The notes under the pieces: generated by a model
What the model was told of the DNA's origin: nothing
The model's input: the letters and a program-made list of their open reading frames with translations, nothing else
Databases searched by the model: none
Made by a program: the position numbers and the translations under genes
Origin: Fidelibacterota bacterium MT.SAG.3
GTDB taxonomy: Bacteria; Fidelibacterota; SORT01
DNA: 53,149 bases
Direction: 5' to 3'
NCBI GenBank assembly: GCA_004402895.1
Contig: SORT01000010.1
Coordinates: 1-53,149 of the forward strand
Part shown: piece by piece, positions 1 through 53,149 of the stretch
Numbering within the stretch: the stretch's first letter is position 1
Layout: each line of letters begins with the position of its first letter

Positions 1-89
1 TTAACAGAAATCCTGCCCTCACTGATAAGTAGATCGCTTTTGCGTCTCGAAGCGACTCCTGCCTTGGCAAGATAATGGTTCAGTCTCAA
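1..89 (-). CDS. rluB: RluB/RsuA-family rRNA pseudouridine synthase, N-terminal fragment (runs off the window)
   Basis: Only the first 29 codons lie in the window. Reading the minus strand from a TTG at 89-87 gives RLNHYLAKAGVASRRKSD followed by LLISEGRISV, the S4 RNA-binding domain start typical of enzymes that isomerise uridine to pseudouridine in 23S or 16S rRNA. The TTG overlaps the scpB TGA stop (TTGA, 86-89), so translation is probably coupled. The order scpA-scpB-rluB is a common bacterial arrangement and supports the call. The catalytic domain is outside the window, so RluB cannot be separated from RsuA or RluE here; RluB is favoured by context. Confidence 0.85.
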   Translation of the reverse strand, partial: MRLNHYLAKAGVASRRKSDLLISEGRISV

Positions 90-634
90 TCTTCGACAGC
101 TCCGATAATTTCTTCTATCTCTTTCAGCTCCGGCAAGTCCTTTAGATTATTCAATCCGAAATAGCGTAGAAATTCGATCGTAGTACCATACAGGATCGGT
201 CTACCGGGTGAATCCTCCCTTCCCTTGATGTTTATGAGATTTCTCTCCAACAGTGTTTTGATCACACCGTCACAGTTTATTCCTCTGATAGATTCCATGG
301 TCGGCCTACTCACAGGTTGACGATATGCAACGATCGATAGGGTTTCGAGCGCCTGCGGCGAAAGTCTTAATCTACCACGCGCAACAAACACTCTTCTGAC
401 CCACAGCTCGAAATCGGGCAGTGTTGTCATTTGATATCCGCCGGCAACCTTGATAATCCGGAATGATCTACCGTTTTTCTCATACTCGCTATTTAACTCA
501 TTTACTTTTGAGTCAATATCCAAATCTTCAGTCCCCTCTATGCACTCCCTAATTCTGCGGTCTGTTATCGGTTCCGGAGAGGCGAATATGATCGCTTCGA
601 TGATCTTTTCGACTGTAGTTCCGCTACTTTTCAT
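86..634 (-). CDS. scpB: Segregation and condensation protein B
   Basis: 182 residues, normal family length. ScpB is a winged-helix dimer that binds the ScpA kleisin and completes the SMC-ScpAB condensin acting on nascent chromosomes. The N-terminus (KIIEAIIFASPEPIT) and the central stretch (LSPQALETLSIVAYRQPVSR, then IRGINCDGVIKTLLERNLI) are the family hallmarks. The start overlaps the end of scpA by 11 bases, and the stop overlaps the TTG of the rluB fragment. No SMC gene is in the window. Confidence 0.97.
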   Translation of the reverse strand: MKSSGTTVEKIIEAIIFASPEPITDRRIRECIEGTEDLDIDSKVNELNSEYEKNGRSFRIIKVAGGYQMTTLPDFELWVRRVFVARGRLRLSPQALETLSIVAYRQPVSRPTMESIRGINCDGVIKTLLERNLINIKGREDSPGRPILYGTTIEFLRYFGLNNLKDLPELKEIEEIIGAVED

Positions 635-1370
635 TCGATACTTTCCTTATGAGTATTTCACCAAGAAATTTATCTTGTGATATTGTAATTCGTGTTGATC
701 GCATCAGTTCCAAAAGGGCTAAAAATGTGAGTATTACGACCACTCTGTTCTTTATGGTTTTTGCGAGTTCCGTAAATGTATATTCGTTCCGTTCACCAAA
801 GAATCCTTCAATTATTCCCATCTGTTCTTCTATCGTATTACTGATCGTCTGCACATCGTGCGTCTGTTCCTCCGGCATATCCGCTAAGATTCTTTTTACA
901 GTCTCAAGCAGGTCATAGAGAGTTACGTCTGTAAGTGAATCTTCTATCGTGGGTCCCCCATAAACCCCCTCCATGCTCAGAGTACGTGGAAACATTTTAA
1001 TTTGGTCCTCTTCTATGTCTCTCAATTCGCCAGCCGCCTCTTTGAACCTTTTATATTCAATAAGCATTTCTACAAGCTCACGGCGTGGATCTTCAATATC
1101 CTCTTCTTCATCACCCGGGGTAGGAGGCAGCAGCATCTTCGCTTTTATTCGCATGAGAGTTGCTGCGATCACCATAAAATCACCCGCGAGAACCAAATTC
1201 AATGCTGTAAGAAGATTCAAATAATCCAGAAAATCCTGGGTTATCTTTGCGATAGGGATATCATAGATATCTATTTCATCCCTTTTGATGAAAAAAATAA
1301 GGAGGTCGAGGGGGCCCTCAAAAATTGGGAGCCTTACCCGGTATTGGTCAACTAATAGAGGGCTTACCAA
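624..1370 (-). CDS. scpA: Segregation and condensation protein A (kleisin)
   Basis: 248 residues. ScpA bridges the SMC heads and carries ScpB. The N-terminal motif YRVRLPIFEGPLDLLIFFIK and the following IAKITQDFLDYL are diagnostic, as is the ending in which a winged helix (FLALLELMRSTRITISQ) docks on SMC. The only plausible start is a TTG at 1370-1368 inside the last codons of trpS, giving a 23-base overlap, so coupling to trpS is likely. A Glu/Asp-rich linker (about residues 85-100) separates the two kleisin ends. Confidence 0.96.
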   Translation of the reverse strand: MVSPLLVDQYRVRLPIFEGPLDLLIFFIKRDEIDIYDIPIAKITQDFLDYLNLLTALNLVLAGDFMVIAATLMRIKAKMLLPPTPGDEEEDIEDPRRELVEMLIEYKRFKEAAGELRDIEEDQIKMFPRTLSMEGVYGGPTIEDSLTDVTLYDLLETVKRILADMPEEQTHDVQTISNTIEEQMGIIEGFFGERNEYTFTELAKTIKNRVVVILTFLALLELMRSTRITISQDKFLGEILIRKVSNEK

Positions 1371-2355
1371 ATTTCATTGCCTCGTATACTAAAGACATCG
1401 TCTCCGAAACCTCTTTTTTCGCTTTTATATTGCCTTCGTTGATAATATCGCGAACCGAGTCCGGTTTCGATTCCAATTCTGCCCGTTTTTCTCTTATCGG
1501 ATCCAAGTAGTCGTTTAATTTACTCGTTAGATTTTGTTTACAATCGGCACATCCAAGAGCGCCAGATTCGCATCCCGCACGAATCTCCGGCACTTCACTT
1601 TCATTGAATTTATTGTGATAAGCGAATACGGGACAGATATCGGGATGCCCAAGACTATTTCTATATATCTTTTCGGGATCAGTGATCATTCCCTTGATTT
1701 TTATTGCAAGCGTCTCCGAATCATCAGACATTAAGATGGTATTTCCAAGTGTTTTACTCATTTTCTTGTTATCCAAACCGGGAAGACGACCGAATTTGGT
1801 CAATTTACCTTCTGGTATGGGAAACAATTCTCCATAAGTCGAATTGAACTTTCTTGCTATCTCCCTTGTAATTTCTATATGGGGAAGTTGATCTTCTCCG
1901 ACCGGAACCAGATTAGCCCTATAAATAAGAATATCCGCTGCTTGCAGGACGGGATAACCTAAATGACCGAATGAGAGATTTTCGTCAATGTCGGCGTCTC
2001 TTACTCTGTCTTTCAGAGTTGGATTGCGTTCAAGCCTCGGAACGGTTATAAGCATAGAGAACAAAAGATTCAATTCCGCATGTTCCTTGATCTGTGATTG
2101 AGTAAAAATTACGCTCTTTTCAGGATCTATTCCGGCGGCAAGCCAATCAGTCACTACCTGAAATGATGCGTCCTCCAAATTATCGCTTGATTTATAATCG
2201 ATCGTCAGCGAATGCCAATCCGCAACCATATGAAAATTCTCGTACCCTGAATTTTGCAGTTCTACCCAATTTTCAAGAGCGCCGACCAAATTACCTAAAT
2301 GCAGTCTCCCTGTGGGCTGCATGCCGCTCAGTATCCTCTTTCCTTCAGGAGGCAT
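1348..2355 (-). CDS. trpS: Tryptophanyl-tRNA synthetase
   Basis: Class I synthetase charging tRNA-Trp. From the ATG at 2355 the protein is 335 residues and begins MPPEGKRILSGMQPTGRLHL, with the HIGH-type signature HLGN and a KMSKS loop (NKKMSKTLGN). I prefer this start over a GTG at 2385 because family members begin right at KRILSG, the GTG has its AAGGAG abutting it with no spacer, and 2355 lies just after the stop of the HNH gene. It sits inside the operon between the HNH gene and scpA and overlaps scpA by 23 bases. Confidence 0.97.
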   Translation of the reverse strand: MPPEGKRILSGMQPTGRLHLGNLVGALENWVELQNSGYENFHMVADWHSLTIDYKSSDNLEDASFQVVTDWLAAGIDPEKSVIFTQSQIKEHAELNLLFSMLITVPRLERNPTLKDRVRDADIDENLSFGHLGYPVLQAADILIYRANLVPVGEDQLPHIEITREIARKFNSTYGELFPIPEGKLTKFGRLPGLDNKKMSKTLGNTILMSDDSETLAIKIKGMITDPEKIYRNSLGHPDICPVFAYHNKFNESEVPEIRAGCESGALGCADCKQNLTSKLNDYLDPIREKRAELESKPDSVRDIINEGNIKAKKEVSETMSLVYEAMKFGKPSIS

Positions 2356-2357
2356 GA

Positions 2358-2888
2358 TCAATCCATGAATAGATAAGGTCGCCACTCCTTCGCAGGTGTC
2401 TTTACGAACCGCTGAATGAATGTTATTCTGCTAGGAACTCTCGGTTTGGAGAGGAGCTTCATCTTTGCTTCTCGCGGAGTTCTGTTTCCCTTTTTATTAT
2501 TACAAATTACGCATGCTGTTGTGAGATTTTCCCAGCTATCGATTCCACCGCGTACTTTCGGAATTATATGATCAACGGTTAACGGCAGGCTCTTTATACC
2601 GCAATACTGGCACGCTAAGGAATCTCTCTTCAAGATATTTTTCCGTGTCAAAACGATGTTGTTCCGTGGTAGTTTGACATAAGAGAATAACCTTATCACC
2701 GCGGGCATCTGAATAGAATACGTTATCGAACGGATCTCGTCATCAAATTGCTCCACAGGATGTGCTTTGTCAAGGAACAGCAAAATTACAGCGCGCCTCA
2801 TATTGCAAATTTGCATCGGTTCATAGCTCTGATTAAGAAGCAGAACTTGCCGATTCATTTTGGCGTTTGAATTTAATTGTTCGATCAA
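2358..2888 (-). CDS. HNH endonuclease-family protein
   Basis: Up to 176 residues; an internal Met at residue 11 (MNRQVLLLNQSYEP) is the more usual family start. An HNH/McrA zinc-finger nuclease fold is visible: CQYCG, then LTVDHIIPKVRGG, WENL, and CVICNNKKGNRTP, that is two CxxC pairs flanking the DH and N of the beta-beta-alpha-metal site. The N-terminal part (SYEPMQICNMRRAVILLFLDKA) matches the widespread chromosomal HNH family seen in many Bacteroidota and cyanobacteria, whose cellular role is unclear to me. It overlaps the NlpC gene by four bases (ATGA) and ends three bases before trpS. Nothing suggests a mobile or intron origin. Confidence 0.9.
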   Translation of the reverse strand: MIEQLNSNAKMNRQVLLLNQSYEPMQICNMRRAVILLFLDKAHPVEQFDDEIRSITYSIQMPAVIRLFSYVKLPRNNIVLTRKNILKRDSLACQYCGIKSLPLTVDHIIPKVRGGIDSWENLTTACVICNNKKGNRTPREAKMKLLSKPRVPSRITFIQRFVKTPAKEWRPYLFMD

Positions 2889-3706
2889 TTCAGGAGATCC
2901 TCAATACTTCTAACATACATATATCTTTTCAAATAACTCTCTTTATGGAGGGGATCATCCGAATTCAATCCATTGACTTGTACTATACCGGATGAGTGAA
3001 TGAATCTTCCGTCACCAAGATAGATCCCTATGTGATTGACTCGTCCCTTGCTATTGCTAAAAAACAGGAGATCGCCTTTTTGGGCTTTTGTGTAATCTTT
3101 ACCTATCTTTTCGCCCACTTTGATCTGTTGACCGGTGTCCCGCGGCAAATCTATACCGTTCAATTCAAAAACTGTTTGTACGAAACCGGAGCAATCAAAT
3201 CCCGCAGTGCTTCTTCCGCCCCACAGGTAAGGAGCGCCGAGAAAGAGTTGAGCGATTTCAACTATGCCTGCTCTACTTCCCGCATCTTGCAATTGAAATT
3301 GGCGGCTATGCGTCCATCCCGATTTACCATCGGGAAGTTGTAGCTCAGCCCAAGAACCCTTCCTTGAAATTAGAGGGAGTTTCACGCCTATATGTGCCGT
3401 TCGAATTAGATTTGCGCTCTTATACGGCTCATCTAAAATTTCCGCGAAGCGTTCACCGAAAATGAATTTCTCGGCAGAACGCCATTTTTCAATTTCCACT
3501 CTTTCGAAACCTACTACCATAGCGGGCGAGATATAACCTATGTATCCATCTGTCTCAAGCTTTACTTTGAGCCAGCCGTCTTCTTCCTCAATAAATTCAA
3601 CTATTTCACCCAAGCGTGCCTGAGTTATCTGCTCAGAACGCTGGTCCGGCTCGGCTCTCATTGGAGCTATCGCTATCATTACTATGTAAAAAGGCATGAA
3701 ATCCAT
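2885..3706 (-). CDS. SH3b and NlpC/P60 domain cysteine peptidase
   Basis: 273 residues. Two SH3-like segments (about 5-70 and 85-140) are followed by an NlpC/P60 domain (about 148-265) with catalytic Cys in FDCSGFVQTVF, His in NHIGIYLGDG and the third polar position in FIHS. Such enzymes cut gamma-D-Glu to diamino acid bonds in peptidoglycan peptides, as in YkfC/Spr-type recycling or remodelling. No convincing signal peptide is seen: the N-terminus (FYIVMIAIAPMRAEPD) is already SH3-like, so the protein may be cytoplasmic and act on recycled muropeptides, or the start may be misplaced. It is the first gene of the minus-strand operon leading to rluB. Confidence 0.9.
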   Translation of the reverse strand: MDFMPFYIVMIAIAPMRAEPDQRSEQITQARLGEIVEFIEEEDGWLKVKLETDGYIGYISPAMVVGFERVEIEKWRSAEKFIFGERFAEILDEPYKSANLIRTAHIGVKLPLISRKGSWAELQLPDGKSGWTHSRQFQLQDAGSRAGIVEIAQLFLGAPYLWGGRSTAGFDCSGFVQTVFELNGIDLPRDTGQQIKVGEKIGKDYTKAQKGDLLFFSNSKGRVNHIGIYLGDGRFIHSSGIVQVNGLNSDDPLHKESYLKRYMYVRSIEDLLN

Positions 3707-3741
3707 TATTTTTAGTTCATAATTCGTTTTTTGATCGGTGA

Positions 3742-3770
3742 AATTTAGCTATTGAATCCAGCATTGTCAA
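3742..3770 (-). promoter_or_regulatory. Sigma-70-type promoter of the nlpC-HNH-trpS-scpAB-rluB operon
   Basis: On the minus strand there is a perfect TTGACA (3770-3765), a 17-base spacer and TAAATT (3747-3742), placing the transcript start near 3734, about 28 bases before the NlpC/P60 start. Assigned from sequence only. Confidence 0.6.
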
Positions 3771-3822
3771 GGCTTTTGGGCTTCTATACATACTCAAGAA
3801 TATGAGAAAAAAACCATTAATT

Positions 3823-3852
3823 TTAACAATTGCGGAAATTGGTTGCTATAAA
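3823..3852 (+). promoter_or_regulatory. Candidate sigma-70 promoter of the riboswitch-btuB transcript
   Basis: TTAACA (3823-3828), an 18-base spacer and TATAAA (3847-3852) sit about 30 bases upstream of the first conserved riboswitch bases, which fits transcription starting near 3859 so that the aptamer is at the 5' end of the RNA. A small hairpin (GTTATC with GGTAAC) lies between. Confidence 0.5.
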
Positions 3853-3884
3853 GCCGGTAGTAAGTTATCTTTGTTTTAGGTAAC

Positions 3885-4045
3885 AAACTAACCGACCGGT
3901 AAAGGGAAGCCAGTATGAGAAGCTGGCACAGCCCCGCTACTGTAAGTGGTTACGATATCGGCAATTGCCACTGTCCTGATGAATATCGGATGGGAAGGCG
4001 CCGAAAATCGGTTCGAACCACGAGTCAGGAAACCTTTCCGGTCAA
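3885..4045 (+). ncRNA. Cobalamin (AdoCbl-type) riboswitch
   Basis: The conserved core is easy to read: GGGAAGCCAGT then CTGGCACAGCCCCGCTACTGT (3904-3942), the second GCCACTG (3966-3972), GGGAAGG (3992-3998) and the 3' CGAGTCAGGAAACC (4021-4034). The closing stem is GACCGG (3894-3899) with CCGGTC (4038-4043). This aptamer binds coenzyme B12 and normally represses the gene downstream when B12 is plentiful. The next gene is a TonB-dependent receptor, the usual target. Ends are set by the closing stem and are approximate. Confidence 0.95.
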
Positions 4046-4057
4046 TGAATCGCTTGA

Positions 4058-4130
4058 ACCTTCGAGGGAAGGTGTGATAGAAGAATCGACATTTGAAAAA
4101 AACACCTTACCCTGGCTCGAGAGCTGGGGT
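4058..4130 (+). other. Hairpins in the riboswitch expression platform
   Basis: Two hairpins follow the aptamer: ACCTT-loop-AAGGT at 4058-4073, and a 9-bp stem at 4109-4130 (ACCCTGGCT with AGCTGGGGT, loop CGAG). No long U-run follows either, so this is not a clear intrinsic terminator. The remaining leader up to the receptor ATG at 4262 (about 130 bases) holds a good ribosome site GAGGAG at 4247-4252. Control could act on translation or through Rho; I cannot tell which. Confidence 0.45.
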
Positions 4131-4261
4131 TATCTGTTTATGCAGCCGCCAATCAGTGTAACTGCATTGCACAACTATCATATTCCTGAAAAATATTCGT
4201 CGCGATCACTAAAGAGAGAATCCGGCTGGGTTTTAACTCATATACCGAGGAGATAAATCTA

Positions 4262-6178
4262 ATGAGACTTCACAAAATAGTATCACTCACTATCATTGTT
4301 GTCGGAACGGTTTTCAGCAGCATCTTATTCGCTCAAGAAAGTTCTGAGGAATATAAAGAAAAGGATGTTATACAGTTATCACCTGTAGTAGTAACTGCCG
4401 ATAGGATTGAAGTACCCTTAGACAGGGTTTCAAGTTCGGTTACATTAGTAACCGCTGAATTAATTGAGTCACAGCAGCTCCAAACCATATCCGATGCGCT
4501 CCGCAACGTCTCAGGAGTCGATATCGTTCGCTCCGGTTCAACAGGAAAAATCACCTCACTTTTTCTAAGAGGTACGAACGGCAACCACACGCTCGTTATG
4601 CTTGATGGAGTCCTACTCAACGATCCTTTAAACGGAGGATTTGACTTTTCCAATCTTAATACTGATAACGTTAAATCTATCGAACTCGTTCGCGGCGCGC
4701 AAAGCACTCTTTACGGTTCTGACGCAATCGGAGGTATTTTAAACATTCTTTCAAAGAGCGGATCAAGAGAGTTCAAAATATCGCTAAACGCTGAAGCAGG
4801 TAAATATGGCACTTTCAAGGAATCGGGAAATATCTCCGGCAGAAATGACCTCATTAAGTACTCCCTTTCTCTCTCACAATTTAACACTAACGGTTTATTC
4901 GATAATGATGATTATTCCTTAACTACCAGCTCTCTCTCACTTACGTTTAATTTAAAACAAGATACAAAACTTACTTTATCCAACCGGTATTCCAAATCAG
5001 AAGGAGGAACTCCGGGGCAACTCATTTTTACTTATGACCCTAACGCCAGAACTGCAAACAGTATAAAAGCAACTTCAATATTATTGAATCAGAAAGTTTC
5101 TTCCATTTGGCGCCACAAACTGAATATTTCCCGCTCCGAAGGAAAGATCGATTTTGATAATTCTATCGTTGAGGGTGATCTATATCCGTTTGGAGCGGAT
5201 TCTTCCAATTTGAATTCGTCCATCAGCTCTGCTGATTGGCAGCATGATCTTCATCTTAACCAATTTTTCGTACTTACGGCAGGTATATCTTGGGAAGAGA
5301 GAGAAGGTGAAAGAGACTCAAAGTTGACCGACTTCCACAATTTAACCAATACCCGTTCTCTTTATCTGCTGAACCATATTCGCCCGAGCGACAAATTCAG
5401 TTTATCAATTGGAGGTAGGTCAGATGATCACAGTACTTTTGGAAGAAGCACGAACTACCGTTTTACTTCGGCTTATATCATATCAAACTCGCTTAATCAT
5501 GAAACGAAATTAAGAGGCAGCATAGGAACAGGATTTAGAACTCCAAGTATAAATGAACTGTTTTGGCCCTCCACTATATATGAAGGTATAGAGTATTTCA
5601 TAGGAAACATAAATCTTGAACCTGAGGAGAGTACAAGTTTTGACATTGCTATTGACCAAAGCTTTAATGAGAACAAATTTCATCTTTCGGTAGATTACTT
5701 CAAAAACACTTTTGACGGACTTATAAGTTTGGGTTTTATGGGATATGAAAACATTAACAAAGCGGAAACAAAAGGATTGGAAATAAGCGCTAAAGCCATT
5801 CTGAATAACTTTCTATCCGCTTCCGGGAATTACACATATCTTGAAACTGAAGATAAATCGACAGGTGACCCTTTGCTCAGACGACCAAAGCACAGCGGAG
5901 GATTTTCCGTGAATTATAAACATGCCGGTTCATTGCAGTTGAATATTGGCATAACTTATGTCGGAGAACGGTTTGACAGCGACTTTAGCGGTTTTCCCTA
6001 CATTTATGAGTTTACTCCGGCTTATAAAACGGTTAGAATCGCCTCTTCTTATAGCTTGACCGAAATGGTCAAATTAAAATTGAGGATTGAAAACCTATTG
6101 GATGAAACTTATGAAGAAGCAGCTGGATTTCCCTCTCCGGGCAGAGCGGTTTACGGCGGGATAACTCTTAAATTATAA
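4262..6178 (+). CDS. btuB: TonB-dependent outer-membrane receptor, BtuB-like (cobalamin uptake)
   Basis: 638 residues. A signal peptide (about 1-25, ending LFAQ) is followed by a plug domain (about 40-160: VVVTADRIEVPLDRVSSSV, FLRGTNGNHTLVMLDGVLLND, ELVRGAQSTLYGSDAIGGIL) and a roughly 22-strand barrel with the C-terminal TonB-receptor signature (RIENLLDETYEEAAGFPSPGRAVYGGI). The plug pattern and size match BtuB, which binds B12 at the cell surface and passes it inward using TonB energy. The cobalamin riboswitch upstream independently supports the substrate. The last residue is Leu rather than the common aromatic. No BtuFCD genes are next to it; an ECF S component lies 2 kb downstream on the other strand. 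Confidence 0.92.
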   Translation: MRLHKIVSLTIIVVGTVFSSILFAQESSEEYKEKDVIQLSPVVVTADRIEVPLDRVSSSVTLVTAELIESQQLQTISDALRNVSGVDIVRSGSTGKITSLFLRGTNGNHTLVMLDGVLLNDPLNGGFDFSNLNTDNVKSIELVRGAQSTLYGSDAIGGILNILSKSGSREFKISLNAEAGKYGTFKESGNISGRNDLIKYSLSLSQFNTNGLFDNDDYSLTTSSLSLTFNLKQDTKLTLSNRYSKSEGGTPGQLIFTYDPNARTANSIKATSILLNQKVSSIWRHKLNISRSEGKIDFDNSIVEGDLYPFGADSSNLNSSISSADWQHDLHLNQFFVLTAGISWEEREGERDSKLTDFHNLTNTRSLYLLNHIRPSDKFSLSIGGRSDDHSTFGRSTNYRFTSAYIISNSLNHETKLRGSIGTGFRTPSINELFWPSTIYEGIEYFIGNINLEPEESTSFDIAIDQSFNENKFHLSVDYFKNTFDGLISLGFMGYENINKAETKGLEISAKAILNNFLSASGNYTYLETEDKSTGDPLLRRPKHSGGFSVNYKHAGSLQLNIGITYVGERFDSDFSGFPYIYEFTPAYKTVRIASSYSLTEMVKLKLRIENLLDETYEEAAGFPSPGRAVYGGITLKL

Positions 6179-6201
6179 TTGCATTTTGTTCAAGTGGAAA
6201 T

Positions 6202-8127
6202 TCAATTTATGAATTCCCATTTGACACCCCAGAAAAAATCGTTGCCGAAAAAACCATAACCGTCTATGAGCTCATAAGGCCTTTGGCGTAGATTATCATT
6301 CCGCAAGAAGAGTGTAAAAGTATTTATTTTCGCCGTAAACCAGTAATTAAATAAAGAGACAGAAGGTAAGGGCTTGCCTCCGGTTATTATGAAAAAATCA
6401 AGAGCCGGATCATAAGTAAATCTGTTTCCTTCACCGAGCATAATCCATTCTCCATGGAGAGTGAAATCAAGATTATTCTCAAAGAATTTCCTGTTTAAAC
6501 TTCCGTAAACTACTGATTTGTTCTCTCTTGCAAATGCCAAACTAGAATCATAATCGAGATTCTGCCAGGTGGACATGCCGATTATCAATCCATTCAGAAG
6601 GCTCATCCCAATCTCCCCTGAAATTGCCGAAAGCGTATAATCATCGAAAACAGTAACCTCTAAGTCGTCCTTAAAATTCACTGTTGCTATTTTCATCGGG
6701 TTGCGGACTGCCGTCGATTGATAACCTGCTCTTAACCGGAATTTTTCTCCGGTGTGGACCAAATCGCTTCTTAGAGTCGAAAGAATTTCCCTCCTGAGTG
6801 AATCATTGAAACTAAAATTCACCGTATTCAGAAATTGAAAATCTAACGGTACGTCCACTACACTTTTCGCTAATTCTCCCACCAACTTAGTCCGGTCAGA
6901 AAATTTCAGATTCAGTTTACCCGAATAAACAGCGTCCGAACCGAATTGCGAATCGGTGCTCAACCCTTCATTCAGCACGAGAGAAAGAAAACCTTCACCG
7001 CCAATCCGTTGACTTAGAAATGCATATGACCGCTGGAGATTCCTCACCTTATATTCATCAACAACTGTTTTATCGACATTGTGAAGCTCGCTCCGCACGC
7101 CAGCATAGAAACCACCGCTTCCAATCTTAAAAAGACGCTGTTTAATGTGTGCTCCGTAATAATATGAGAGACTCCGGTCCTCAAATGTATCAAAATTGTT
7201 CAGGTTGAATCTATTGTCGTATCTTCTTGATTCGATAGTAGACAGGTAAACCGTAATTTCACTTCTGTCATCGGCGGTTCTCATAGTCAGAGTGTGATCG
7301 AACGCCACCTCTCTGAGACTTCCGTCAGTTTCATATTTGTAGCGCGAGGTTGAGTCTGGACCCGAAAGCAATATTCTTCTAAAAGTATGACCGAGTGAAT
7401 AGGAGGTCAACCATCCGTTATCTGACCTCCTCTCATACGAACCGAATATTTTCCTGCCTTCATATTTCAGATCATTCAAAGAGATCAGCTCTACCTGGTC
7501 ACGTATCAACCCTTTTATAAGCAATGAGGAATTGTTGCTAAGTCTTCGGGTCAGGACCACATTAATGTCATCGAAATCCCCGCGACCTCTCTTCATGATA
7601 AACTCAGAGCTGTTCACCTCTTTAAATTCCGGTTTGATAAAAAAATTGACACCGCCTATGGAAGATTCTCCACTTTGAGCGAGATCGGTTGCGGAGCCAT
7701 GTCGCGCGTCTGTCAGATTATATTCATGGATCATACTAAGGTCATATCTTCCCTTTCGAACATTTCGCATCGGTCTTCCTTGCATCTGCACAGTCAAATA
7801 GCGGGGATTCAATCCCGTCAAAGAACCATACCAAGCCGAGCCGAACGACCCTCTCGAATACGCGAAATAATCGGAATTCTGCCACATAAAATCGGAGACA
7901 CCCCTTAGCAATCCATTCTCTTTCAACGTCTCTCTAAAAGCTTCTGATCCGTCATACTGTTGCCGGGAATAAGCGTTCCAATCATACTTTGCCTTCGCTT
8001 TAGAAGAGTCCGGCATAAAATCCGTAGTGTCGGAAGTTGCGACCGAGTCGGAAACTATTTGCGAAACAGAACCGTTTGGAATCAGGCTGATCAAAAGAAG
8101 AGTCGAGACGAGGTGAACAAATTTCAA
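6202..8127 (-). CDS. Putative outer-membrane beta-barrel protein coupled to an ECF S component
   Basis: 641 residues, not assigned to a named family. A signal peptide (about 1-22, ending GSVSQ) is followed by a polar region and a plug-like segment (about 85-165: YLTVQMQGRPMRNVRKGRYDL, then GESSIGGVNFFIKPEF), then many alternating amphipathic strands to the end (FFWGVKWEFIN). This resembles a degenerate TonB-receptor-type barrel or a large porin, without a recognisable TonB box. Its start overlaps the stop of the S-component gene by four bases, so the two are probably co-translated. The inference is that it is the outer-membrane entry point for the S component's substrate. It converges on btuB with 23 bases between them. 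Confidence 0.6.
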   Translation of the reverse strand: MKFVHLVSTLLLISLIPNGSVSQIVSDSVATSDTTDFMPDSSKAKAKYDWNAYSRQQYDGSEAFRETLKENGLLRGVSDFMWQNSDYFAYSRGSFGSAWYGSLTGLNPRYLTVQMQGRPMRNVRKGRYDLSMIHEYNLTDARHGSATDLAQSGESSIGGVNFFIKPEFKEVNSSEFIMKRGRGDFDDINVVLTRRLSNNSSLLIKGLIRDQVELISLNDLKYEGRKIFGSYERRSDNGWLTSYSLGHTFRRILLSGPDSTSRYKYETDGSLREVAFDHTLTMRTADDRSEITVYLSTIESRRYDNRFNLNNFDTFEDRSLSYYYGAHIKQRLFKIGSGGFYAGVRSELHNVDKTVVDEYKVRNLQRSYAFLSQRIGGEGFLSLVLNEGLSTDSQFGSDAVYSGKLNLKFSDRTKLVGELAKSVVDVPLDFQFLNTVNFSFNDSLRREILSTLRSDLVHTGEKFRLRAGYQSTAVRNPMKIATVNFKDDLEVTVFDDYTLSAISGEIGMSLLNGLIIGMSTWQNLDYDSSLAFARENKSVVYGSLNRKFFENNLDFTLHGEWIMLGEGNRFTYDPALDFFIITGGKPLPSVSLFNYWFTAKINTFTLFLRNDNLRQRPYELIDGYGFFGNDFFWGVKWEFIN

Positions 8128-8672
8128 TCGAATCGTCCCGATAAATTAACAGCCTTCAGTATTGAGGGTACTATAATTGCAAAAATCAAACTGTTCGACA
8201 GCAAATGGATCACCGAAAACAGAGCGCCTAAAGCGATCAGTGAGTACATCTGATTACCGCTAAATCCCGCCGCTATGGGCCAGGAAAGAGTCGTAAGAAG
8301 GTCATAAACAGCAGTGCAGCCAAATCCCGCTAAAGCAATAAAGATTATTCTGTATGTTGTGAAAGCAAACTTATCTCCCCATCTGCCGAGCATTCCGCCG
8401 ACTGCCCCAAAGAGCGCCATCCCGATCACCTGTGACACGAGCAAAAAAGGATAAGGCAGCCCCGAACCCATCGGGTTAAATGCGGAAAAGATTGATTCGG
8501 CTACTATCCCGACGACTATCCCTTTTTGAACACCCAGCAAATATCCTGAAATAAATATTGAAGCGGAGATCATCTCGATATTCGGAACGAAAATGAAACT
8601 GTATCCCATTGCAACTGAAAGCGCAGATAAAATGCCGACCATAGCCACGTCTTTCGTCGAATAGTTCAGCAT
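8124..8672 (-). CDS. ECF transporter substrate-specificity (S) component
   Basis: 182 hydrophobic residues with five to six predicted membrane helices. An Ala17-x-x-x-Ala21 motif in the first helix (GILSALSVAMG) matches the AxxxA patch by which S components dock on the EcfT scaffold. The size and glycine-rich loops (FISGYLLGVQKGIVVG, FNPMGSGLPYP) fit the ECF_trnsprt family, which binds vitamins or their precursors. EcfA/EcfT energising subunits are not in the window and would be shared (group II). It lies between the YhaM-like gene (three bases away) and the barrel gene (overlap), and 2 kb from a B12-regulated receptor, so cobalamin or a precursor is a reasonable but unproven substrate. Confidence 0.8.
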   Translation of the reverse strand: MLNYSTKDVAMVGILSALSVAMGYSFIFVPNIEMISASIFISGYLLGVQKGIVVGIVAESIFSAFNPMGSGLPYPFLLVSQVIGMALFGAVGGMLGRWGDKFAFTTYRIIFIALAGFGCTAVYDLLTTLSWPIAAGFSGNQMYSLIALGALFSVIHLLSNSLIFAIIVPSILKAVNLSGRFD

Positions 8673-8675
8673 TTC

Positions 8676-9692
8676 TCAGGTATCCTTTTCATCCGTGCGG
8701 AAACCTTCGTACAATTGAGCGCCGAAGTAATTGTTGGCTGACGTCCACTTTCCTTCGTTTTGGTCCTCCTCGATCGCCTTATCAAATATATTCAGTTTTG
8801 CATCCATCTCGTCTAAAAAATGCAATACCATCGCTTCTTTTGTAAGAGGTCTTCTTGGTGATGCGAATTCATATTTACCTTGATGGGATAGTATCAAGTG
8901 ATCAAGAAGCATCAACGTTTCTTCAGGAAAACCATCGATCTTTTTCGCAGCTTCATGCATCATATCCCTTCCGAGTACGATGTGACCTATCAGGTTTCCC
9001 TTATCGGTATATGCAGTTGCGACCTCTCCCGTAAGTTCTTTCAGTTTGCCGATATCATGCATAAATACTCCGGCAAGGAGCATGTCTCTGTCAAGGTCTT
9101 TATTTTTTTCAGAAAAATAAACAGCGTCTTTCGCCAAAGAGAGTGTGTGTTCCAAAAGTCCGCTGCGGAAATTATGATGAATGAATTTGGCAGCCGGATG
9201 GTTCATCAAACGCACTTTATTTTCGTTGTAAATCGAAATCAGGAATTCTTTCAAATGTTTATACGAAAGAGAATCTATTATGCCCATAGCCTCATCCCAC
9301 ATCTCCTCCGGACTTCGTTTCGAGGAAGGAACGAGCGAATCGGAAGAGTAACCATATTCTTCATGATCTTCCTGCACGCGGCTTATCTTCGTTACATTCA
9401 ATTGCAGCTTATTTCTATAGATATCCGTGTTGCCTTTAACAGCAACCGCGTCGCCCTCATTGAATTCATCTTTCTGCTCTTCGACACCGTTCCAAATCTT
9501 CGCGGATATCGTCCCGGATTTATCCTGTAGGGTCAGATCTATGTATGAATCCCCCGCCCTTGTTTTGCGGATATTTTTCTCAGTGACGAGATAAAATCCC
9601 TCTATCTCTTTATCAGGTTCAAAAGATGAAATTTGTTGCGGTTTCTTAGCCATAAGAGCTTTAAAAGTATGCAGATATCCTTTAAATTTCAA
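8676..9692 (-). CDS. YhaM-like OB-fold/HD-domain 3'-5' exoribonuclease
   Basis: 338 residues; a Met at residue 14 (MAKKPQQISSF) is an alternative start. An N-terminal OB-fold (about 25-105: YLVTEKNIRKTRAGDSYIDL, WNGVEEQKDEFNEGDAVAVKG) precedes an HD domain (about 165-310) with LEHTLSLA, FMHDIGKL, and LSHQGKYEFASPRRP followed by LHFLDEMDAKL. This is the YhaM/CBF1 architecture of Mn-dependent 3'-5' exonucleases. It is the first gene of the minus-strand set leading into the S component and barrel, though a functional link to transport is not obvious. Confidence 0.9.
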   Translation of the reverse strand: MKFKGYLHTFKALMAKKPQQISSFEPDKEIEGFYLVTEKNIRKTRAGDSYIDLTLQDKSGTISAKIWNGVEEQKDEFNEGDAVAVKGNTDIYRNKLQLNVTKISRVQEDHEEYGYSSDSLVPSSKRSPEEMWDEAMGIIDSLSYKHLKEFLISIYNENKVRLMNHPAAKFIHHNFRSGLLEHTLSLAKDAVYFSEKNKDLDRDMLLAGVFMHDIGKLKELTGEVATAYTDKGNLIGHIVLGRDMMHEAAKKIDGFPEETLMLLDHLILSHQGKYEFASPRRPLTKEAMVLHFLDEMDAKLNIFDKAIEEDQNEGKWTSANNYFGAQLYEGFRTDEKDT

Positions 9693-9800
9693 GCCCTTTT
9701 GCGTTTGATTGACATAAGATGAAAAACGTTTTTACTTTCAGGTCTGTTTAATATTTCATATCTTTATTCCAGTATAAACAACTATCTGATGGAGAAAAAA

Positions 9801-10196
9801 ATGGCTGACGGTATTGTTCATATAGAAATCCCTGTTAAAGATCTCGAAATTACTCCAAAATTTTATTCAGCTGTTTTCGGTTGGGAGCTAACACCCGTAC
9901 CCGATAATGACTATGTGCTCTTTACGGCAGACGGCGCCGGAATAAGCGGAGCCTTCGTTAAACCCGAGATTTATCAAATCGGCGGGTGTGTCGGTTATAT
10001 CCAAACCAAAAATCTTGAAGAATCGCTAAAACTTATCGAGGAAAAAGGCGGCACTACACAGACGGAACGTCAAGAAGTGGGCGATGCGGGATGGTTTGCA
10101 CTCTTTACCGACCCTGACGGAAATCCGATGGGTCTCTGGGAAAACCATAAGCTGAGGACACTTCGTGTCTTTTATAATCAGTACCCCAATCTTTAG
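9801..10196 (+). CDS. VOC-superfamily (glyoxalase/bleomycin-resistance-like) protein
   Basis: 131 residues from the ATG at 9801. An upstream in-frame ATG at 9789 is less likely because GGAG at 9791-9794 is a well-placed ribosome site for 9801. It has the single beta-alpha-beta-beta-beta repeat pattern of small VOC proteins: [22 protein letters not shown] at the start, [14 protein letters not shown] in the middle and [11 protein letters not shown] at the end. The substrate cannot be read from sequence. A TTGACA (9709-9714) with TACTTT (9733-9738) is a possible promoter. Its 3' end overlaps the copper ATPase stop by four bases on the opposite strand. Confidence 0.88.
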
Positions 10197-12628
10197 ATTT
10201 TTAAATTCCTCAACCTCAGAGCATTCCCGATTACGGTTACGGAACTGAAGCTCATCGCTGCAGCGGCTATCATCGGACTTAGGAGCAGACCGAAGAACGG
10301 ATAGAGTACTCCGGCAGCCAACGGCACGCCCAAAGCATTGTAAATAAACGCCCAGAAAAGGTTTTGCCGTATGTTCCGCATCGTACCTCTGCTGAGCTTC
10401 CGCGCTCTCACGATACCCATCAGATCACCCTTAATCAGCGTTATGCCGGCACTCTCCATAGCGACATCCGTTCCCGTTCCCATCGCAATTCCTACATCCG
10501 CCTGAGCAAGAGCGGGAGCGTCATTGATACCGTCGCCAGCCATCGCTACTCTCTTTCCCGTTGACTGAATCTCCTTTACGATAGAGTGCTTTTCATCGGG
10601 CATAACATCCGCTTTCACTTCTTTAATGTTCAACTCTTTAGCAACCGATTCGGCGGTTTTCCTGTTGTCTCCCGTCAGCATTATGACTTCGATCCCTTCC
10701 GCTTGTAATTGGAGCAGAGCTTCCTTCGTTGTCGATTTAAGCGGATCTGAGATTCCGAGAAAACCGGCAGGTTCGCCGTCGATCGAAACAAAAACGACGG
10801 TCTCCCCTCTTTCCCTATTCTCGTTAGCTTTCGTCTCTAAATCAGTTCGCTTTACTCCCTCTTCACTAAGTAATTTCGTATTTCCTACCGCCACAAGTTT
10901 GCCGTCAACCTTTCCCTTCACCCCTCTACCCGTAAGCGATTCAAACTCCTTAACATCGAGAAATTCGAGATTTCTCTCTTTTGCCGCGGCGACTATCGCA
11001 TTCCCGAGAGGGTGTTCGCTCATTCGTTCTAAACTTGCAACAACTCTGACCAGTTCATCCTCGCTCCTGCCGTTTAGGGAGACAACAGTCACGAGTTTCG
11101 GTTTTCCTTCTGTCAGTGTTCCTGTTTTATCTACCACAAGCGTATCTATCTTCTCGAACGTCTCGAGCACTTCAGCGTTTTTTATCAACAAGCCGGCAGT
11201 CGCTCCACGACCCGTGCCGACCATTATTGATATCGGAGTCGCAAGCCCGAGAGCGCAGGGACAGGCGATTATGAGTACCGCCACCGCGTTCACAAGCGCG
11301 TAAGCCATTTTCGGGTCAGGACCGACTATACTCCAGACGATGAATGTGATAATGCTGAATCCAACTACCGCGGGAACGAAATACGATGATACCTTGTCCG
11401 CCAACCCTTGTATCGGCGCTCTGCTACGCTGAGCTTCGCTCACCATCTTGACGATTTGCGCAAGCAAAGTATCGCTTCCCACCCGCTCGGTTTTCATGAG
11501 AAAACTGCCGTTACCGTTCACCGTTCCTCCCGTGACGGAATCACCTAAAGATTTCTTGACTTCCATCGGTTCACCCGAGATCATCGACTCGTCTATAAAA
11601 CTCTCGCCGTCCGTTACTTTTCCGTCAACCGGTACTTTTTCACCTGGACGAACCCGCAGCAGATCGCCGACCATTACATCCGCTAAAGGAATATCTTTTT
11701 CTTCTCCGTTCTCATCCACAATTCGAGCGCTGTTCGGTGCCAATCCGAGCAGTGATTTAATTGCGCTGCTTGTTTTACTCCTTGCGCGCAGCTCGAGCAC
11801 CTGTCCGAGTAAGACCAAGGTTGTTATTACGGCAGCCGCTTCAAAATATAATCCTACCTCACCGTTCGCGTCTCGAAAAGCAGCTGGGAAAATTTCAGGA
11901 AAGAGTGTCGCAACCACGCTATATATGTATGCGACCCCCATTCCAATTGCGATAAGAGTGAACATATTCAGTGACTTATAGACGATTGAATCCCAGCCTC
12001 GTTTGAAGAAGGGCGTTCCCGCCCAAAGAACTACGGGCGTTGCAAGAACTAATTCAAACCAGTTTCCCCATCCCGAACTGTCGAATGAGATTGCCGGGAA
12101 CATCTTCGACATCGTAAAGAGCAACAGTGGCAGAGAGAAAACCGTACTTACCCAAAATCGCCTGCTCATATCCGTAAGCTCTGGGTTCTCCTCTTCTCTT
12201 AAAGTGACTGTCCGCAGTTCTAACGCCATCCCGCAGATAGGACACGACCCTTGTTCGTCTTTGACCACTTCAGGATGCATCGGACAAACGTACTCCTGCT
12301 TGGTGACGATGACAGGCTCAAGCGGCTCTAATCCCATTCCGCATGTCGGACATGAATCAGGTCCCATTTTTTTAATTTCCGGGTGCATCGGACAAACGTA
12401 AATCACCTTAGTATCACTTTCATGGTGATTATGATCGTGATGCTCATGCCCTGCATCATGTTCAGCTTGTTGATGTACCGCATCTTCAAGAGGATATTTT
12501 TCAGGGTCTTTGTCAAAAGTTTCTTTACAATATTCAGAGCAGAAGTAGACAGTTTTTCCGTTGTGCTCGCTTTTTCCGGCAGCGTTCTCCGGTTCTATAT
12601 TCATATGACATACTGGATCAATAACCAT
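10193..12628 (-). CDS. copA: Copper-translocating P1B-type ATPase with N-terminal YHS and CPMHP metal-binding domains
   Basis: 811 residues. In order: a YHS domain (about 3-45, DPVCHMNI and [11 protein letters not shown]), a His-rich linker (about 50-72), two heavy-metal-binding modules each starting with VCPMHPE and containing CPxCGM (about 75-102 and 115-140), then the ATPase core with [10 protein letters not shown] in the metal-transport helix, [15 protein letters not shown] and [10 protein letters not shown]. The last helix has [16 protein letters not shown], the Cu(I)-type signature. It pumps Cu(I) out of the cytoplasm. There is no classical HMA domain; the YHS/CPMHP set replaces it. It lies nine bases after csoR and should share its operator. 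Confidence 0.96.
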
Positions 12629-12637
12629 TTCTTCACC

Positions 12638-12916
12638 TTATCTTAAAAATTTATTCATCTCATGGAAAAGCTCGTCCACCTTTTTTTCAGCGGCGTTTCC
12701 TTTGGTTTCAGCAAAAGCATCTTTGACACAACTCTTGACATGCCGCTCCATAATTACGAACGAGAGTGAGTCGAGCGCTTTTCTTACGGCTGTGATCTGA
12801 TTGACAATATCCATGCAGTACTTGTTATCGGCGACCATCCGTTCGAGTCCACCGACTTGCCCTTTGATAGCTTTAAGTCTTCTGAGCGATTTTTTCGTTG
12901 TTATTTCGTCAAGCAT
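12638..12916 (-). CDS. csoR: CsoR-type copper-sensing transcriptional repressor
   Basis: 92 residues of the all-helical DUF156 family. The metal ligands of CsoR are present: Cys in NKYCMDIVNQ and the His and Cys in RHVKSC (C-H-C pattern), which favours Cu(I) over formaldehyde (FrmR) or nickel (RcnR) sensing. LRRLKAIKGQVGGLERMV is the family N-terminus. Cu(I) binding is expected to release DNA. The gene precedes copA and has an ideal operator 25 bases upstream. Confidence 0.93.
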   Translation of the reverse strand: MLDEITTKKSLRRLKAIKGQVGGLERMVADNKYCMDIVNQITAVRKALDSLSFVIMERHVKSCVKDAFAETKGNAAEKKVDELFHEMNKFLR

Positions 12917-12940
12917 TTTAGTTCCTTTTCTTTAGGACCA

Positions 12941-12961
12941 TATACCCCTATAGGGTCTATA
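12941..12961 (-). promoter_or_regulatory. CsoR operator-like inverted repeat
   Basis: TATACCCCTATAGGGTCTATA on the plus strand contains a perfect CCCTATAGGG palindrome (12946-12955) flanked by A/T. This matches the known CsoR operator style (TACCC...GGGTA around a short centre). It is 25 bases upstream of csoR and just downstream of the proposed start of transcription, so bound CsoR would block csoR-copA expression. Confidence 0.75.
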
Positions 12962-12974
12962 TATCTGCAACAGT

Positions 12975-13002
12975 AATATAATCACTGATTCTCGTTTGTC
13001 AA
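12975..13002 (-). promoter_or_regulatory. Promoter of csoR-copA
   Basis: On the minus strand TTGACA (13002-12997), a 16-base spacer and TATATT (12980-12975). Transcription would start near 12968, immediately before the CsoR operator. The -35 lies nine bases after the stop of the upstream fusion gene. Confidence 0.6.
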
Positions 13003-13010
13003 GTAATTAA

Positions 13011-13730
13011 TTATTTCCCGCTAGAAGGGCGGACGAATATCTCTTGCGCTACATCCCTGTCAAGCGCTACTTCTGTCTGATTTACCTTTACCACAAATGA
13101 TGGAATTTTCTGATACAACTTTATCTCCGCGCCCGGTTCCACACCAAGCAGTGTCAATCGCTCGTAACGTTCGTGATAAGCGGGAGTAGTAAACATTATC
13201 TTTGAAGTGGTGCCTACTTCAACCCTGTCGAGCGGAACAACAACTTGAGTTACCTCAGTTTTGAATCCCTTACAACACTCTCCACGCGGGATCTTCCTCC
13301 CGTGAGGACAATAAGTGGGGTGTCCGAGAAAAAGAGCATCATCGGTCATGTTAAGATCCATGATCATCGGCTGGTCGAGTTCAGCTAACTGAATCGTGAG
13401 GAGCAACCCCCTTTTAAGATTTTTTGAATCGACGATCTTGACAACCGACTTAGGATTTTCTCTGAGAAGAAGATCTCTTGTTACCTGCTCGTCTTCGGAG
13501 GAGGGCAGTAGATTATTTACGCCCGGCGTATCGATTATTGTATCCTTTGTGCCGTTAGCGCTTAATGTTCCCCTCGAAATCTCGACCGTGGTGCCGGGAA
13601 AGTTTGATACGGTTACGTACTTTCCAGAAAGATAACCGAATATAACACTCTTACCGACATTCGGATTTCCGACAAGAACAACCAGGAGGTGTCTTACTTT
13701 TTGTGGAACTTCGTGTGTGTCCGTGCACTG
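13011..13730 (-). CDS. FeoB GTPase domain fused to DtxR-type C-terminal segment and FeoA domain; no normal start codon
   Basis: The frame is open for 239 codons. Counting from the codon after the Fur stop, residues about 17-130 are a FeoB small-GTPase domain: G1 GNPNVGKS (21-28), G2 PGTTVE (45-50), G3 DTPG (66-69) and G4 NMTD (127-130). At about 13335 it switches to LFLGHPTYCPHG and IPRGECCKG, the metal-site segment of DtxR/IdeR-type regulators, then a FeoA/SH3-like domain (about 155-235). All FeoB membrane helices and the DtxR helix-turn-helix are missing. No ATG, GTG or TTG occurs before a TTG at 13406, inside the GTPase domain. The reading frame is continuous with fur across its TAG. It may be a decayed iron-transport remnant, an internal-deletion artefact or a real chimeric regulator. 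Confidence 0.7.
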   Translation of the reverse strand, partial: QCTDTHEVPQKVRHLLVVLVGNPNVGKSVIFGYLSGKYVTVSNFPGTTVEISRGTLSANGTKDTIIDTPGVNNLLPSSEDEQVTRDLLLRENPKSVVKIVDSKNLKRGLLLTIQLAELDQPMIMDLNMTDDALFLGHPTYCPHGRKIPRGECCKGFKTEVTQVVVPLDRVEVGTTSKIMFTTPAYHERYERLTLLGVEPGAEIKLYQKIPSFVVKVNQTEVALDRDVAQEIFVRPSSGK

Positions 13731-14171
13731 CTAATTATTCCTTTTCCGGCATTTATCACACAGACCGAAAATAATGAGATTGTGTTTTGTGGGGAAAAAA
13801 TCGTGTTCTTCGCAGATTAAATTCTGCTGTTTTTCAATGACTTTATCACTGAACTCAATGATCTTTCCGCATTGTGTGCAGACAAGATGTTCATGATGCT
13901 CCTGAGCAAGCGTATTCTCGAAATGCACCTGACTTGCGCCTACATTGACCCTGGAAACGAATCCATTTTCGACAAGCAGATCAAGCGTCCTGTAAACGGT
14001 CGCTCTTGAAACCGCTTTTTTCTCTCTGCGCATACGGAAATAGATCTCATCCGCATCAAAGTGCTCTGAGGAGCTATAGACTTCCTTAAATATTAATAGT
14101 CGGGCCGGGGTACACTTCATACCGTTCGTATGGAGCGTATCTTTGAATTTTTCTAATAAAGTTTTATCCAT
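13731..14171 (-). CDS. fur: Fur-family ferric uptake regulator
   Basis: 146 residues, full length. A winged-helix DNA-binding half (about 1-85: LHTNGMKCTPARLLIF, VSRATVYRTLDLLVENGFV) is followed by a metal-binding dimerisation half with HHEHLVCTQCGK and CDKCRK, the two CxxC pairs of the structural zinc site. It represses iron-uptake genes when Fe(II) is bound; PerR- or Zur-like specificity is possible, but the iron-related neighbour favours Fur. It ends with an amber TAG directly followed, in frame, by the FeoB-like reading frame. A Fur-box-like site lies 18 bases upstream, so autoregulation is likely. Confidence 0.92.
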   Translation of the reverse strand: MDKTLLEKFKDTLHTNGMKCTPARLLIFKEVYSSSEHFDADEIYFRMRREKKAVSRATVYRTLDLLVENGFVSRVNVGASQVHFENTLAQEHHEHLVCTQCGKIIEFSDKVIEKQQNLICEEHDFFPTKHNLIIFGLCDKCRKRNN

Positions 14172-14189
14172 TTTGCACTCAACTGTAAT

Positions 14190-14204
14190 TGAAACTCATT
14201 CTCA
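14190..14204 (-). promoter_or_regulatory. Fur-box-like site upstream of fur
   Basis: On the minus strand TGAGAAT-G-AGTTTCA fits the 7-1-7 inverted repeat TGATAAT-N-ATTATCA at 12 of 14 arm positions. It sits 18 bases before the fur start. A weak TTGCGC/TAGTTT promoter lies just upstream, so the site would overlap the transcript start. Confidence 0.55.
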
Positions 14205-14250
14205 TTTAGAAACTACACTTAATTATCTAATGGCGCAAGAATTATTTACT

Positions 14251-17200
14251 TTACCCCTTTATTTTTCCGGCGAGGCGGAGAGTTTCTATCCGCTGCTGAG
14301 CATATTTGCCGTAATCGCTGACTGCGCCTTTCTCCTGAATTATCCTATCGTACATAAGAACTGATTTGCTGAATTCACCTAACTCTTCATAGGCGTTACC
14401 CGCTTTCCACCATGCCGAAGCAGACCAGTCCAATTTTGTCGGTTTAGCGAGATATGATACCTTTAAATATTCCGATATTGCCCTTGAGTATTCTCCCTTA
14501 TTGAAATAGCTCTCCCCCGTCCAGAAAAGTATCTCCGCTGAATTTTCGGATTCAGCATGAGGCAGAAGTCCTTCCCAGTGTTCAACCGCCCTGTCATAAT
14601 CTCCGATATTCATCAGCAGGCTGCCTATTTTCATATTCATGGCGAAACGGTTTTTTGAATTTGGGAATTGTTCCAAATAAGTCTGCGCCGTGGTCAGCGC
14701 AGGCTCAAAGAGACTTGCTTCTTCATAAGCCCTTACAAGATTTCTGTAGGCTATCTCTCTCGATTGGCCTGATTTCGGATGATCGATCGTTTTCTTAAAA
14801 TATTCGATCGCATCGCTATATTGCTGAACCGATGTGAAGAGTTGCCCGATAGTCAAATATATCCGTGAAATAACGGCTGAATTAGGATAGTCATCCTCTA
14901 ATTTAATTAATCTGTTGAGCGCGTCCTGCTTCTTATCTTCCTCAATCTCTATCAGGCTGAGCTCAAACCCCGACTGCGCTCCGTAACTTCCTTGAGGGAA
15001 AATTTTAATTATCTCTTTAAAATGCCGTTTAGCCGCCGGCAGCTCTTTCTCCCGAACGAAATAAAGTCCTTTCTCGAACAACAGCAGCGCCCTCTCTTCA
15101 TTGGTTGCGATATTCAAATATTTTCTCTTGAAACCTGCCTCAATTCTTTCTGCGTCTATCAGTTTTCCTTCACGATAGTAGCAGGTGAGAATTTTCAAAA
15201 TGAATTTTTTTTCCTCTTTCTCCGGCAGAAGAGTTTTCGCTATCTGATATTCGCTCCTTGCAAGTGGGTAATCCTCTGCCTCAAAATAGATCTCTGCCAA
15301 CATTTCATGAAATTTGGAGGTGATCTTTTGATCCCAATTCTTTGCGATAAGCGTTCTAAGTAGAGGTTTTGTCTGCTTCGAGCCACCGTCGGCTTTCTTC
15401 ATTGAAAGTAAGGCAAATGCGGCGTTCTCCGAGTTACTTGAAATTTCTTCCTTCTGAAGATATTTTCGGTAAAAGGATTTTGCTAACCCGGTCTTTCCAA
15501 TTTTCTCCGCTGAGACCGCGGCATAATAAATTTCTTCGTCGCTTTTCGGTATGCGACGCGGGACAAACGTCTTTGAAAACCATGATTCGTCAGAACCGGC
15601 GGAAAGAAAATTAATTAGCGCTTTCTCAAATTCACCCGCCTCGAAATAAACCAGTCCGAGCTTCGAGCTCACGCTATCCACATATTCCGAGTAATAATAA
15701 TTTTGAACTATATCCGTAAAATACGGCATAGCCTTCTCCTGCTCACTTGAATTCATAAACTCATTCCCGAGAAGATATTTTACCCGCACGATTGCATTTC
15801 CATTGGGATATCTTTGAATATACGCTGAAAGATCGAGTTTTCTCCTATCGGGAGAGCTGCTTTTAATGCTGAGCAACGCTATCGCCAGGGAAGCTTCTTC
15901 GGCGTTCCTGCTCCTCGGATACTCTTTCAGTATGCGTTCAAACACTCTTCTACTTTTCAGCCACTCCTCTTTTTCTGAATAGAGTGAGCCGATTGACAAG
16001 AGCGCTCTGTCCACGAATTCAGATTTTTGATATGTTCTCACGAATGATTCTAACGATTTTAACTTCACCTCATCAGAACCGCTGGAAATTGATGCCAAGT
16101 AATACATCGCCGTACCGATATTTTCGTAATGAGAATATTTGCTCAAAAGTTCCGTGAGATATGAGCGAGCAGCTTGCCTGTAAAAGAGCTCCATCTCACT
16201 ATCGTTTTCATAGCCCGATATTTCCGACAATTTAAGATTCAGTTCACCGAGCATGAATAACATTATCGGTTGGACATTCTCGGATGGATTCGATTTCACT
16301 AAATTTTTTAGAAGTTCCGATGCCCTTTCATAATCTTTCATTTCGTCGGAATAAATTCCGGCAAGTTCGATAAAAAGATCTTCTCTTGGTTTATCCGAAA
16401 GTAGATCACCCATTAGCTCCGCAAGTCGTTCAAAACCGAGATCGCTCTCTTTCTTAACATGATTATCAATATGATATCTGAGTTTTCGGGCTTCTTCGGT
16501 AAAGCCGCTGCCCGGATAGAGCTCGTTCAATTTGTTCAACTCTTCCGTAGCTTCATTTAAAAACCCGGTATTGTATTGACTAAGAGCCAATCCAAATGCG
16601 GCATCATCCGCCAATTCATTTTTCTCGAAATTTCCAAGCACAAGTTTATACTGTTCGATAGCCTCGCCCGGCTGATTAAGATGAAGCCTATAAATTTCTC
16701 CTGCCTTAAACGCAAAATAAATTTTCTCTTCGGCATCCCGGCCGGATAGATAATCCAGGCAATACGCAACGGCAGCATTAGGATCCTCTTTTTCAAGAGA
16801 AATATCTATCAGTCTTTTCAGGCTTTCGGTTATAACACCCAAACTATCTTTAGCGCCGCTCGACACAACCTTCATGTAATGTTCTGAAGCTTGATTCGGA
16901 TTCCCCCTGCTTTCAGCCGCAAATCCTCGCCTGAATTGTAACAGGACTCTTTCATATTCGGTTAAAAACGATGTTTGAATTTTCTCATAATTATTTTCTG
17001 CATCTTCATATTTTCCTAAAAGTACTTTTGAATCGCCCATCCGCAGGATCGCTCTGTTTTTGAGAACACCCTCCGCTTTTTTCTCTATTGATTTGAATTT
17101 ATTGTAAGCAGATTTCTGATTCCCGTTGGAGAGTTCTAATTCTCCATAAAGCAGCATCCCTTTTTGTACTTCCTCACTGCTAAGGGATAATTTCGATAAT

Positions 17201-17910
17201 TTCGACAATGATTTTCCGGCGGCTTCATAATCAGATAGTCTCATCTGAATCCGTGCTGTTGCGTGCAGTATCAGCGGGAGATGAATCTTTGAATGCCTAT
17301 GTTTTCGGGCTGTTTCAAGCAGCTTCAGCGCCTCTTCATCTCTATTGTCAGTTTCATATATTCCCGCAAGTACGGTAAGCGCGGTCAATGATTCTCGGCT
17401 TTCCGGGCTTGATTCGAGAAGTTCCAACAGTATGGATTCGGTCAGATCGCTTAATCCCGCTTTCAAATAGTTGAATCCGCTTGCAAGGTAGGCGGATTCG
17501 ACTTTATCGGTATTTGGATAATACGCGGTGAACTTTTTGAAAGTCACAGCCGCCGATATATAATCCCCCAATTGTTCGCTTGCCTGAGCGGATTTCATCA
17601 ATGCACTTTCAGCCTCAACCGTGCCATGATACTCTTCCTCGAGCTGGATATATACCCTTCTTGCTTCACTGAAGTTCGGTATATTGAAGTGAGAATCGCC
17701 GAGTAATTTCAGCACATTCAGGCGATACCTGGAAGCCGGATACTCAGTCAGAAATTTTTCTAATTGAGTTACCGCTACATCGTATAGCCTGTCATCGTAA
17801 AGTTTAGATGCAAAATTAAATTCATCACTCTCCCCCGAGATCTGAGCTTTGCTCCAACCCGGATAAATAAGAACAAACAGTATGAGAAAATATTTCAATG
17901 TGAATTTCAA
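14251..17910 (-). CDS. Very long periplasmic tetratricopeptide-repeat protein
   Basis: 1219 residues. A signal peptide (about 1-23, ending GWSKAQ) is followed by TPR-like helix pairs almost end to end, with repeated patterns such as FEKFLTEYPASRYR, FKKFTAYYPNTDK, FERILKEYPRSRNAEEA and FKEIIKIFPQGSYGAQS. The recurring W/Y-P-x-S phrasing resembles YbgF/BamD-type repeats acting in envelope assembly. No catalytic domain is seen. It is exported, probably periplasmic or outer-membrane attached as a protein scaffold; partners are unknown. It follows pcrA with 12 bases between. Confidence 0.85.
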   Translation of the reverse strand: MKFTLKYFLILFVLIYPGWSKAQISGESDEFNFASKLYDDRLYDVAVTQLEKFLTEYPASRYRLNVLKLLGDSHFNIPNFSEARRVYIQLEEEYHGTVEAESALMKSAQASEQLGDYISAAVTFKKFTAYYPNTDKVESAYLASGFNYLKAGLSDLTESILLELLESSPESRESLTALTVLAGIYETDNRDEEALKLLETARKHRHSKIHLPLILHATARIQMRLSDYEAAGKSLSKLSKLSLSSEEVQKGMLLYGELELSNGNQKSAYNKFKSIEKKAEGVLKNRAILRMGDSKVLLGKYEDAENNYEKIQTSFLTEYERVLLQFRRGFAAESRGNPNQASEHYMKVVSSGAKDSLGVITESLKRLIDISLEKEDPNAAVAYCLDYLSGRDAEEKIYFAFKAGEIYRLHLNQPGEAIEQYKLVLGNFEKNELADDAAFGLALSQYNTGFLNEATEELNKLNELYPGSGFTEEARKLRYHIDNHVKKESDLGFERLAELMGDLLSDKPREDLFIELAGIYSDEMKDYERASELLKNLVKSNPSENVQPIMLFMLGELNLKLSEISGYENDSEMELFYRQAARSYLTELLSKYSHYENIGTAMYYLASISSGSDEVKLKSLESFVRTYQKSEFVDRALLSIGSLYSEKEEWLKSRRVFERILKEYPRSRNAEEASLAIALLSIKSSSPDRRKLDLSAYIQRYPNGNAIVRVKYLLGNEFMNSSEQEKAMPYFTDIVQNYYYSEYVDSVSSKLGLVYFEAGEFEKALINFLSAGSDESWFSKTFVPRRIPKSDEEIYYAAVSAEKIGKTGLAKSFYRKYLQKEEISSNSENAAFALLSMKKADGGSKQTKPLLRTLIAKNWDQKITSKFHEMLAEIYFEAEDYPLARSEYQIAKTLLPEKEEKKFILKILTCYYREGKLIDAERIEAGFKRKYLNIATNEERALLLFEKGLYFVREKELPAAKRHFKEIIKIFPQGSYGAQSGFELSLIEIEEDKKQDALNRLIKLEDDYPNSAVISRIYLTIGQLFTSVQQYSDAIEYFKKTIDHPKSGQSREIAYRNLVRAYEEASLFEPALTTAQTYLEQFPNSKNRFAMNMKIGSLLMNIGDYDRAVEHWEGLLPHAESENSAEILFWTGESYFNKGEYSRAISEYLKVSYLAKPTKLDWSASAWWKAGNAYEELGEFSKSVLMYDRIIQEKGAVSDYGKYAQQRIETLRLAGKIKG

Positions 17911-17922
17911 GAGGAATCCGGT

Positions 17923-20103
17923 TTACGAAAGAATTTCTAAATTTGCATATCCCGCCAATAGTTTCTTGACGCCTTTATCCCCGAAATCCACAACAATTTT
18001 GAAATCGCCATGGTCAGGTGAGATCTCAAGCACCCTTCCTTTGCCAAACAATCTGTGAGAGACAAAACTACCTTCCAAATATGGACATTCGCTATTTTTC
18101 TTTCCGGTCTTTTTCCGCTTAGCTCTTCCCAATGACGGTGAGCGCTGTACAGCGGAGGTAGAATACGAAGGATAAATGATATCGAGAATTTCTTCACCTA
18201 TCTCCGATAAAAAAGGAGACTCTCTACATATAATAAAGTCACCGTATTTTCGTCTCGTGGAAGCGGCTAATAAATAAAGTTTTTGTTCTGCTCGTGTCAT
18301 ACCAACATAAAAAAGCCTTCTTTCCTCTTCGAATCTATTGGAATCTTCTTCAACATCGTCATCTCTCTTAAGCGGCAGAAGTCCATCTTCACATCCTGAA
18401 ATGAATACAACCGGAAATTCCAATCCCTTAGCGGAGTGTAGAGTCATTAGCGTAACCGCATTTGCCTTGTTATCCCAATTATCTATGTCCGAGACGAGAG
18501 AAACATTCTCCATGAACTCCTCGAGTCCCGCACCGGGATTAGCCTCACAATATTCGGATACACTGTTAAAAAGTTCCTCAATGTTCTTCTTTCTTTGCAG
18601 CGATTCTTCCGTCCCCTCCTCTTTCATCAGTTTCCTGAAACCCAACTCTTCATCCAATACTCTGATCAATTCCTCAAGAGAAAGTTCCTTCTGAAGTTCA
18701 ATGTATTTGTTTATCAGTTTCTTGAATCCGGTCAATACTTTTTTCTGCTTCGCTCCGATATCGATCTCTTCAGTTTTATCGAGAGCCTCCCAAAACAGCA
18801 ATCTTTTTTCCAATGCGAAATCTTTTATTTTGGAGATCGTGACATTTCCGATTCCACGCGGAGGATAGTTGATAATTCTCTTTAAGCTGATTGAATCGTT
18901 CTGATTCAAAATCAAACGTAAGTAGCTCAGGAAATCTTTGACCTCTTTCCGGTCATAGAACTTCACACCCCCGATTATAACGTATGCTATTCCTTCTCGC
19001 CGGAGTGAATCTTCAATTATTCTGCTCTGAGCATTCGTTCTATAGAGAATGGCGAAATCCTTAAATGCTCTTTTCTCTTCGAATATCTCCTTCTGCATGA
19101 AAGACAGAATATTTTCGGCTTCACCTCTGTCGTCGGTTGATTTAATGAGCGTAACTCTACTGCCGTCCTTCGTTTCCGTCCAGAGTTTTTTTGATTTACG
19201 TTTTTTGTTATTTTTTACAACTCTGTGTGCGGCATTTAAAATTTGCGGGGTCGACCTGTAATTCTGTTCCAATTTGTAAACTTTGGTGCCGGAAAAATGT
19301 TTCTCAAATCCGAGTATGTTTGATATGTCGGCTCCACGCCATCCGTAGATCGACTGATCGTCATCCCCGACAACACAAAGATTTTTACTCTCTCCGGTTA
19401 GATGAAGAAGAAATTGAAATTGGGCTTTATTTGTATCTTGGAATTCATCAACAAGGATATATTTATATTTGTTTCTGTATTTTTCTTTGATCTCCGGATG
19501 TTTGGAGAATATTTCTAACGGTTTCAGTAGAAGGTCATCAAAATCCAATGCCGATGCTTGATCAAGAATCGAAGCATAACCTGAAAAAACCTCAGCTGCA
19601 AGCTCATTGAAATAGCCGCCTTGTTTCGCCACATCAAGGGGACCCAACATACTGTTCTTTGAACGGCTTATAACAGATCTAAACAGTCGCGGATTAGTTT
19701 CCTTACTGTCAATACTCAGATCTTCCATCACCTCTTTGATGACGGTCAGCTGATCGGCAGAGTCGTAAATGCTGAAATTTCTCGGTAAATTGATAGATTC
19801 GCTCTCCTGCCTTATGATCAGCGCGCATGTTGAATGAAATGTGCCGATTTGAATATTCCCGACCTTATGACCGAGAAGCGCAGCCGTACGCTCCCGCATC
19901 TCTCCGGCGGCTTTGTTTGTGAACGTTACCGCAAGTATGTTCCCGGGGTCTATTCCGGCTTTGTTTATCAGATACTCTATCCTGTGAGTCAACACCCTTG
20001 TTTTTCCGCTTCCCGCTCCCGCAAGAATCAGTATCGGACCTTCAACGGTAGTGGCAGCTGCTAATTGTTCAGGATTTAATATACTTTGGAGATCTTGCAT
20101 CAA
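17923..20103 (-). CDS. pcrA: ATP-dependent DNA helicase, UvrD/PcrA type
   Basis: 726 residues. Superfamily 1A helicase motifs in order: GAGSGKTR (Walker A), TFTNKAAGEM, DEFQDTN (Walker B), GDDDQSIYGWRGA, LEQNYRS, TLHSAKGLEF and RRLFYVGMTRAEQKLYL. The C-terminus has a Tudor-like tail (GKGRVLEISPDHGDFKIVVDFG), as in PcrA, for RNA polymerase contact. The role is nucleotide-excision repair, mismatch repair and removal of RecA. The ATG overlaps the mltG stop (20100-20103). Confidence 0.96.
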   Translation of the reverse strand: MMQDLQSILNPEQLAAATTVEGPILILAGAGSGKTRVLTHRIEYLINKAGIDPGNILAVTFTNKAAGEMRERTAALLGHKVGNIQIGTFHSTCALIIRQESESINLPRNFSIYDSADQLTVIKEVMEDLSIDSKETNPRLFRSVISRSKNSMLGPLDVAKQGGYFNELAAEVFSGYASILDQASALDFDDLLLKPLEIFSKHPEIKEKYRNKYKYILVDEFQDTNKAQFQFLLHLTGESKNLCVVGDDDQSIYGWRGADISNILGFEKHFSGTKVYKLEQNYRSTPQILNAAHRVVKNNKKRKSKKLWTETKDGSRVTLIKSTDDRGEAENILSFMQKEIFEEKRAFKDFAILYRTNAQSRIIEDSLRREGIAYVIIGGVKFYDRKEVKDFLSYLRLILNQNDSISLKRIINYPPRGIGNVTISKIKDFALEKRLLFWEALDKTEEIDIGAKQKKVLTGFKKLINKYIELQKELSLEELIRVLDEELGFRKLMKEEGTEESLQRKKNIEELFNSVSEYCEANPGAGLEEFMENVSLVSDIDNWDNKANAVTLMTLHSAKGLEFPVVFISGCEDGLLPLKRDDDVEEDSNRFEEERRLFYVGMTRAEQKLYLLAASTRRKYGDFIICRESPFLSEIGEEILDIIYPSYSTSAVQRSPSLGRAKRKKTGKKNSECPYLEGSFVSHRLFGKGRVLEISPDHGDFKIVVDFGDKGVKKLLAGYANLEILS

Positions 20104-21179
20104 TCTACTTTGTCATTCCTCAATTGTTTATCGTACTCTCTGCGTAATTTTTGAAGTTTCTGTTTAGCGCGATTATGATCTTCGAGTGTGCTCGTAAAAG
20201 TATGGTATCCGTCTCCGGTAGCAACGAAGTAAATGTACTCGGTCTCGGCGGGCCATAATGCGGCTCGAATAGATGCTAATCCGGGGCTGCCTATCGGTCC
20301 CGGCGGTAACCCGCTGTGACGATATGTATTATAGGGTGACTTGATGAAGAGGTCCTGATTTGATAATCTACGCGGTCCGTCGGGGAGAAGAAACTGTATC
20401 GTCGGGTCTGCTTGAAGCCGCATATTTTTCTTCAATCTGTTGTGATACACGGAGGAGACTACGGGTCGCTCCTCGTCGTGGACAGATTCCCCTTCTATTA
20501 TAGAGGCAAGCGTAATCACTTCGTTCATTGTCATAGACATCTCATCCGCGCGTTTTCTCTCTTCAGAGCCGAATTTATCGCGGAACTGCCTCACCATCCA
20601 CCCGATCATCATTTTTTCACTCATGCCGTAAGTGAAATGATAGGTCTCCGGGAAAAGATATCCCTCTAAGTCTGTCGCGTCTATGCCCAGTTTTGCTATG
20701 AAGACGGAATCGGACAGAAGCGAATCGAAACGCTGAATGTCGATCTTGAATTCCTTCCGGAGTTCTTCCGCTATCTTACGACTGTTCCAACCCTCCAATA
20801 TGGTGATCACGACAGGTTCGACCTCTCCGGATGTTATCAGATTAAAGACATCGTACAAACTCGACCCTGCTTTCAGTCGATACTTTCCCGTCTTAATCAT
20901 CCTTTGCACTCCGAGCATCTTGCCGGACCTTATAACTTCTCTCTTGGATTCCGCGATACCGAGAAAAACCAAACTATCCGCGACCTGGCTCAGACTCGCT
21001 CCCATAGGGATCGTGAGAATATAATGACCTTCTGATTTATCAGGGATTTGCACCCCTGTCATTATTACTACATAGAGAAGAAAAATCGTGAAAAGAATCA
21101 CGCTTGCTCCGATAATAATAGGAAATTTCATGTTCGATTTTTTATCCAAATTCAGTTCCATACGAAATGACATAGACAT
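20100..21179 (-). CDS. mltG: Endolytic murein transglycosylase MltG
   Basis: 359 residues. One membrane helix (about 17-40) anchors a periplasmic LysM-like region and the YceG domain with the catalytic Glu in LASIIEGESVHDEERP, followed by VYHNRLKKNMRLQADPT and SPYNTYRHSGLPPGPIGSPG. It cuts nascent glycan strands and sets their length. The first Met at 21179 is followed by others at residues 3 and 7; the true start among these is uncertain. Confidence 0.95.
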   Translation of the reverse strand: MSMSFRMELNLDKKSNMKFPIIIGASVILFTIFLLYVVIMTGVQIPDKSEGHYILTIPMGASLSQVADSLVFLGIAESKREVIRSGKMLGVQRMIKTGKYRLKAGSSLYDVFNLITSGEVEPVVITILEGWNSRKIAEELRKEFKIDIQRFDSLLSDSVFIAKLGIDATDLEGYLFPETYHFTYGMSEKMMIGWMVRQFRDKFGSEERKRADEMSMTMNEVITLASIIEGESVHDEERPVVSSVYHNRLKKNMRLQADPTIQFLLPDGPRRLSNQDLFIKSPYNTYRHSGLPPGPIGSPGLASIRAALWPAETEYIYFVATGDGYHTFTSTLEDHNRAKQKLQKLRREYDKQLRNDKVD

Positions 21180-21248
21180 GAATTTAGAAATTTCACACTC
21201 TCAAGTCAATCCATTTGTAGTCTCTTAAAAGAAATTGATATAAAATGA

Positions 21249-21278
21249 AATAAACGGAGCAGAAACGCTCCGTTTATT
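21249..21278 (-). terminator. Intrinsic terminator after the Omp85-like gene
   Basis: A 12-bp perfect stem (AATAAACGGAGC with GCTCCGTTTATT, 6-base loop) is followed on the minus strand by TCATTTTATA. It lies 30 bases after the stop of the gene at 21308-22480 and ahead of mltG, so it separates the two transcripts. It could also work on the plus strand, but no plus-strand gene is near. Confidence 0.8.
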
Positions 21279-21307
21279 CAGTATGCCTTCTGATTAAATT
21301 ATGTCTT

Positions 21308-22480
21308 CTAAAACATCTTATTGAATCTCACAGTTACTACTATTTCTCTTTCATCTTCAGGTCCGTCAAGCGGTTTGGCAAAGTTGACTCTAAAGCCTTC
21401 GTCCTTCGAACCGATTCCTACACCGATATTCCTCATAAATTCTGATCGGTCTGGAAGGTCTCTCTTGTCGCTCCACACTACACCCGCATCCATGAATAAA
21501 GCGATCAGATAATCGTCAAATATCGGCAAGAATTCCAATCCGGCAATTTCCTCGACATCCGTAGTGTATTCTACATTCAACATTGCCATTTTGTCGCCGT
21601 CCTGAAACTCTTTATATTCGTATCCTCTCAAGGATCCTATACCGCCGAGATCGAATTTTTTCTGCAGCGGGACACTTCCGTTCGTAGTTCCATATCGCAC
21701 TCTGAAATTCAGATCGTCGTTTCTTCCAAGCGGTTGATATCTGCTGACGCTTATAATGTATCGTTCATAGCTCGGCATCTCGTCATTAAAGAGAGTGCTG
21801 TTCCACTCAGCTCGGATCTCGGCGTCCCAATTTCTGAGCGCCCTCGAGCTCCCTGTCCGAACGACAAGATACGTATTCTTATATATGCCTTCTGTTACAG
21901 CAGGGTTATCCCTGAACGCTTTGCTCTGCCTGAAAAACGACCAATCTTTCTCAACGGACATATCGGTATGCTTCTCTTCCACATATCCGCCTTCAATATT
22001 CAGGAGCCTCCCGATATTTTGTATTCCGTAAACCGAACTTCCGCTCTTTCGATAATAATCGAGAAAATCTTCATGGAAGAGCAGAGCGGTAAAACTGTTT
22101 TCATGTCTTGGAATTACCCATAGGTCTTCGCTGTACGTCAGATCAAACAGTTCAGCGCCAAACTCGAAACTGTTTCTTCTGAAAAATTTCCGTGTCAATC
22201 CTGCTCGATAACTTGACCGATCGTTGGACAGCCCATAGCCTAAGAAACCATAAAAAGTGAGCCTGCTTCCCATCCCATATGAGTCCTTAAATTCCTTCGG
22301 CACTCCGAATCCTAAGAAGAATCCTTCTACCCTGTTATACGAAACCATGAACGGTTCGTTTTCTAAATCTTTGTTCATTTCCCAATCTAATTCATACATA
22401 TCGCCGAGATCGCCAGCTTTGAGATCGCTTACAGCGATAGTCATTAACAGCATTATGGGAATAGTGAAAATATGTTTCAT
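21308..22480 (-). CDS. Omp85/BamA-family-like outer-membrane beta-barrel protein
   Basis: 390 residues with a signal peptide (about 1-22). The C-terminal half carries the Omp85 surface-antigen pattern: LGGIGSLRGYEYKEF resembles the conserved loop-6 VRGF region of BamA/TamA barrels, followed by LNVEYTTDVEEIA, LFMDAGVVW and the final strand ending in FNKMF. No POTRA repeats are recognisable; the N-terminal 100 residues look barrel-like. It may insert or translocate a small set of proteins, or be a patatin-less variant. It stands alone between its terminator and ksgA. Confidence 0.75.
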   Translation of the reverse strand: MKHIFTIPIMLLMTIAVSDLKAGDLGDMYELDWEMNKDLENEPFMVSYNRVEGFFLGFGVPKEFKDSYGMGSRLTFYGFLGYGLSNDRSSYRAGLTRKFFRRNSFEFGAELFDLTYSEDLWVIPRHENSFTALLFHEDFLDYYRKSGSSVYGIQNIGRLLNIEGGYVEEKHTDMSVEKDWSFFRQSKAFRDNPAVTEGIYKNTYLVVRTGSSRALRNWDAEIRAEWNSTLFNDEMPSYERYIISVSRYQPLGRNDDLNFRVRYGTTNGSVPLQKKFDLGGIGSLRGYEYKEFQDGDKMAMLNVEYTTDVEEIAGLEFLPIFDDYLIALFMDAGVVWSDKRDLPDRSEFMRNIGVGIGSKDEGFRVNFAKPLDGPEDEREIVVTVRFNKMF

Positions 22481-22540
22481 TGCTTTATGCCCCTAATTTA
22501 TTAAAACGGTTTCCATATAGCGTTAGATACGTCAGCGCCC

Positions 22541-23380
22541 TTAAATTGTTCCACTTTCAACATTGATTTCTTTCTCTTTCCACTCTATTACGGCATTCGT
22601 AAGCTCAATAAATCCTTTGACATCAAGCGTCTCCGGTCTGCGTGTCAGATCGAATCCCAGCTCCTCCAAATAACTGACACAATCCGCGACCCCTTTAATG
22701 CTGTTTCGTAACATTTTGCGTCTCTTCCCGAACGTTGTCCGAATAACCTGTTTAAGCAGAATAAGATCGGTAATATCATCCGGCAGTTTTTCTCTCAGGG
22801 TCAATTTTATGGCGGATGATTCTACTTTAGGTTTCGGATTGAATACTCCCCGCGAAATATTGAAAAGTTTTTCACTCTCAGAAAAGAGCGCTGTATAGAC
22901 GGACAGAATGCCATACCTTTTACTTCCGGGTGGACTCAACAACCTGTCTGCGACTTCTTTTTGAAGAGTTGCCGTCAATGTTTCAACGCTTTTAAAATGA
23001 TCGAAAACATGAATCAGTATTTGACTCGTTATATGGTAAGGGATATTTCCGATCACCTTCAGCTTTTTCTTGGATCTTTTCGCTAATTCGGTAATATCAA
23101 AAGTAAGAAAATCATGGTGTATTATCTCAAAGCGTTCTTCATCGGCAAATTCTTCCTTCAGATATTCCACAAGCCGTTCATCTATCTCTACCGCGGTAAC
23201 CTTTTTTGCAACTTTCAGGATCTCCCTTGATAAAAAACCTGTACCGGGTCCTATCTCCAAAACTTCGTCTTCCTCTCCAATACCGGAATTCTCAACTATT
23301 TTTCGAGCGACGTTTTTGTCCATCATAAAATTTTGACCGAGACTTTTCTTGTGATGGAACTCCTTATTCACTTTTGTCAT
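22541..23380 (-). CDS. rsmA: 16S rRNA dimethyladenosine methyltransferase KsgA/RsmA
   Basis: 279 residues. SAM-binding EIGPGTGFLSREIL, acidic EID and the catalytic NIPYHITS (NxPY) motif define the family, with the N-terminal KKSLGQNFMMDKN. It dimethylates two adjacent adenines near the 3' end of 16S RNA during small-subunit maturation. It overlaps tatD by 17 bases. About ten residues beyond the usual end (EKEINVESGTI) look like a short unstructured tail. Confidence 0.96.
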   Translation of the reverse strand: MTKVNKEFHHKKSLGQNFMMDKNVARKIVENSGIGEEDEVLEIGPGTGFLSREILKVAKKVTAVEIDERLVEYLKEEFADEERFEIIHHDFLTFDITELAKRSKKKLKVIGNIPYHITSQILIHVFDHFKSVETLTATLQKEVADRLLSPPGSKRYGILSVYTALFSESEKLFNISRGVFNPKPKVESSAIKLTLREKLPDDITDLILLKQVIRTTFGKRRKMLRNSIKGVADCVSYLEELGFDLTRRPETLDVKGFIELTNAVIEWKEKEINVESGTI

Positions 23381-24137
23381 TCATTCCTTCAAAGAGACGT
23401 AAACAGTTATCTGTGGTTAATTGTGCAACCGTTTCATATGAAGTCTTTCTCAATTCTGCTATCCTCTTTGCTATAAGTTCGACATAAGCGGGTATATTCC
23501 TTTTTCCTCTATATGGAGCGGGTGTCATGTACGGACCATCCGTTTCCACGAGTAACCGGTCGTCAGGCACCATTTTTATCACACTTTCAAGTTCATCTAT
23601 TCCAAATGTGGCAATGCCGGTAAAACCGAGATAAAATCCCATTGAGAGTAACGTTTCAGCAAATTCGGTACTTCCCGTGTAGCAGTGTATCACTCCGTTA
23701 AAATAATCCCCGGATCTGAGACAATTCTCCATTTCTTCATCCGAATCTCTGTTATGGATTATCATGGGTAAATTTTCATCTTTTGCTAATTTTATCTGCG
23801 CGTTAAAGATAGATAACTGAGATTCTACCTCAGAATAATTTTTATTGAAATCCAAGCCTATCTCTCCAATTGCAACGACAACCTCTTCTGACAGGAATTC
23901 ACTCAGTGAATCCAAATAATCGTCCTGTACACTGTCCGCATCATGCGGATGGACTCCCACCGCAGCGAATACGTTTTTGTGATCATTAGCAATTTTTATG
24001 CAATTTTTACTTGCTTCGATAGAGGTGCCTGGTGTGAGTAGCTTATTTACACCGGCATCTTCGGCTTGCAGAATTAGCACATCTAAATCTTTCGAGTAGA
24101 CACTTGAGTCTAGGTGTATATGCGAATCTATCAGCAT
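23364..24137 (-). CDS. tatD: TatD-family metal-dependent deoxyribonuclease
   Basis: 257 residues with the TatD amidohydrolase-barrel ligands: DSHIHLD, AAVGVHPHDAD, GEIGLDF, IIHNRDSDEE, GVIHCYTGS and ETDGPYMTP. These enzymes are 3'-5' DNases and may remove D-aminoacyl groups from tRNA. The gene sits between metG and ksgA, the classic metG-tatD-ksgA neighbourhood found in many bacteria. Confidence 0.95.
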   Translation of the reverse strand: MLIDSHIHLDSSVYSKDLDVLILQAEDAGVNKLLTPGTSIEASKNCIKIANDHKNVFAAVGVHPHDADSVQDDYLDSLSEFLSEEVVVAIGEIGLDFNKNYSEVESQLSIFNAQIKLAKDENLPMIIHNRDSDEEMENCLRSGDYFNGVIHCYTGSTEFAETLLSMGFYLGFTGIATFGIDELESVIKMVPDDRLLVETDGPYMTPAPYRGKRNIPAYVELIAKRIAELRKTSYETVAQLTTDNCLRLFEGMNDKSE

Positions 24138-24167
24138 TCGATGGAGGATTTATTCGTTTCTTCTCAG

Positions 24168-25841
24168 TTAGCTGTCATTCAATTTCAGCTCTTGCTCTTC
24201 GATCATTTCATCTTCGATCTTCGCAAATAATACTTCTGGAGTGTTAAGCTCGTGACCTGCTTTTAGATCGGTAACTCCCGCCTGATCCCAGCTTAGAGTT
24301 TCGGATAAGTTCAATATGTTCCAAATTTTCTCGGAAGTGAACGGAATTATCGGAGCAGCGATAACAGCGAGAGTCTTTATGGCTTGCAAACTCATGTTCA
24401 ATGTTGCGGCACACCGCTCTTCGTCGCTTTTCCGCGTAACCCAAGGTTCATTTTCGTTAAAATATTTATTCCCAGCCCTTGCGAGATCCATCATATATTT
24501 GACAGCATCCCTTACCTTAAATCTGCTGAAAGCCTCTCCTGTCTTTGAAACAGATTTTTCAATTTCTGACAGCAACTTCTTATCACTTTCATTCAGCTCG
24601 GATCGTGCCGGCACCTTACCGTCAAAATACTTATGCACAAACGTCACTGTTCGATGAATAAAATTTCCCAATATATCTGCGAGTTCGTTGTTATTTTTAG
24701 ATTGAAAATCCGCCCAGCTGAAATCTGTATCTTTTCCTTCCGGCGCATTCGCGGCAAGCACATATCGCAACGGATCGGGAGGAAAGAGTTCAAGATATTC
24801 GTGAAGCCAAACCGCATGATTTCTGCTTGTAGATAGTTTGCTCCCTTTGAGGTTAAGAAATTCGTTTGCCGGAATTTCATCTTCAAGTACATAACCGCCG
24901 TAACCCATCAACATCGCCGGAAACATAAGAGCATGGAAATAGATATTGTCTTTTCCTATAAAATGAATCAGGCGACTCTCCTCACTCTTCCAATACTTTT
25001 CCCATAATGCCGGATCACCCTTTTTCTCCGCCCATTCCTTCGTTGCTGATATGTAGCCCAAGACGGCTTCGAACCATACATATATTTTCTTCCCCTCGGC
25101 TTCTTCCAATGGAACCGGTATCCCCCAATCAAGGTCTCGCGTTACCGCCCGTTCTTCTAACCCTTCATCTAACCACCCTTTGCAGTAGTTGATGACATTA
25201 TTTTTCCAATTTTTTCGCGTATCGATAAAATCCTTCAAACTATCCTGAAACTCATTAAACTTCATATACCAGTGTGTAGTTTTTTTTAAAATGGGTGTCT
25301 TACCGCTGAGCTGGCTGATAGGGTTCTTCAGATCAACCGATTCATACCACTTTCCGCATACCTCGCACTGGTCGCCCTTAGCGCCTTCATGTCCACATTC
25401 GGGACAGGTGCCCGTAACGTATCTGTCGGGGAGGAACATGTTCTTTTCCGGATCAAACCATTGCTCCGATTCACGCTTCACCAGATAATCTTTCTCAATG
25501 AATTTCAGAAAGAAATCCTGCGCTGTTTCCGTATGGATTGGATTGGTCGTTCGCGAAAAAATATCGAATTTTATCCCTAATTTTTCAAAACTATCTTTAA
25601 TTATCGGATAGAAATGATCGACAATATCCTGAGGAGTTTTACCCTCCTTATCGGCGGATATTTTTATCGGAACGCCATATTCATCGGTTCCGCAGATATA
25701 AACAATATCGTCGCCTTTAAGTCGACTGTACCTGACGAAGATATCGCCCGGCAGATATGCTCCGGCGATATGACCGATGTGGAGTGGGCCGTTTGCGTAC
25801 GGAAGCGCAGATGTCACTAAAGTTCTTTTGAATTCCCCCAT
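24168..25841 (-). CDS. metG: Methionyl-tRNA synthetase
   Basis: 557 residues. Class I motifs are HIGHIAG near the N-terminus and a KMSKS variant KLSTSRNHAVW. A zinc knob with CPECGHEGAKGDQCEVCG (about residues 143-160) matches MetG1-type enzymes. The anticodon-binding helical domain ends near residue 540, and the C-terminal tRNA-binding/dimerisation extension of many longer MetG proteins is absent. It starts five bases after a truncated RicT frame. Confidence 0.97.
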   Translation of the reverse strand: MGEFKRTLVTSALPYANGPLHIGHIAGAYLPGDIFVRYSRLKGDDIVYICGTDEYGVPIKISADKEGKTPQDIVDHFYPIIKDSFEKLGIKFDIFSRTTNPIHTETAQDFFLKFIEKDYLVKRESEQWFDPEKNMFLPDRYVTGTCPECGHEGAKGDQCEVCGKWYESVDLKNPISQLSGKTPILKKTTHWYMKFNEFQDSLKDFIDTRKNWKNNVINYCKGWLDEGLEERAVTRDLDWGIPVPLEEAEGKKIYVWFEAVLGYISATKEWAEKKGDPALWEKYWKSEESRLIHFIGKDNIYFHALMFPAMLMGYGGYVLEDEIPANEFLNLKGSKLSTSRNHAVWLHEYLELFPPDPLRYVLAANAPEGKDTDFSWADFQSKNNNELADILGNFIHRTVTFVHKYFDGKVPARSELNESDKKLLSEIEKSVSKTGEAFSRFKVRDAVKYMMDLARAGNKYFNENEPWVTRKSDEERCAATLNMSLQAIKTLAVIAAPIIPFTSEKIWNILNLSETLSWDQAGVTDLKAGHELNTPEVLFAKIEDEMIEEQELKLNDS

Positions 25842-25845
25842 TGGT

Positions 25846-26010
25846 CTAATCGGCGCTCACACTAAGATTTCTTTGAGTTATTACGCCCATATTTTCTCCC
25901 TTTTCCATCTCCACCACAGCATGATAGCTTATTGCAAACGGCAGTTCAAGAGGATTGTGATAATATTCTCTCCGAGAACCTTTAAACATTATGTTAACGA
26001 CGTTATCCAA
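25846..26010 (-). pseudogene. N-terminal fragment of a RicT/PSP1-domain protein
   Basis: Between holB and metG a 54-codon frame starts at a TTG (26010-26008), five bases after the holB stop, and encodes NVVNIMFKGSRREYYHNP, then VVEMEKGENMGVITQ. This is the beginning of RicT/YaaT (PSP1) proteins, which start with a VVxVRFK...YYFxP...ExxxGxxxG pattern and continue for 200 or more residues with Cys-rich Fe-S segments. Here the frame stops at SVSAD-TAG, leaving only the first subdomain. The order holB-ricT-metG is common, so I read this as an internal or 3' deletion of ricT. A short functional peptide cannot be ruled out. Confidence 0.65.
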
Positions 26011-26015
26011 GACAG

Positions 26016-27110
26016 CTACCTTATTTCACCTTTATTTCCATTCAACCTCAAGAGCATGCGTGATTCGAATACCAATGCTGAAAAAATCATTGGAATATAT
26101 ATGTTTCGTCCCACCAAATCAATCGCTTTGTCGAATTGCTCTCCTATTTTTGAACCGGTAATTCGGGATATATCGTTGATCCCGCCCTTTAATATTAATC
26201 TGAGCGCTATAAGGAAAATATCTGCTAATTTTTCCTTACCCTCCGATGAAATTGCTGTCAACTTTCGATTCATCGAGACAATATCTGAAGCCAACCCTGA
26301 CCGGATAGTTGCCACTAATTCATCCGCGACCGCCGACCGTTCTTCAATTTCCCCCTCTTCCATCAGTTTTAACGCCTTGGAGATATCGCCTTCGACAATT
26401 TTAACAATTGATCTTACTTCCTCCACCGGATTCCCGAAACTGACGAGCTTCTCCGTAACTTGAGCATCCGTCAGACCTTTTAGCTTGATTTCTTGACAGC
26501 GTGAACGAATTGTGGGAATCAACGAGTTTGGCTTGGATGTAGTAAGAAATAAGAATGTATCCGGTGGAGGCTCTTCTAACAATTTCAAGAATGAATTTGC
26601 GGCCTCATCGTTCATCATTTCTGCCCTTGACAGAATTATAACCTTTTTGCCCGGCTCGGCGCTTTTAAGATAAGAATTCTCTCTCAGTTGGCGAATGCTG
26701 TCTATTCTTATGAATTTTGCCTTCGGAATTTCTATTCTATAGTAAGGGTTTTTCGCTTTTTTAGTAATTTCGAGTTGAATTTTCTCTAAAACCTCTTCAC
26801 TTAAACCGTAAAGCGGATCGGTAGATTTGTTTTTGGAAGCGCTTCTGCTTTTCCCCCCCGGTAACGGATAGACGAATTGTACGTTTGGGTGCTCGAGAGA
26901 GTTTATGCGCCTGCAAGATGAGCAGTTTCCGCAAGCGTATGGTCCTTCTTCGGGACAATTCAATAATTTTGCTATTTCGAGAGCAAAAAATTCTTTTCCG
27001 CAGCCGGAGGGTCCGGAAATTAGGATAGCGTGAGCAAGCCTATCTTTCTTCCAAGCGTCCAATATGAATTTTGTCCACTTTTCTTGTCCGATAATATCGT
27101 CAAATGCCAT
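26016..27110 (-). CDS. holB: DNA polymerase III delta-prime subunit (clamp loader)
   Basis: 364 residues of the AAA+ clamp-loader family: FDDIIGQEKWTKFILDAWKK at the start, a P-loop GPSGCGKEFFALEIAK, a zinc finger in CPEEGPYACGNCSSCRRI and the sensor region SFLKLLEEPPPDTFLFLTT followed by SRCQEIKLK. It helps load the beta clamp on DNA. The P-loop retains a Lys, so it may bind ATP, unlike E. coli delta-prime. It lies two bases after the EnvC-like gene. Confidence 0.93.
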   Translation of the reverse strand: MAFDDIIGQEKWTKFILDAWKKDRLAHAILISGPSGCGKEFFALEIAKLLNCPEEGPYACGNCSSCRRINSLEHPNVQFVYPLPGGKSRSASKNKSTDPLYGLSEEVLEKIQLEITKKAKNPYYRIEIPKAKFIRIDSIRQLRENSYLKSAEPGKKVIILSRAEMMNDEAANSFLKLLEEPPPDTFLFLTTSKPNSLIPTIRSRCQEIKLKGLTDAQVTEKLVSFGNPVEEVRSIVKIVEGDISKALKLMEEGEIEERSAVADELVATIRSGLASDIVSMNRKLTAISSEGKEKLADIFLIALRLILKGGINDISRITGSKIGEQFDKAIDLVGRNIYIPMIFSALVFESRMLLRLNGNKGEIR

Positions 27111-27112
27111 TG

Positions 27113-28345
27113 CTAAAGATTCTTTTTAAGCCAATGCAAGGGATTTTGTTTCTCGCGGTTGTGCCATATCTCGAAATGCAATTCTGAGCCTTCAAGCGAT
27201 CCTGTTTCACCAACTGAAGCGATCCTTTGTCCGGTCGCGACCGTTTCGGTAGGAGTAACAAAAATCTCGGAGAGATGAGTATAAACCGAGTAATAACCCC
27301 GTCCATGATCGATGATCACTGTGTTGCCAAAACCTCTTATCCAAGTGATGCTCGTGACCCGTCCGGTTAGCACAGAAACCACTTCCGTTCCCTCTTTGAC
27401 CCTGATATCGATCCCTGAATTTTCTGTGATGGTTTTTAGCGTTGGATGCTTTCTCTTACCGAATCGCGAAACGACTTTTCCTACCGTAGGCCAAACAAGA
27501 TTTCCTTTAAAGCTCGCAAAATCAGCATCTATTACGAGATCTTCTATGGAAATATTTCTGCGCCGGGCGAGCTCTTCAAGTCGTTTTCGTTCATCTTCAA
27601 GAGCGGCAATGATAGATTCCACTTGCTTTGCCGCTTCTTCCTTATCTTTCACTATCTGCCGTAATGAACTTTTATCTTGTCTTACTCTCCTAAGAAGGTT
27701 TTTTCGCTCTCTCCTGTTTTTAACAAAATTCCTCTTCTCTTTCTCTTTTTCTTTAATGTTTCTTTCCCGCAAATTGATCTCTTGAACAAGCCTTATCTCC
27801 CTTACTTCCAGATCGGTAATAGTTCTGTTTATGGAGCTGCTCAATTTTCTATCATAATCATTGATAATTTTCAGATATTTCATGCGGTAGAAAAATTGAC
27901 TTACACTCGCGGATGTGAGTAATAGCTCAAAATCACTGTAAGTCCCGGATTTAAACATCTGAACACTGCGTTTTGAGAACCGGTTCTTCAATTTGGTAAG
28001 ATGAGCGTTTGAAGCTTTTATAACTTTTCTTGATTCGTTTACTTCCGCGTCTCTTTGTTCTATCTCCTGGTCGAGCCTCGATAAATATCTTGTCGTATAA
28101 TCCAACTGCTTGTTCAGCATCGATATCTGTTTGACAACGCTGACTTCGGTCGATTCTTTTTGTTTTATCTCTTTCTTAAGGTCCTCTATTATTGTTTTAA
28201 GATCTTCCAGCTCTTCCCCGCGGTCATATATTTTCTCCTTGATATCGGAAGGCGACTGAGCGATGAGAATGTCACCAGCTGTAACAATAAGGATTATAGC
28301 CGAGATGAAGCAGAATCTGAATATATTATTAAAAGATAAATTCAT
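27113..28345 (-). CDS. envC: EnvC-like murein hydrolase activator with degenerate LytM domain
   Basis: 410 residues: signal peptide/anchor (about 1-30), a long coiled coil (about 35-270, Lys/Glu-rich heptads), then a LytM/M23 fold (about 295-405). The catalytic zinc ligands are lost: the usual HxGxD is NSGID and the final HxH is ELH. This is the EnvC/NlpD pattern, in which the domain has no peptidase activity and instead activates amidases at the division site. No AmiA/B gene is in the window. The gene sits directly upstream of holB. Confidence 0.88.
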   Translation of the reverse strand: MNLSFNNIFRFCFISAIILIVTAGDILIAQSPSDIKEKIYDRGEELEDLKTIIEDLKKEIKQKESTEVSVVKQISMLNKQLDYTTRYLSRLDQEIEQRDAEVNESRKVIKASNAHLTKLKNRFSKRSVQMFKSGTYSDFELLLTSASVSQFFYRMKYLKIINDYDRKLSSSINRTITDLEVREIRLVQEINLRERNIKEKEKEKRNFVKNRRERKNLLRRVRQDKSSLRQIVKDKEEAAKQVESIIAALEDERKRLEELARRRNISIEDLVIDADFASFKGNLVWPTVGKVVSRFGKRKHPTLKTITENSGIDIRVKEGTEVVSVLTGRVTSITWIRGFGNTVIIDHGRGYYSVYTHLSEIFVTPTETVATGQRIASVGETGSLEGSELHFEIWHNREKQNPLHWLKKNL

Positions 28346-28454
28346 TTGATTTTAAGTTAATCCCGAACCGGTTGAGTTTCAATTGAATTTAGACTACTTT
28401 CAGCCGAAATATATCATTCATGCGGAGTGACGATGTCACTCTACCCATTTTCGC

Positions 28455-28483
28455 TTGACATCGAAAGCCACGCCGGGTATTAT
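28455..28483 (+). promoter_or_regulatory. Near-consensus sigma-70 promoter
   Basis: TTGACA (28455-28460), a 17-base spacer and TATTAT (28478-28483). The predicted transcript starts about 28490 and has a short leader with GGAGG (28498-28502) ten bases before the ATG at 28513. It drives the CNB-domain gene and the permease. Confidence 0.75.
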
Positions 28484-28512
28484 ATAGCCTTCTTACTGGA
28501 GGATTGATCAAG

Positions 28513-29061
28513 ATGAGTAGTGACTCAATTTGGAGTAACATTTTTAATAGCCGAAGAGGTGAATCAAAGGCTTCAATTGCCATTCGAAGCGTTCCGATTT
28601 TTGAACAACTTTCAAATAAAGAGATAGCAGCTGTAGAAAAACTCGTTCACACCCGAACATATGAAGCTAACGAATCAATTTTCAGTGAAAAAGATCCCGG
28701 TGGAGGGATGTATATCGTCATGGAGGGAAGCGTCACTATCTTGAAGAATCAAGGCGGAACACACGAAAAAACACTCGCAACTCTCGAGCACGGCGATTTC
28801 TTCGGTGAGATCGCCCTTCTTGACGAGTCACCCCGAACAGCTACCGCGGTGAGTGTAGAAGATTCGAAAATTCTCGGCTTTTACCGGACTGACCTTTATG
28901 AACTTGTCGAACGGCGTCCGAAGCTTGCAATAAAGATAATTGTCAACTTGGCTCGAGTAGTGAGTGAACGCTTACGGCATTCGAATACTCAGTCTCATGA
29001 ACTCCGGGAACAATTAGCAAGTTACGAGACAGAACAGAGCAAAGACGAATCTTCCGAATGA
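28513..29061 (+). CDS. Cyclic nucleotide-binding (CNB) domain protein
   Basis: 182 residues from the ATG at 28513; an in-frame TTG at 28504 is too close to the GGAGG. A single CNB domain occupies about residues 25-145 (VPIFEQLSNKEI, the glycines of DPGGGMYIVMEGSV and the phosphate-binding cassette FFGEIALLDESPRTATAVS). The cassette keeps the Glu and Arg that hold cAMP or cGMP. The remainder is a short helical tail without the Crp DNA-binding domain, so it is not a Crp-type activator. The stop overlaps the permease start (ATGA), so the two are co-translated. Confidence 0.9.
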   Translation: MSSDSIWSNIFNSRRGESKASIAIRSVPIFEQLSNKEIAAVEKLVHTRTYEANESIFSEKDPGGGMYIVMEGSVTILKNQGGTHEKTLATLEHGDFFGEIALLDESPRTATAVSVEDSKILGFYRTDLYELVERRPKLAIKIIVNLARVVSERLRHSNTQSHELREQLASYETEQSKDESSE

Positions 29062-30113
29062 CTCAGAGTTCAACCACCCAACATTCTGTAATACGTTACA
29101 TCACTCGTGTCATAATTACGCTTGGAATTATTGCGGCATTATTCTTTTTCCTTCCCCGTGTGGAAGATATACTGATTCTTTTTCTCATCTCGCTCTTACT
29201 TTATTCGCTGTTGGTACCGCTCGTGAATAATTTAGAAAGCAAAGGAATTCCGCGCGCGTTTTCCATAATCATAGTATTTCTGATCGGGTTCCTGATCGCC
29301 GGAATGGCTCTTCAATTCATCATTCCGCCTATCATAAAAGAGGCAAAGTCATTACAGGAAACCATTACTCAACAGGGACCTGAAAAAGTTTTCCAAAATA
29401 TCAGTGACTTTATAGAATCTCGATTTCCGATGCTCGATACTCAGATGGTAGCTGATAAACTCGGAGGATATCTTTCTGCGACACTTTCAAAGGGTGTCGG
29501 TTTGGTTCTCGGTTTTGTTTCCGCTTTCACATCTTTATTGGTGATACTGTTCATGACCTTCTTTTTCCTCAAAGACCAGCGAACCATAAAGAAAAATCTT
29601 ATAGGAATGGTTCCGAACAGGTTCTTCGAAATGTCGCTGGTAATGGTTTATAGAATTGAAAATCAGCTCGGCAGTTATATCCGGGGTGTACTCATAGACG
29701 GACTCTTTGTTGCCATATTAAGTTCTATCGGACTTTACTTGATCGGTCTCCCTTTCTTTTACTTTGTCGGTATAATTGCCGGTCTTACAAATATGATCCC
29801 TTATATGGGACCTTTGATAGGAGCGACTGTGGCTATAATAGTTGCTCTCATGAGCAATCCGGAAAGTCTTATGATAATTGTTTATATAGCTGCCGTCTTC
29901 GCCATCGTGCAGTTGATAGACAACGTGGTGATAACTCCTGTAGTAGTATCCAACGCCGTTGACCTTCACCCACTCGTGGTTATGTTAGTGGTTCTTGTCG
30001 GTGGAAGTTTGCTCGGAGTAACCGGATTGATATTCGCTATCCCTTTAACAAGCATTGCAAAGGTTATAGTAGAAGAATTGGTTAAGGGACTAAAAAGCTA
30101 CAGGATCGTCTGA
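29058..30113 (+). CDS. AI-2E family permease (PerM/YhhT)
   Basis: 351 residues with about seven to eight membrane helices and the family signature motifs: the double-helix N-terminus (LFFFLPRVEDILILFLISLLLYSLLVPLV), the hydrophilic central loop, then IAGLTNMIPYMGPLIGATVAI and the C-terminal LLGVTGLIFAIPLTSIAKVI. Members export small molecules or act as Na+/H+ antiporters; AI-2 transport itself is established for only a few. Coupling to a CNB-domain protein suggests cyclic-nucleotide control, which is an inference. Confidence 0.93.
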   Translation: MTQSSTTQHSVIRYITRVIITLGIIAALFFFLPRVEDILILFLISLLLYSLLVPLVNNLESKGIPRAFSIIIVFLIGFLIAGMALQFIIPPIIKEAKSLQETITQQGPEKVFQNISDFIESRFPMLDTQMVADKLGGYLSATLSKGVGLVLGFVSAFTSLLVILFMTFFFLKDQRTIKKNLIGMVPNRFFEMSLVMVYRIENQLGSYIRGVLIDGLFVAILSSIGLYLIGLPFFYFVGIIAGLTNMIPYMGPLIGATVAIIVALMSNPESLMIIVYIAAVFAIVQLIDNVVITPVVVSNAVDLHPLVVMLVVLVGGSLLGVTGLIFAIPLTSIAKVIVEELVKGLKSYRIV

Positions 30114-30117
30114 TTCT

Positions 30118-31809
30118 TTAAAACTCTGCTGTTTCCCAGCTGTGCAAATTGTTTTCCACAAAATAAAGGTAATAATACTGGCTTTCTGCGGAAAGATAGA
30201 CCCATAATTCATACTTCAAAGGCGCTTCCGCGGCATAATATTTGAAATCCGGCATTCCCCAGAGTCGGAGAACCTTATCCTTGTCCACACCGGCTATCAA
30301 TCTGTCAGCGAGATGTTTTTTGTTTTGAGCTACGACTTCCGCATGTCGTTTCTTTGCTTCGCTGATCCGTTCTTTAGCCATAGCGTCTTCAACGTATGCA
30401 ATTTGACGGTCGGCAATTTTTCTGAGATTATCATTAAACTTACCAGCCTTTTCAAATGAGTCCTTAGCATAAATATAGGCATTTCTGTTTAACGCCTCCA
30501 CTCCTTCTTTGAATAGAATCCTCGCAATTTTACTGTAAACCACGTCCGCTTGCGGTTTTAGATCGGGATTCATTTCAACTACCCTGATCAGTAAAGCTTC
30601 TGTGCTGCGGATCTCCTCGGCTTCTAATTTTCGCTCCGCTTTTGTAAGCAGCATTTGCGAAGTGGCGATCCTGACCGCCTCCGAAAGAGTTGTATCGATA
30701 AATTCCGCTTTAAGAAACCACCGCTCGGAATTACCGAAATCCCAATCTATATGACTGTTTAGACCATTCTGAAAATATTGCCGTCCAATCTCTTTTCTTT
30801 TTTCAATTACTTTTTTTTCAAGATCGAAATCCCATGTATTCAGATGATTTATCCTGGCATATAAGAGCAATGCATCATCTAAATCGTTATTTTCTTGGGC
30901 ATCTACAGCTTTATCGAACATCTCGCCCGGAATGTGCTTGTCGGATTCGGAAACTTGTTGTCGAGCTCTCCCTGCATTGGCATGATTCGGGTGAAGCCTC
31001 AGGAATCTCAGGTATTGTGTTCGGGCAGCGCTATATTTCCCCTGCTTATAATACTTCTCTGCTACATCACCTGCCGTCTTATTACCCCCGAACAACATCC
31101 CGAGAGTAACTGTTACACCAAAATGTGAAAGATCGATCTCACTGATGTCGGCAACATCTTGAGGATCATCGAGGGTTGTTATACGCAGATCGGTGTACTT
31201 AAATTCAAATCCCAGTCCTATTCGTGAAGATTGCTCGCTTGCAAGAAGTATTTGGGTTCCAAGGGCGAATCCAAGCGGATTTGAAGTACCGCTCAAGTAT
31301 GTAGAACCCTCTTTGCTTCGGTATAGATCGACTTTTGCGTATCCATAGCTTATTTGCCCGTAAAGAAGCAGCCTGCTCCCAATCGAAAAGTTCAACGTTT
31401 CATTCAGATTGTATTCGACTACTTTGGGAGAAAGTGCCGGGGTTCCTTTAAATTCCGTTGCTAACCCCGGATCAGATGGTAATGATGGGAATTCAAGCGC
31501 AAATAAATAGTTAATAGAAAATCCTGTTTGCAGATCAAACATGCTCTGTTTCCAAAAATATCGTGTGAAATTGAATTTCGCAAAATCAAGAGTATATACG
31601 GTAGCCAATCTTGAGCTGCTTATCCCTAACGCTTTTTCAGTTGAAGAGTGATTGAACCGTTCGATTCCTGCTTTAAGATCAAATATCGTCACGCTGAACG
31701 GAGTCTGGTATCTGCTCTTCTTTAATCCAAAGAATTGTCCCTCTACAGGTGATGCCTGAAGAATTATCAGAAACAGCGTCAGATAGATATAATGTTTACG
31801 ATTCATCAT
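30118..31809 (-). CDS. Predicted outer-membrane barrel/TPR protein with a BamE-like C-terminal segment
   Basis: 563 residues, not recognised as a named family. A signal peptide (about 1-24, VEGQF) is followed by roughly eight amphipathic strands (about 30-240) typical of a small barrel, then TPR-like helices (about 245-480: KYYKQGKYSAARTQYLRFLRLHP), a Lys/Glu helix, and a last segment (about 495-563) reading DKVLRLWGMPDFKYY, KYELWVYL and YYLYFVENNLHSW. That pattern resembles BamE/SmpA and related lipoprotein modules. The gene converges on the permease with four bases between. It may be an envelope biogenesis factor; this is a hypothesis. Confidence 0.55.
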   Translation of the reverse strand: MMNRKHYIYLTLFLIILQASPVEGQFFGLKKSRYQTPFSVTIFDLKAGIERFNHSSTEKALGISSSRLATVYTLDFAKFNFTRYFWKQSMFDLQTGFSINYLFALEFPSLPSDPGLATEFKGTPALSPKVVEYNLNETLNFSIGSRLLLYGQISYGYAKVDLYRSKEGSTYLSGTSNPLGFALGTQILLASEQSSRIGLGFEFKYTDLRITTLDDPQDVADISEIDLSHFGVTVTLGMLFGGNKTAGDVAEKYYKQGKYSAARTQYLRFLRLHPNHANAGRARQQVSESDKHIPGEMFDKAVDAQENNDLDDALLLYARINHLNTWDFDLEKKVIEKRKEIGRQYFQNGLNSHIDWDFGNSERWFLKAEFIDTTLSEAVRIATSQMLLTKAERKLEAEEIRSTEALLIRVVEMNPDLKPQADVVYSKIARILFKEGVEALNRNAYIYAKDSFEKAGKFNDNLRKIADRQIAYVEDAMAKERISEAKKRHAEVVAQNKKHLADRLIAGVDKDKVLRLWGMPDFKYYAAEAPLKYELWVYLSAESQYYYLYFVENNLHSWETAEF

Positions 31810-31817
31810 GAAGCTTT

Positions 31818-31847
31818 AATATATGGACGTATGTTTAATAATATCAA
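31818..31847 (-). promoter_or_regulatory. Candidate promoter of the barrel/TPR gene
   Basis: Minus-strand TTGATA (31847-31842), an 18-base spacer and TATATT (31823-31818). The start codon would follow the transcript start almost directly, giving a nearly leaderless message. Confidence 0.35.
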
Positions 31848-31885
31848 CACATAACACAATTATTTCAACTTTTCTCCTAACATCC

Positions 31886-31914
31886 TTGATTTAATCTAAC
31901 AAAACAGATATCTT
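31886..31914 (+). promoter_or_regulatory. Candidate promoter of the DUF456-to-YjbQ cluster
   Basis: TTGATT (31886-31891), a 17-base spacer and TATCTT (31909-31914), about 33 bases upstream of the first start at 31948, which has an AGGA ribosome site. This is the only candidate seen for the whole plus-strand cluster. Confidence 0.4.
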
Positions 31915-31947
31915 GATTCATCGGGAAAGAAGTCTAAAAATAGGAAA

Positions 31948-32451
31948 ATGTTGGAAATACTGATTGGAATAATTTTTTGGATCGTGCTCGTTATCGGTGT
32001 TGTGGTAACGCTTTTCGGTATTCCGGGAACTTTCATCATAGCCTCAGCTGCGTTGCTTTACTCTATGCTCACTGATTTTTCAGGGATCAGCTGGGTACTG
32101 ATATTTCTGCTATTCGCAATAGCCGTATTACTCGAATTTCTCGAATTCTCCTTGTCGGGTTATATGGCTAACCGATTCGGCGGTTCTAAACTGTCCGTTG
32201 TAGGAGCTATTCTCGGCGGTCTGATCGGAGCCATTTGGGGTACTGCCATACTGCCGATAATTGGAACTCTCATGGGAGCGTTCATAGGCGCTTTTGGCGG
32301 AGCATTCATCGGAGAATATTTTATTTCACGCGACTTTGAGAGAGCTTTCCTCGCCGGCATAGGGGCATTCTTAGGCGCTGTTGGAGGAAAGACAATGAAA
32401 ACCGTCACCGCCGTCGCGATGGTCGTGACCATAGGATTTTACTTCTTTTAA
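31948..32451 (+). CDS. DUF456 family membrane protein
   Basis: 167 residues, almost entirely hydrophobic, with four or more helices. The family pattern is clear: an N-terminal GVVVTLFGIPGTFII, the polar turn EFSLSGYMANRFGGSKLS, then glycine-zipper repeats (GGLIGAIWGTAILP, GAFIGAFGGAFIGE) and a final hairpin. DUF456 proteins have no established function. It is the first gene of the plus-strand cluster and is separated from the DUF4159 gene by two bases. Confidence 0.85.
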   Translation: MLEILIGIIFWIVLVIGVVVTLFGIPGTFIIASAALLYSMLTDFSGISWVLIFLLFAIAVLLEFLEFSLSGYMANRFGGSKLSVVGAILGGLIGAIWGTAILPIIGTLMGAFIGAFGGAFIGEYFISRDFERAFLAGIGAFLGAVGGKTMKTVTAVAMVVTIGFYFF

Positions 32452-32453
32452 AA

Positions 32454-33128
32454 ATGAGACATCTTCTTTTTTATAGCGCTGCCATCACGGCTTTCATTCT
32501 TTATTTCGCTGATGCGTCAACTTCAACGGAACCGGGGAAGTTCACCTTAGCCCGGCTTCATTATGGCGGAGGCGGTGATTGGTATGCAAATCCGAGCAGC
32601 ATACCGAATCTTATGAAATATATCGGCGAAAACAGCTCTATAAAAACCTCCGTAAACGAAGCTCGCGTAAAGATCTCGGATGAAGACCTCTTTCGTTACC
32701 CGATACTTTATATGACAGGTCATGGTAACGTGAGTTTTTCAGACTCTGAAGCTCTCAGATTAAGACAATATCTAACTTCAGGCGGATTCCTCTTCGCCGA
32801 CGACAATTACGGTATGAATGATTCTTTCCGGCGACAGATGAAAAAAGTCTTCCCTGATAAAGATTTGGTTGAACTGCCTTTTTCACATGGAATATTTGAT
32901 ATTCATTTCCGTTTTCCTAACGGGCTGCCTAAAATTCATGAGCATGACGGGAAACCGCCACAGGCGTTCGGCATCTTCCATGAGGGTAGAATGGTAGTAT
33001 TCTTCACTTATGAAAGTGACTTGGGTGACGGTTGGGAGGACGAATCCGTTCATAATGATCCGTTGGAGCGAAGAATCGCAGCTCTTCAAATGGGAACAAA
33101 CGTGATTGTTTGGGCTTTAACCAATTAA
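32454..33128 (+). CDS. DUF4159 protein (class I glutamine-amidotransferase-like fold)
   Basis: 224 residues with an N-terminal signal or anchor helix. Conserved DUF4159 elements are visible: ARLHYGGGGDWYANP, YPILYMTGHGNVSFS, LRQYLTSGGFLFADD and the C-terminal WEDESVHNDP. These small Rossmann-like proteins usually occur beside MoxR/DUF58/BatA and DUF4175-type genes and have unknown function. The gene begins two bases after DUF456 and is followed by the coiled-coil protein after four bases. Confidence 0.9.
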   Translation: MRHLLFYSAAITAFILYFADASTSTEPGKFTLARLHYGGGGDWYANPSSIPNLMKYIGENSSIKTSVNEARVKISDEDLFRYPILYMTGHGNVSFSDSEALRLRQYLTSGGFLFADDNYGMNDSFRRQMKKVFPDKDLVELPFSHGIFDIHFRFPNGLPKIHEHDGKPPQAFGIFHEGRMVVFFTYESDLGDGWEDESVHNDPLERRIAALQMGTNVIVWALTN

Positions 33129-33132
33129 CGCC

Positions 33133-36100
33133 ATGAATAAAGAAAGAAAACTACTTAGCCATATAGATCAAGTTCGAAAATTGACCGCGAATCAGCGGTT
33201 GCGAAACTCTCTTTTCATGTTTACGACTCTACTGATCACCATTACGGTAACGTTGCTGTATCTCGAAGGTGTCTTCTGGTTTGGAACTACAATTCGATGG
33301 TCTATACTTATTGGAGCACTTCTCGCTTCAACCATTTCAATAGGCGTTGTTCTGATGATCCATAACCGCATCAAACGAAGTCAGATGAGCGGAAGTTCCG
33401 ATGAGGAATTAGCCCGGATGATCGGTGAAGACAATCCTTCCATAAAAGATAAACTGCTCAATGCGATACAGATTGGCGCCGGCTCGGACGAATCTAATTT
33501 CTCACAGGAGCTGATAGATAGTTCCATAACACAGATTGAAAAAGAGATAGCTAACGCTGATCTTTCAAAATCAGTTGAAAACAAAAACAGAAGTAAACGC
33601 AATAAGACTCTACTGACAGCAGCTCTCACAGCGGCATCTCTTCTCCTAATTTCACCGGCAGAGCTGAAAAATGCTGCCTCAAGATTGGTTCTTCCGAGCG
33701 AGAATTTCAACCCTGCGCTCCCCTTCTCGGTTGAGGTTTCTCCAAAAAATACCGAGATCGTCAAAGGCGACACATTGATATTTTCCGCTTCTGTTTCCGG
33801 GAGCCTGCTTCCAACAGAAATGATATTTGAAACAGAAAGTCAGGGAATAATCAGCGCTAATTTACTGATGCCCGATTCTTCAGGAATATTCAGGTTTGTC
33901 TATGAGTCCATCAAGGAAAATTTCAGCTATCGGTTCAAGGCGAAGGACCCCAAATTCCTTAAATCATGGGTGAGATATGAATCTGATAAATACAGAGTTT
34001 CAGTGCTCAACCGTCCCTCTGTCCGGCGAATGAATATCGAGCTTGAATTTCCCGGTTATTCGAAATTGGAGAATAAGGTCTTTGAAGGAAATATGGGAGA
34101 GATCGTCGCCTTGAGGGGAACCAAAGCTACTTTCTCAATCGAATCAAACAAGCCGCTGTCATCCGCTGAAATATCTTTCTCAACCGGTGAAAAAATAAGT
34201 TTAAAAACAAAGAGCCGATCCGCTATCGGTCATTTCGTGATCGATAACAGCGGTTCCTTTCATATAAGTCTGCACGACACTCAAGGGATAGAAAATAGCA
34301 ATCCGGTTGAATTCGGTTTCATAGCGATGAGGGATGAATTTCCGGTCATATCGCTCTTAGAGCAGCCGGAAAATTTCGATCTCGATGCTTCAATGGCGAT
34401 CCCGATGCGATTAAGGATCGACGACGATTTCGGTATCACTGAAGTAGCTATTGCTCTACGGGTTATAAGTGAATATGGTGAAGAGTCTGATTCCTCATTT
34501 CAATTCATAAATATTGACCTGCCGCCGATTCGCACCGGTAGTTTAGAATTTGGACGATATCTCGACCTGTCTCCGTTCGAGATCGCTCCAAGCGATATTA
34601 TAGAATATTACGGCATAGTTTATGACAACGATACTTATTCAGGTCCAAAACTTTCACGCAGCCGGCTCTATTACGCCCGATTTCCGAGTTTAGCGGAACT
34701 CTATAAGCGGATCGAAGAAGACACACGGATAGCGGATAATTCAGCCGAGGAGACCCTCAAAGAAGCAAAGGAACTCAGAGAGGCTATAGAAGAATTAACC
34801 GAAGAATTCAAAAAGGACCCCGAACTCGATTGGGCTAAAAGACAGAAAATTGAAGAAACCATTCGAAAGCAGGAAGAGATAGAAAAATCATTGGAATCTA
34901 TCACAGACAAGCTTGATGAGATCATTGAAGAAGCGGAAAAAAATCAACTCTTCACCGAGGAAAGCCTTCAAATGTATATGGAGCTTCAAAATCTTTTTCA
35001 GGATTTAGCGTCATCCGAATTATTTGAAGCGATGGAAAAGATGAGAGAAGCGATGATCTCGCTCAACGAAAATGATATGGCGAAAGCTCTTCAAGAATTC
35101 AATCTTTCACAGGAACAGTTTACAAGAGAGTTAGAAAGGACTCTTGAAATATTCCGCCGTGTGCAAGCAGAACAGAAGATGGATGAGATCGTCAAGCGAA
35201 TGACGGAGCTGGCTGAGGAACAAAAACGAATTGCCGAAGAGACCAATAAACTTTCTGAAGAGAATAAAAATGAGCTGAAATCGCTTGCCGAAAGAGAAGA
35301 AAGAGCGAAGGATGAACTCGCGAATATTTCAGATGAAATGAAAGAATTAGAAAATATCACCGAACCGTTCCCGGAAATGCCGACATCCAAGATAGCCGAG
35401 TTACAAGATGAAATGGAAACGGGCGACCTGCCGAACTCTCTTCAACAATCCGAGCAGGCTATGATGGATTCGGACATCTCCTCGTCAAAAGAAAAATCCG
35501 ATCAAGCAAGCAGCGAGCTGTCGAAAATGCTCAGTAAACTTGATTCATTAAAAGAGGAGATGCGTAAGAAACAGCTGCAGGAAGTATTGGCAGGATTTCA
35601 GAAAATAACACGGAAAGCCTTACAAATTTCCAAGAATCAGGAGGAACTTACATTAGAAGGAGAAGGGTTAAAAAGTAACAGCCCTAATCTTGCCCAAATT
35701 GCGGCAAAACAGGAAGAACAAAGACGTGATCTGAGCAGTCTGGTTGAAGACCTTGTGGAACTTTCAAAGAAAACGTTCGGAATCAGTCCCGCGATTGCCC
35801 GCTCGATAGGGAAAACGTCGGGAGCGATGTCGAAAGCGGTCAGAAACCTGTCTGAGCGGAATGCAAGGCAGGGTAGTGCTGCGCAATCTGAAGCTTTAGG
35901 CGGACTAAATCAAACGATCCTTTCTTTGCGCGGTGCGATGTCACAGCTTTCAGCTTCGGGTTCGGGCACCGGATTTGAACAGTATTTGCAACAAATGCAG
36001 CAGATGGCTAATGCCCAAGGAGGCATAAATAGCGAGACCTTGAATATGATGCCCGGCATGAAGCCGGGCGGTTCACGCTCGTCACAGAGCATGAGAAATT

Positions 36101-36549
36101 TAGCGGCAAGGCAGGAACAGATCAGGCGTTCTCTCGAAAAGATGATGAAAGAGATGGCAGGAAAGAATGACGGCGTCGGCAGATTGGACGGAATCGCCAA
36201 TGAAATGGGTGAGGTGATAAAGGACCTCAAAAACAGACGGCTCTCGAGAAAAACGATTCAGCGACAACAGCGAATATTGTCGAGAATGCTTGATTCGCAA
36301 AAATCAATGAGAGAACGGGAAAAAAGCAGGAAGAGAAAATCCAAAAGCGGGATTGACATTGCACGCTACGGTCCGTCGGGACTACCTCAAAACCGGGGTG
36401 AAAGAGGCGAGCTGCTCAACCGCGAATTGATAAACGCGCTCAGAGAGGGATATTCCATGGACTATCAGGAACTTATCAGAAAGTATTACGATTCGCTTCG
36501 CAGCAATCAATCAAAAAATAGTCAAGCGCTGCCGGTAGAGAGCAATTGA
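33133..36549 (+). CDS. Large DUF4175-like coiled-coil membrane protein
   Basis: 1138 residues. Two close N-terminal membrane helices (about 27-47 and 54-75) and a third (about 163-181) are followed by a beta-rich extracytoplasmic region (about 190-535: FSVEVSPKNTEIVKGDTLIF, IELEFPGYSKLENKVFEG), a long Glu/Lys coiled coil (about 540-850), a Met/Gly/Gln-rich linker (about 930-1010) and a basic C-terminal tail rich in RSRKR-type clusters. The order matches DUF4175-type proteins seen next to DUF4159 in Bacteroidota and relatives. No enzyme domain is seen. Its stop overlaps the TTG start of the next gene (TTGA). Confidence 0.75.
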   Translation: MNKERKLLSHIDQVRKLTANQRLRNSLFMFTTLLITITVTLLYLEGVFWFGTTIRWSILIGALLASTISIGVVLMIHNRIKRSQMSGSSDEELARMIGEDNPSIKDKLLNAIQIGAGSDESNFSQELIDSSITQIEKEIANADLSKSVENKNRSKRNKTLLTAALTAASLLLISPAELKNAASRLVLPSENFNPALPFSVEVSPKNTEIVKGDTLIFSASVSGSLLPTEMIFETESQGIISANLLMPDSSGIFRFVYESIKENFSYRFKAKDPKFLKSWVRYESDKYRVSVLNRPSVRRMNIELEFPGYSKLENKVFEGNMGEIVALRGTKATFSIESNKPLSSAEISFSTGEKISLKTKSRSAIGHFVIDNSGSFHISLHDTQGIENSNPVEFGFIAMRDEFPVISLLEQPENFDLDASMAIPMRLRIDDDFGITEVAIALRVISEYGEESDSSFQFINIDLPPIRTGSLEFGRYLDLSPFEIAPSDIIEYYGIVYDNDTYSGPKLSRSRLYYARFPSLAELYKRIEEDTRIADNSAEETLKEAKELREAIEELTEEFKKDPELDWAKRQKIEETIRKQEEIEKSLESITDKLDEIIEEAEKNQLFTEESLQMYMELQNLFQDLASSELFEAMEKMREAMISLNENDMAKALQEFNLSQEQFTRELERTLEIFRRVQAEQKMDEIVKRMTELAEEQKRIAEETNKLSEENKNELKSLAEREERAKDELANISDEMKELENITEPFPEMPTSKIAELQDEMETGDLPNSLQQSEQAMMDSDISSSKEKSDQASSELSKMLSKLDSLKEEMRKKQLQEVLAGFQKITRKALQISKNQEELTLEGEGLKSNSPNLAQIAAKQEEQRRDLSSLVEDLVELSKKTFGISPAIARSIGKTSGAMSKAVRNLSERNARQGSAAQSEALGGLNQTILSLRGAMSQLSASGSGTGFEQYLQQMQQMANAQGGINSETLNMMPGMKPGGSRSSQSMRNLAARQEQIRRSLEKMMKEMAGKNDGVGRLDGIANEMGEVIKDLKNRRLSRKTIQRQQRILSRMLDSQKSMREREKSRKRKSKSGIDIARYGPSGLPQNRGERGELLNRELINALREGYSMDYQELIRKYYDSLRSNQSKNSQALPVESN

Positions 36550-38435
36550 AGCTTAGAGCAACCATACTGACCCTTTTTATATTCTTGACGCATTCGCTTC
36601 TATTCGCTCAATTCGACGGAAACAATATGCTCTTCCAAAGAGCGCGAGCATATCATAAAATGGGCAAAATCGAGGATGCCATCAAAATACTTGAAAAGCT
36701 GCACGATGAAAAACCGGGAAACATCGCTTACTTGAATCTGCTGAAAGAGAGTTACAAAGATATTGGTGATTTCAGACAGTTACTTTCCCTCCTGCAGAAA
36801 AATTCAGCCCTACATCCTGATAACTGGCGAATCGAAGTCGAGCTGATCGACACATACTTGAAACTCAAAGAGAAAGATAAAGCATTCGCAATTATTAACA
36901 GATTATCCAAAGAATATCCGAATAACTATTCCGTAACACGAACAATTGCCTTAGTATTGAGTAGTAACAGATTATTTGACGAGACTGTCGCGCTCTATGT
37001 AGACGCTCGAATGAGGACGGAAAAACCGGCTCCGTTGACAAGAGACTTGGCGAATTTTCATGCATCCCGCCTCAATTATGCTCAAGCTACCAAGGAGTAT
37101 ATAAAATTCCTGAATTTTGCTCCTCAAAATTTTGGATATATACGCCGGCAACTCTCCCGCTTTAATACCGACAGCAGCACAATAAGCAGTGTACTCAATA
37201 ATCTCAAAGCGGGATTAAAGGAATCTCCCGACAATGAATCGTTAAGGCAACTCGTAGCGGATTACCAATTCCGGACGGGTAATTATGAGGAAGCGCTCGC
37301 CGAGTATATTATCTTAGAAACCAACTCCGAAAAAGAGGGACAGATTCTTTATGGGTTCATCGAAGATCTAAAACTTGAAAAACAATATCAAATCGGCATA
37401 AAAGCCTCGCGAAAACTGATGACCCTTAAGCCAAACAGTAGATTATATCCGAATACATATTTTATGTTAGCGGAGTTGACTGAGCTGAACGAAGCAAGTC
37501 AGAATGAATATTATCCTGAGCTGACTTTTACTCTTCAGCAGAGCGATGCGGATAGAATTAATGAATCTCCGGGCATTCCAATCTCTGTTGCGATCTATGA
37601 TTCACTCTCAAACAGATACCGGAACAGCCTGATCGCCTCGAAGGCGCTCTTCAGGATGGGAGAGATCTATTTCACGAGACTCCAAAATTTAGACGAGGCT
37701 GAAAAGGCGTTTAAGAGATCGATGCTCTCTTATCGCAGCACGCAGATAATCGAACCCGCTCTTGCAAGGTTGGCTGACATCGACTTGGAACGGGGTGATC
37801 TTACTTCGGCAAAAGAAACTTATCTGAAGCTTGCCGAAACAACGAAAAGCGAGGAACTTCGGTTAAAAAGTAAATTTATCAGTAGTGAAATTGAATACTT
37901 TTCCGGTGAATTTGATAGTTCGCTCTATCATTTGAACGACCTTATATTTGAGGCTGATTTTAAAGACCCGATCATGAACGATGCTTTGGAGCTAAGTATT
38001 CTTTTGGAAATCGTTAAGAGCGATAACTCCGCAGACTCTCGGGAAGCACTGAAACTCTTTGCCAAAGCTGCCCTTATGTCCCGTCAGAGAAGATATTCGG
38101 AAGCCCGGGCAGCATATAAGAACCTTTACGATGAATACCCTGATACTCCTCTGTCGGACGATGCTTTCTATCTTGTCGGAAAACTATCAGCCACAATGGG
38201 CAGGTTCGAGGAATCCGTGGAAACGTTCGATCTTTTCCTGGTCAGTTATCCCGAATCAGACCTTGCGGACAAAGTCCTGCTTTCTGCCGGGGAAATCAGT
38301 GAAATCGGTCTTCAAGACAGTGAAAGTTCAATTTACTATTACGAGAGACTGCTTATAGATCACCCACGGAGCATATATGCGGATATTGCAAGGAAACGAT
38401 TACGTAATTTATCAAAAATAGAACGAGTAAACTAA
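36546..38435 (+). CDS. Secreted tetratricopeptide-repeat protein
   Basis: 629 residues from a TTG start overlapping the preceding stop. A signal peptide (about 1-21, LLFAQFDG) is followed by about a dozen TPR-like repeats with two distinctive regions: 30-300 (AIKILEKLHDEKPGNIAY and similar) and 480-625 (RRYSEARAAYKNLYDEYPDT, FDLFLVSYPESDLADKVL, YYERLLIDHPRSIYADIA) of the YbgF/BamD style. It is probably a periplasmic scaffold for the neighbouring membrane protein. Confidence 0.82.
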   Translation: MKLRATILTLFIFLTHSLLFAQFDGNNMLFQRARAYHKMGKIEDAIKILEKLHDEKPGNIAYLNLLKESYKDIGDFRQLLSLLQKNSALHPDNWRIEVELIDTYLKLKEKDKAFAIINRLSKEYPNNYSVTRTIALVLSSNRLFDETVALYVDARMRTEKPAPLTRDLANFHASRLNYAQATKEYIKFLNFAPQNFGYIRRQLSRFNTDSSTISSVLNNLKAGLKESPDNESLRQLVADYQFRTGNYEEALAEYIILETNSEKEGQILYGFIEDLKLEKQYQIGIKASRKLMTLKPNSRLYPNTYFMLAELTELNEASQNEYYPELTFTLQQSDADRINESPGIPISVAIYDSLSNRYRNSLIASKALFRMGEIYFTRLQNLDEAEKAFKRSMLSYRSTQIIEPALARLADIDLERGDLTSAKETYLKLAETTKSEELRLKSKFISSEIEYFSGEFDSSLYHLNDLIFEADFKDPIMNDALELSILLEIVKSDNSADSREALKLFAKAALMSRQRRYSEARAAYKNLYDEYPDTPLSDDAFYLVGKLSATMGRFEESVETFDLFLVSYPESDLADKVLLSAGEISEIGLQDSESSIYYYERLLIDHPRSIYADIARKRLRNLSKIERVN

Positions 38436-38436
38436 A

Positions 38437-39696
38437 TTGAAACAATTACTTACACTACTGTTTTTTCTATTCCAGTTAACAACGCTTCTGGGTCAAAAAC
38501 TGCTGATACCTATGGATATAACTCAAGAAAACCATCTGAAAGCCTATGGTTTGACCTTCTGGGCGTTAGAAGCCGACATAGAAATAGAATGGCTTTTGAA
38601 TTATCAAGGCGGCTCCTTTTTAATGGATTATTCCGATAAGATTGCCCGTGAATGCAGAATTCGCGGCGTTAATTACCTGACACTCGACGCCGGTTCTATT
38701 TTGAACATATACACCGAAATCGAAGCGAATAATATGGAAGTCATACTCCTTGAAAAAGCGCCGAAGATAGCCGTTTATACTCCGCCAAATAAACAACCGT
38801 GGGACGATGCAGTCACATTAGCGCTTGAATACGCTGAGATACCATATGATAAACTATGGGATCTGGAAGTTTTGAAAGGCGATCTCTCTAAATACGATTG
38901 GCTTCATCTGCATCATGAAGATTTTACAGGTCAATACGGAAAATTTTACGCCTCTTATCACAGCGCATCATGGTATATCAGGCAGCAGCTGCAATACGAA
39001 GAAATGGCGGCTGATTTGGGGTATCTAAGCGTTTCTGAAGAAAAAAAATCTGTGGCTAGAACGATCAAGGATTATATCCGGAATGGCGGTTTTTTATTCG
39101 CCATGTGTTCCGCAACCGACAGTTACGATATAGCATTAGCCGCTGAAGGCGTTGATATTGTCGATGTTCCTTTCGATATGACACCGGTATCACCAAATTT
39201 TAATGCTAAACTTGACTATAGCAAAACTCTCGTTTTTAAGGATTTTACTCTTGTTACCAATCCGTCAGTATATGAATTTTCCGATATTGACGCTGTTCCC
39301 GGCAGCGGAGCAGCACCAAGACCGATAGAAACAGATTACTTCTCTCTTTTCGAATTCTCCGCCAAACACGACCCCGTTCCAACTATGCTGACCCAGAATC
39401 ATGTTAGTGTCATTAAGGGATTTATGGGACAAACCACTTCTTTTCGCAAACATCTCATTAAAGATCATATTGTAATTATGGGAGAAATCGAATCGGCAAA
39501 TGAGGTAAAATATCTTCATGGAAACTTTGGAAGAGGCACTTTTACATTTCTCGGAGGCCATGATCCTGAAGATTCCCGTCACCACGTTAACGACCCGCCT
39601 ACTAATCTCGAGCTGCATCCTAATTCACCCGGCTACCGGTTGATATTGAACAACATTTTATTCCCCGCCGCAAGGAAGAAACCACAAAAAACATGA
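38437..39696 (+). CDS. Exported GATase-like protein (family often mislabelled asparagine synthetase B)
   Basis: 419 residues from a TTG two bases after the TPR stop. A signal peptide (about 1-20) precedes KLLIPMDITQENHLKAYGLTFW and IEWLLNYQGGSFLMDY, a conserved opening that I remember from Bacteroidota proteins sometimes named asparagine synthetase B. No N-terminal glutaminase Cys or PP-loop exists, so the name is not supported. YIRNGGFLFAMCSATDSYD closely parallels the YLTSGGFLFADD stretch of the DUF4159 neighbour, pointing to the same class I amidotransferase-like fold. A His-rich end (GGHDPEDSRHHVNDPP) may bind metal. Confidence 0.6.
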   Translation: MKQLLTLLFFLFQLTTLLGQKLLIPMDITQENHLKAYGLTFWALEADIEIEWLLNYQGGSFLMDYSDKIARECRIRGVNYLTLDAGSILNIYTEIEANNMEVILLEKAPKIAVYTPPNKQPWDDAVTLALEYAEIPYDKLWDLEVLKGDLSKYDWLHLHHEDFTGQYGKFYASYHSASWYIRQQLQYEEMAADLGYLSVSEEKKSVARTIKDYIRNGGFLFAMCSATDSYDIALAAEGVDIVDVPFDMTPVSPNFNAKLDYSKTLVFKDFTLVTNPSVYEFSDIDAVPGSGAAPRPIETDYFSLFEFSAKHDPVPTMLTQNHVSVIKGFMGQTTSFRKHLIKDHIVIMGEIESANEVKYLHGNFGRGTFTFLGGHDPEDSRHHVNDPPTNLELHPNSPGYRLILNNILFPAARKKPQKT

Positions 39697-39703
39697 GGTA
39701 TAG

Positions 39704-40102
39704 ATGTCATCACATTTTTCTGTAAGCACACACTCTTCAACAGAGATGGTCAACATAACAAGCCAAGTCCAGAACGAACTTAAACATAGTGAAATCAAAT
39801 CAGGTATCTGCATTGTTTACGTGCCGCACACAACTGCGGGAATTACCATAAATGAAGGCGCCGATCCTGCCGTCGTCAGGGATATGGTGATGGAGATGAA
39901 TAAGATAGTTCCGCTTCAAGACGGGTATGACCATGCGGAAGGAAATTCAGCGGCGCATATTAAAACATCTCTCTTCGGATCGTCAGTTCAAATCCCCGTC
40001 GAAGATAGTCGTCTGACTCTCGGAACATGGCAATCGGTATTTCTTTGCGAATTTGACGGACCCCGTAACAGACGGGTGATAGTGCAAGTGATCGGGAAGT
40101 GA
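39704..40102 (+). CDS. yjbQ: YjbQ/UPF0047 family protein
   Basis: 132 residues with the highly conserved family core: ICIVYVPHTTAGITINEGADP, HAEGNSAAHIKTSLFGSSVQIPV and LGTWQSVFLCEFDGPR. Members can substitute for thiamine-phosphate synthase in E. coli, and the metal-binding His residues are all present. It is the last gene of the plus-strand cluster, seven bases after the GATase-like gene. Membership of the cluster may be incidental. Confidence 0.93.
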   Translation: MSSHFSVSTHSSTEMVNITSQVQNELKHSEIKSGICIVYVPHTTAGITINEGADPAVVRDMVMEMNKIVPLQDGYDHAEGNSAAHIKTSLFGSSVQIPVEDSRLTLGTWQSVFLCEFDGPRNRRVIVQVIGK

Positions 40103-40129
40103 TATTTTTTTAAGGTTGAAACGCTCTCT

Positions 40130-40600
40130 TTAATCAACTTTCTTAATGAGCCAGTGAGCTGTTCCCCGCTCAGATTTCACTGTAACCTTATCCCCCTGTG
40201 ACTTGCCTAAAATCGCTTTGCCTACGGGAGATTTAGTGGATATTTCCACAACATCGTCCTTAAACAGCGGCATAGAAACCACTTCACCCTCCAAAAGCAC
40301 GCCGGAGTCCAAATTTTCAATTATAATCGCAGAACCGACAAAAACCTTACCCTTCGGTCTGTCTTTTGGGTCATACACTTCAGAATTGGCAAGTTTATTC
40401 TCGAAATCCTGAATCTTTGTCATAAGCAAGGAGAGCCTTTCACGGGAAGCATGGTATTCCGCGTTCTCCTTTAAGTCACCCTGATCTCTCGCGGTCGATA
40501 TATCTTTTTGGATTCCCGATTTAATAGGTCCTTTTAAATTCTTAAGTTCCACCATAAGTTCATCAAATTCTTCCTGCTTAAAGAAATATTTTTCGCTCAT
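40130..40600 (-). CDS. greA: GreA/GreB-family transcript cleavage factor
   Basis: 156 residues, the normal GreA size. An N-terminal coiled coil (about 5-75, with LKENAEYHASRERLS at the loop carrying the acidic tip) and a C-terminal FKBP-like domain (SPVGKAILGKSQGDKVTV) are both visible. It rescues backtracked RNA polymerase by stimulating RNA cleavage. The ATG overlaps the mazG stop by four bases. Confidence 0.95.
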   Translation of the reverse strand: MSEKYFFKQEEFDELMVELKNLKGPIKSGIQKDISTARDQGDLKENAEYHASRERLSLLMTKIQDFENKLANSEVYDPKDRPKGKVFVGSAIIIENLDSGVLLEGEVVSMPLFKDDVVEISTKSPVGKAILGKSQGDKVTVKSERGTAHWLIKKVD

Positions 40601-41346
40601 ATTTTCCCCTTAATTTTACTGCTTTCCCAAATTTTGTCCATTTCCTCCAAAGATAATTCCGTTATATCGCGACCACTAACCTCAGCCGCCTTTTCAATGC
40701 TCTTGAACCGCGATTCAAACTTTTTTATCGTCCTGCGCAATGCGTCTTCCGGATTTACACCCATAAAACGGGATAAATTTACGGCGCTGAAAATAAGATC
40801 CCCTATCTCTTCTTCGAGCTCCTTTTCGTTTCCACCGGATGACGCCTTTCTGACCTCCTCGATCTCCTCATCTATTTTCGTCCATATATCGTCTACATTA
40901 TCCCAATCAAATCCCGTTGTAGCTGCTTTTTCCTGCAATCTGAATGCTCTTTGCAACCCGGACAAATTTGTTGGCACACCATCTATACGGGACTCTCTCC
41001 CCTCTATTTGTTTCAATTCTTCCCAATCCATTTTTATCTTCTCGATATTTTTCTCACTATTTTCGCCGAAAACATGAGGATGCCGTCTTATTAATTTTTC
41101 ATTTATTCCGGCTAATACATTGTTAATATCGAAGTTTCCCTTCTCTTCCCCCAATTTTGCGTGGAACACAACGTGCAGCAGGAGATCACCGAGTTCTTCT
41201 TTCAGTAAGTTCATATCCCCGTTATCAATCGCCTCGACCGCTTCATAAGCTTCCTCTATCAAATATTGACGAAGCGATTCATGGGTCTGCTCCTTGTCCC
41301 ATTCACAACCGTTTTCCGAACGCAGAGATTGCATGATCCCTATCAA
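40597..41346 (-). CDS. mazG: Nucleoside triphosphate pyrophosphohydrolase MazG
   Basis: 249 residues with two MazG domains in tandem: the first with GCEWDKEQTHESLRQYLIEEAYEAVEAI and EELGDLLLHVVFHA, the second with EEIEEV and EEEIGDLIFSAVNLSR followed by the FxxRF motif. It hydrolyses aberrant NTPs and so protects nucleic acids. The start is close behind a promoter region shared with the M28 gene. Slight N-terminal shortening relative to E. coli is normal. Confidence 0.93.
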   Translation of the reverse strand: MIGIMQSLRSENGCEWDKEQTHESLRQYLIEEAYEAVEAIDNGDMNLLKEELGDLLLHVVFHAKLGEEKGNFDINNVLAGINEKLIRRHPHVFGENSEKNIEKIKMDWEELKQIEGRESRIDGVPTNLSGLQRAFRLQEKAATTGFDWDNVDDIWTKIDEEIEEVRKASSGGNEKELEEEIGDLIFSAVNLSRFMGVNPEDALRRTIKKFESRFKSIEKAAEVSGRDITELSLEEMDKIWESSKIKGKI

Positions 41347-41420
41347 TCTACTGAACTCTATAGAATAACTATTTTGCGCCGTATCTTCTATGGAAAATCT
41401 CCTCTCGCGATATAAATAAA

Positions 41421-41466
41421 AGGATGTTCTTGCTGATTTTACAATTCTTCAATCAGCGCTCATCCT
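41421..41466. other. Nested inverted repeat between mazG and the M28 peptidase gene
   Basis: In the 243-base divergent gap (41347-41589), AGGATG/CATCCT (41421-41426 with 41461-41466) encloses GCTGATT/AATCAGC (41432-41438 with 41451-41457) around a 12-base loop. The outer and inner stems total 13 bp. No T-run follows on either strand. It may be a leader hairpin or a protein-binding site. The rest of the gap holds no gene that I can see. Confidence 0.45.
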
Positions 41467-41589
41467 GCCATAAATATATTTCACAATGCATCAAAACACA
41501 ACTAAGAATTGATTTTTCCTAAAACCGAAAACTTGATTGTCTGCGGCCCGTATCATAACTTTGCAGCCTATATTCACAATGGAGACATC

Positions 41590-43032
41590 ATGTTCAATGA
41601 CAAGGTAAAAGCAATATTCTATTCATCAATACTTTCGATCTTAATTGTTTCTAATATCAGCGCGGAAGATAAAGATATATACCGGTTGATATTCGGCGAA
41701 ATAATTTATAACTCGGAAGCATATAGCAACCTCCGCGAACTCTCCGATGATATCGGTGGGCGAGTTTCCGGGACAGAGGCAGGATACAGAGCAGAGCGTT
41801 GGGCACTCCAAAAATTCATTTCTTATGGTCTGCATAACCCTCACTTTGAACGCTTTGAAATGCCTGGCTGGAAGCGCGGTTCCCTCACGGTAGAGGTATT
41901 GACTCCGGGAAAGAAGATACTATCTGCCGTCGCCTTGGCTAATACCCCGTCAAAAGCAAAAATAACCGATCAAATAATCGACGCAGGGTTCGGCCACCCT
42001 GATGAATTCGCTGAATTAGGTGAAAAAATAAAAGGCAAGATAGTTCTCGCAGAAGTCGGCACGCTGCCCGGAGAAAGATCCGTTCACAGGACAGAAAAGG
42101 TTGAGCTTGCAACCCGGTACGGAGCAACAGGGTTTGTGCTCATCACCAACGCCCCGGGTAATCTCCCGAGAACGGGAACTTGTAAAGTCGGCGGATATGC
42201 TGATATCCCCGCAATCAGCGTCTCATCAGAACACGGAACATGGCTCAGAAGATATCTGAAAGATCATCCTGATGTCAAAATGAAGATAAATATGAAAAAT
42301 AAAACAGGGATGACGCATGCGAATAATATCGTAGCGGAAATTATCGGGACGGAAAAACCGGATGAAATAGTTATAGTAGGCGCTCATCTCGATTCTTGGG
42401 AACTTGGACAAGGAACCATCGACAACGGCGTAGGCTCGGTTTCTCTGCTCGAAACTGCAAGAGTACTGTCATTGTTAGGCGCAAAACCGAAACGAACCAT
42501 ACGATTTATACTCTTTATGGGAGAAGAATTCGGCCTTTACGGTTCCAAGGCTTACGTTAAACAGCATTCCTCGGAACTTGAAAAGATAGTCATGATGCTT
42601 AACATGGACATGGTTGGTGATCCATATAGTTTTAACTCTTACGGACATGAAGAAGCTCTTCCGTTTCTCAAGAAACTGGCTGCCGACCTTCAGGGTTTTG
42701 GAATATCTAAGGATAAAGTTACGAACAAAGCCGCTCTTCACAGCGACCATCTATCTTTTACAATTGCGGGAGTTCCCGCTATGAGTTTGAGATCAACCTT
42801 AGATAAAAGTATGCGGCGTTACTATCACAGCGCCGGAGACACGTTCGATAAAGCGTCAGAGACCTACTTGAATAACGCAGCCAGCATAGCTGCCACTACC
42901 CTTCTCAGGATAGCAAACGCCGAGGAGAGGGTCGGCAGATTTTATTCGGATGATGAAATAAGAGATATGCTGATAGAACACGGATTAAAGGAGCCTCTTT
43001 CGCTCACAGGATATTGGAGATGGAAAGATTAG
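41590..43032 (+). CDS. Exported M28-family metallopeptidase with PA domain
   Basis: 480 residues from the ATG at 41590, chosen because GGAG at 41581-41584 is well placed and a signal peptide (ending ISAED) then follows. The frame extends upstream to a TTG at 41509 with no support. A PA domain lies about residues 130-245. The M28 zinc sites are intact: VGAHLDSW, TIDNGVGS, FMGEEFGLYGS (Glu pair), NMDMVGD and HSDHLSF. The enzyme is probably a periplasmic or secreted aminopeptidase or carboxypeptidase. Confidence 0.92.
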   Translation: MFNDKVKAIFYSSILSILIVSNISAEDKDIYRLIFGEIIYNSEAYSNLRELSDDIGGRVSGTEAGYRAERWALQKFISYGLHNPHFERFEMPGWKRGSLTVEVLTPGKKILSAVALANTPSKAKITDQIIDAGFGHPDEFAELGEKIKGKIVLAEVGTLPGERSVHRTEKVELATRYGATGFVLITNAPGNLPRTGTCKVGGYADIPAISVSSEHGTWLRRYLKDHPDVKMKINMKNKTGMTHANNIVAEIIGTEKPDEIVIVGAHLDSWELGQGTIDNGVGSVSLLETARVLSLLGAKPKRTIRFILFMGEEFGLYGSKAYVKQHSSELEKIVMMLNMDMVGDPYSFNSYGHEEALPFLKKLAADLQGFGISKDKVTNKAALHSDHLSFTIAGVPAMSLRSTLDKSMRRYYHSAGDTFDKASETYLNNAASIAATTLLRIANAEERVGRFYSDDEIRDMLIEHGLKEPLSLTGYWRWKD

Positions 43033-44336
43033 GATTCTTCAACATCTGTGATTTTATCTGCACTGTCGATCATTACTCTTATGATCCTGTTTGAACGAAC
43101 CTCTAATATATTGAAAACTACTCCACTGTGACTGATTTTCTGACCCTTCTTCGGAATTTCGCCGAATTGATGAAATAAAAATCCTCCAAGCGAATCATAG
43201 CCCTCTTCTTTTGGAAAACTGATTCCTAACTCTTCCTCTACATCGTCAAGATCCCATTTCGCGTCAGCATCAATTATATATTCCGACAGCTTCTTGAATA
43301 TCGGTTCCTCGTCATCATGCTCATCCTGAATCTCTCCAACGATCTCTTCAAGAATGTCCTCCAATGTCACAAGTCCTGATAATCCCCCGTATTCATCAAC
43401 TACCAAAGCGAGTTTTCTCCGTTTGTCCTGAAACTCACGCAATAATTCATCTATCATTTTTGTTTCCGGAATATAAAATACCGGTTTAATGACAGCCGCT
43501 ATGCTTCCCTTATTATTCTTCTGGCCGATAAATGGAATCAAATCTCGCGTATACAGCATACCTACGATATCATCCACACTATCTTTGTAGACCGGGATCC
43601 GGGAAAATCTGCTTTTCCTCACTACTTCAATAGCTTCTTGTATGTTCGATTCAATTGACAGCATTATCACGTCTGTCCGGGGCACCATTATCTCGCGAAC
43701 CTTAGTGTCGCTTAGCTCGAAGATCCCATGTAACATTTTTCGTTCTTCTTTTTCCAGCGTCCCCTTTTCTTCGCCCACATCAACTAAAGTTCTTATCTCT
43801 TCTTCATCAAGGTTTACCCTCTTTTTTTCAATGCCCAACGCTTTCAAAACAAAATCGGTGAATCCGTACAACAGATTCGCAACAGGTTGAAGAACCGTAT
43901 GAACAAAAGAGAGCGGTAAAGCAAACAGTTTAGCGATTTTTTCCGCTCGCTTCACAGCCGCTAATTTCGGCGTAACTTCGGAGAAGATAAGAACCGCAAT
44001 TGTTATTATAATTATTTCCATAATAATTGCGATATTTTTATCAATTCCATAATATTCGGCAACGTCAAGAGCCATCAGGGCGGCAAGACTCGCGATCGCC
44101 ACATTTACGATCGTATTTCCCGTTAGAATAGTGATCAGCAGTTTACGCGGTTCTCGTAGGAGTTTTAATAATATTTTTGTGCCTTCACCGTTTTGGTCGG
44201 TCAGCTCTTTGATCCGGGATTCTTTCAATGAAAAATATGCTGTTTCGCTACTCGAAAAAAATGCTGAAATGAGCATCAGGATAAATATAGCGATAAGTTT
44301 ATACAGAAAAAATTCGTTCAGAAATTCTAAATCCAT
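43029..44336 (-). CDS. CorC/HlyC-type CNNM-domain protein with CBS pair
   Basis: 435 residues. A DUF21/CNNM membrane domain (about 10-190, four helices, ISAFFSSSETAYFSLKE), a CBS pair (about 205-330: REIMVPRTDVIMLS, EFQDKRRKLALVVDEYGGLSGLVTLEDILEEIVGEIQDE) and a C-terminal CorC_HlyC domain (about 345-430) are in the standard order. Members export or regulate Mg2+ and Co2+. It follows ybeY by one base. Confidence 0.94.
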   Translation of the reverse strand: MDLEFLNEFFLYKLIAIFILMLISAFFSSSETAYFSLKESRIKELTDQNGEGTKILLKLLREPRKLLITILTGNTIVNVAIASLAALMALDVAEYYGIDKNIAIIMEIIIITIAVLIFSEVTPKLAAVKRAEKIAKLFALPLSFVHTVLQPVANLLYGFTDFVLKALGIEKKRVNLDEEEIRTLVDVGEEKGTLEKEERKMLHGIFELSDTKVREIMVPRTDVIMLSIESNIQEAIEVVRKSRFSRIPVYKDSVDDIVGMLYTRDLIPFIGQKNNKGSIAAVIKPVFYIPETKMIDELLREFQDKRRKLALVVDEYGGLSGLVTLEDILEEIVGEIQDEHDDEEPIFKKLSEYIIDADAKWDLDDVEEELGISFPKEEGYDSLGGFLFHQFGEIPKKGQKISHSGVVFNILEVRSNRIIRVMIDSADKITDVEES

Positions 44337-44337
44337 A

Positions 44338-44781
44338 TCACTCGGGTTTCGTCATCAGGGAATCTTCGATCAGAGCAAGGTAGAAGTCTTCTTTCTTTTT
44401 CATCTCATCCCTCGATTCGGAGCTCGAATCCTCATATCCTGCAAGATGAAGCATACCGTGAATTACAACACGAATTATTTCGTCTGAGTGGGAATTATTG
44501 AATAATTTTGAATTCCGTTCCGTTGTCTCCAAACTAACATAAATCTCGCCTTCAATAGGCTTCGAACCTTCATGAAGAGGGAAAGTCAGAACATCCGTCG
44601 AGTAATCGTGCCCGAGATATTTTTTGTTTACTTCTTGAATTTCCTCGTCAGAAACAAGCAAAACAGAAACAGAGGTGTAATCCTTATCTTCTCCATCTAA
44701 TACAGAAGACATCGCCGATTTCACGACTTCGGATTTCAGTATCCCGCGTTCATTACCGACTAGGTTAAGTTCTTTGTTCAT
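44338..44781 (-). CDS. ybeY: Endoribonuclease YbeY
   Basis: 147 residues with LGHDYSTDVLTFPL and the metal motif HGMLHLAGYED. The usual motif is HGxLHLxGYDH with three His; here the third ligand is replaced by ED. I recall the same change in Bacteroidota YbeY, so it may be a lineage feature. It acts in 16S rRNA 3'-end processing and ribosome quality control. The start lies within the PgpH-like 3' end (17-base overlap). Confidence 0.94.
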   Translation of the reverse strand: MNKELNLVGNERGILKSEVVKSAMSSVLDGEDKDYTSVSVLLVSDEEIQEVNKKYLGHDYSTDVLTFPLHEGSKPIEGEIYVSLETTERNSKLFNNSHSDEIIRVVIHGMLHLAGYEDSSSESRDEMKKKEDFYLALIEDSLMTKPE

Positions 44782-47125
44782 TCATCTGCTTCTTATCTTC
44801 GTTCTCTTCCCTTTCAGGTTGCTCATCTTCGGTATCTTTTGTCTGCTTTTCAGATTTGTTTTCTTCTGTATCATCAGGATATTCAACTCTCACATGATAC
44901 ATCCCGATCAATATAGGCAGGATTGCCGCTTTGATCTTGCCGATTTCGGCTAAGGTAAGGTCGCATTCATTAAGTTGACCATCGTCAAGTCTTGTTTTGA
45001 TGATGCTGTCAACCATATCGCTGATCCTGTTCAAAGTTTTTTCTTTTATAGAGCGTGTGGCTGCTTCGATTCCTTCGCAGATCATCACAATGCCGGCTTC
45101 CTTTGAAATCGGAAGCGGACCGGGATAACGAAAATCCATCTCGTTTACATTCGGTTCATCTCCTGCCTGCTCAACGGCTTTTTTATAGAAATACTCCATT
45201 CTCATCGTACCATGGTGCGATGTTATAAAATCAATAATCGCTTGTGGAACCTTATGTTTCTTCGCAAGCTCGATTCCATCCCTCACATGTGATGAAAGTA
45301 TGAGAGCGCTAAGATTAGGTCTCAGCATTTCATGCCTGTTCTCAGCCCCCATCTGATTTTCCACAAAATATTCGGGTTTATTCATCTTTCCGATATCGTG
45401 ATAATATGAGCCTACTCTTGCGAGCAGAGAATTGGCACCTATAGCATCCGCTGCTTCCTCCGCAAGGTTACCGGATAAAACACTGTGATGATACGTTCCC
45501 GGCGCTTTTACGGCTAACTGTTTCAAAATAGGTCTATTGAGGTCTGACTGTTCGAGCAAGGTCAGATCAGTCGTGATCCCGAATGCGATCTCCAAAAATC
45601 CTATGATCCCGTAAACTATAATCGGCGATAGAAGCGCATTGCCCATCGCAAAGCCATAACTTTCCAATATAACCTCAAAACTGGAGAATTTCAGCAGTTC
45701 AACTGCCGTTATCGCAATTATGTAAGCTACAGCTACAAAAAGAAATGATTTGAATAATTGGCTTCTTGTTCTTAGACGCGTCACGGTGAAGATAGATGCC
45801 GTGCCAGCGAATGTCGACACAATGACGAAATCCAGTTTATTTCCGAGAACGACGCCGATGAGAAGCGCAAGGGTGACAGTGCCGATAAAAGCAATACGAG
45901 CATCCACTAATATTGTCAGTACCATAGATGCTATTACTATCGGAATGAGATATTCCGATAATCCCAACCTATAAATCACCAATGACGAAAAAGCAAGCAC
46001 CGAGAGGAATATAAATCCTATCAGCAGTACCATCCTGCTGTCTTTATATATTTGGGGACGGTACGCTACGATAAATGCGCTGAAGAAGAATAGTATTACC
46101 GATACCAGCAGGATGCGACCTATTTGCGGAAGAAATGTAACTATACCGCCTTCTGCGGTTCCCCTTCGAGCTTTTTCCGAAAAGAGAGATTCAAGCTTTT
46201 GTTGGATATCGGGAGTAACGCGCTCGTTTCTGTCCACAATCCGCTCATTGGCTCTGACAATATCCCGGCTGATCGGAACTTTAGCAATCACATCTTTAAT
46301 GCGGGCATCAGTCGTTACTTTATTATAAATGATGTTCGCCTTATTGAACTTCTTTAATACGTCGATGCCCACTTCAACTTCATCCCCGGTTTCTATTCCC
46401 AGGCTTGCCTTTAATCGAATCTCGGACTGAACATGTGCGTCATCTAAACTCATGTAATAGCCCTTGTCACCCAATAATTCTTCACCGTTTTCTAATACGG
46501 CTATTTTTTGCTTACTGATCTCTTCAAGCGGAATATCCAATATACCTTCGTTAAAGAGATCGCGGGCGATTCGTTCCAAATTCGCTTTGAAAGTCTCTAA
46601 TACATCTATTCCACCGGTCAGCCTGCTATCAGTATCTGTAAGAAACCGCCATTTCGGTCGGGAAAGGTTGAAATTTTGTTCTCTTTGAACACTGTTCACC
46701 AAATTAATGAGATTGAGTGAATCTTCTCTTAATTCGGCATTGAACGCCGAGTCAATTTCTGCTGCTCTCAATACTTTTGTCGTTAGGTTTTTTCCGTAAG
46801 TTGCTTTTGCTTCACGGACATTTCGGAGTGTTTCAAAGAATTTATTCATCTCATCAAGCTGAGACAGCATGATGTCATCTCTTCTCTCGAACAACGGGTA
46901 TGTTTGCTCCAAAGCCTTTTGTCTATCTTTCTCGAGTTCGGTCTTTGTCTTTAATATCGGGAAATCGAATGGAGCGATTATCTCGTCAGTGGTTATTTGA
47001 CCGACTTCATAAGCATACTCAAGCGACTTCTCTCGCGGAAAAAAGAAAAGACTGGAGACCAATAGAACTATCAGAGTCCCATATCTGATTGCCAAATCAG
47101 TTCTGTTTGTTGATTTACTTGCCAT
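44765..47125 (-). CDS. 7TM-HD (PgpH-type) membrane phosphohydrolase
   Basis: 786 residues. An N-terminal membrane helix (about 12-30), an extracytoplasmic 7TMR-HDED region (about 45-330), seven membrane helices (about 335-525) and an HD domain (about 545-730: HHSVLSGNLAEEAADAIG, SYYHDIGKM, HHGTMRMEY) are followed by an acidic, Glu/Lys-rich tail. This is the PgpH architecture, known for hydrolysing cyclic di-AMP. No diadenylate cyclase is in the window. It overlaps ybeY by 17 bases. Confidence 0.9.
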   Translation of the reverse strand: MASKSTNRTDLAIRYGTLIVLLVSSLFFFPREKSLEYAYEVGQITTDEIIAPFDFPILKTKTELEKDRQKALEQTYPLFERRDDIMLSQLDEMNKFFETLRNVREAKATYGKNLTTKVLRAAEIDSAFNAELREDSLNLINLVNSVQREQNFNLSRPKWRFLTDTDSRLTGGIDVLETFKANLERIARDLFNEGILDIPLEEISKQKIAVLENGEELLGDKGYYMSLDDAHVQSEIRLKASLGIETGDEVEVGIDVLKKFNKANIIYNKVTTDARIKDVIAKVPISRDIVRANERIVDRNERVTPDIQQKLESLFSEKARRGTAEGGIVTFLPQIGRILLVSVILFFFSAFIVAYRPQIYKDSRMVLLIGFIFLSVLAFSSLVIYRLGLSEYLIPIVIASMVLTILVDARIAFIGTVTLALLIGVVLGNKLDFVIVSTFAGTASIFTVTRLRTRSQLFKSFLFVAVAYIIAITAVELLKFSSFEVILESYGFAMGNALLSPIIVYGIIGFLEIAFGITTDLTLLEQSDLNRPILKQLAVKAPGTYHHSVLSGNLAEEAADAIGANSLLARVGSYYHDIGKMNKPEYFVENQMGAENRHEMLRPNLSALILSSHVRDGIELAKKHKVPQAIIDFITSHHGTMRMEYFYKKAVEQAGDEPNVNEMDFRYPGPLPISKEAGIVMICEGIEAATRSIKEKTLNRISDMVDSIIKTRLDDGQLNECDLTLAEIGKIKAAILPILIGMYHVRVEYPDDTEENKSEKQTKDTEDEQPEREENEDKKQMNEQRT

Positions 47126-47162
47126 CTTGTTTGAAACCTAAGGCTTGAATGAACTTAATCGG

Positions 47163-48305
47163 TTAAAGTTCCTTTAACATTTCCCGCGCGATGATCACCC
47201 TCTGAATTTCCGAGGTCCCTTCTCCGATTTCACATACTTTAGCGTCCCTGTAAAACCGCTCGACCGGAAAATCCTTCAGATATCCATATCCGCCATGAAT
47301 TTGAATCGCTTCTCCCGAAGCCCACATAGCCAATTCAGAAGCAAATAATTTCGCCATGGCGGACGCTTTAATAATATTCTTTCCCTCATCACGCATCTTT
47401 GCGGCATTATATACAAGGAGTCTGGCGGCTTCTATCCTCGTTGCCATATCAGCCAGTTTAAAGCTGATACCCTGAAACTCGAAGATTTTCTTTCCGAACG
47501 CTTTTCGTTCATTCGCGTACTTCAGCGAAATTTCATATACCCCTTCTGCCAATCCAAGACTCAGCGCCGCAACGGATATCCTGCCGCTATCCAAAATTTT
47601 CATGAATTGCTTGAAGCCTTCTCCTTTACTTCCGAGGATATTATCCGATTTTACTCTCATATTTTCAAATGTGAGAGATCTTGTGTCCGACCCCCTCCAT
47701 CCCATCTTTTTTTCAGGAGGTCCGATGATCAAACCGTGGGTATCCTTCTCGACAATAAAATTCGTTAGTTCATTCTTACCGTTTTTTTGCCCTGTCGAAG
47801 CAAGTATGACAAAAGTTTCCGCGAAGCCTGCATTTGTAATGAAACTCTTTGAACCATTGATAATATAGTCATCGCCATCTTTAACGGCAGTGGTTCGCGT
47901 GGCGGCAGCATCGCTTCCGGCATTCGGTTCCGTCAATCCGAAGGACGCTAATTTACCTCCGCTTGTGAGAGGCGGAAGATACTTTTTCTTCTGCTCTTCG
48001 CTACCGAAATAATATATCGGCCCGACGCCGAGTGATATGTGAGCGGCGAGGGTTATTGATGTCGACACACAGACTTTCGCCAATTCATGAACGGCTATTG
48101 CGTAGGATACATAATCCATCCCCGCACCGCCATATTCAGGAGAAAACGGTATTCCCATCAGTCCGAGGTCATTCATTTTTTCTACGGTTTCTACGGGAAA
48201 TCGCTCATTTTCGTCTATCTCACTTGCTATTGGAGCGACTTCGTTTATAGCAAACTCCCTTACCGTATCCCTCAGAAGCTTATGGTCGTCAGTAAAAAAA
48301 TCCAT
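47163..48305 (-). CDS. Short-chain-type acyl-CoA dehydrogenase
   Basis: 380 residues with the FAD-binding family features: LTEPNAGSDAA, the insert FGLTEPN, RKAFGKKIFEFQGISFKLADM and QIHGGYGYLKDFPVERFYRDAK. The catalytic base lies in EIGEGTSEIQR, as in short- and medium-chain enzymes. Isovaleryl-CoA dehydrogenase has its base elsewhere and lacks that Glu, so this is more likely a butyryl- or short branched-chain enzyme. It is followed by no ETF genes and sits 77 bases after the hydratase gene. Confidence 0.93.
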   Translation of the reverse strand: MDFFTDDHKLLRDTVREFAINEVAPIASEIDENERFPVETVEKMNDLGLMGIPFSPEYGGAGMDYVSYAIAVHELAKVCVSTSITLAAHISLGVGPIYYFGSEEQKKKYLPPLTSGGKLASFGLTEPNAGSDAAATRTTAVKDGDDYIINGSKSFITNAGFAETFVILASTGQKNGKNELTNFIVEKDTHGLIIGPPEKKMGWRGSDTRSLTFENMRVKSDNILGSKGEGFKQFMKILDSGRISVAALSLGLAEGVYEISLKYANERKAFGKKIFEFQGISFKLADMATRIEAARLLVYNAAKMRDEGKNIIKASAMAKLFASELAMWASGEAIQIHGGYGYLKDFPVERFYRDAKVCEIGEGTSEIQRVIIAREMLKEL

Positions 48306-48382
48306 AGTTTAACTTTGTTTAGTTTTACATCTAAATCGAAATATATGCAATATTCTCGCTCTAATCAAGAATTCAGATCGCC

Positions 48383-49168
48383 CTAATAGCCCTTATAATT
48401 GGGCTTTCTCTTCTCCAAAAACGCTTGTAGCCCCTCAAGTCTGTCCTTTGTAGGAATTGTTTTTAGATACTCAGCCCATTCAACTTCAATAGCTTCCTCA
48501 AAAGGAAGATCATAACCCTCTCTCAGAGCCTTTTTCGCTGCTTGAACGCCTACAGGTCCGTTTTCGGCGATTGCAAGCGCTATCTCTTTTGTCTTATCCA
48601 GCAGTTGATCTTCAGGCACAGCATCGCTGATCAATCCCGCTCTTAGGGCTTCTTCGGGACTTATATCCCTTCCGGTACTGATCCAATCAAGAGCGATTCC
48701 AAGCCCAACTATGCGGGAAAGCCGCTGAGTCCCGCCTGCGCCCGGCATTATTGCCAACACTACCTCCTTTAATCCCATTCGAGATTCCAAAGAAGCTACT
48801 CTTATATCTGCGGCGAGTGCAAGTTCAAGTCCCCCACCCAGTGCTGATCCGTTTATTGCAGCGATTACAGGAGCCCTCAGCGCCCAAATGGAATCTACCG
48901 CCTTTCGTATCAATTTCACTTTGTCAGCTACTTCCGACTCAGCGAACGATAACCGCTCCTTTAAGTCCGCACCGGCGCAAAAATGCTTTCCTTCACTCCG
49001 TAGTATCACGACACGAACTTTTCTTTTTTCAATCAGTGATTTGACCTGCTCTGTTGTATTCACCAGATCAAGAGCCATTTCGGAACTCAAAGCATTCACG
49101 GGGGGATTGTTGAGGATTATCTCGGAAATAAAAGATTTTTCATCTGTTTCGACTCTGACTTTACTCAC
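48383..49168 (-). CDS. Enoyl-CoA hydratase/isomerase family protein
   Basis: 261 residues. Oxyanion-hole regions HFCAGADL and NGSALGGG and the catalytic Glu region KEVVLAIMPGAGGTQRLSR are present, so it is likely an active syn-hydratase of the crotonase family. The substrate could be a short 2-enoyl-CoA or 3-methylglutaconyl-CoA, given the carboxylase context upstream. The start overlaps the GlmU-like stop by four bases. Confidence 0.93.
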   Translation of the reverse strand: MSKVRVETDEKSFISEIILNNPPVNALSSEMALDLVNTTEQVKSLIEKRKVRVVILRSEGKHFCAGADLKERLSFAESEVADKVKLIRKAVDSIWALRAPVIAAINGSALGGGLELALAADIRVASLESRMGLKEVVLAIMPGAGGTQRLSRIVGLGIALDWISTGRDISPEEALRAGLISDAVPEDQLLDKTKEIALAIAENGPVGVQAAKKALREGYDLPFEEAIEVEWAEYLKTIPTKDRLEGLQAFLEKRKPNYKGY

Positions 49169-50667
49169 AGCTCGTTAACCGCATCTTTTCCCTCTGGACT
49201 GGGAATTATATATCTCACTTTTTTAACCTCGCTGCCGTCAGTATTTGAAGAAAGATTTTTCACATGTTTTCGCTTCAGAACGGAATGCGTGATCTTAACG
49301 CCATCTTCAATTACACTGCCGAATATATAGGTGACTCCCCTTAGATGTACATCCTTCCCGATATTTACCGGATATTCATCACTGCCGGTTATCGAAACCC
49401 GTGATTCTATAAGACAACCCGTACCTATACTTACCATCCCTTTAATTTCATTTCCGTTAAGTACCGTTGTCCCTTCACGTATCTTTATTGCCTGCCCGGG
49501 AAAGCTGCTCATAACCACTCGTTCAGATATTATCACATGCGGACCTAAATGAACCTCTCCCGTCAGATGACAATTGTCGCAAATCTCAACTCCTGCCGAC
49601 AGATGAACCTCAGGTCCCAGATAGACACCTTTGTGAATGTGCAGATCACCCGAATTCTCAGAACTGTCGAGGTCAAGAATTCGTTCAACCACCTCATCGG
49701 CAATAAAAAAATCGTACTGATCCTCTATTGTGACAACATCCTTCAGCTTTTCATAAACCCGTTCACGGGCTATGGCTTCCATCTCCCGAAGTGTGCTTTT
49801 AACATTAAATCCCTCTACTAATCGGCTGTCAGTGGCTTTGACGGCACGGACTACCATCTCATTTTCATTAAATATCTTTATCAGGTCTGTTACGTAAAGC
49901 TCTCCCTGCACGTTATCGGTTGTGATCGTTCCAAGATGATTGTTCAATGCTGTTGCCCTGAAGCCATATACTCCGGTGTTGAACTCCGAAATATTGATTA
50001 GCTCATCTTTGGTGAGCTGAAATTTCTTCCCCTTATGATTCAGCTCGAAAGGTTCATCAGAGCTGATCGCTAAAATATCCTTATGCTCTATAATTTCGAC
50101 AACTTCACCCTCAAGCGAACCCGCGCTGCTGCCGTCAGAGAGACTTTCCGGAACTCTAATTATTCTCCCATACAAATTGTTTTCGGGTTTACCGACATAC
50201 TGACCGGTTAGTACCGTCATATCAGCGTTTGATTTTTGAAATGATTTTTTGAATTCGCTAATGGTATCTCCATCTATCAGTCCCATATCACCCGGCACGA
50301 TATAGATTTCGCCGTCAAATCCTGACAGCTCCAAATTATTCATTGCAATCCGTACAGCATCTCCGGTTCCATTTTGTTTTTCCTGAAAAACAAATTTCAA
50401 ATTTTCTTTTTTACCTACACTGCTCGCCACTTCATTGGCTTTTATGCCGACGACAACCAGTTGAGTTGAGTTACCGAGTCCATCTTCGAGTGCGGAACGG
50501 ACTCGCAATACGGTTGGAATACCCCATATCTCATGAAGCATTTTTGACTTCTCAGATTTGATTCGTTTCCCATGCCCTGCGGCAAGGATTATACCCACTG
50601 TGCCGCCCGACAAATCAAGCGGCGAACTTAACTCTTCAAGAAGTGAGAGTGTTTCCTCTTTTCCCAA
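49165..50667 (-). CDS. GlmU-like nucleotidyltransferase/left-handed beta-helix protein
   Basis: 500 residues. A nucleotidyltransferase domain (about 22-270) has ILAAGHGKRIKSEKSKMLHEIWG, EKQNGTGDAVRIA and EFNTGVYGF; the usual GDxPLI is GDMGLID. A hexapeptide-repeat left-handed beta-helix (about 355-470) follows. The acetyl-transfer core NIGAGT of GlmU is missing, so the second GlmU reaction is probably absent; it may make only a nucleotide sugar. It lies between the AtuA genes and the hydratase, so its place in the operon is unexpected. Confidence 0.8.
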   Translation of the reverse strand: MGKEETLSLLEELSSPLDLSGGTVGIILAAGHGKRIKSEKSKMLHEIWGIPTVLRVRSALEDGLGNSTQLVVVGIKANEVASSVGKKENLKFVFQEKQNGTGDAVRIAMNNLELSGFDGEIYIVPGDMGLIDGDTISEFKKSFQKSNADMTVLTGQYVGKPENNLYGRIIRVPESLSDGSSAGSLEGEVVEIIEHKDILAISSDEPFELNHKGKKFQLTKDELINISEFNTGVYGFRATALNNHLGTITTDNVQGELYVTDLIKIFNENEMVVRAVKATDSRLVEGFNVKSTLREMEAIARERVYEKLKDVVTIEDQYDFFIADEVVERILDLDSSENSGDLHIHKGVYLGPEVHLSAGVEICDNCHLTGEVHLGPHVIISERVVMSSFPGQAIKIREGTTVLNGNEIKGMVSIGTGCLIESRVSITGSDEYPVNIGKDVHLRGVTYIFGSVIEDGVKITHSVLKRKHVKNLSSNTDGSEVKKVRYIIPSPEGKDAVNEL

Positions 50668-50794
50668 TAAATCCCTTGTATCACTGTTTAACTAACTATT
50701 ATCGGCTTTTAAAGTAACCTGAAATTGTAAATTCAGCAAGAGGAAACTGACAGAATCTAAACAATGCCTAAGAACTATATATATTACTGTGCGA

Positions 50795-50834
50795 GTCAGG
50801 GCTTGTGTCAAGGACACTCCATTGGAGCCCTGAC
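50795..50834. other. Nested hairpin in the AtuA-GlmU intergenic gap
   Basis: A 9-bp perfect stem, GTCAGGGCT (50795-50803) with AGCCCTGAC (50826-50834), encloses GTGTC/GACAC (50805-50809 with 50813-50817). The surrounding 230-base gap (50668-50897) holds no supported gene. On the minus strand a TTGACA lies in the hairpin, 19 bases before TAATAT, so a promoter for the GlmU-like gene may overlap it. No T-run follows on either strand. Confidence 0.5.
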
Positions 50835-50897
50835 CGCATAGATTAGTTCCAATTGGCGTCAGGAAAGTCGAAAATGGAAAGTATTTCAATAAGTTTG

Positions 50898-51257
50898 CTA
50901 AATCTCGGGACGGTTTTCATCGTTCGGCAGTTCAAAATCGTCAGGCACTTCAACAGACATTAACAAGAGTCCCTGTCCGTGCGTTTTTCCTTGAGCGTCA
51001 TTTTTTAGAGACTGCGAACCTCCGCCGCCGAGCGAGTCATGCAGAATGAAATTCAGAGCAAGAAGATTCGGTAGTTCGTAACGATCGACTCTTCCTTTGA
51101 CGATGCCGCCGAAATGCTCTTTGACTCCTTCCGAAGTCACGGCATTTTTGATGATCTCATATGCTTCAGGACTTTTGGCTATCAACCCGATATTGCTGGA
51201 ATCTCCTTTATCTCCTGAACGGGAGTGAGCAATTTCAAGCAGTTTCACTTTTTTCAT
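50898..51257 (-). CDS. AtuA C-terminal-domain (ferredoxin-fold-like) protein
   Basis: 119 residues. KLLEIAHSRSGDKGDSSNIGLIA and YELPNLLALNFILHDSLGGGGSQSLKNDAQGKTHGQGLL match the small domain usually fused to the C-terminus of AtuA proteins or encoded just after them. Here it is a separate gene three bases behind the AtuA-like gene. The role is unknown but linked to acyclic-terpene and branched acyl-CoA carboxylation. Confidence 0.88.
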   Translation of the reverse strand: MKKVKLLEIAHSRSGDKGDSSNIGLIAKSPEAYEIIKNAVTSEGVKEHFGGIVKGRVDRYELPNLLALNFILHDSLGGGGSQSLKNDAQGKTHGQGLLLMSVEVPDDFELPNDENRPEI

Positions 51258-51259
51258 TT

Positions 51260-52621
51260 CTAAATTGTCTCCACGCGAACTTCAGGTTTTACCAATTCTT
51301 TGTCGATCAGCGCAGGCCAGTAAGCATAAATGTTCTTCGGGCGCGGTCTGCCGCCGGCAAATCCCGTGATACCTGGCGGTCCATTTGTGATCAGGGGCGC
51401 CAACTCTTTTCCGAATCGCTCGACTGCCGCTTTATCATTGTCACGCACTCCGAGTCGAAGCACGATCTCATTGACCTGTTCCGGCATCGGGTTAATATCG
51501 CCATGGCTTGAATTCAACCCGAGAAATTCGGTGCTTGTTTCTTCAAACTTACATCCGGCATTTTCCAATCGTTTCCAAATGATCTCAGCGCATTTTTTCG
51601 CTTTTGCCACGGCGAACGGTCCGGAAATCGTCAAGCTTCCTGACGCTTTATACCCAACAAAATGATTTATAGACACCTTATAAGTATCCGTTGCGGCACT
51701 GCCCTTTACACCGCTGATACGAATCCGGTCTGCACCATCCTCCTCCAGCTCTATACTTCCGAAATCCACAACGCAATCAGGTGTTATATAATTTGACGGT
51801 TCTCCCATTTCATACAGCAACTGCTCGCTCACCGATTGTTTATTTATCAATCCGCCAGTTCCTTCATGTTTCGTAAGTACGAAAGACCCGTCCTCGTATG
51901 CCTCAACGATCGGATAGCCTATATTCGCATAATCGGGTACATCCCACCAACGCGTGTAATTTCCGCCGGTACTTTGCGCCCCGCATTCCAGGATATGGCC
52001 CGCAACCGTACCCGCGGCAAGCAGGTCGTAATCGGTCACCTTCCACCCGAAATCATGCATCATCGGCGCAAGCGCCAACCCGGTGTCGGTTACCCTGCCG
52101 GCAATAACAATATCGGCTCCCTGGTCGAGCGCTTCCGCCATTGAAGCGGCGCCGAGATATACATTGGCAGAAACAATATCTTTTCGAATTTCTGAGAGCG
52201 GTTTCCCCGAATCCATATTATTTAGTTCAGCTCCGTTCCCCAAAAGCTCATCTAATCGTTCAAGAATATCATCGCCGCTTACGATGCCTATTTTGACGCC
52301 GCTAAGTCCAAGCTCCTTTGCCGTCTTTCTTAACGCATCAAAACAGGAGTCGAGGTTAACTCCACCGGCATTTGTGACGACCTTTATCCCCTTTTCAATC
52401 AGCTCAGGAAATATCTCCCGCATAACCTCCACGAAATCTGAAGCGTAACCTGTTTTCGAATTTTTACTTTTCTGCCGCTGCATGATAGACATGGTAACTT
52501 CTGCAAGATAATCCAATGTCAGATAATCTATAGGACCTCCCCGCACAAGCCGTGCGGGAGCATCTACAGAATCGCCCCAAAAGCCCTGACCGTTCGCTAT
52601 CCGTATCGGCTCGGATCTCAA
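51260..52621 (-). CDS. AtuA-like (DUF1446) acyclic terpene utilisation protein
   Basis: 453 residues of DUF1446: IRIANGQGFWGDSVDAPARL at the start, VTNAGGVNLDSC, IVIAGRVTDTGLALAPMMHDFGW, ECGAQSTGGN and the end ITGFAGGRPRP. AtuA is required for citronellol/geraniol growth in Pseudomonas, but its reaction is not settled. Its neighbours (carboxylase, hydratase, dehydrogenase) fit CoA-ester breakdown. The start overlaps the carboxylase stop by four bases. Confidence 0.9.
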   Translation of the reverse strand: MRSEPIRIANGQGFWGDSVDAPARLVRGGPIDYLTLDYLAEVTMSIMQRQKSKNSKTGYASDFVEVMREIFPELIEKGIKVVTNAGGVNLDSCFDALRKTAKELGLSGVKIGIVSGDDILERLDELLGNGAELNNMDSGKPLSEIRKDIVSANVYLGAASMAEALDQGADIVIAGRVTDTGLALAPMMHDFGWKVTDYDLLAAGTVAGHILECGAQSTGGNYTRWWDVPDYANIGYPIVEAYEDGSFVLTKHEGTGGLINKQSVSEQLLYEMGEPSNYITPDCVVDFGSIELEEDGADRIRISGVKGSAATDTYKVSINHFVGYKASGSLTISGPFAVAKAKKCAEIIWKRLENAGCKFEETSTEFLGLNSSHGDINPMPEQVNEIVLRLGVRDNDKAAVERFGKELAPLITNGPPGITGFAGGRPRPKNIYAYWPALIDKELVKPEVRVETI

Positions 52622-53129
52622 ATTCGCAATGTCCCTGTTACGTATTCGGGCATATCAGGATTATTTTCGGCGACTTCGAGTCCCTGAATCAAAATATTCC
52701 TTGTATCCCTCGGATCAATCACTGCATCCAACATCATACGGGCGGCAACGTAGTAAGGGGACATCTCTTCATCGTATTTATTCTTTATCTTTTCATAGAA
52801 TTCCTTTTTTTCCTCTTCACTCAGGTTTTTCTTCGTGAGAAGAACCGTATTTGCCGCTATACTGCCGTCCATGACGGCAAGACGTGTGGTAGGCCACCCA
52901 ATTATCAGTCGCGGATCGTACGCCTTCCCACACATGGCATAGTTTCCGGCTCCGAACGAATTTCGCAATATTACCGTGAATTTCGGGACTACCGAATTAG
53001 CCTGCACATTCACAAATTTTGCTCCGTCTTTGATTATTCCCTCATTTTCCGCCTTCGTGCCTACCATAAAACCCGTTACATCTTGCAGAAAGATAAGCGG
53101 GATTTTTCTTTCATTGCACAACATGATAA
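52618..53129 (-). CDS. Acyl-CoA carboxylase beta (carboxyltransferase) subunit, 5' end missing
   Basis: The last 170 residues of a biotin-dependent carboxyltransferase: LCNERKIPLIFLQDVTGFMVG, SFGAGNYAMCGKAYDPR, WPTTRLAVMDG and the C-terminal MMLDAVIDPRDTR. The pattern is that of methylcrotonyl-, geranyl- or propionyl-CoA carboxylase beta subunits. The reading frame is still open at 53129 (preceded by VI) and is broken by adapter sequence, so the Met at 53122-53124 is internal. The substrate cannot be decided; AtuA context favours geranyl- or methylcrotonyl-CoA. Confidence 0.9.
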
Positions 53130-53149
53130 CTGTCTCTTATACACATCTG
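53130..53149. other. Tn5/Nextera mosaic-end adapter at the contig end
   Basis: CTGTCTCTTATACACATCTG is the complement of the 19-base Tn5 mosaic end plus the next base of the Nextera read-1 adapter. It is a library artefact and should be trimmed; it is not part of the genome. Confidence 0.95.

Follow-up and report, generated by a model that had tools for sequence, protein, structure and literature searches.

A 239-codon open frame of FeoB, DtxR and FeoA sequence as a probable deletion pseudogene of a standard feo operon

The FeoA domain of DtxR-type proteins normally works inside the repressor. The iron site of CdDtxR consists of Cys102, Glu105 and His106, together with Met10 (PMC4805248). Natural fusions of FeoA and FeoB also exist; one of them was purified and assayed, and the known fusions place FeoA ahead of a complete G domain (PMC8980893). 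We analyzed a frame in which FeoB, DtxR and FeoA sequences follow one another in that order, located in a 53,149-nucleotide stretch of DNA (the window, meaning the whole stretch at its full length). A literature search combining Marinimicrobia, pseudogenes and iron transport found nothing. The three closest genomes with the locus assembled, G001 (same genus) and G003 and G004 (same family), were used for comparison.

The stop-free frame comprises 239 codons on the minus strand (13014-13730), with a stop codon at 13011-13013, and contains the following parts.

13333..13682, minus strand: remnant of a FeoB GTPase domain, G1 to G4 only (Pfam FeoB_N 3-118 of 156; 92% amino acid identity to residues 18-134 of G001 FeoB)
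13251..13331, minus strand: end of the dimerisation domain of DtxR, FLGHPTYCPHGRKIPRGECCKGFKTEV, which follows the lost metal ligands (Fe_dep_repr_C 55-70 of 70, below the cut-off; G001 homologue aligned to solved DtxR/IdeR chains)
13026..13238, minus strand: complete FeoA (SH3-like) domain from a former dtxR-feoA gene (Pfam FeoA 39 bits, 1-74 of 74)

FeoB_N matched residues 17-132 of the frame with 138.5 bits, and among solved structures the first half was closest to FeoB G domains, aligned within residues 17-136 at most. The GTPase motifs G1 (GNPNVGKS), G2 (NFPGTT), G3 (DTPG) and G4 (NMTD) are kept; directly after G4 (NMTDDA), the sequence becomes that of the DtxR tail. Only 16 positions of Fe_dep_repr_C were matched, with 17.3 bits against a cut-off of 27. 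FeoA occupied residues 165-235, above its Pfam cut-off of 23 bits, and is the sole complete unit in the frame. The earlier note, made from the sequence alone, had described FeoB motifs G1 to G4 followed by a DtxR segment and a FeoA domain, and the Pfam results show this list of parts to be essentially right.

The losses in each half were considerable. FeoB lost G5, the last part of the Ras-like fold, the helical GDI domain and the whole membrane part, including the gate and FeoB_C. DtxR lost its N-terminal winged-helix DNA-binding domain and the metal-binding helix with the motif ACKFEH. The absence of the FeoB membrane helices and of the DtxR DNA-binding helix, already noticed earlier, was thus borne out by Pfam and by alignment with the relatives. 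The ACKFEH motif of G001 aligns to ACRWEH of a solved DtxR/IdeR-type repressor and sits in the deleted part, upstream of the retained piece. The kept CPHG...GECC piece comes after the ligand motif, just beyond the real metal site, so the retained FLGHPTYCPHGRKIPRGECCKG is not the metal-site region for which it had been taken. A GTP switch and a DtxR iron sensor are thus both incomplete in the frame, and FeoA alone is complete.

Compared with FeoB transporters (TIGR00437, Pfam FeoB_N), the frame has G1-G4 and 92% amino acid identity to the full-length FeoB of G001, but it is without G5, the GDI domain and the membrane part. Its TIGR00437 score was 131.8, below the cut-off of 315.65, whereas the G001 gene scored 393.7. 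Like DtxR proteins with a C-terminal FeoA (IdeR/DtxR; PgMntR, PMC4805248), it carries a dimerisation tail and one complete C-terminal FeoA, and the full gene occurs at this place in G001; unlike them, its DNA-binding domain and known metal ligands are deleted. Bacteroides fragilis FeoAB (PMC8980893) likewise combines FeoA with FeoB G-domain sequence in a single frame. However, FeoA stands ahead of a complete FeoB there, whereas here it follows a truncated G domain in an order that resulted from deletion.

In G001, G003 and G004, the locus has the order fur, feoB (about 650 aa), a short spacer, dtxR+feoA, csoR and copA, although the G001 contig ends within csoR. The dtxR gene with its C-terminal FeoA forms a separate open frame of 234-236 codons in these relatives. 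The neighboring genes and the junction in the window are as follows.

13731..14171, minus strand: fur, an intact 146-codon regulator gene upstream of the feo remnant (Pfam FUR 118.3 bits; aligned end to end with the relatives)
13332..13335, minus strand: deletion junction; the absent segment, 2079 bp by comparison with G001, comprises the remainder of feoB, the spacer between the genes, and the DNA-binding and metal domains of dtxR (alignment and blastn)
12638..12916, minus strand: intact csoR-like regulator gene downstream of the remnant (Pfam Trns_repr_metal 90.1 bits; aligned with the relatives)
10193..12628, minus strand: intact gene for a CopA-type metal P-type ATPase, a conserved neighbor (72-73% amino acid identity end to end to G003 and G004)

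The last 106-112 residues of the relatives' DtxR-FeoA protein were matched in the window with 88-92% identity, and the FeoA part shared 91.5% amino acid identity with G001. By blastn, 2 unassigned bases at the junction in the window stand against 2081 in G001, giving a net loss of 2079 bp, or 693 codons. Among exact repeats of at least 9 bp between the breakpoint flanks in G001, we found one 9-mer, which lies away from the junction, and none at the junction itself. That the frame is open is unsurprising, because each half once coded for protein and is still read in its native frame, and a third of all joins between two such ends stay in frame. The comparison with relatives agrees with the earlier proposal of one deletion between feoB and the downstream dtxR-feoA. 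It also revealed full feoB and dtxR genes here in the relatives carrying the locus, a finding which, according to the same note, would make the frame an assembly or local deletion artefact. Intact homologues at the same place in relatives, together with lesions that disrupt the gene, are what characterizes a deletion pseudogene, and both were observed here.

The start of the frame carries a second lesion.

13726..13728, minus strand: original GTG start of feoB, which no longer shares a frame with the GTPase domain and opens a dead peptide of 25 codons, VHGHTRSSTKSKTPPGCSCRKSECR, that ends in a stop (aligned with G001, G003 and G004)
13683..13685, minus strand: one extra base, CTCCTGGTTG where three relatives have CTCCC-GT, causing a +1 frameshift (alignment)

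In the three relatives, feoB starts with GTG or TTG right after fur, at a conserved GTGCAC/TTGCAC. The coding sequence that follows the GTG is retained in the window (VHGHTRSSTKSKTPP, compared with VHGHGSVSVDGKTPP in G001). The 1-bp insertion was found in the window alone, and all three aligned relatives are without it. Because of this extra base, the feoB GTG is out of frame with GNPNVGKS and reading stops after 25 codons. With the extra base, the remnant shares the reading frame of fur and follows the fur stop codon, which explains why the frame reads open back to 13730. There is no ATG, GTG or TTG before codon 109 of the 239-codon frame, the first being the TTG at 13406, beyond G3. The lone candidate start in frame ahead of G1 is a CTG at codon 16 (13685), so the frame does not have the translation start in frame with the G domain that marks a FeoB transporter.

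We consider it very probable, from these sequence comparisons, that the 239-codon frame is a pseudogene left by a deletion in a standard feo operon, that both the deletion and the frameshift are real, and that the damage is recent. The ancestor would have had an ordinary operon of fur, feoB and dtxR+feoA, followed by csoR and copA. The comparison with the relatives shows that one 2079-bp deletion with no end repeat joined feoB just after G4 to dtxR+feoA just after the metal-binding helix, and that a separate 1-bp insertion upstream of G1 cut the GTPase remnant off from the feoB start codon. What is left would therefore yield neither a ferrous-iron transporter nor an iron-dependent repressor, nor a proper fusion protein. 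Rather than a new protein, the remnant is most likely a dead gene.

The age of the damage was estimated from substitutions. Relative to G001, the G-domain remnant showed a dN of 0.031 and a dS of 0.90, and the FeoA remnant a dN of 0.051 and a dS of 0.63. The intact neighbor fur had a dN of 0.076 and a dS of 0.80, and the ratios of the remnants are similar to or lower than those of intact neighbors. These low ratios would reflect strong purifying selection overall, which is expected if the damage is young and is no direct proof of decay; they suggest that the two genes were still functional during most of the divergence. Since both halves are highly conserved, the damage appears recent relative to the split from G001. 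Private amino acid changes numbered 10 in the window (6 in the G domain and 4 in FeoA) versus 2 in G001 (1 + 1), and synonymous codon changes 41 (27 + 14) versus 32 (16 + 16). The excess of private amino acid changes, as raw counts with the lesions in one genome, is suggestive of recent relaxation, and not proof.

An alternative is that both the 2079-bp gap and the additional base arose in assembly or in a chimera formed during DNA amplification, and that the living cell has an intact feo operon. This is unlikely, though it deserves more weight than the other rival readings. Two lesions lie within 350 bp of each other in an incomplete genome, every relative with the locus is intact, and both lesions rest on one assembly (69% complete, 116 contigs). 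On the other hand, a repeat-driven collapse has no substrate here, as the lone 9-mer in the G001 flanks is off the junction; assembly collapse at a repeat was therefore rejected. Another clean deletion on the same contig was also confirmed by an independent genome, that of the sister species G002.

25846..26022, minus strand: ricT remnant (RicT/YaaT family), in which an in-frame deletion of 651 bp with its junction at 25860 left 61 of 277-278 codons (aligned with the relatives; common to G002)

The ricT homologue in G001 belongs to NCBIfam NF041131. The deletion is at the same place in G002 (94% nucleotide identity), and therefore it was inherited in the genus and is no assembly fault; real internal deletions thus occur in the lineage of the window, where gene loss of this kind is nothing unusual. 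Between the window genome and G002, the ricT remnant showed a dN of 0.070 and a dS of 0.086 (dN/dS about 0.82), whereas the adjacent metG showed a dN of 0.009 and a dS of 0.239 (dN/dS 0.04). The ricT remnant thus appears to evolve almost neutrally, like a dead gene. Both remnants have a clean internal deletion, no repeats at the ends and intact neighbors. However, the ricT deletion is found in the sister species too and is near-neutral, whereas the feo remnant is known from one genome. The G002 contig with ricT ends at 6.2 kb, short of the feo locus, which is not in that assembly. A ricT homologue in G004 (G004:C15:40770-41588; L185, L190; 71% identity) contains one internal TAG stop, possibly an independent loss or a gene-end effect.

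The rest of the window also speaks against an artefact. Its genes with a syntenic relative align end to end, except at the feo locus and ricT, and no further clean gene-internal deletion was found in the synteny of the remaining window or in about 35 kb on two other contigs. General assembly sloppiness is unlikely given this tidy synteny and the ricT deletion common to G002. A 1060-bp difference near 52.6 kb is due to an extra gene of about 336 codons in G001 (L146:15940-17000; G001:C4), which G002, G003 and G004 are also without; its flanking genes adjoin in the window (52618-52621) and in these three genomes. Part of a 154-bp intergenic difference beside csoR is a dispersed repeat of about 77 bp present in G001 (L117:263-340; G001:C45), which occurs at many places in the window genome, G001 and G002 and is missing beside the csoR of the window.

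The genome was also searched for other feo genes. No other FeoB was found in the window genome assembly, where the remaining FeoB_N matches were much weaker and belonged to other GTPase-like frames; FeoB_C above the cut-off and a split FeoB permease were likewise not found in it. The search for another full feoB proposed in the earlier note thus gave none in this 69%-complete assembly. G001, G003 (G003:C32) and G004 (G004:C2) have a second feo locus with a split feoB, which in G001 (L193; G001:C35:103500-107510) encodes a G protein of 266 aa and a permease of 464 aa beside a DtxR-type gene. This locus was not found in the window genome or in G002; its absence from the window genome is not readable as loss because the assembly is 69% complete.

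It is very unlikely that the 3' part alone is alive as a short product of some 110-130 residues that begins at TTG 13406 or at one of the ATGs in 13367-13349 and consists of FeoA with a Cys/His-rich leader. In-frame starts are present there, and the FeoA domain is complete and conserved (91.5% amino acid identity to G001). However, no ribosome-binding site was seen at the usual spacing before the inspected starts, and a GGGGG directly abuts the TTG. The assembly contains no FeoB for this FeoA to serve, and a DtxR-type FeoA domain usually acts within the repressor.

A functional soluble switch, which would require translation of the fused frame, for example from CTG 13685 or through recoding, and would sense GTP or iron, is more improbable still. 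Such a switch, suggested by the earlier note, is favored by the open frame, by the intact G1-G4 and FeoA, by the low dN/dS relative to G001, by the natural FeoA-FeoB fusions, of which one has been assayed (PMC8980893), and by the free-standing G protein of split feoB in close relatives. Nevertheless, the 1-bp insertion removed the start, leaving no ATG, GTG or TTG ahead of G1, and each sensing unit is broken within its fold: the FeoB side is without G5, the last part of the Ras-like fold and the GDI domain, and the DtxR side without the metal ligands and the DNA-binding domain. The known fusions put FeoA before a complete G domain (PMC8980893), and no second example of this architecture was found. 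A young expressed polypeptide of G1-G4, DtxR tail and FeoA, started at the CTG, might bind GTP or a partner, a second FeoB for instance, and modulate iron uptake, but we regard this as equally far-fetched.

Among the matches listed, no fusion of FeoB-G, DtxR-C and FeoA was found in 60 relatives or then in the other 244 of 245 phylum genomes, so the search of Marinimicrobia genomes for the same junction, also suggested earlier, yielded no other genome among the 245. The listed matches besides the window were separate FeoB, DtxR-FeoA or other GTPase frames. No fusion in one frame was present among 72 public loci from other genomes, 28 of which have feoB closely followed by a separate dtxR-feoA gene. 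This tandem order is thus widespread, with examples in Nitrospirae, Myxococcales and Elusimicrobia records. Four public ORFs aligned past the junction (L052, L070, L078 and L086) were rejected as ordinary full FeoB or DtxR-FeoA proteins. Two short G-domain frames were also rejected, one in G121 that runs into the contig end and one in G221 with an early stop near the contig end and no FeoA sequence. A conserved fusion family was rejected, as no second genome with the same junction occurred among the 60 relatives, 245 phylum genomes, one scan of genome contigs and 72 public loci.

In summary, the comparisons favor a deletion pseudogene, and one deletion across two separate genes can yield an open, motif-rich frame resembling a designed fusion. 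A working fusion would represent a novel type of soluble iron/GTP sensor, but the evidence is against this. The biological meaning is modest: one lineage of a Neomarinimicrobiota genus appears to have lost the full-length Feo operon, while other family members keep it together with a second, split-feoB locus.
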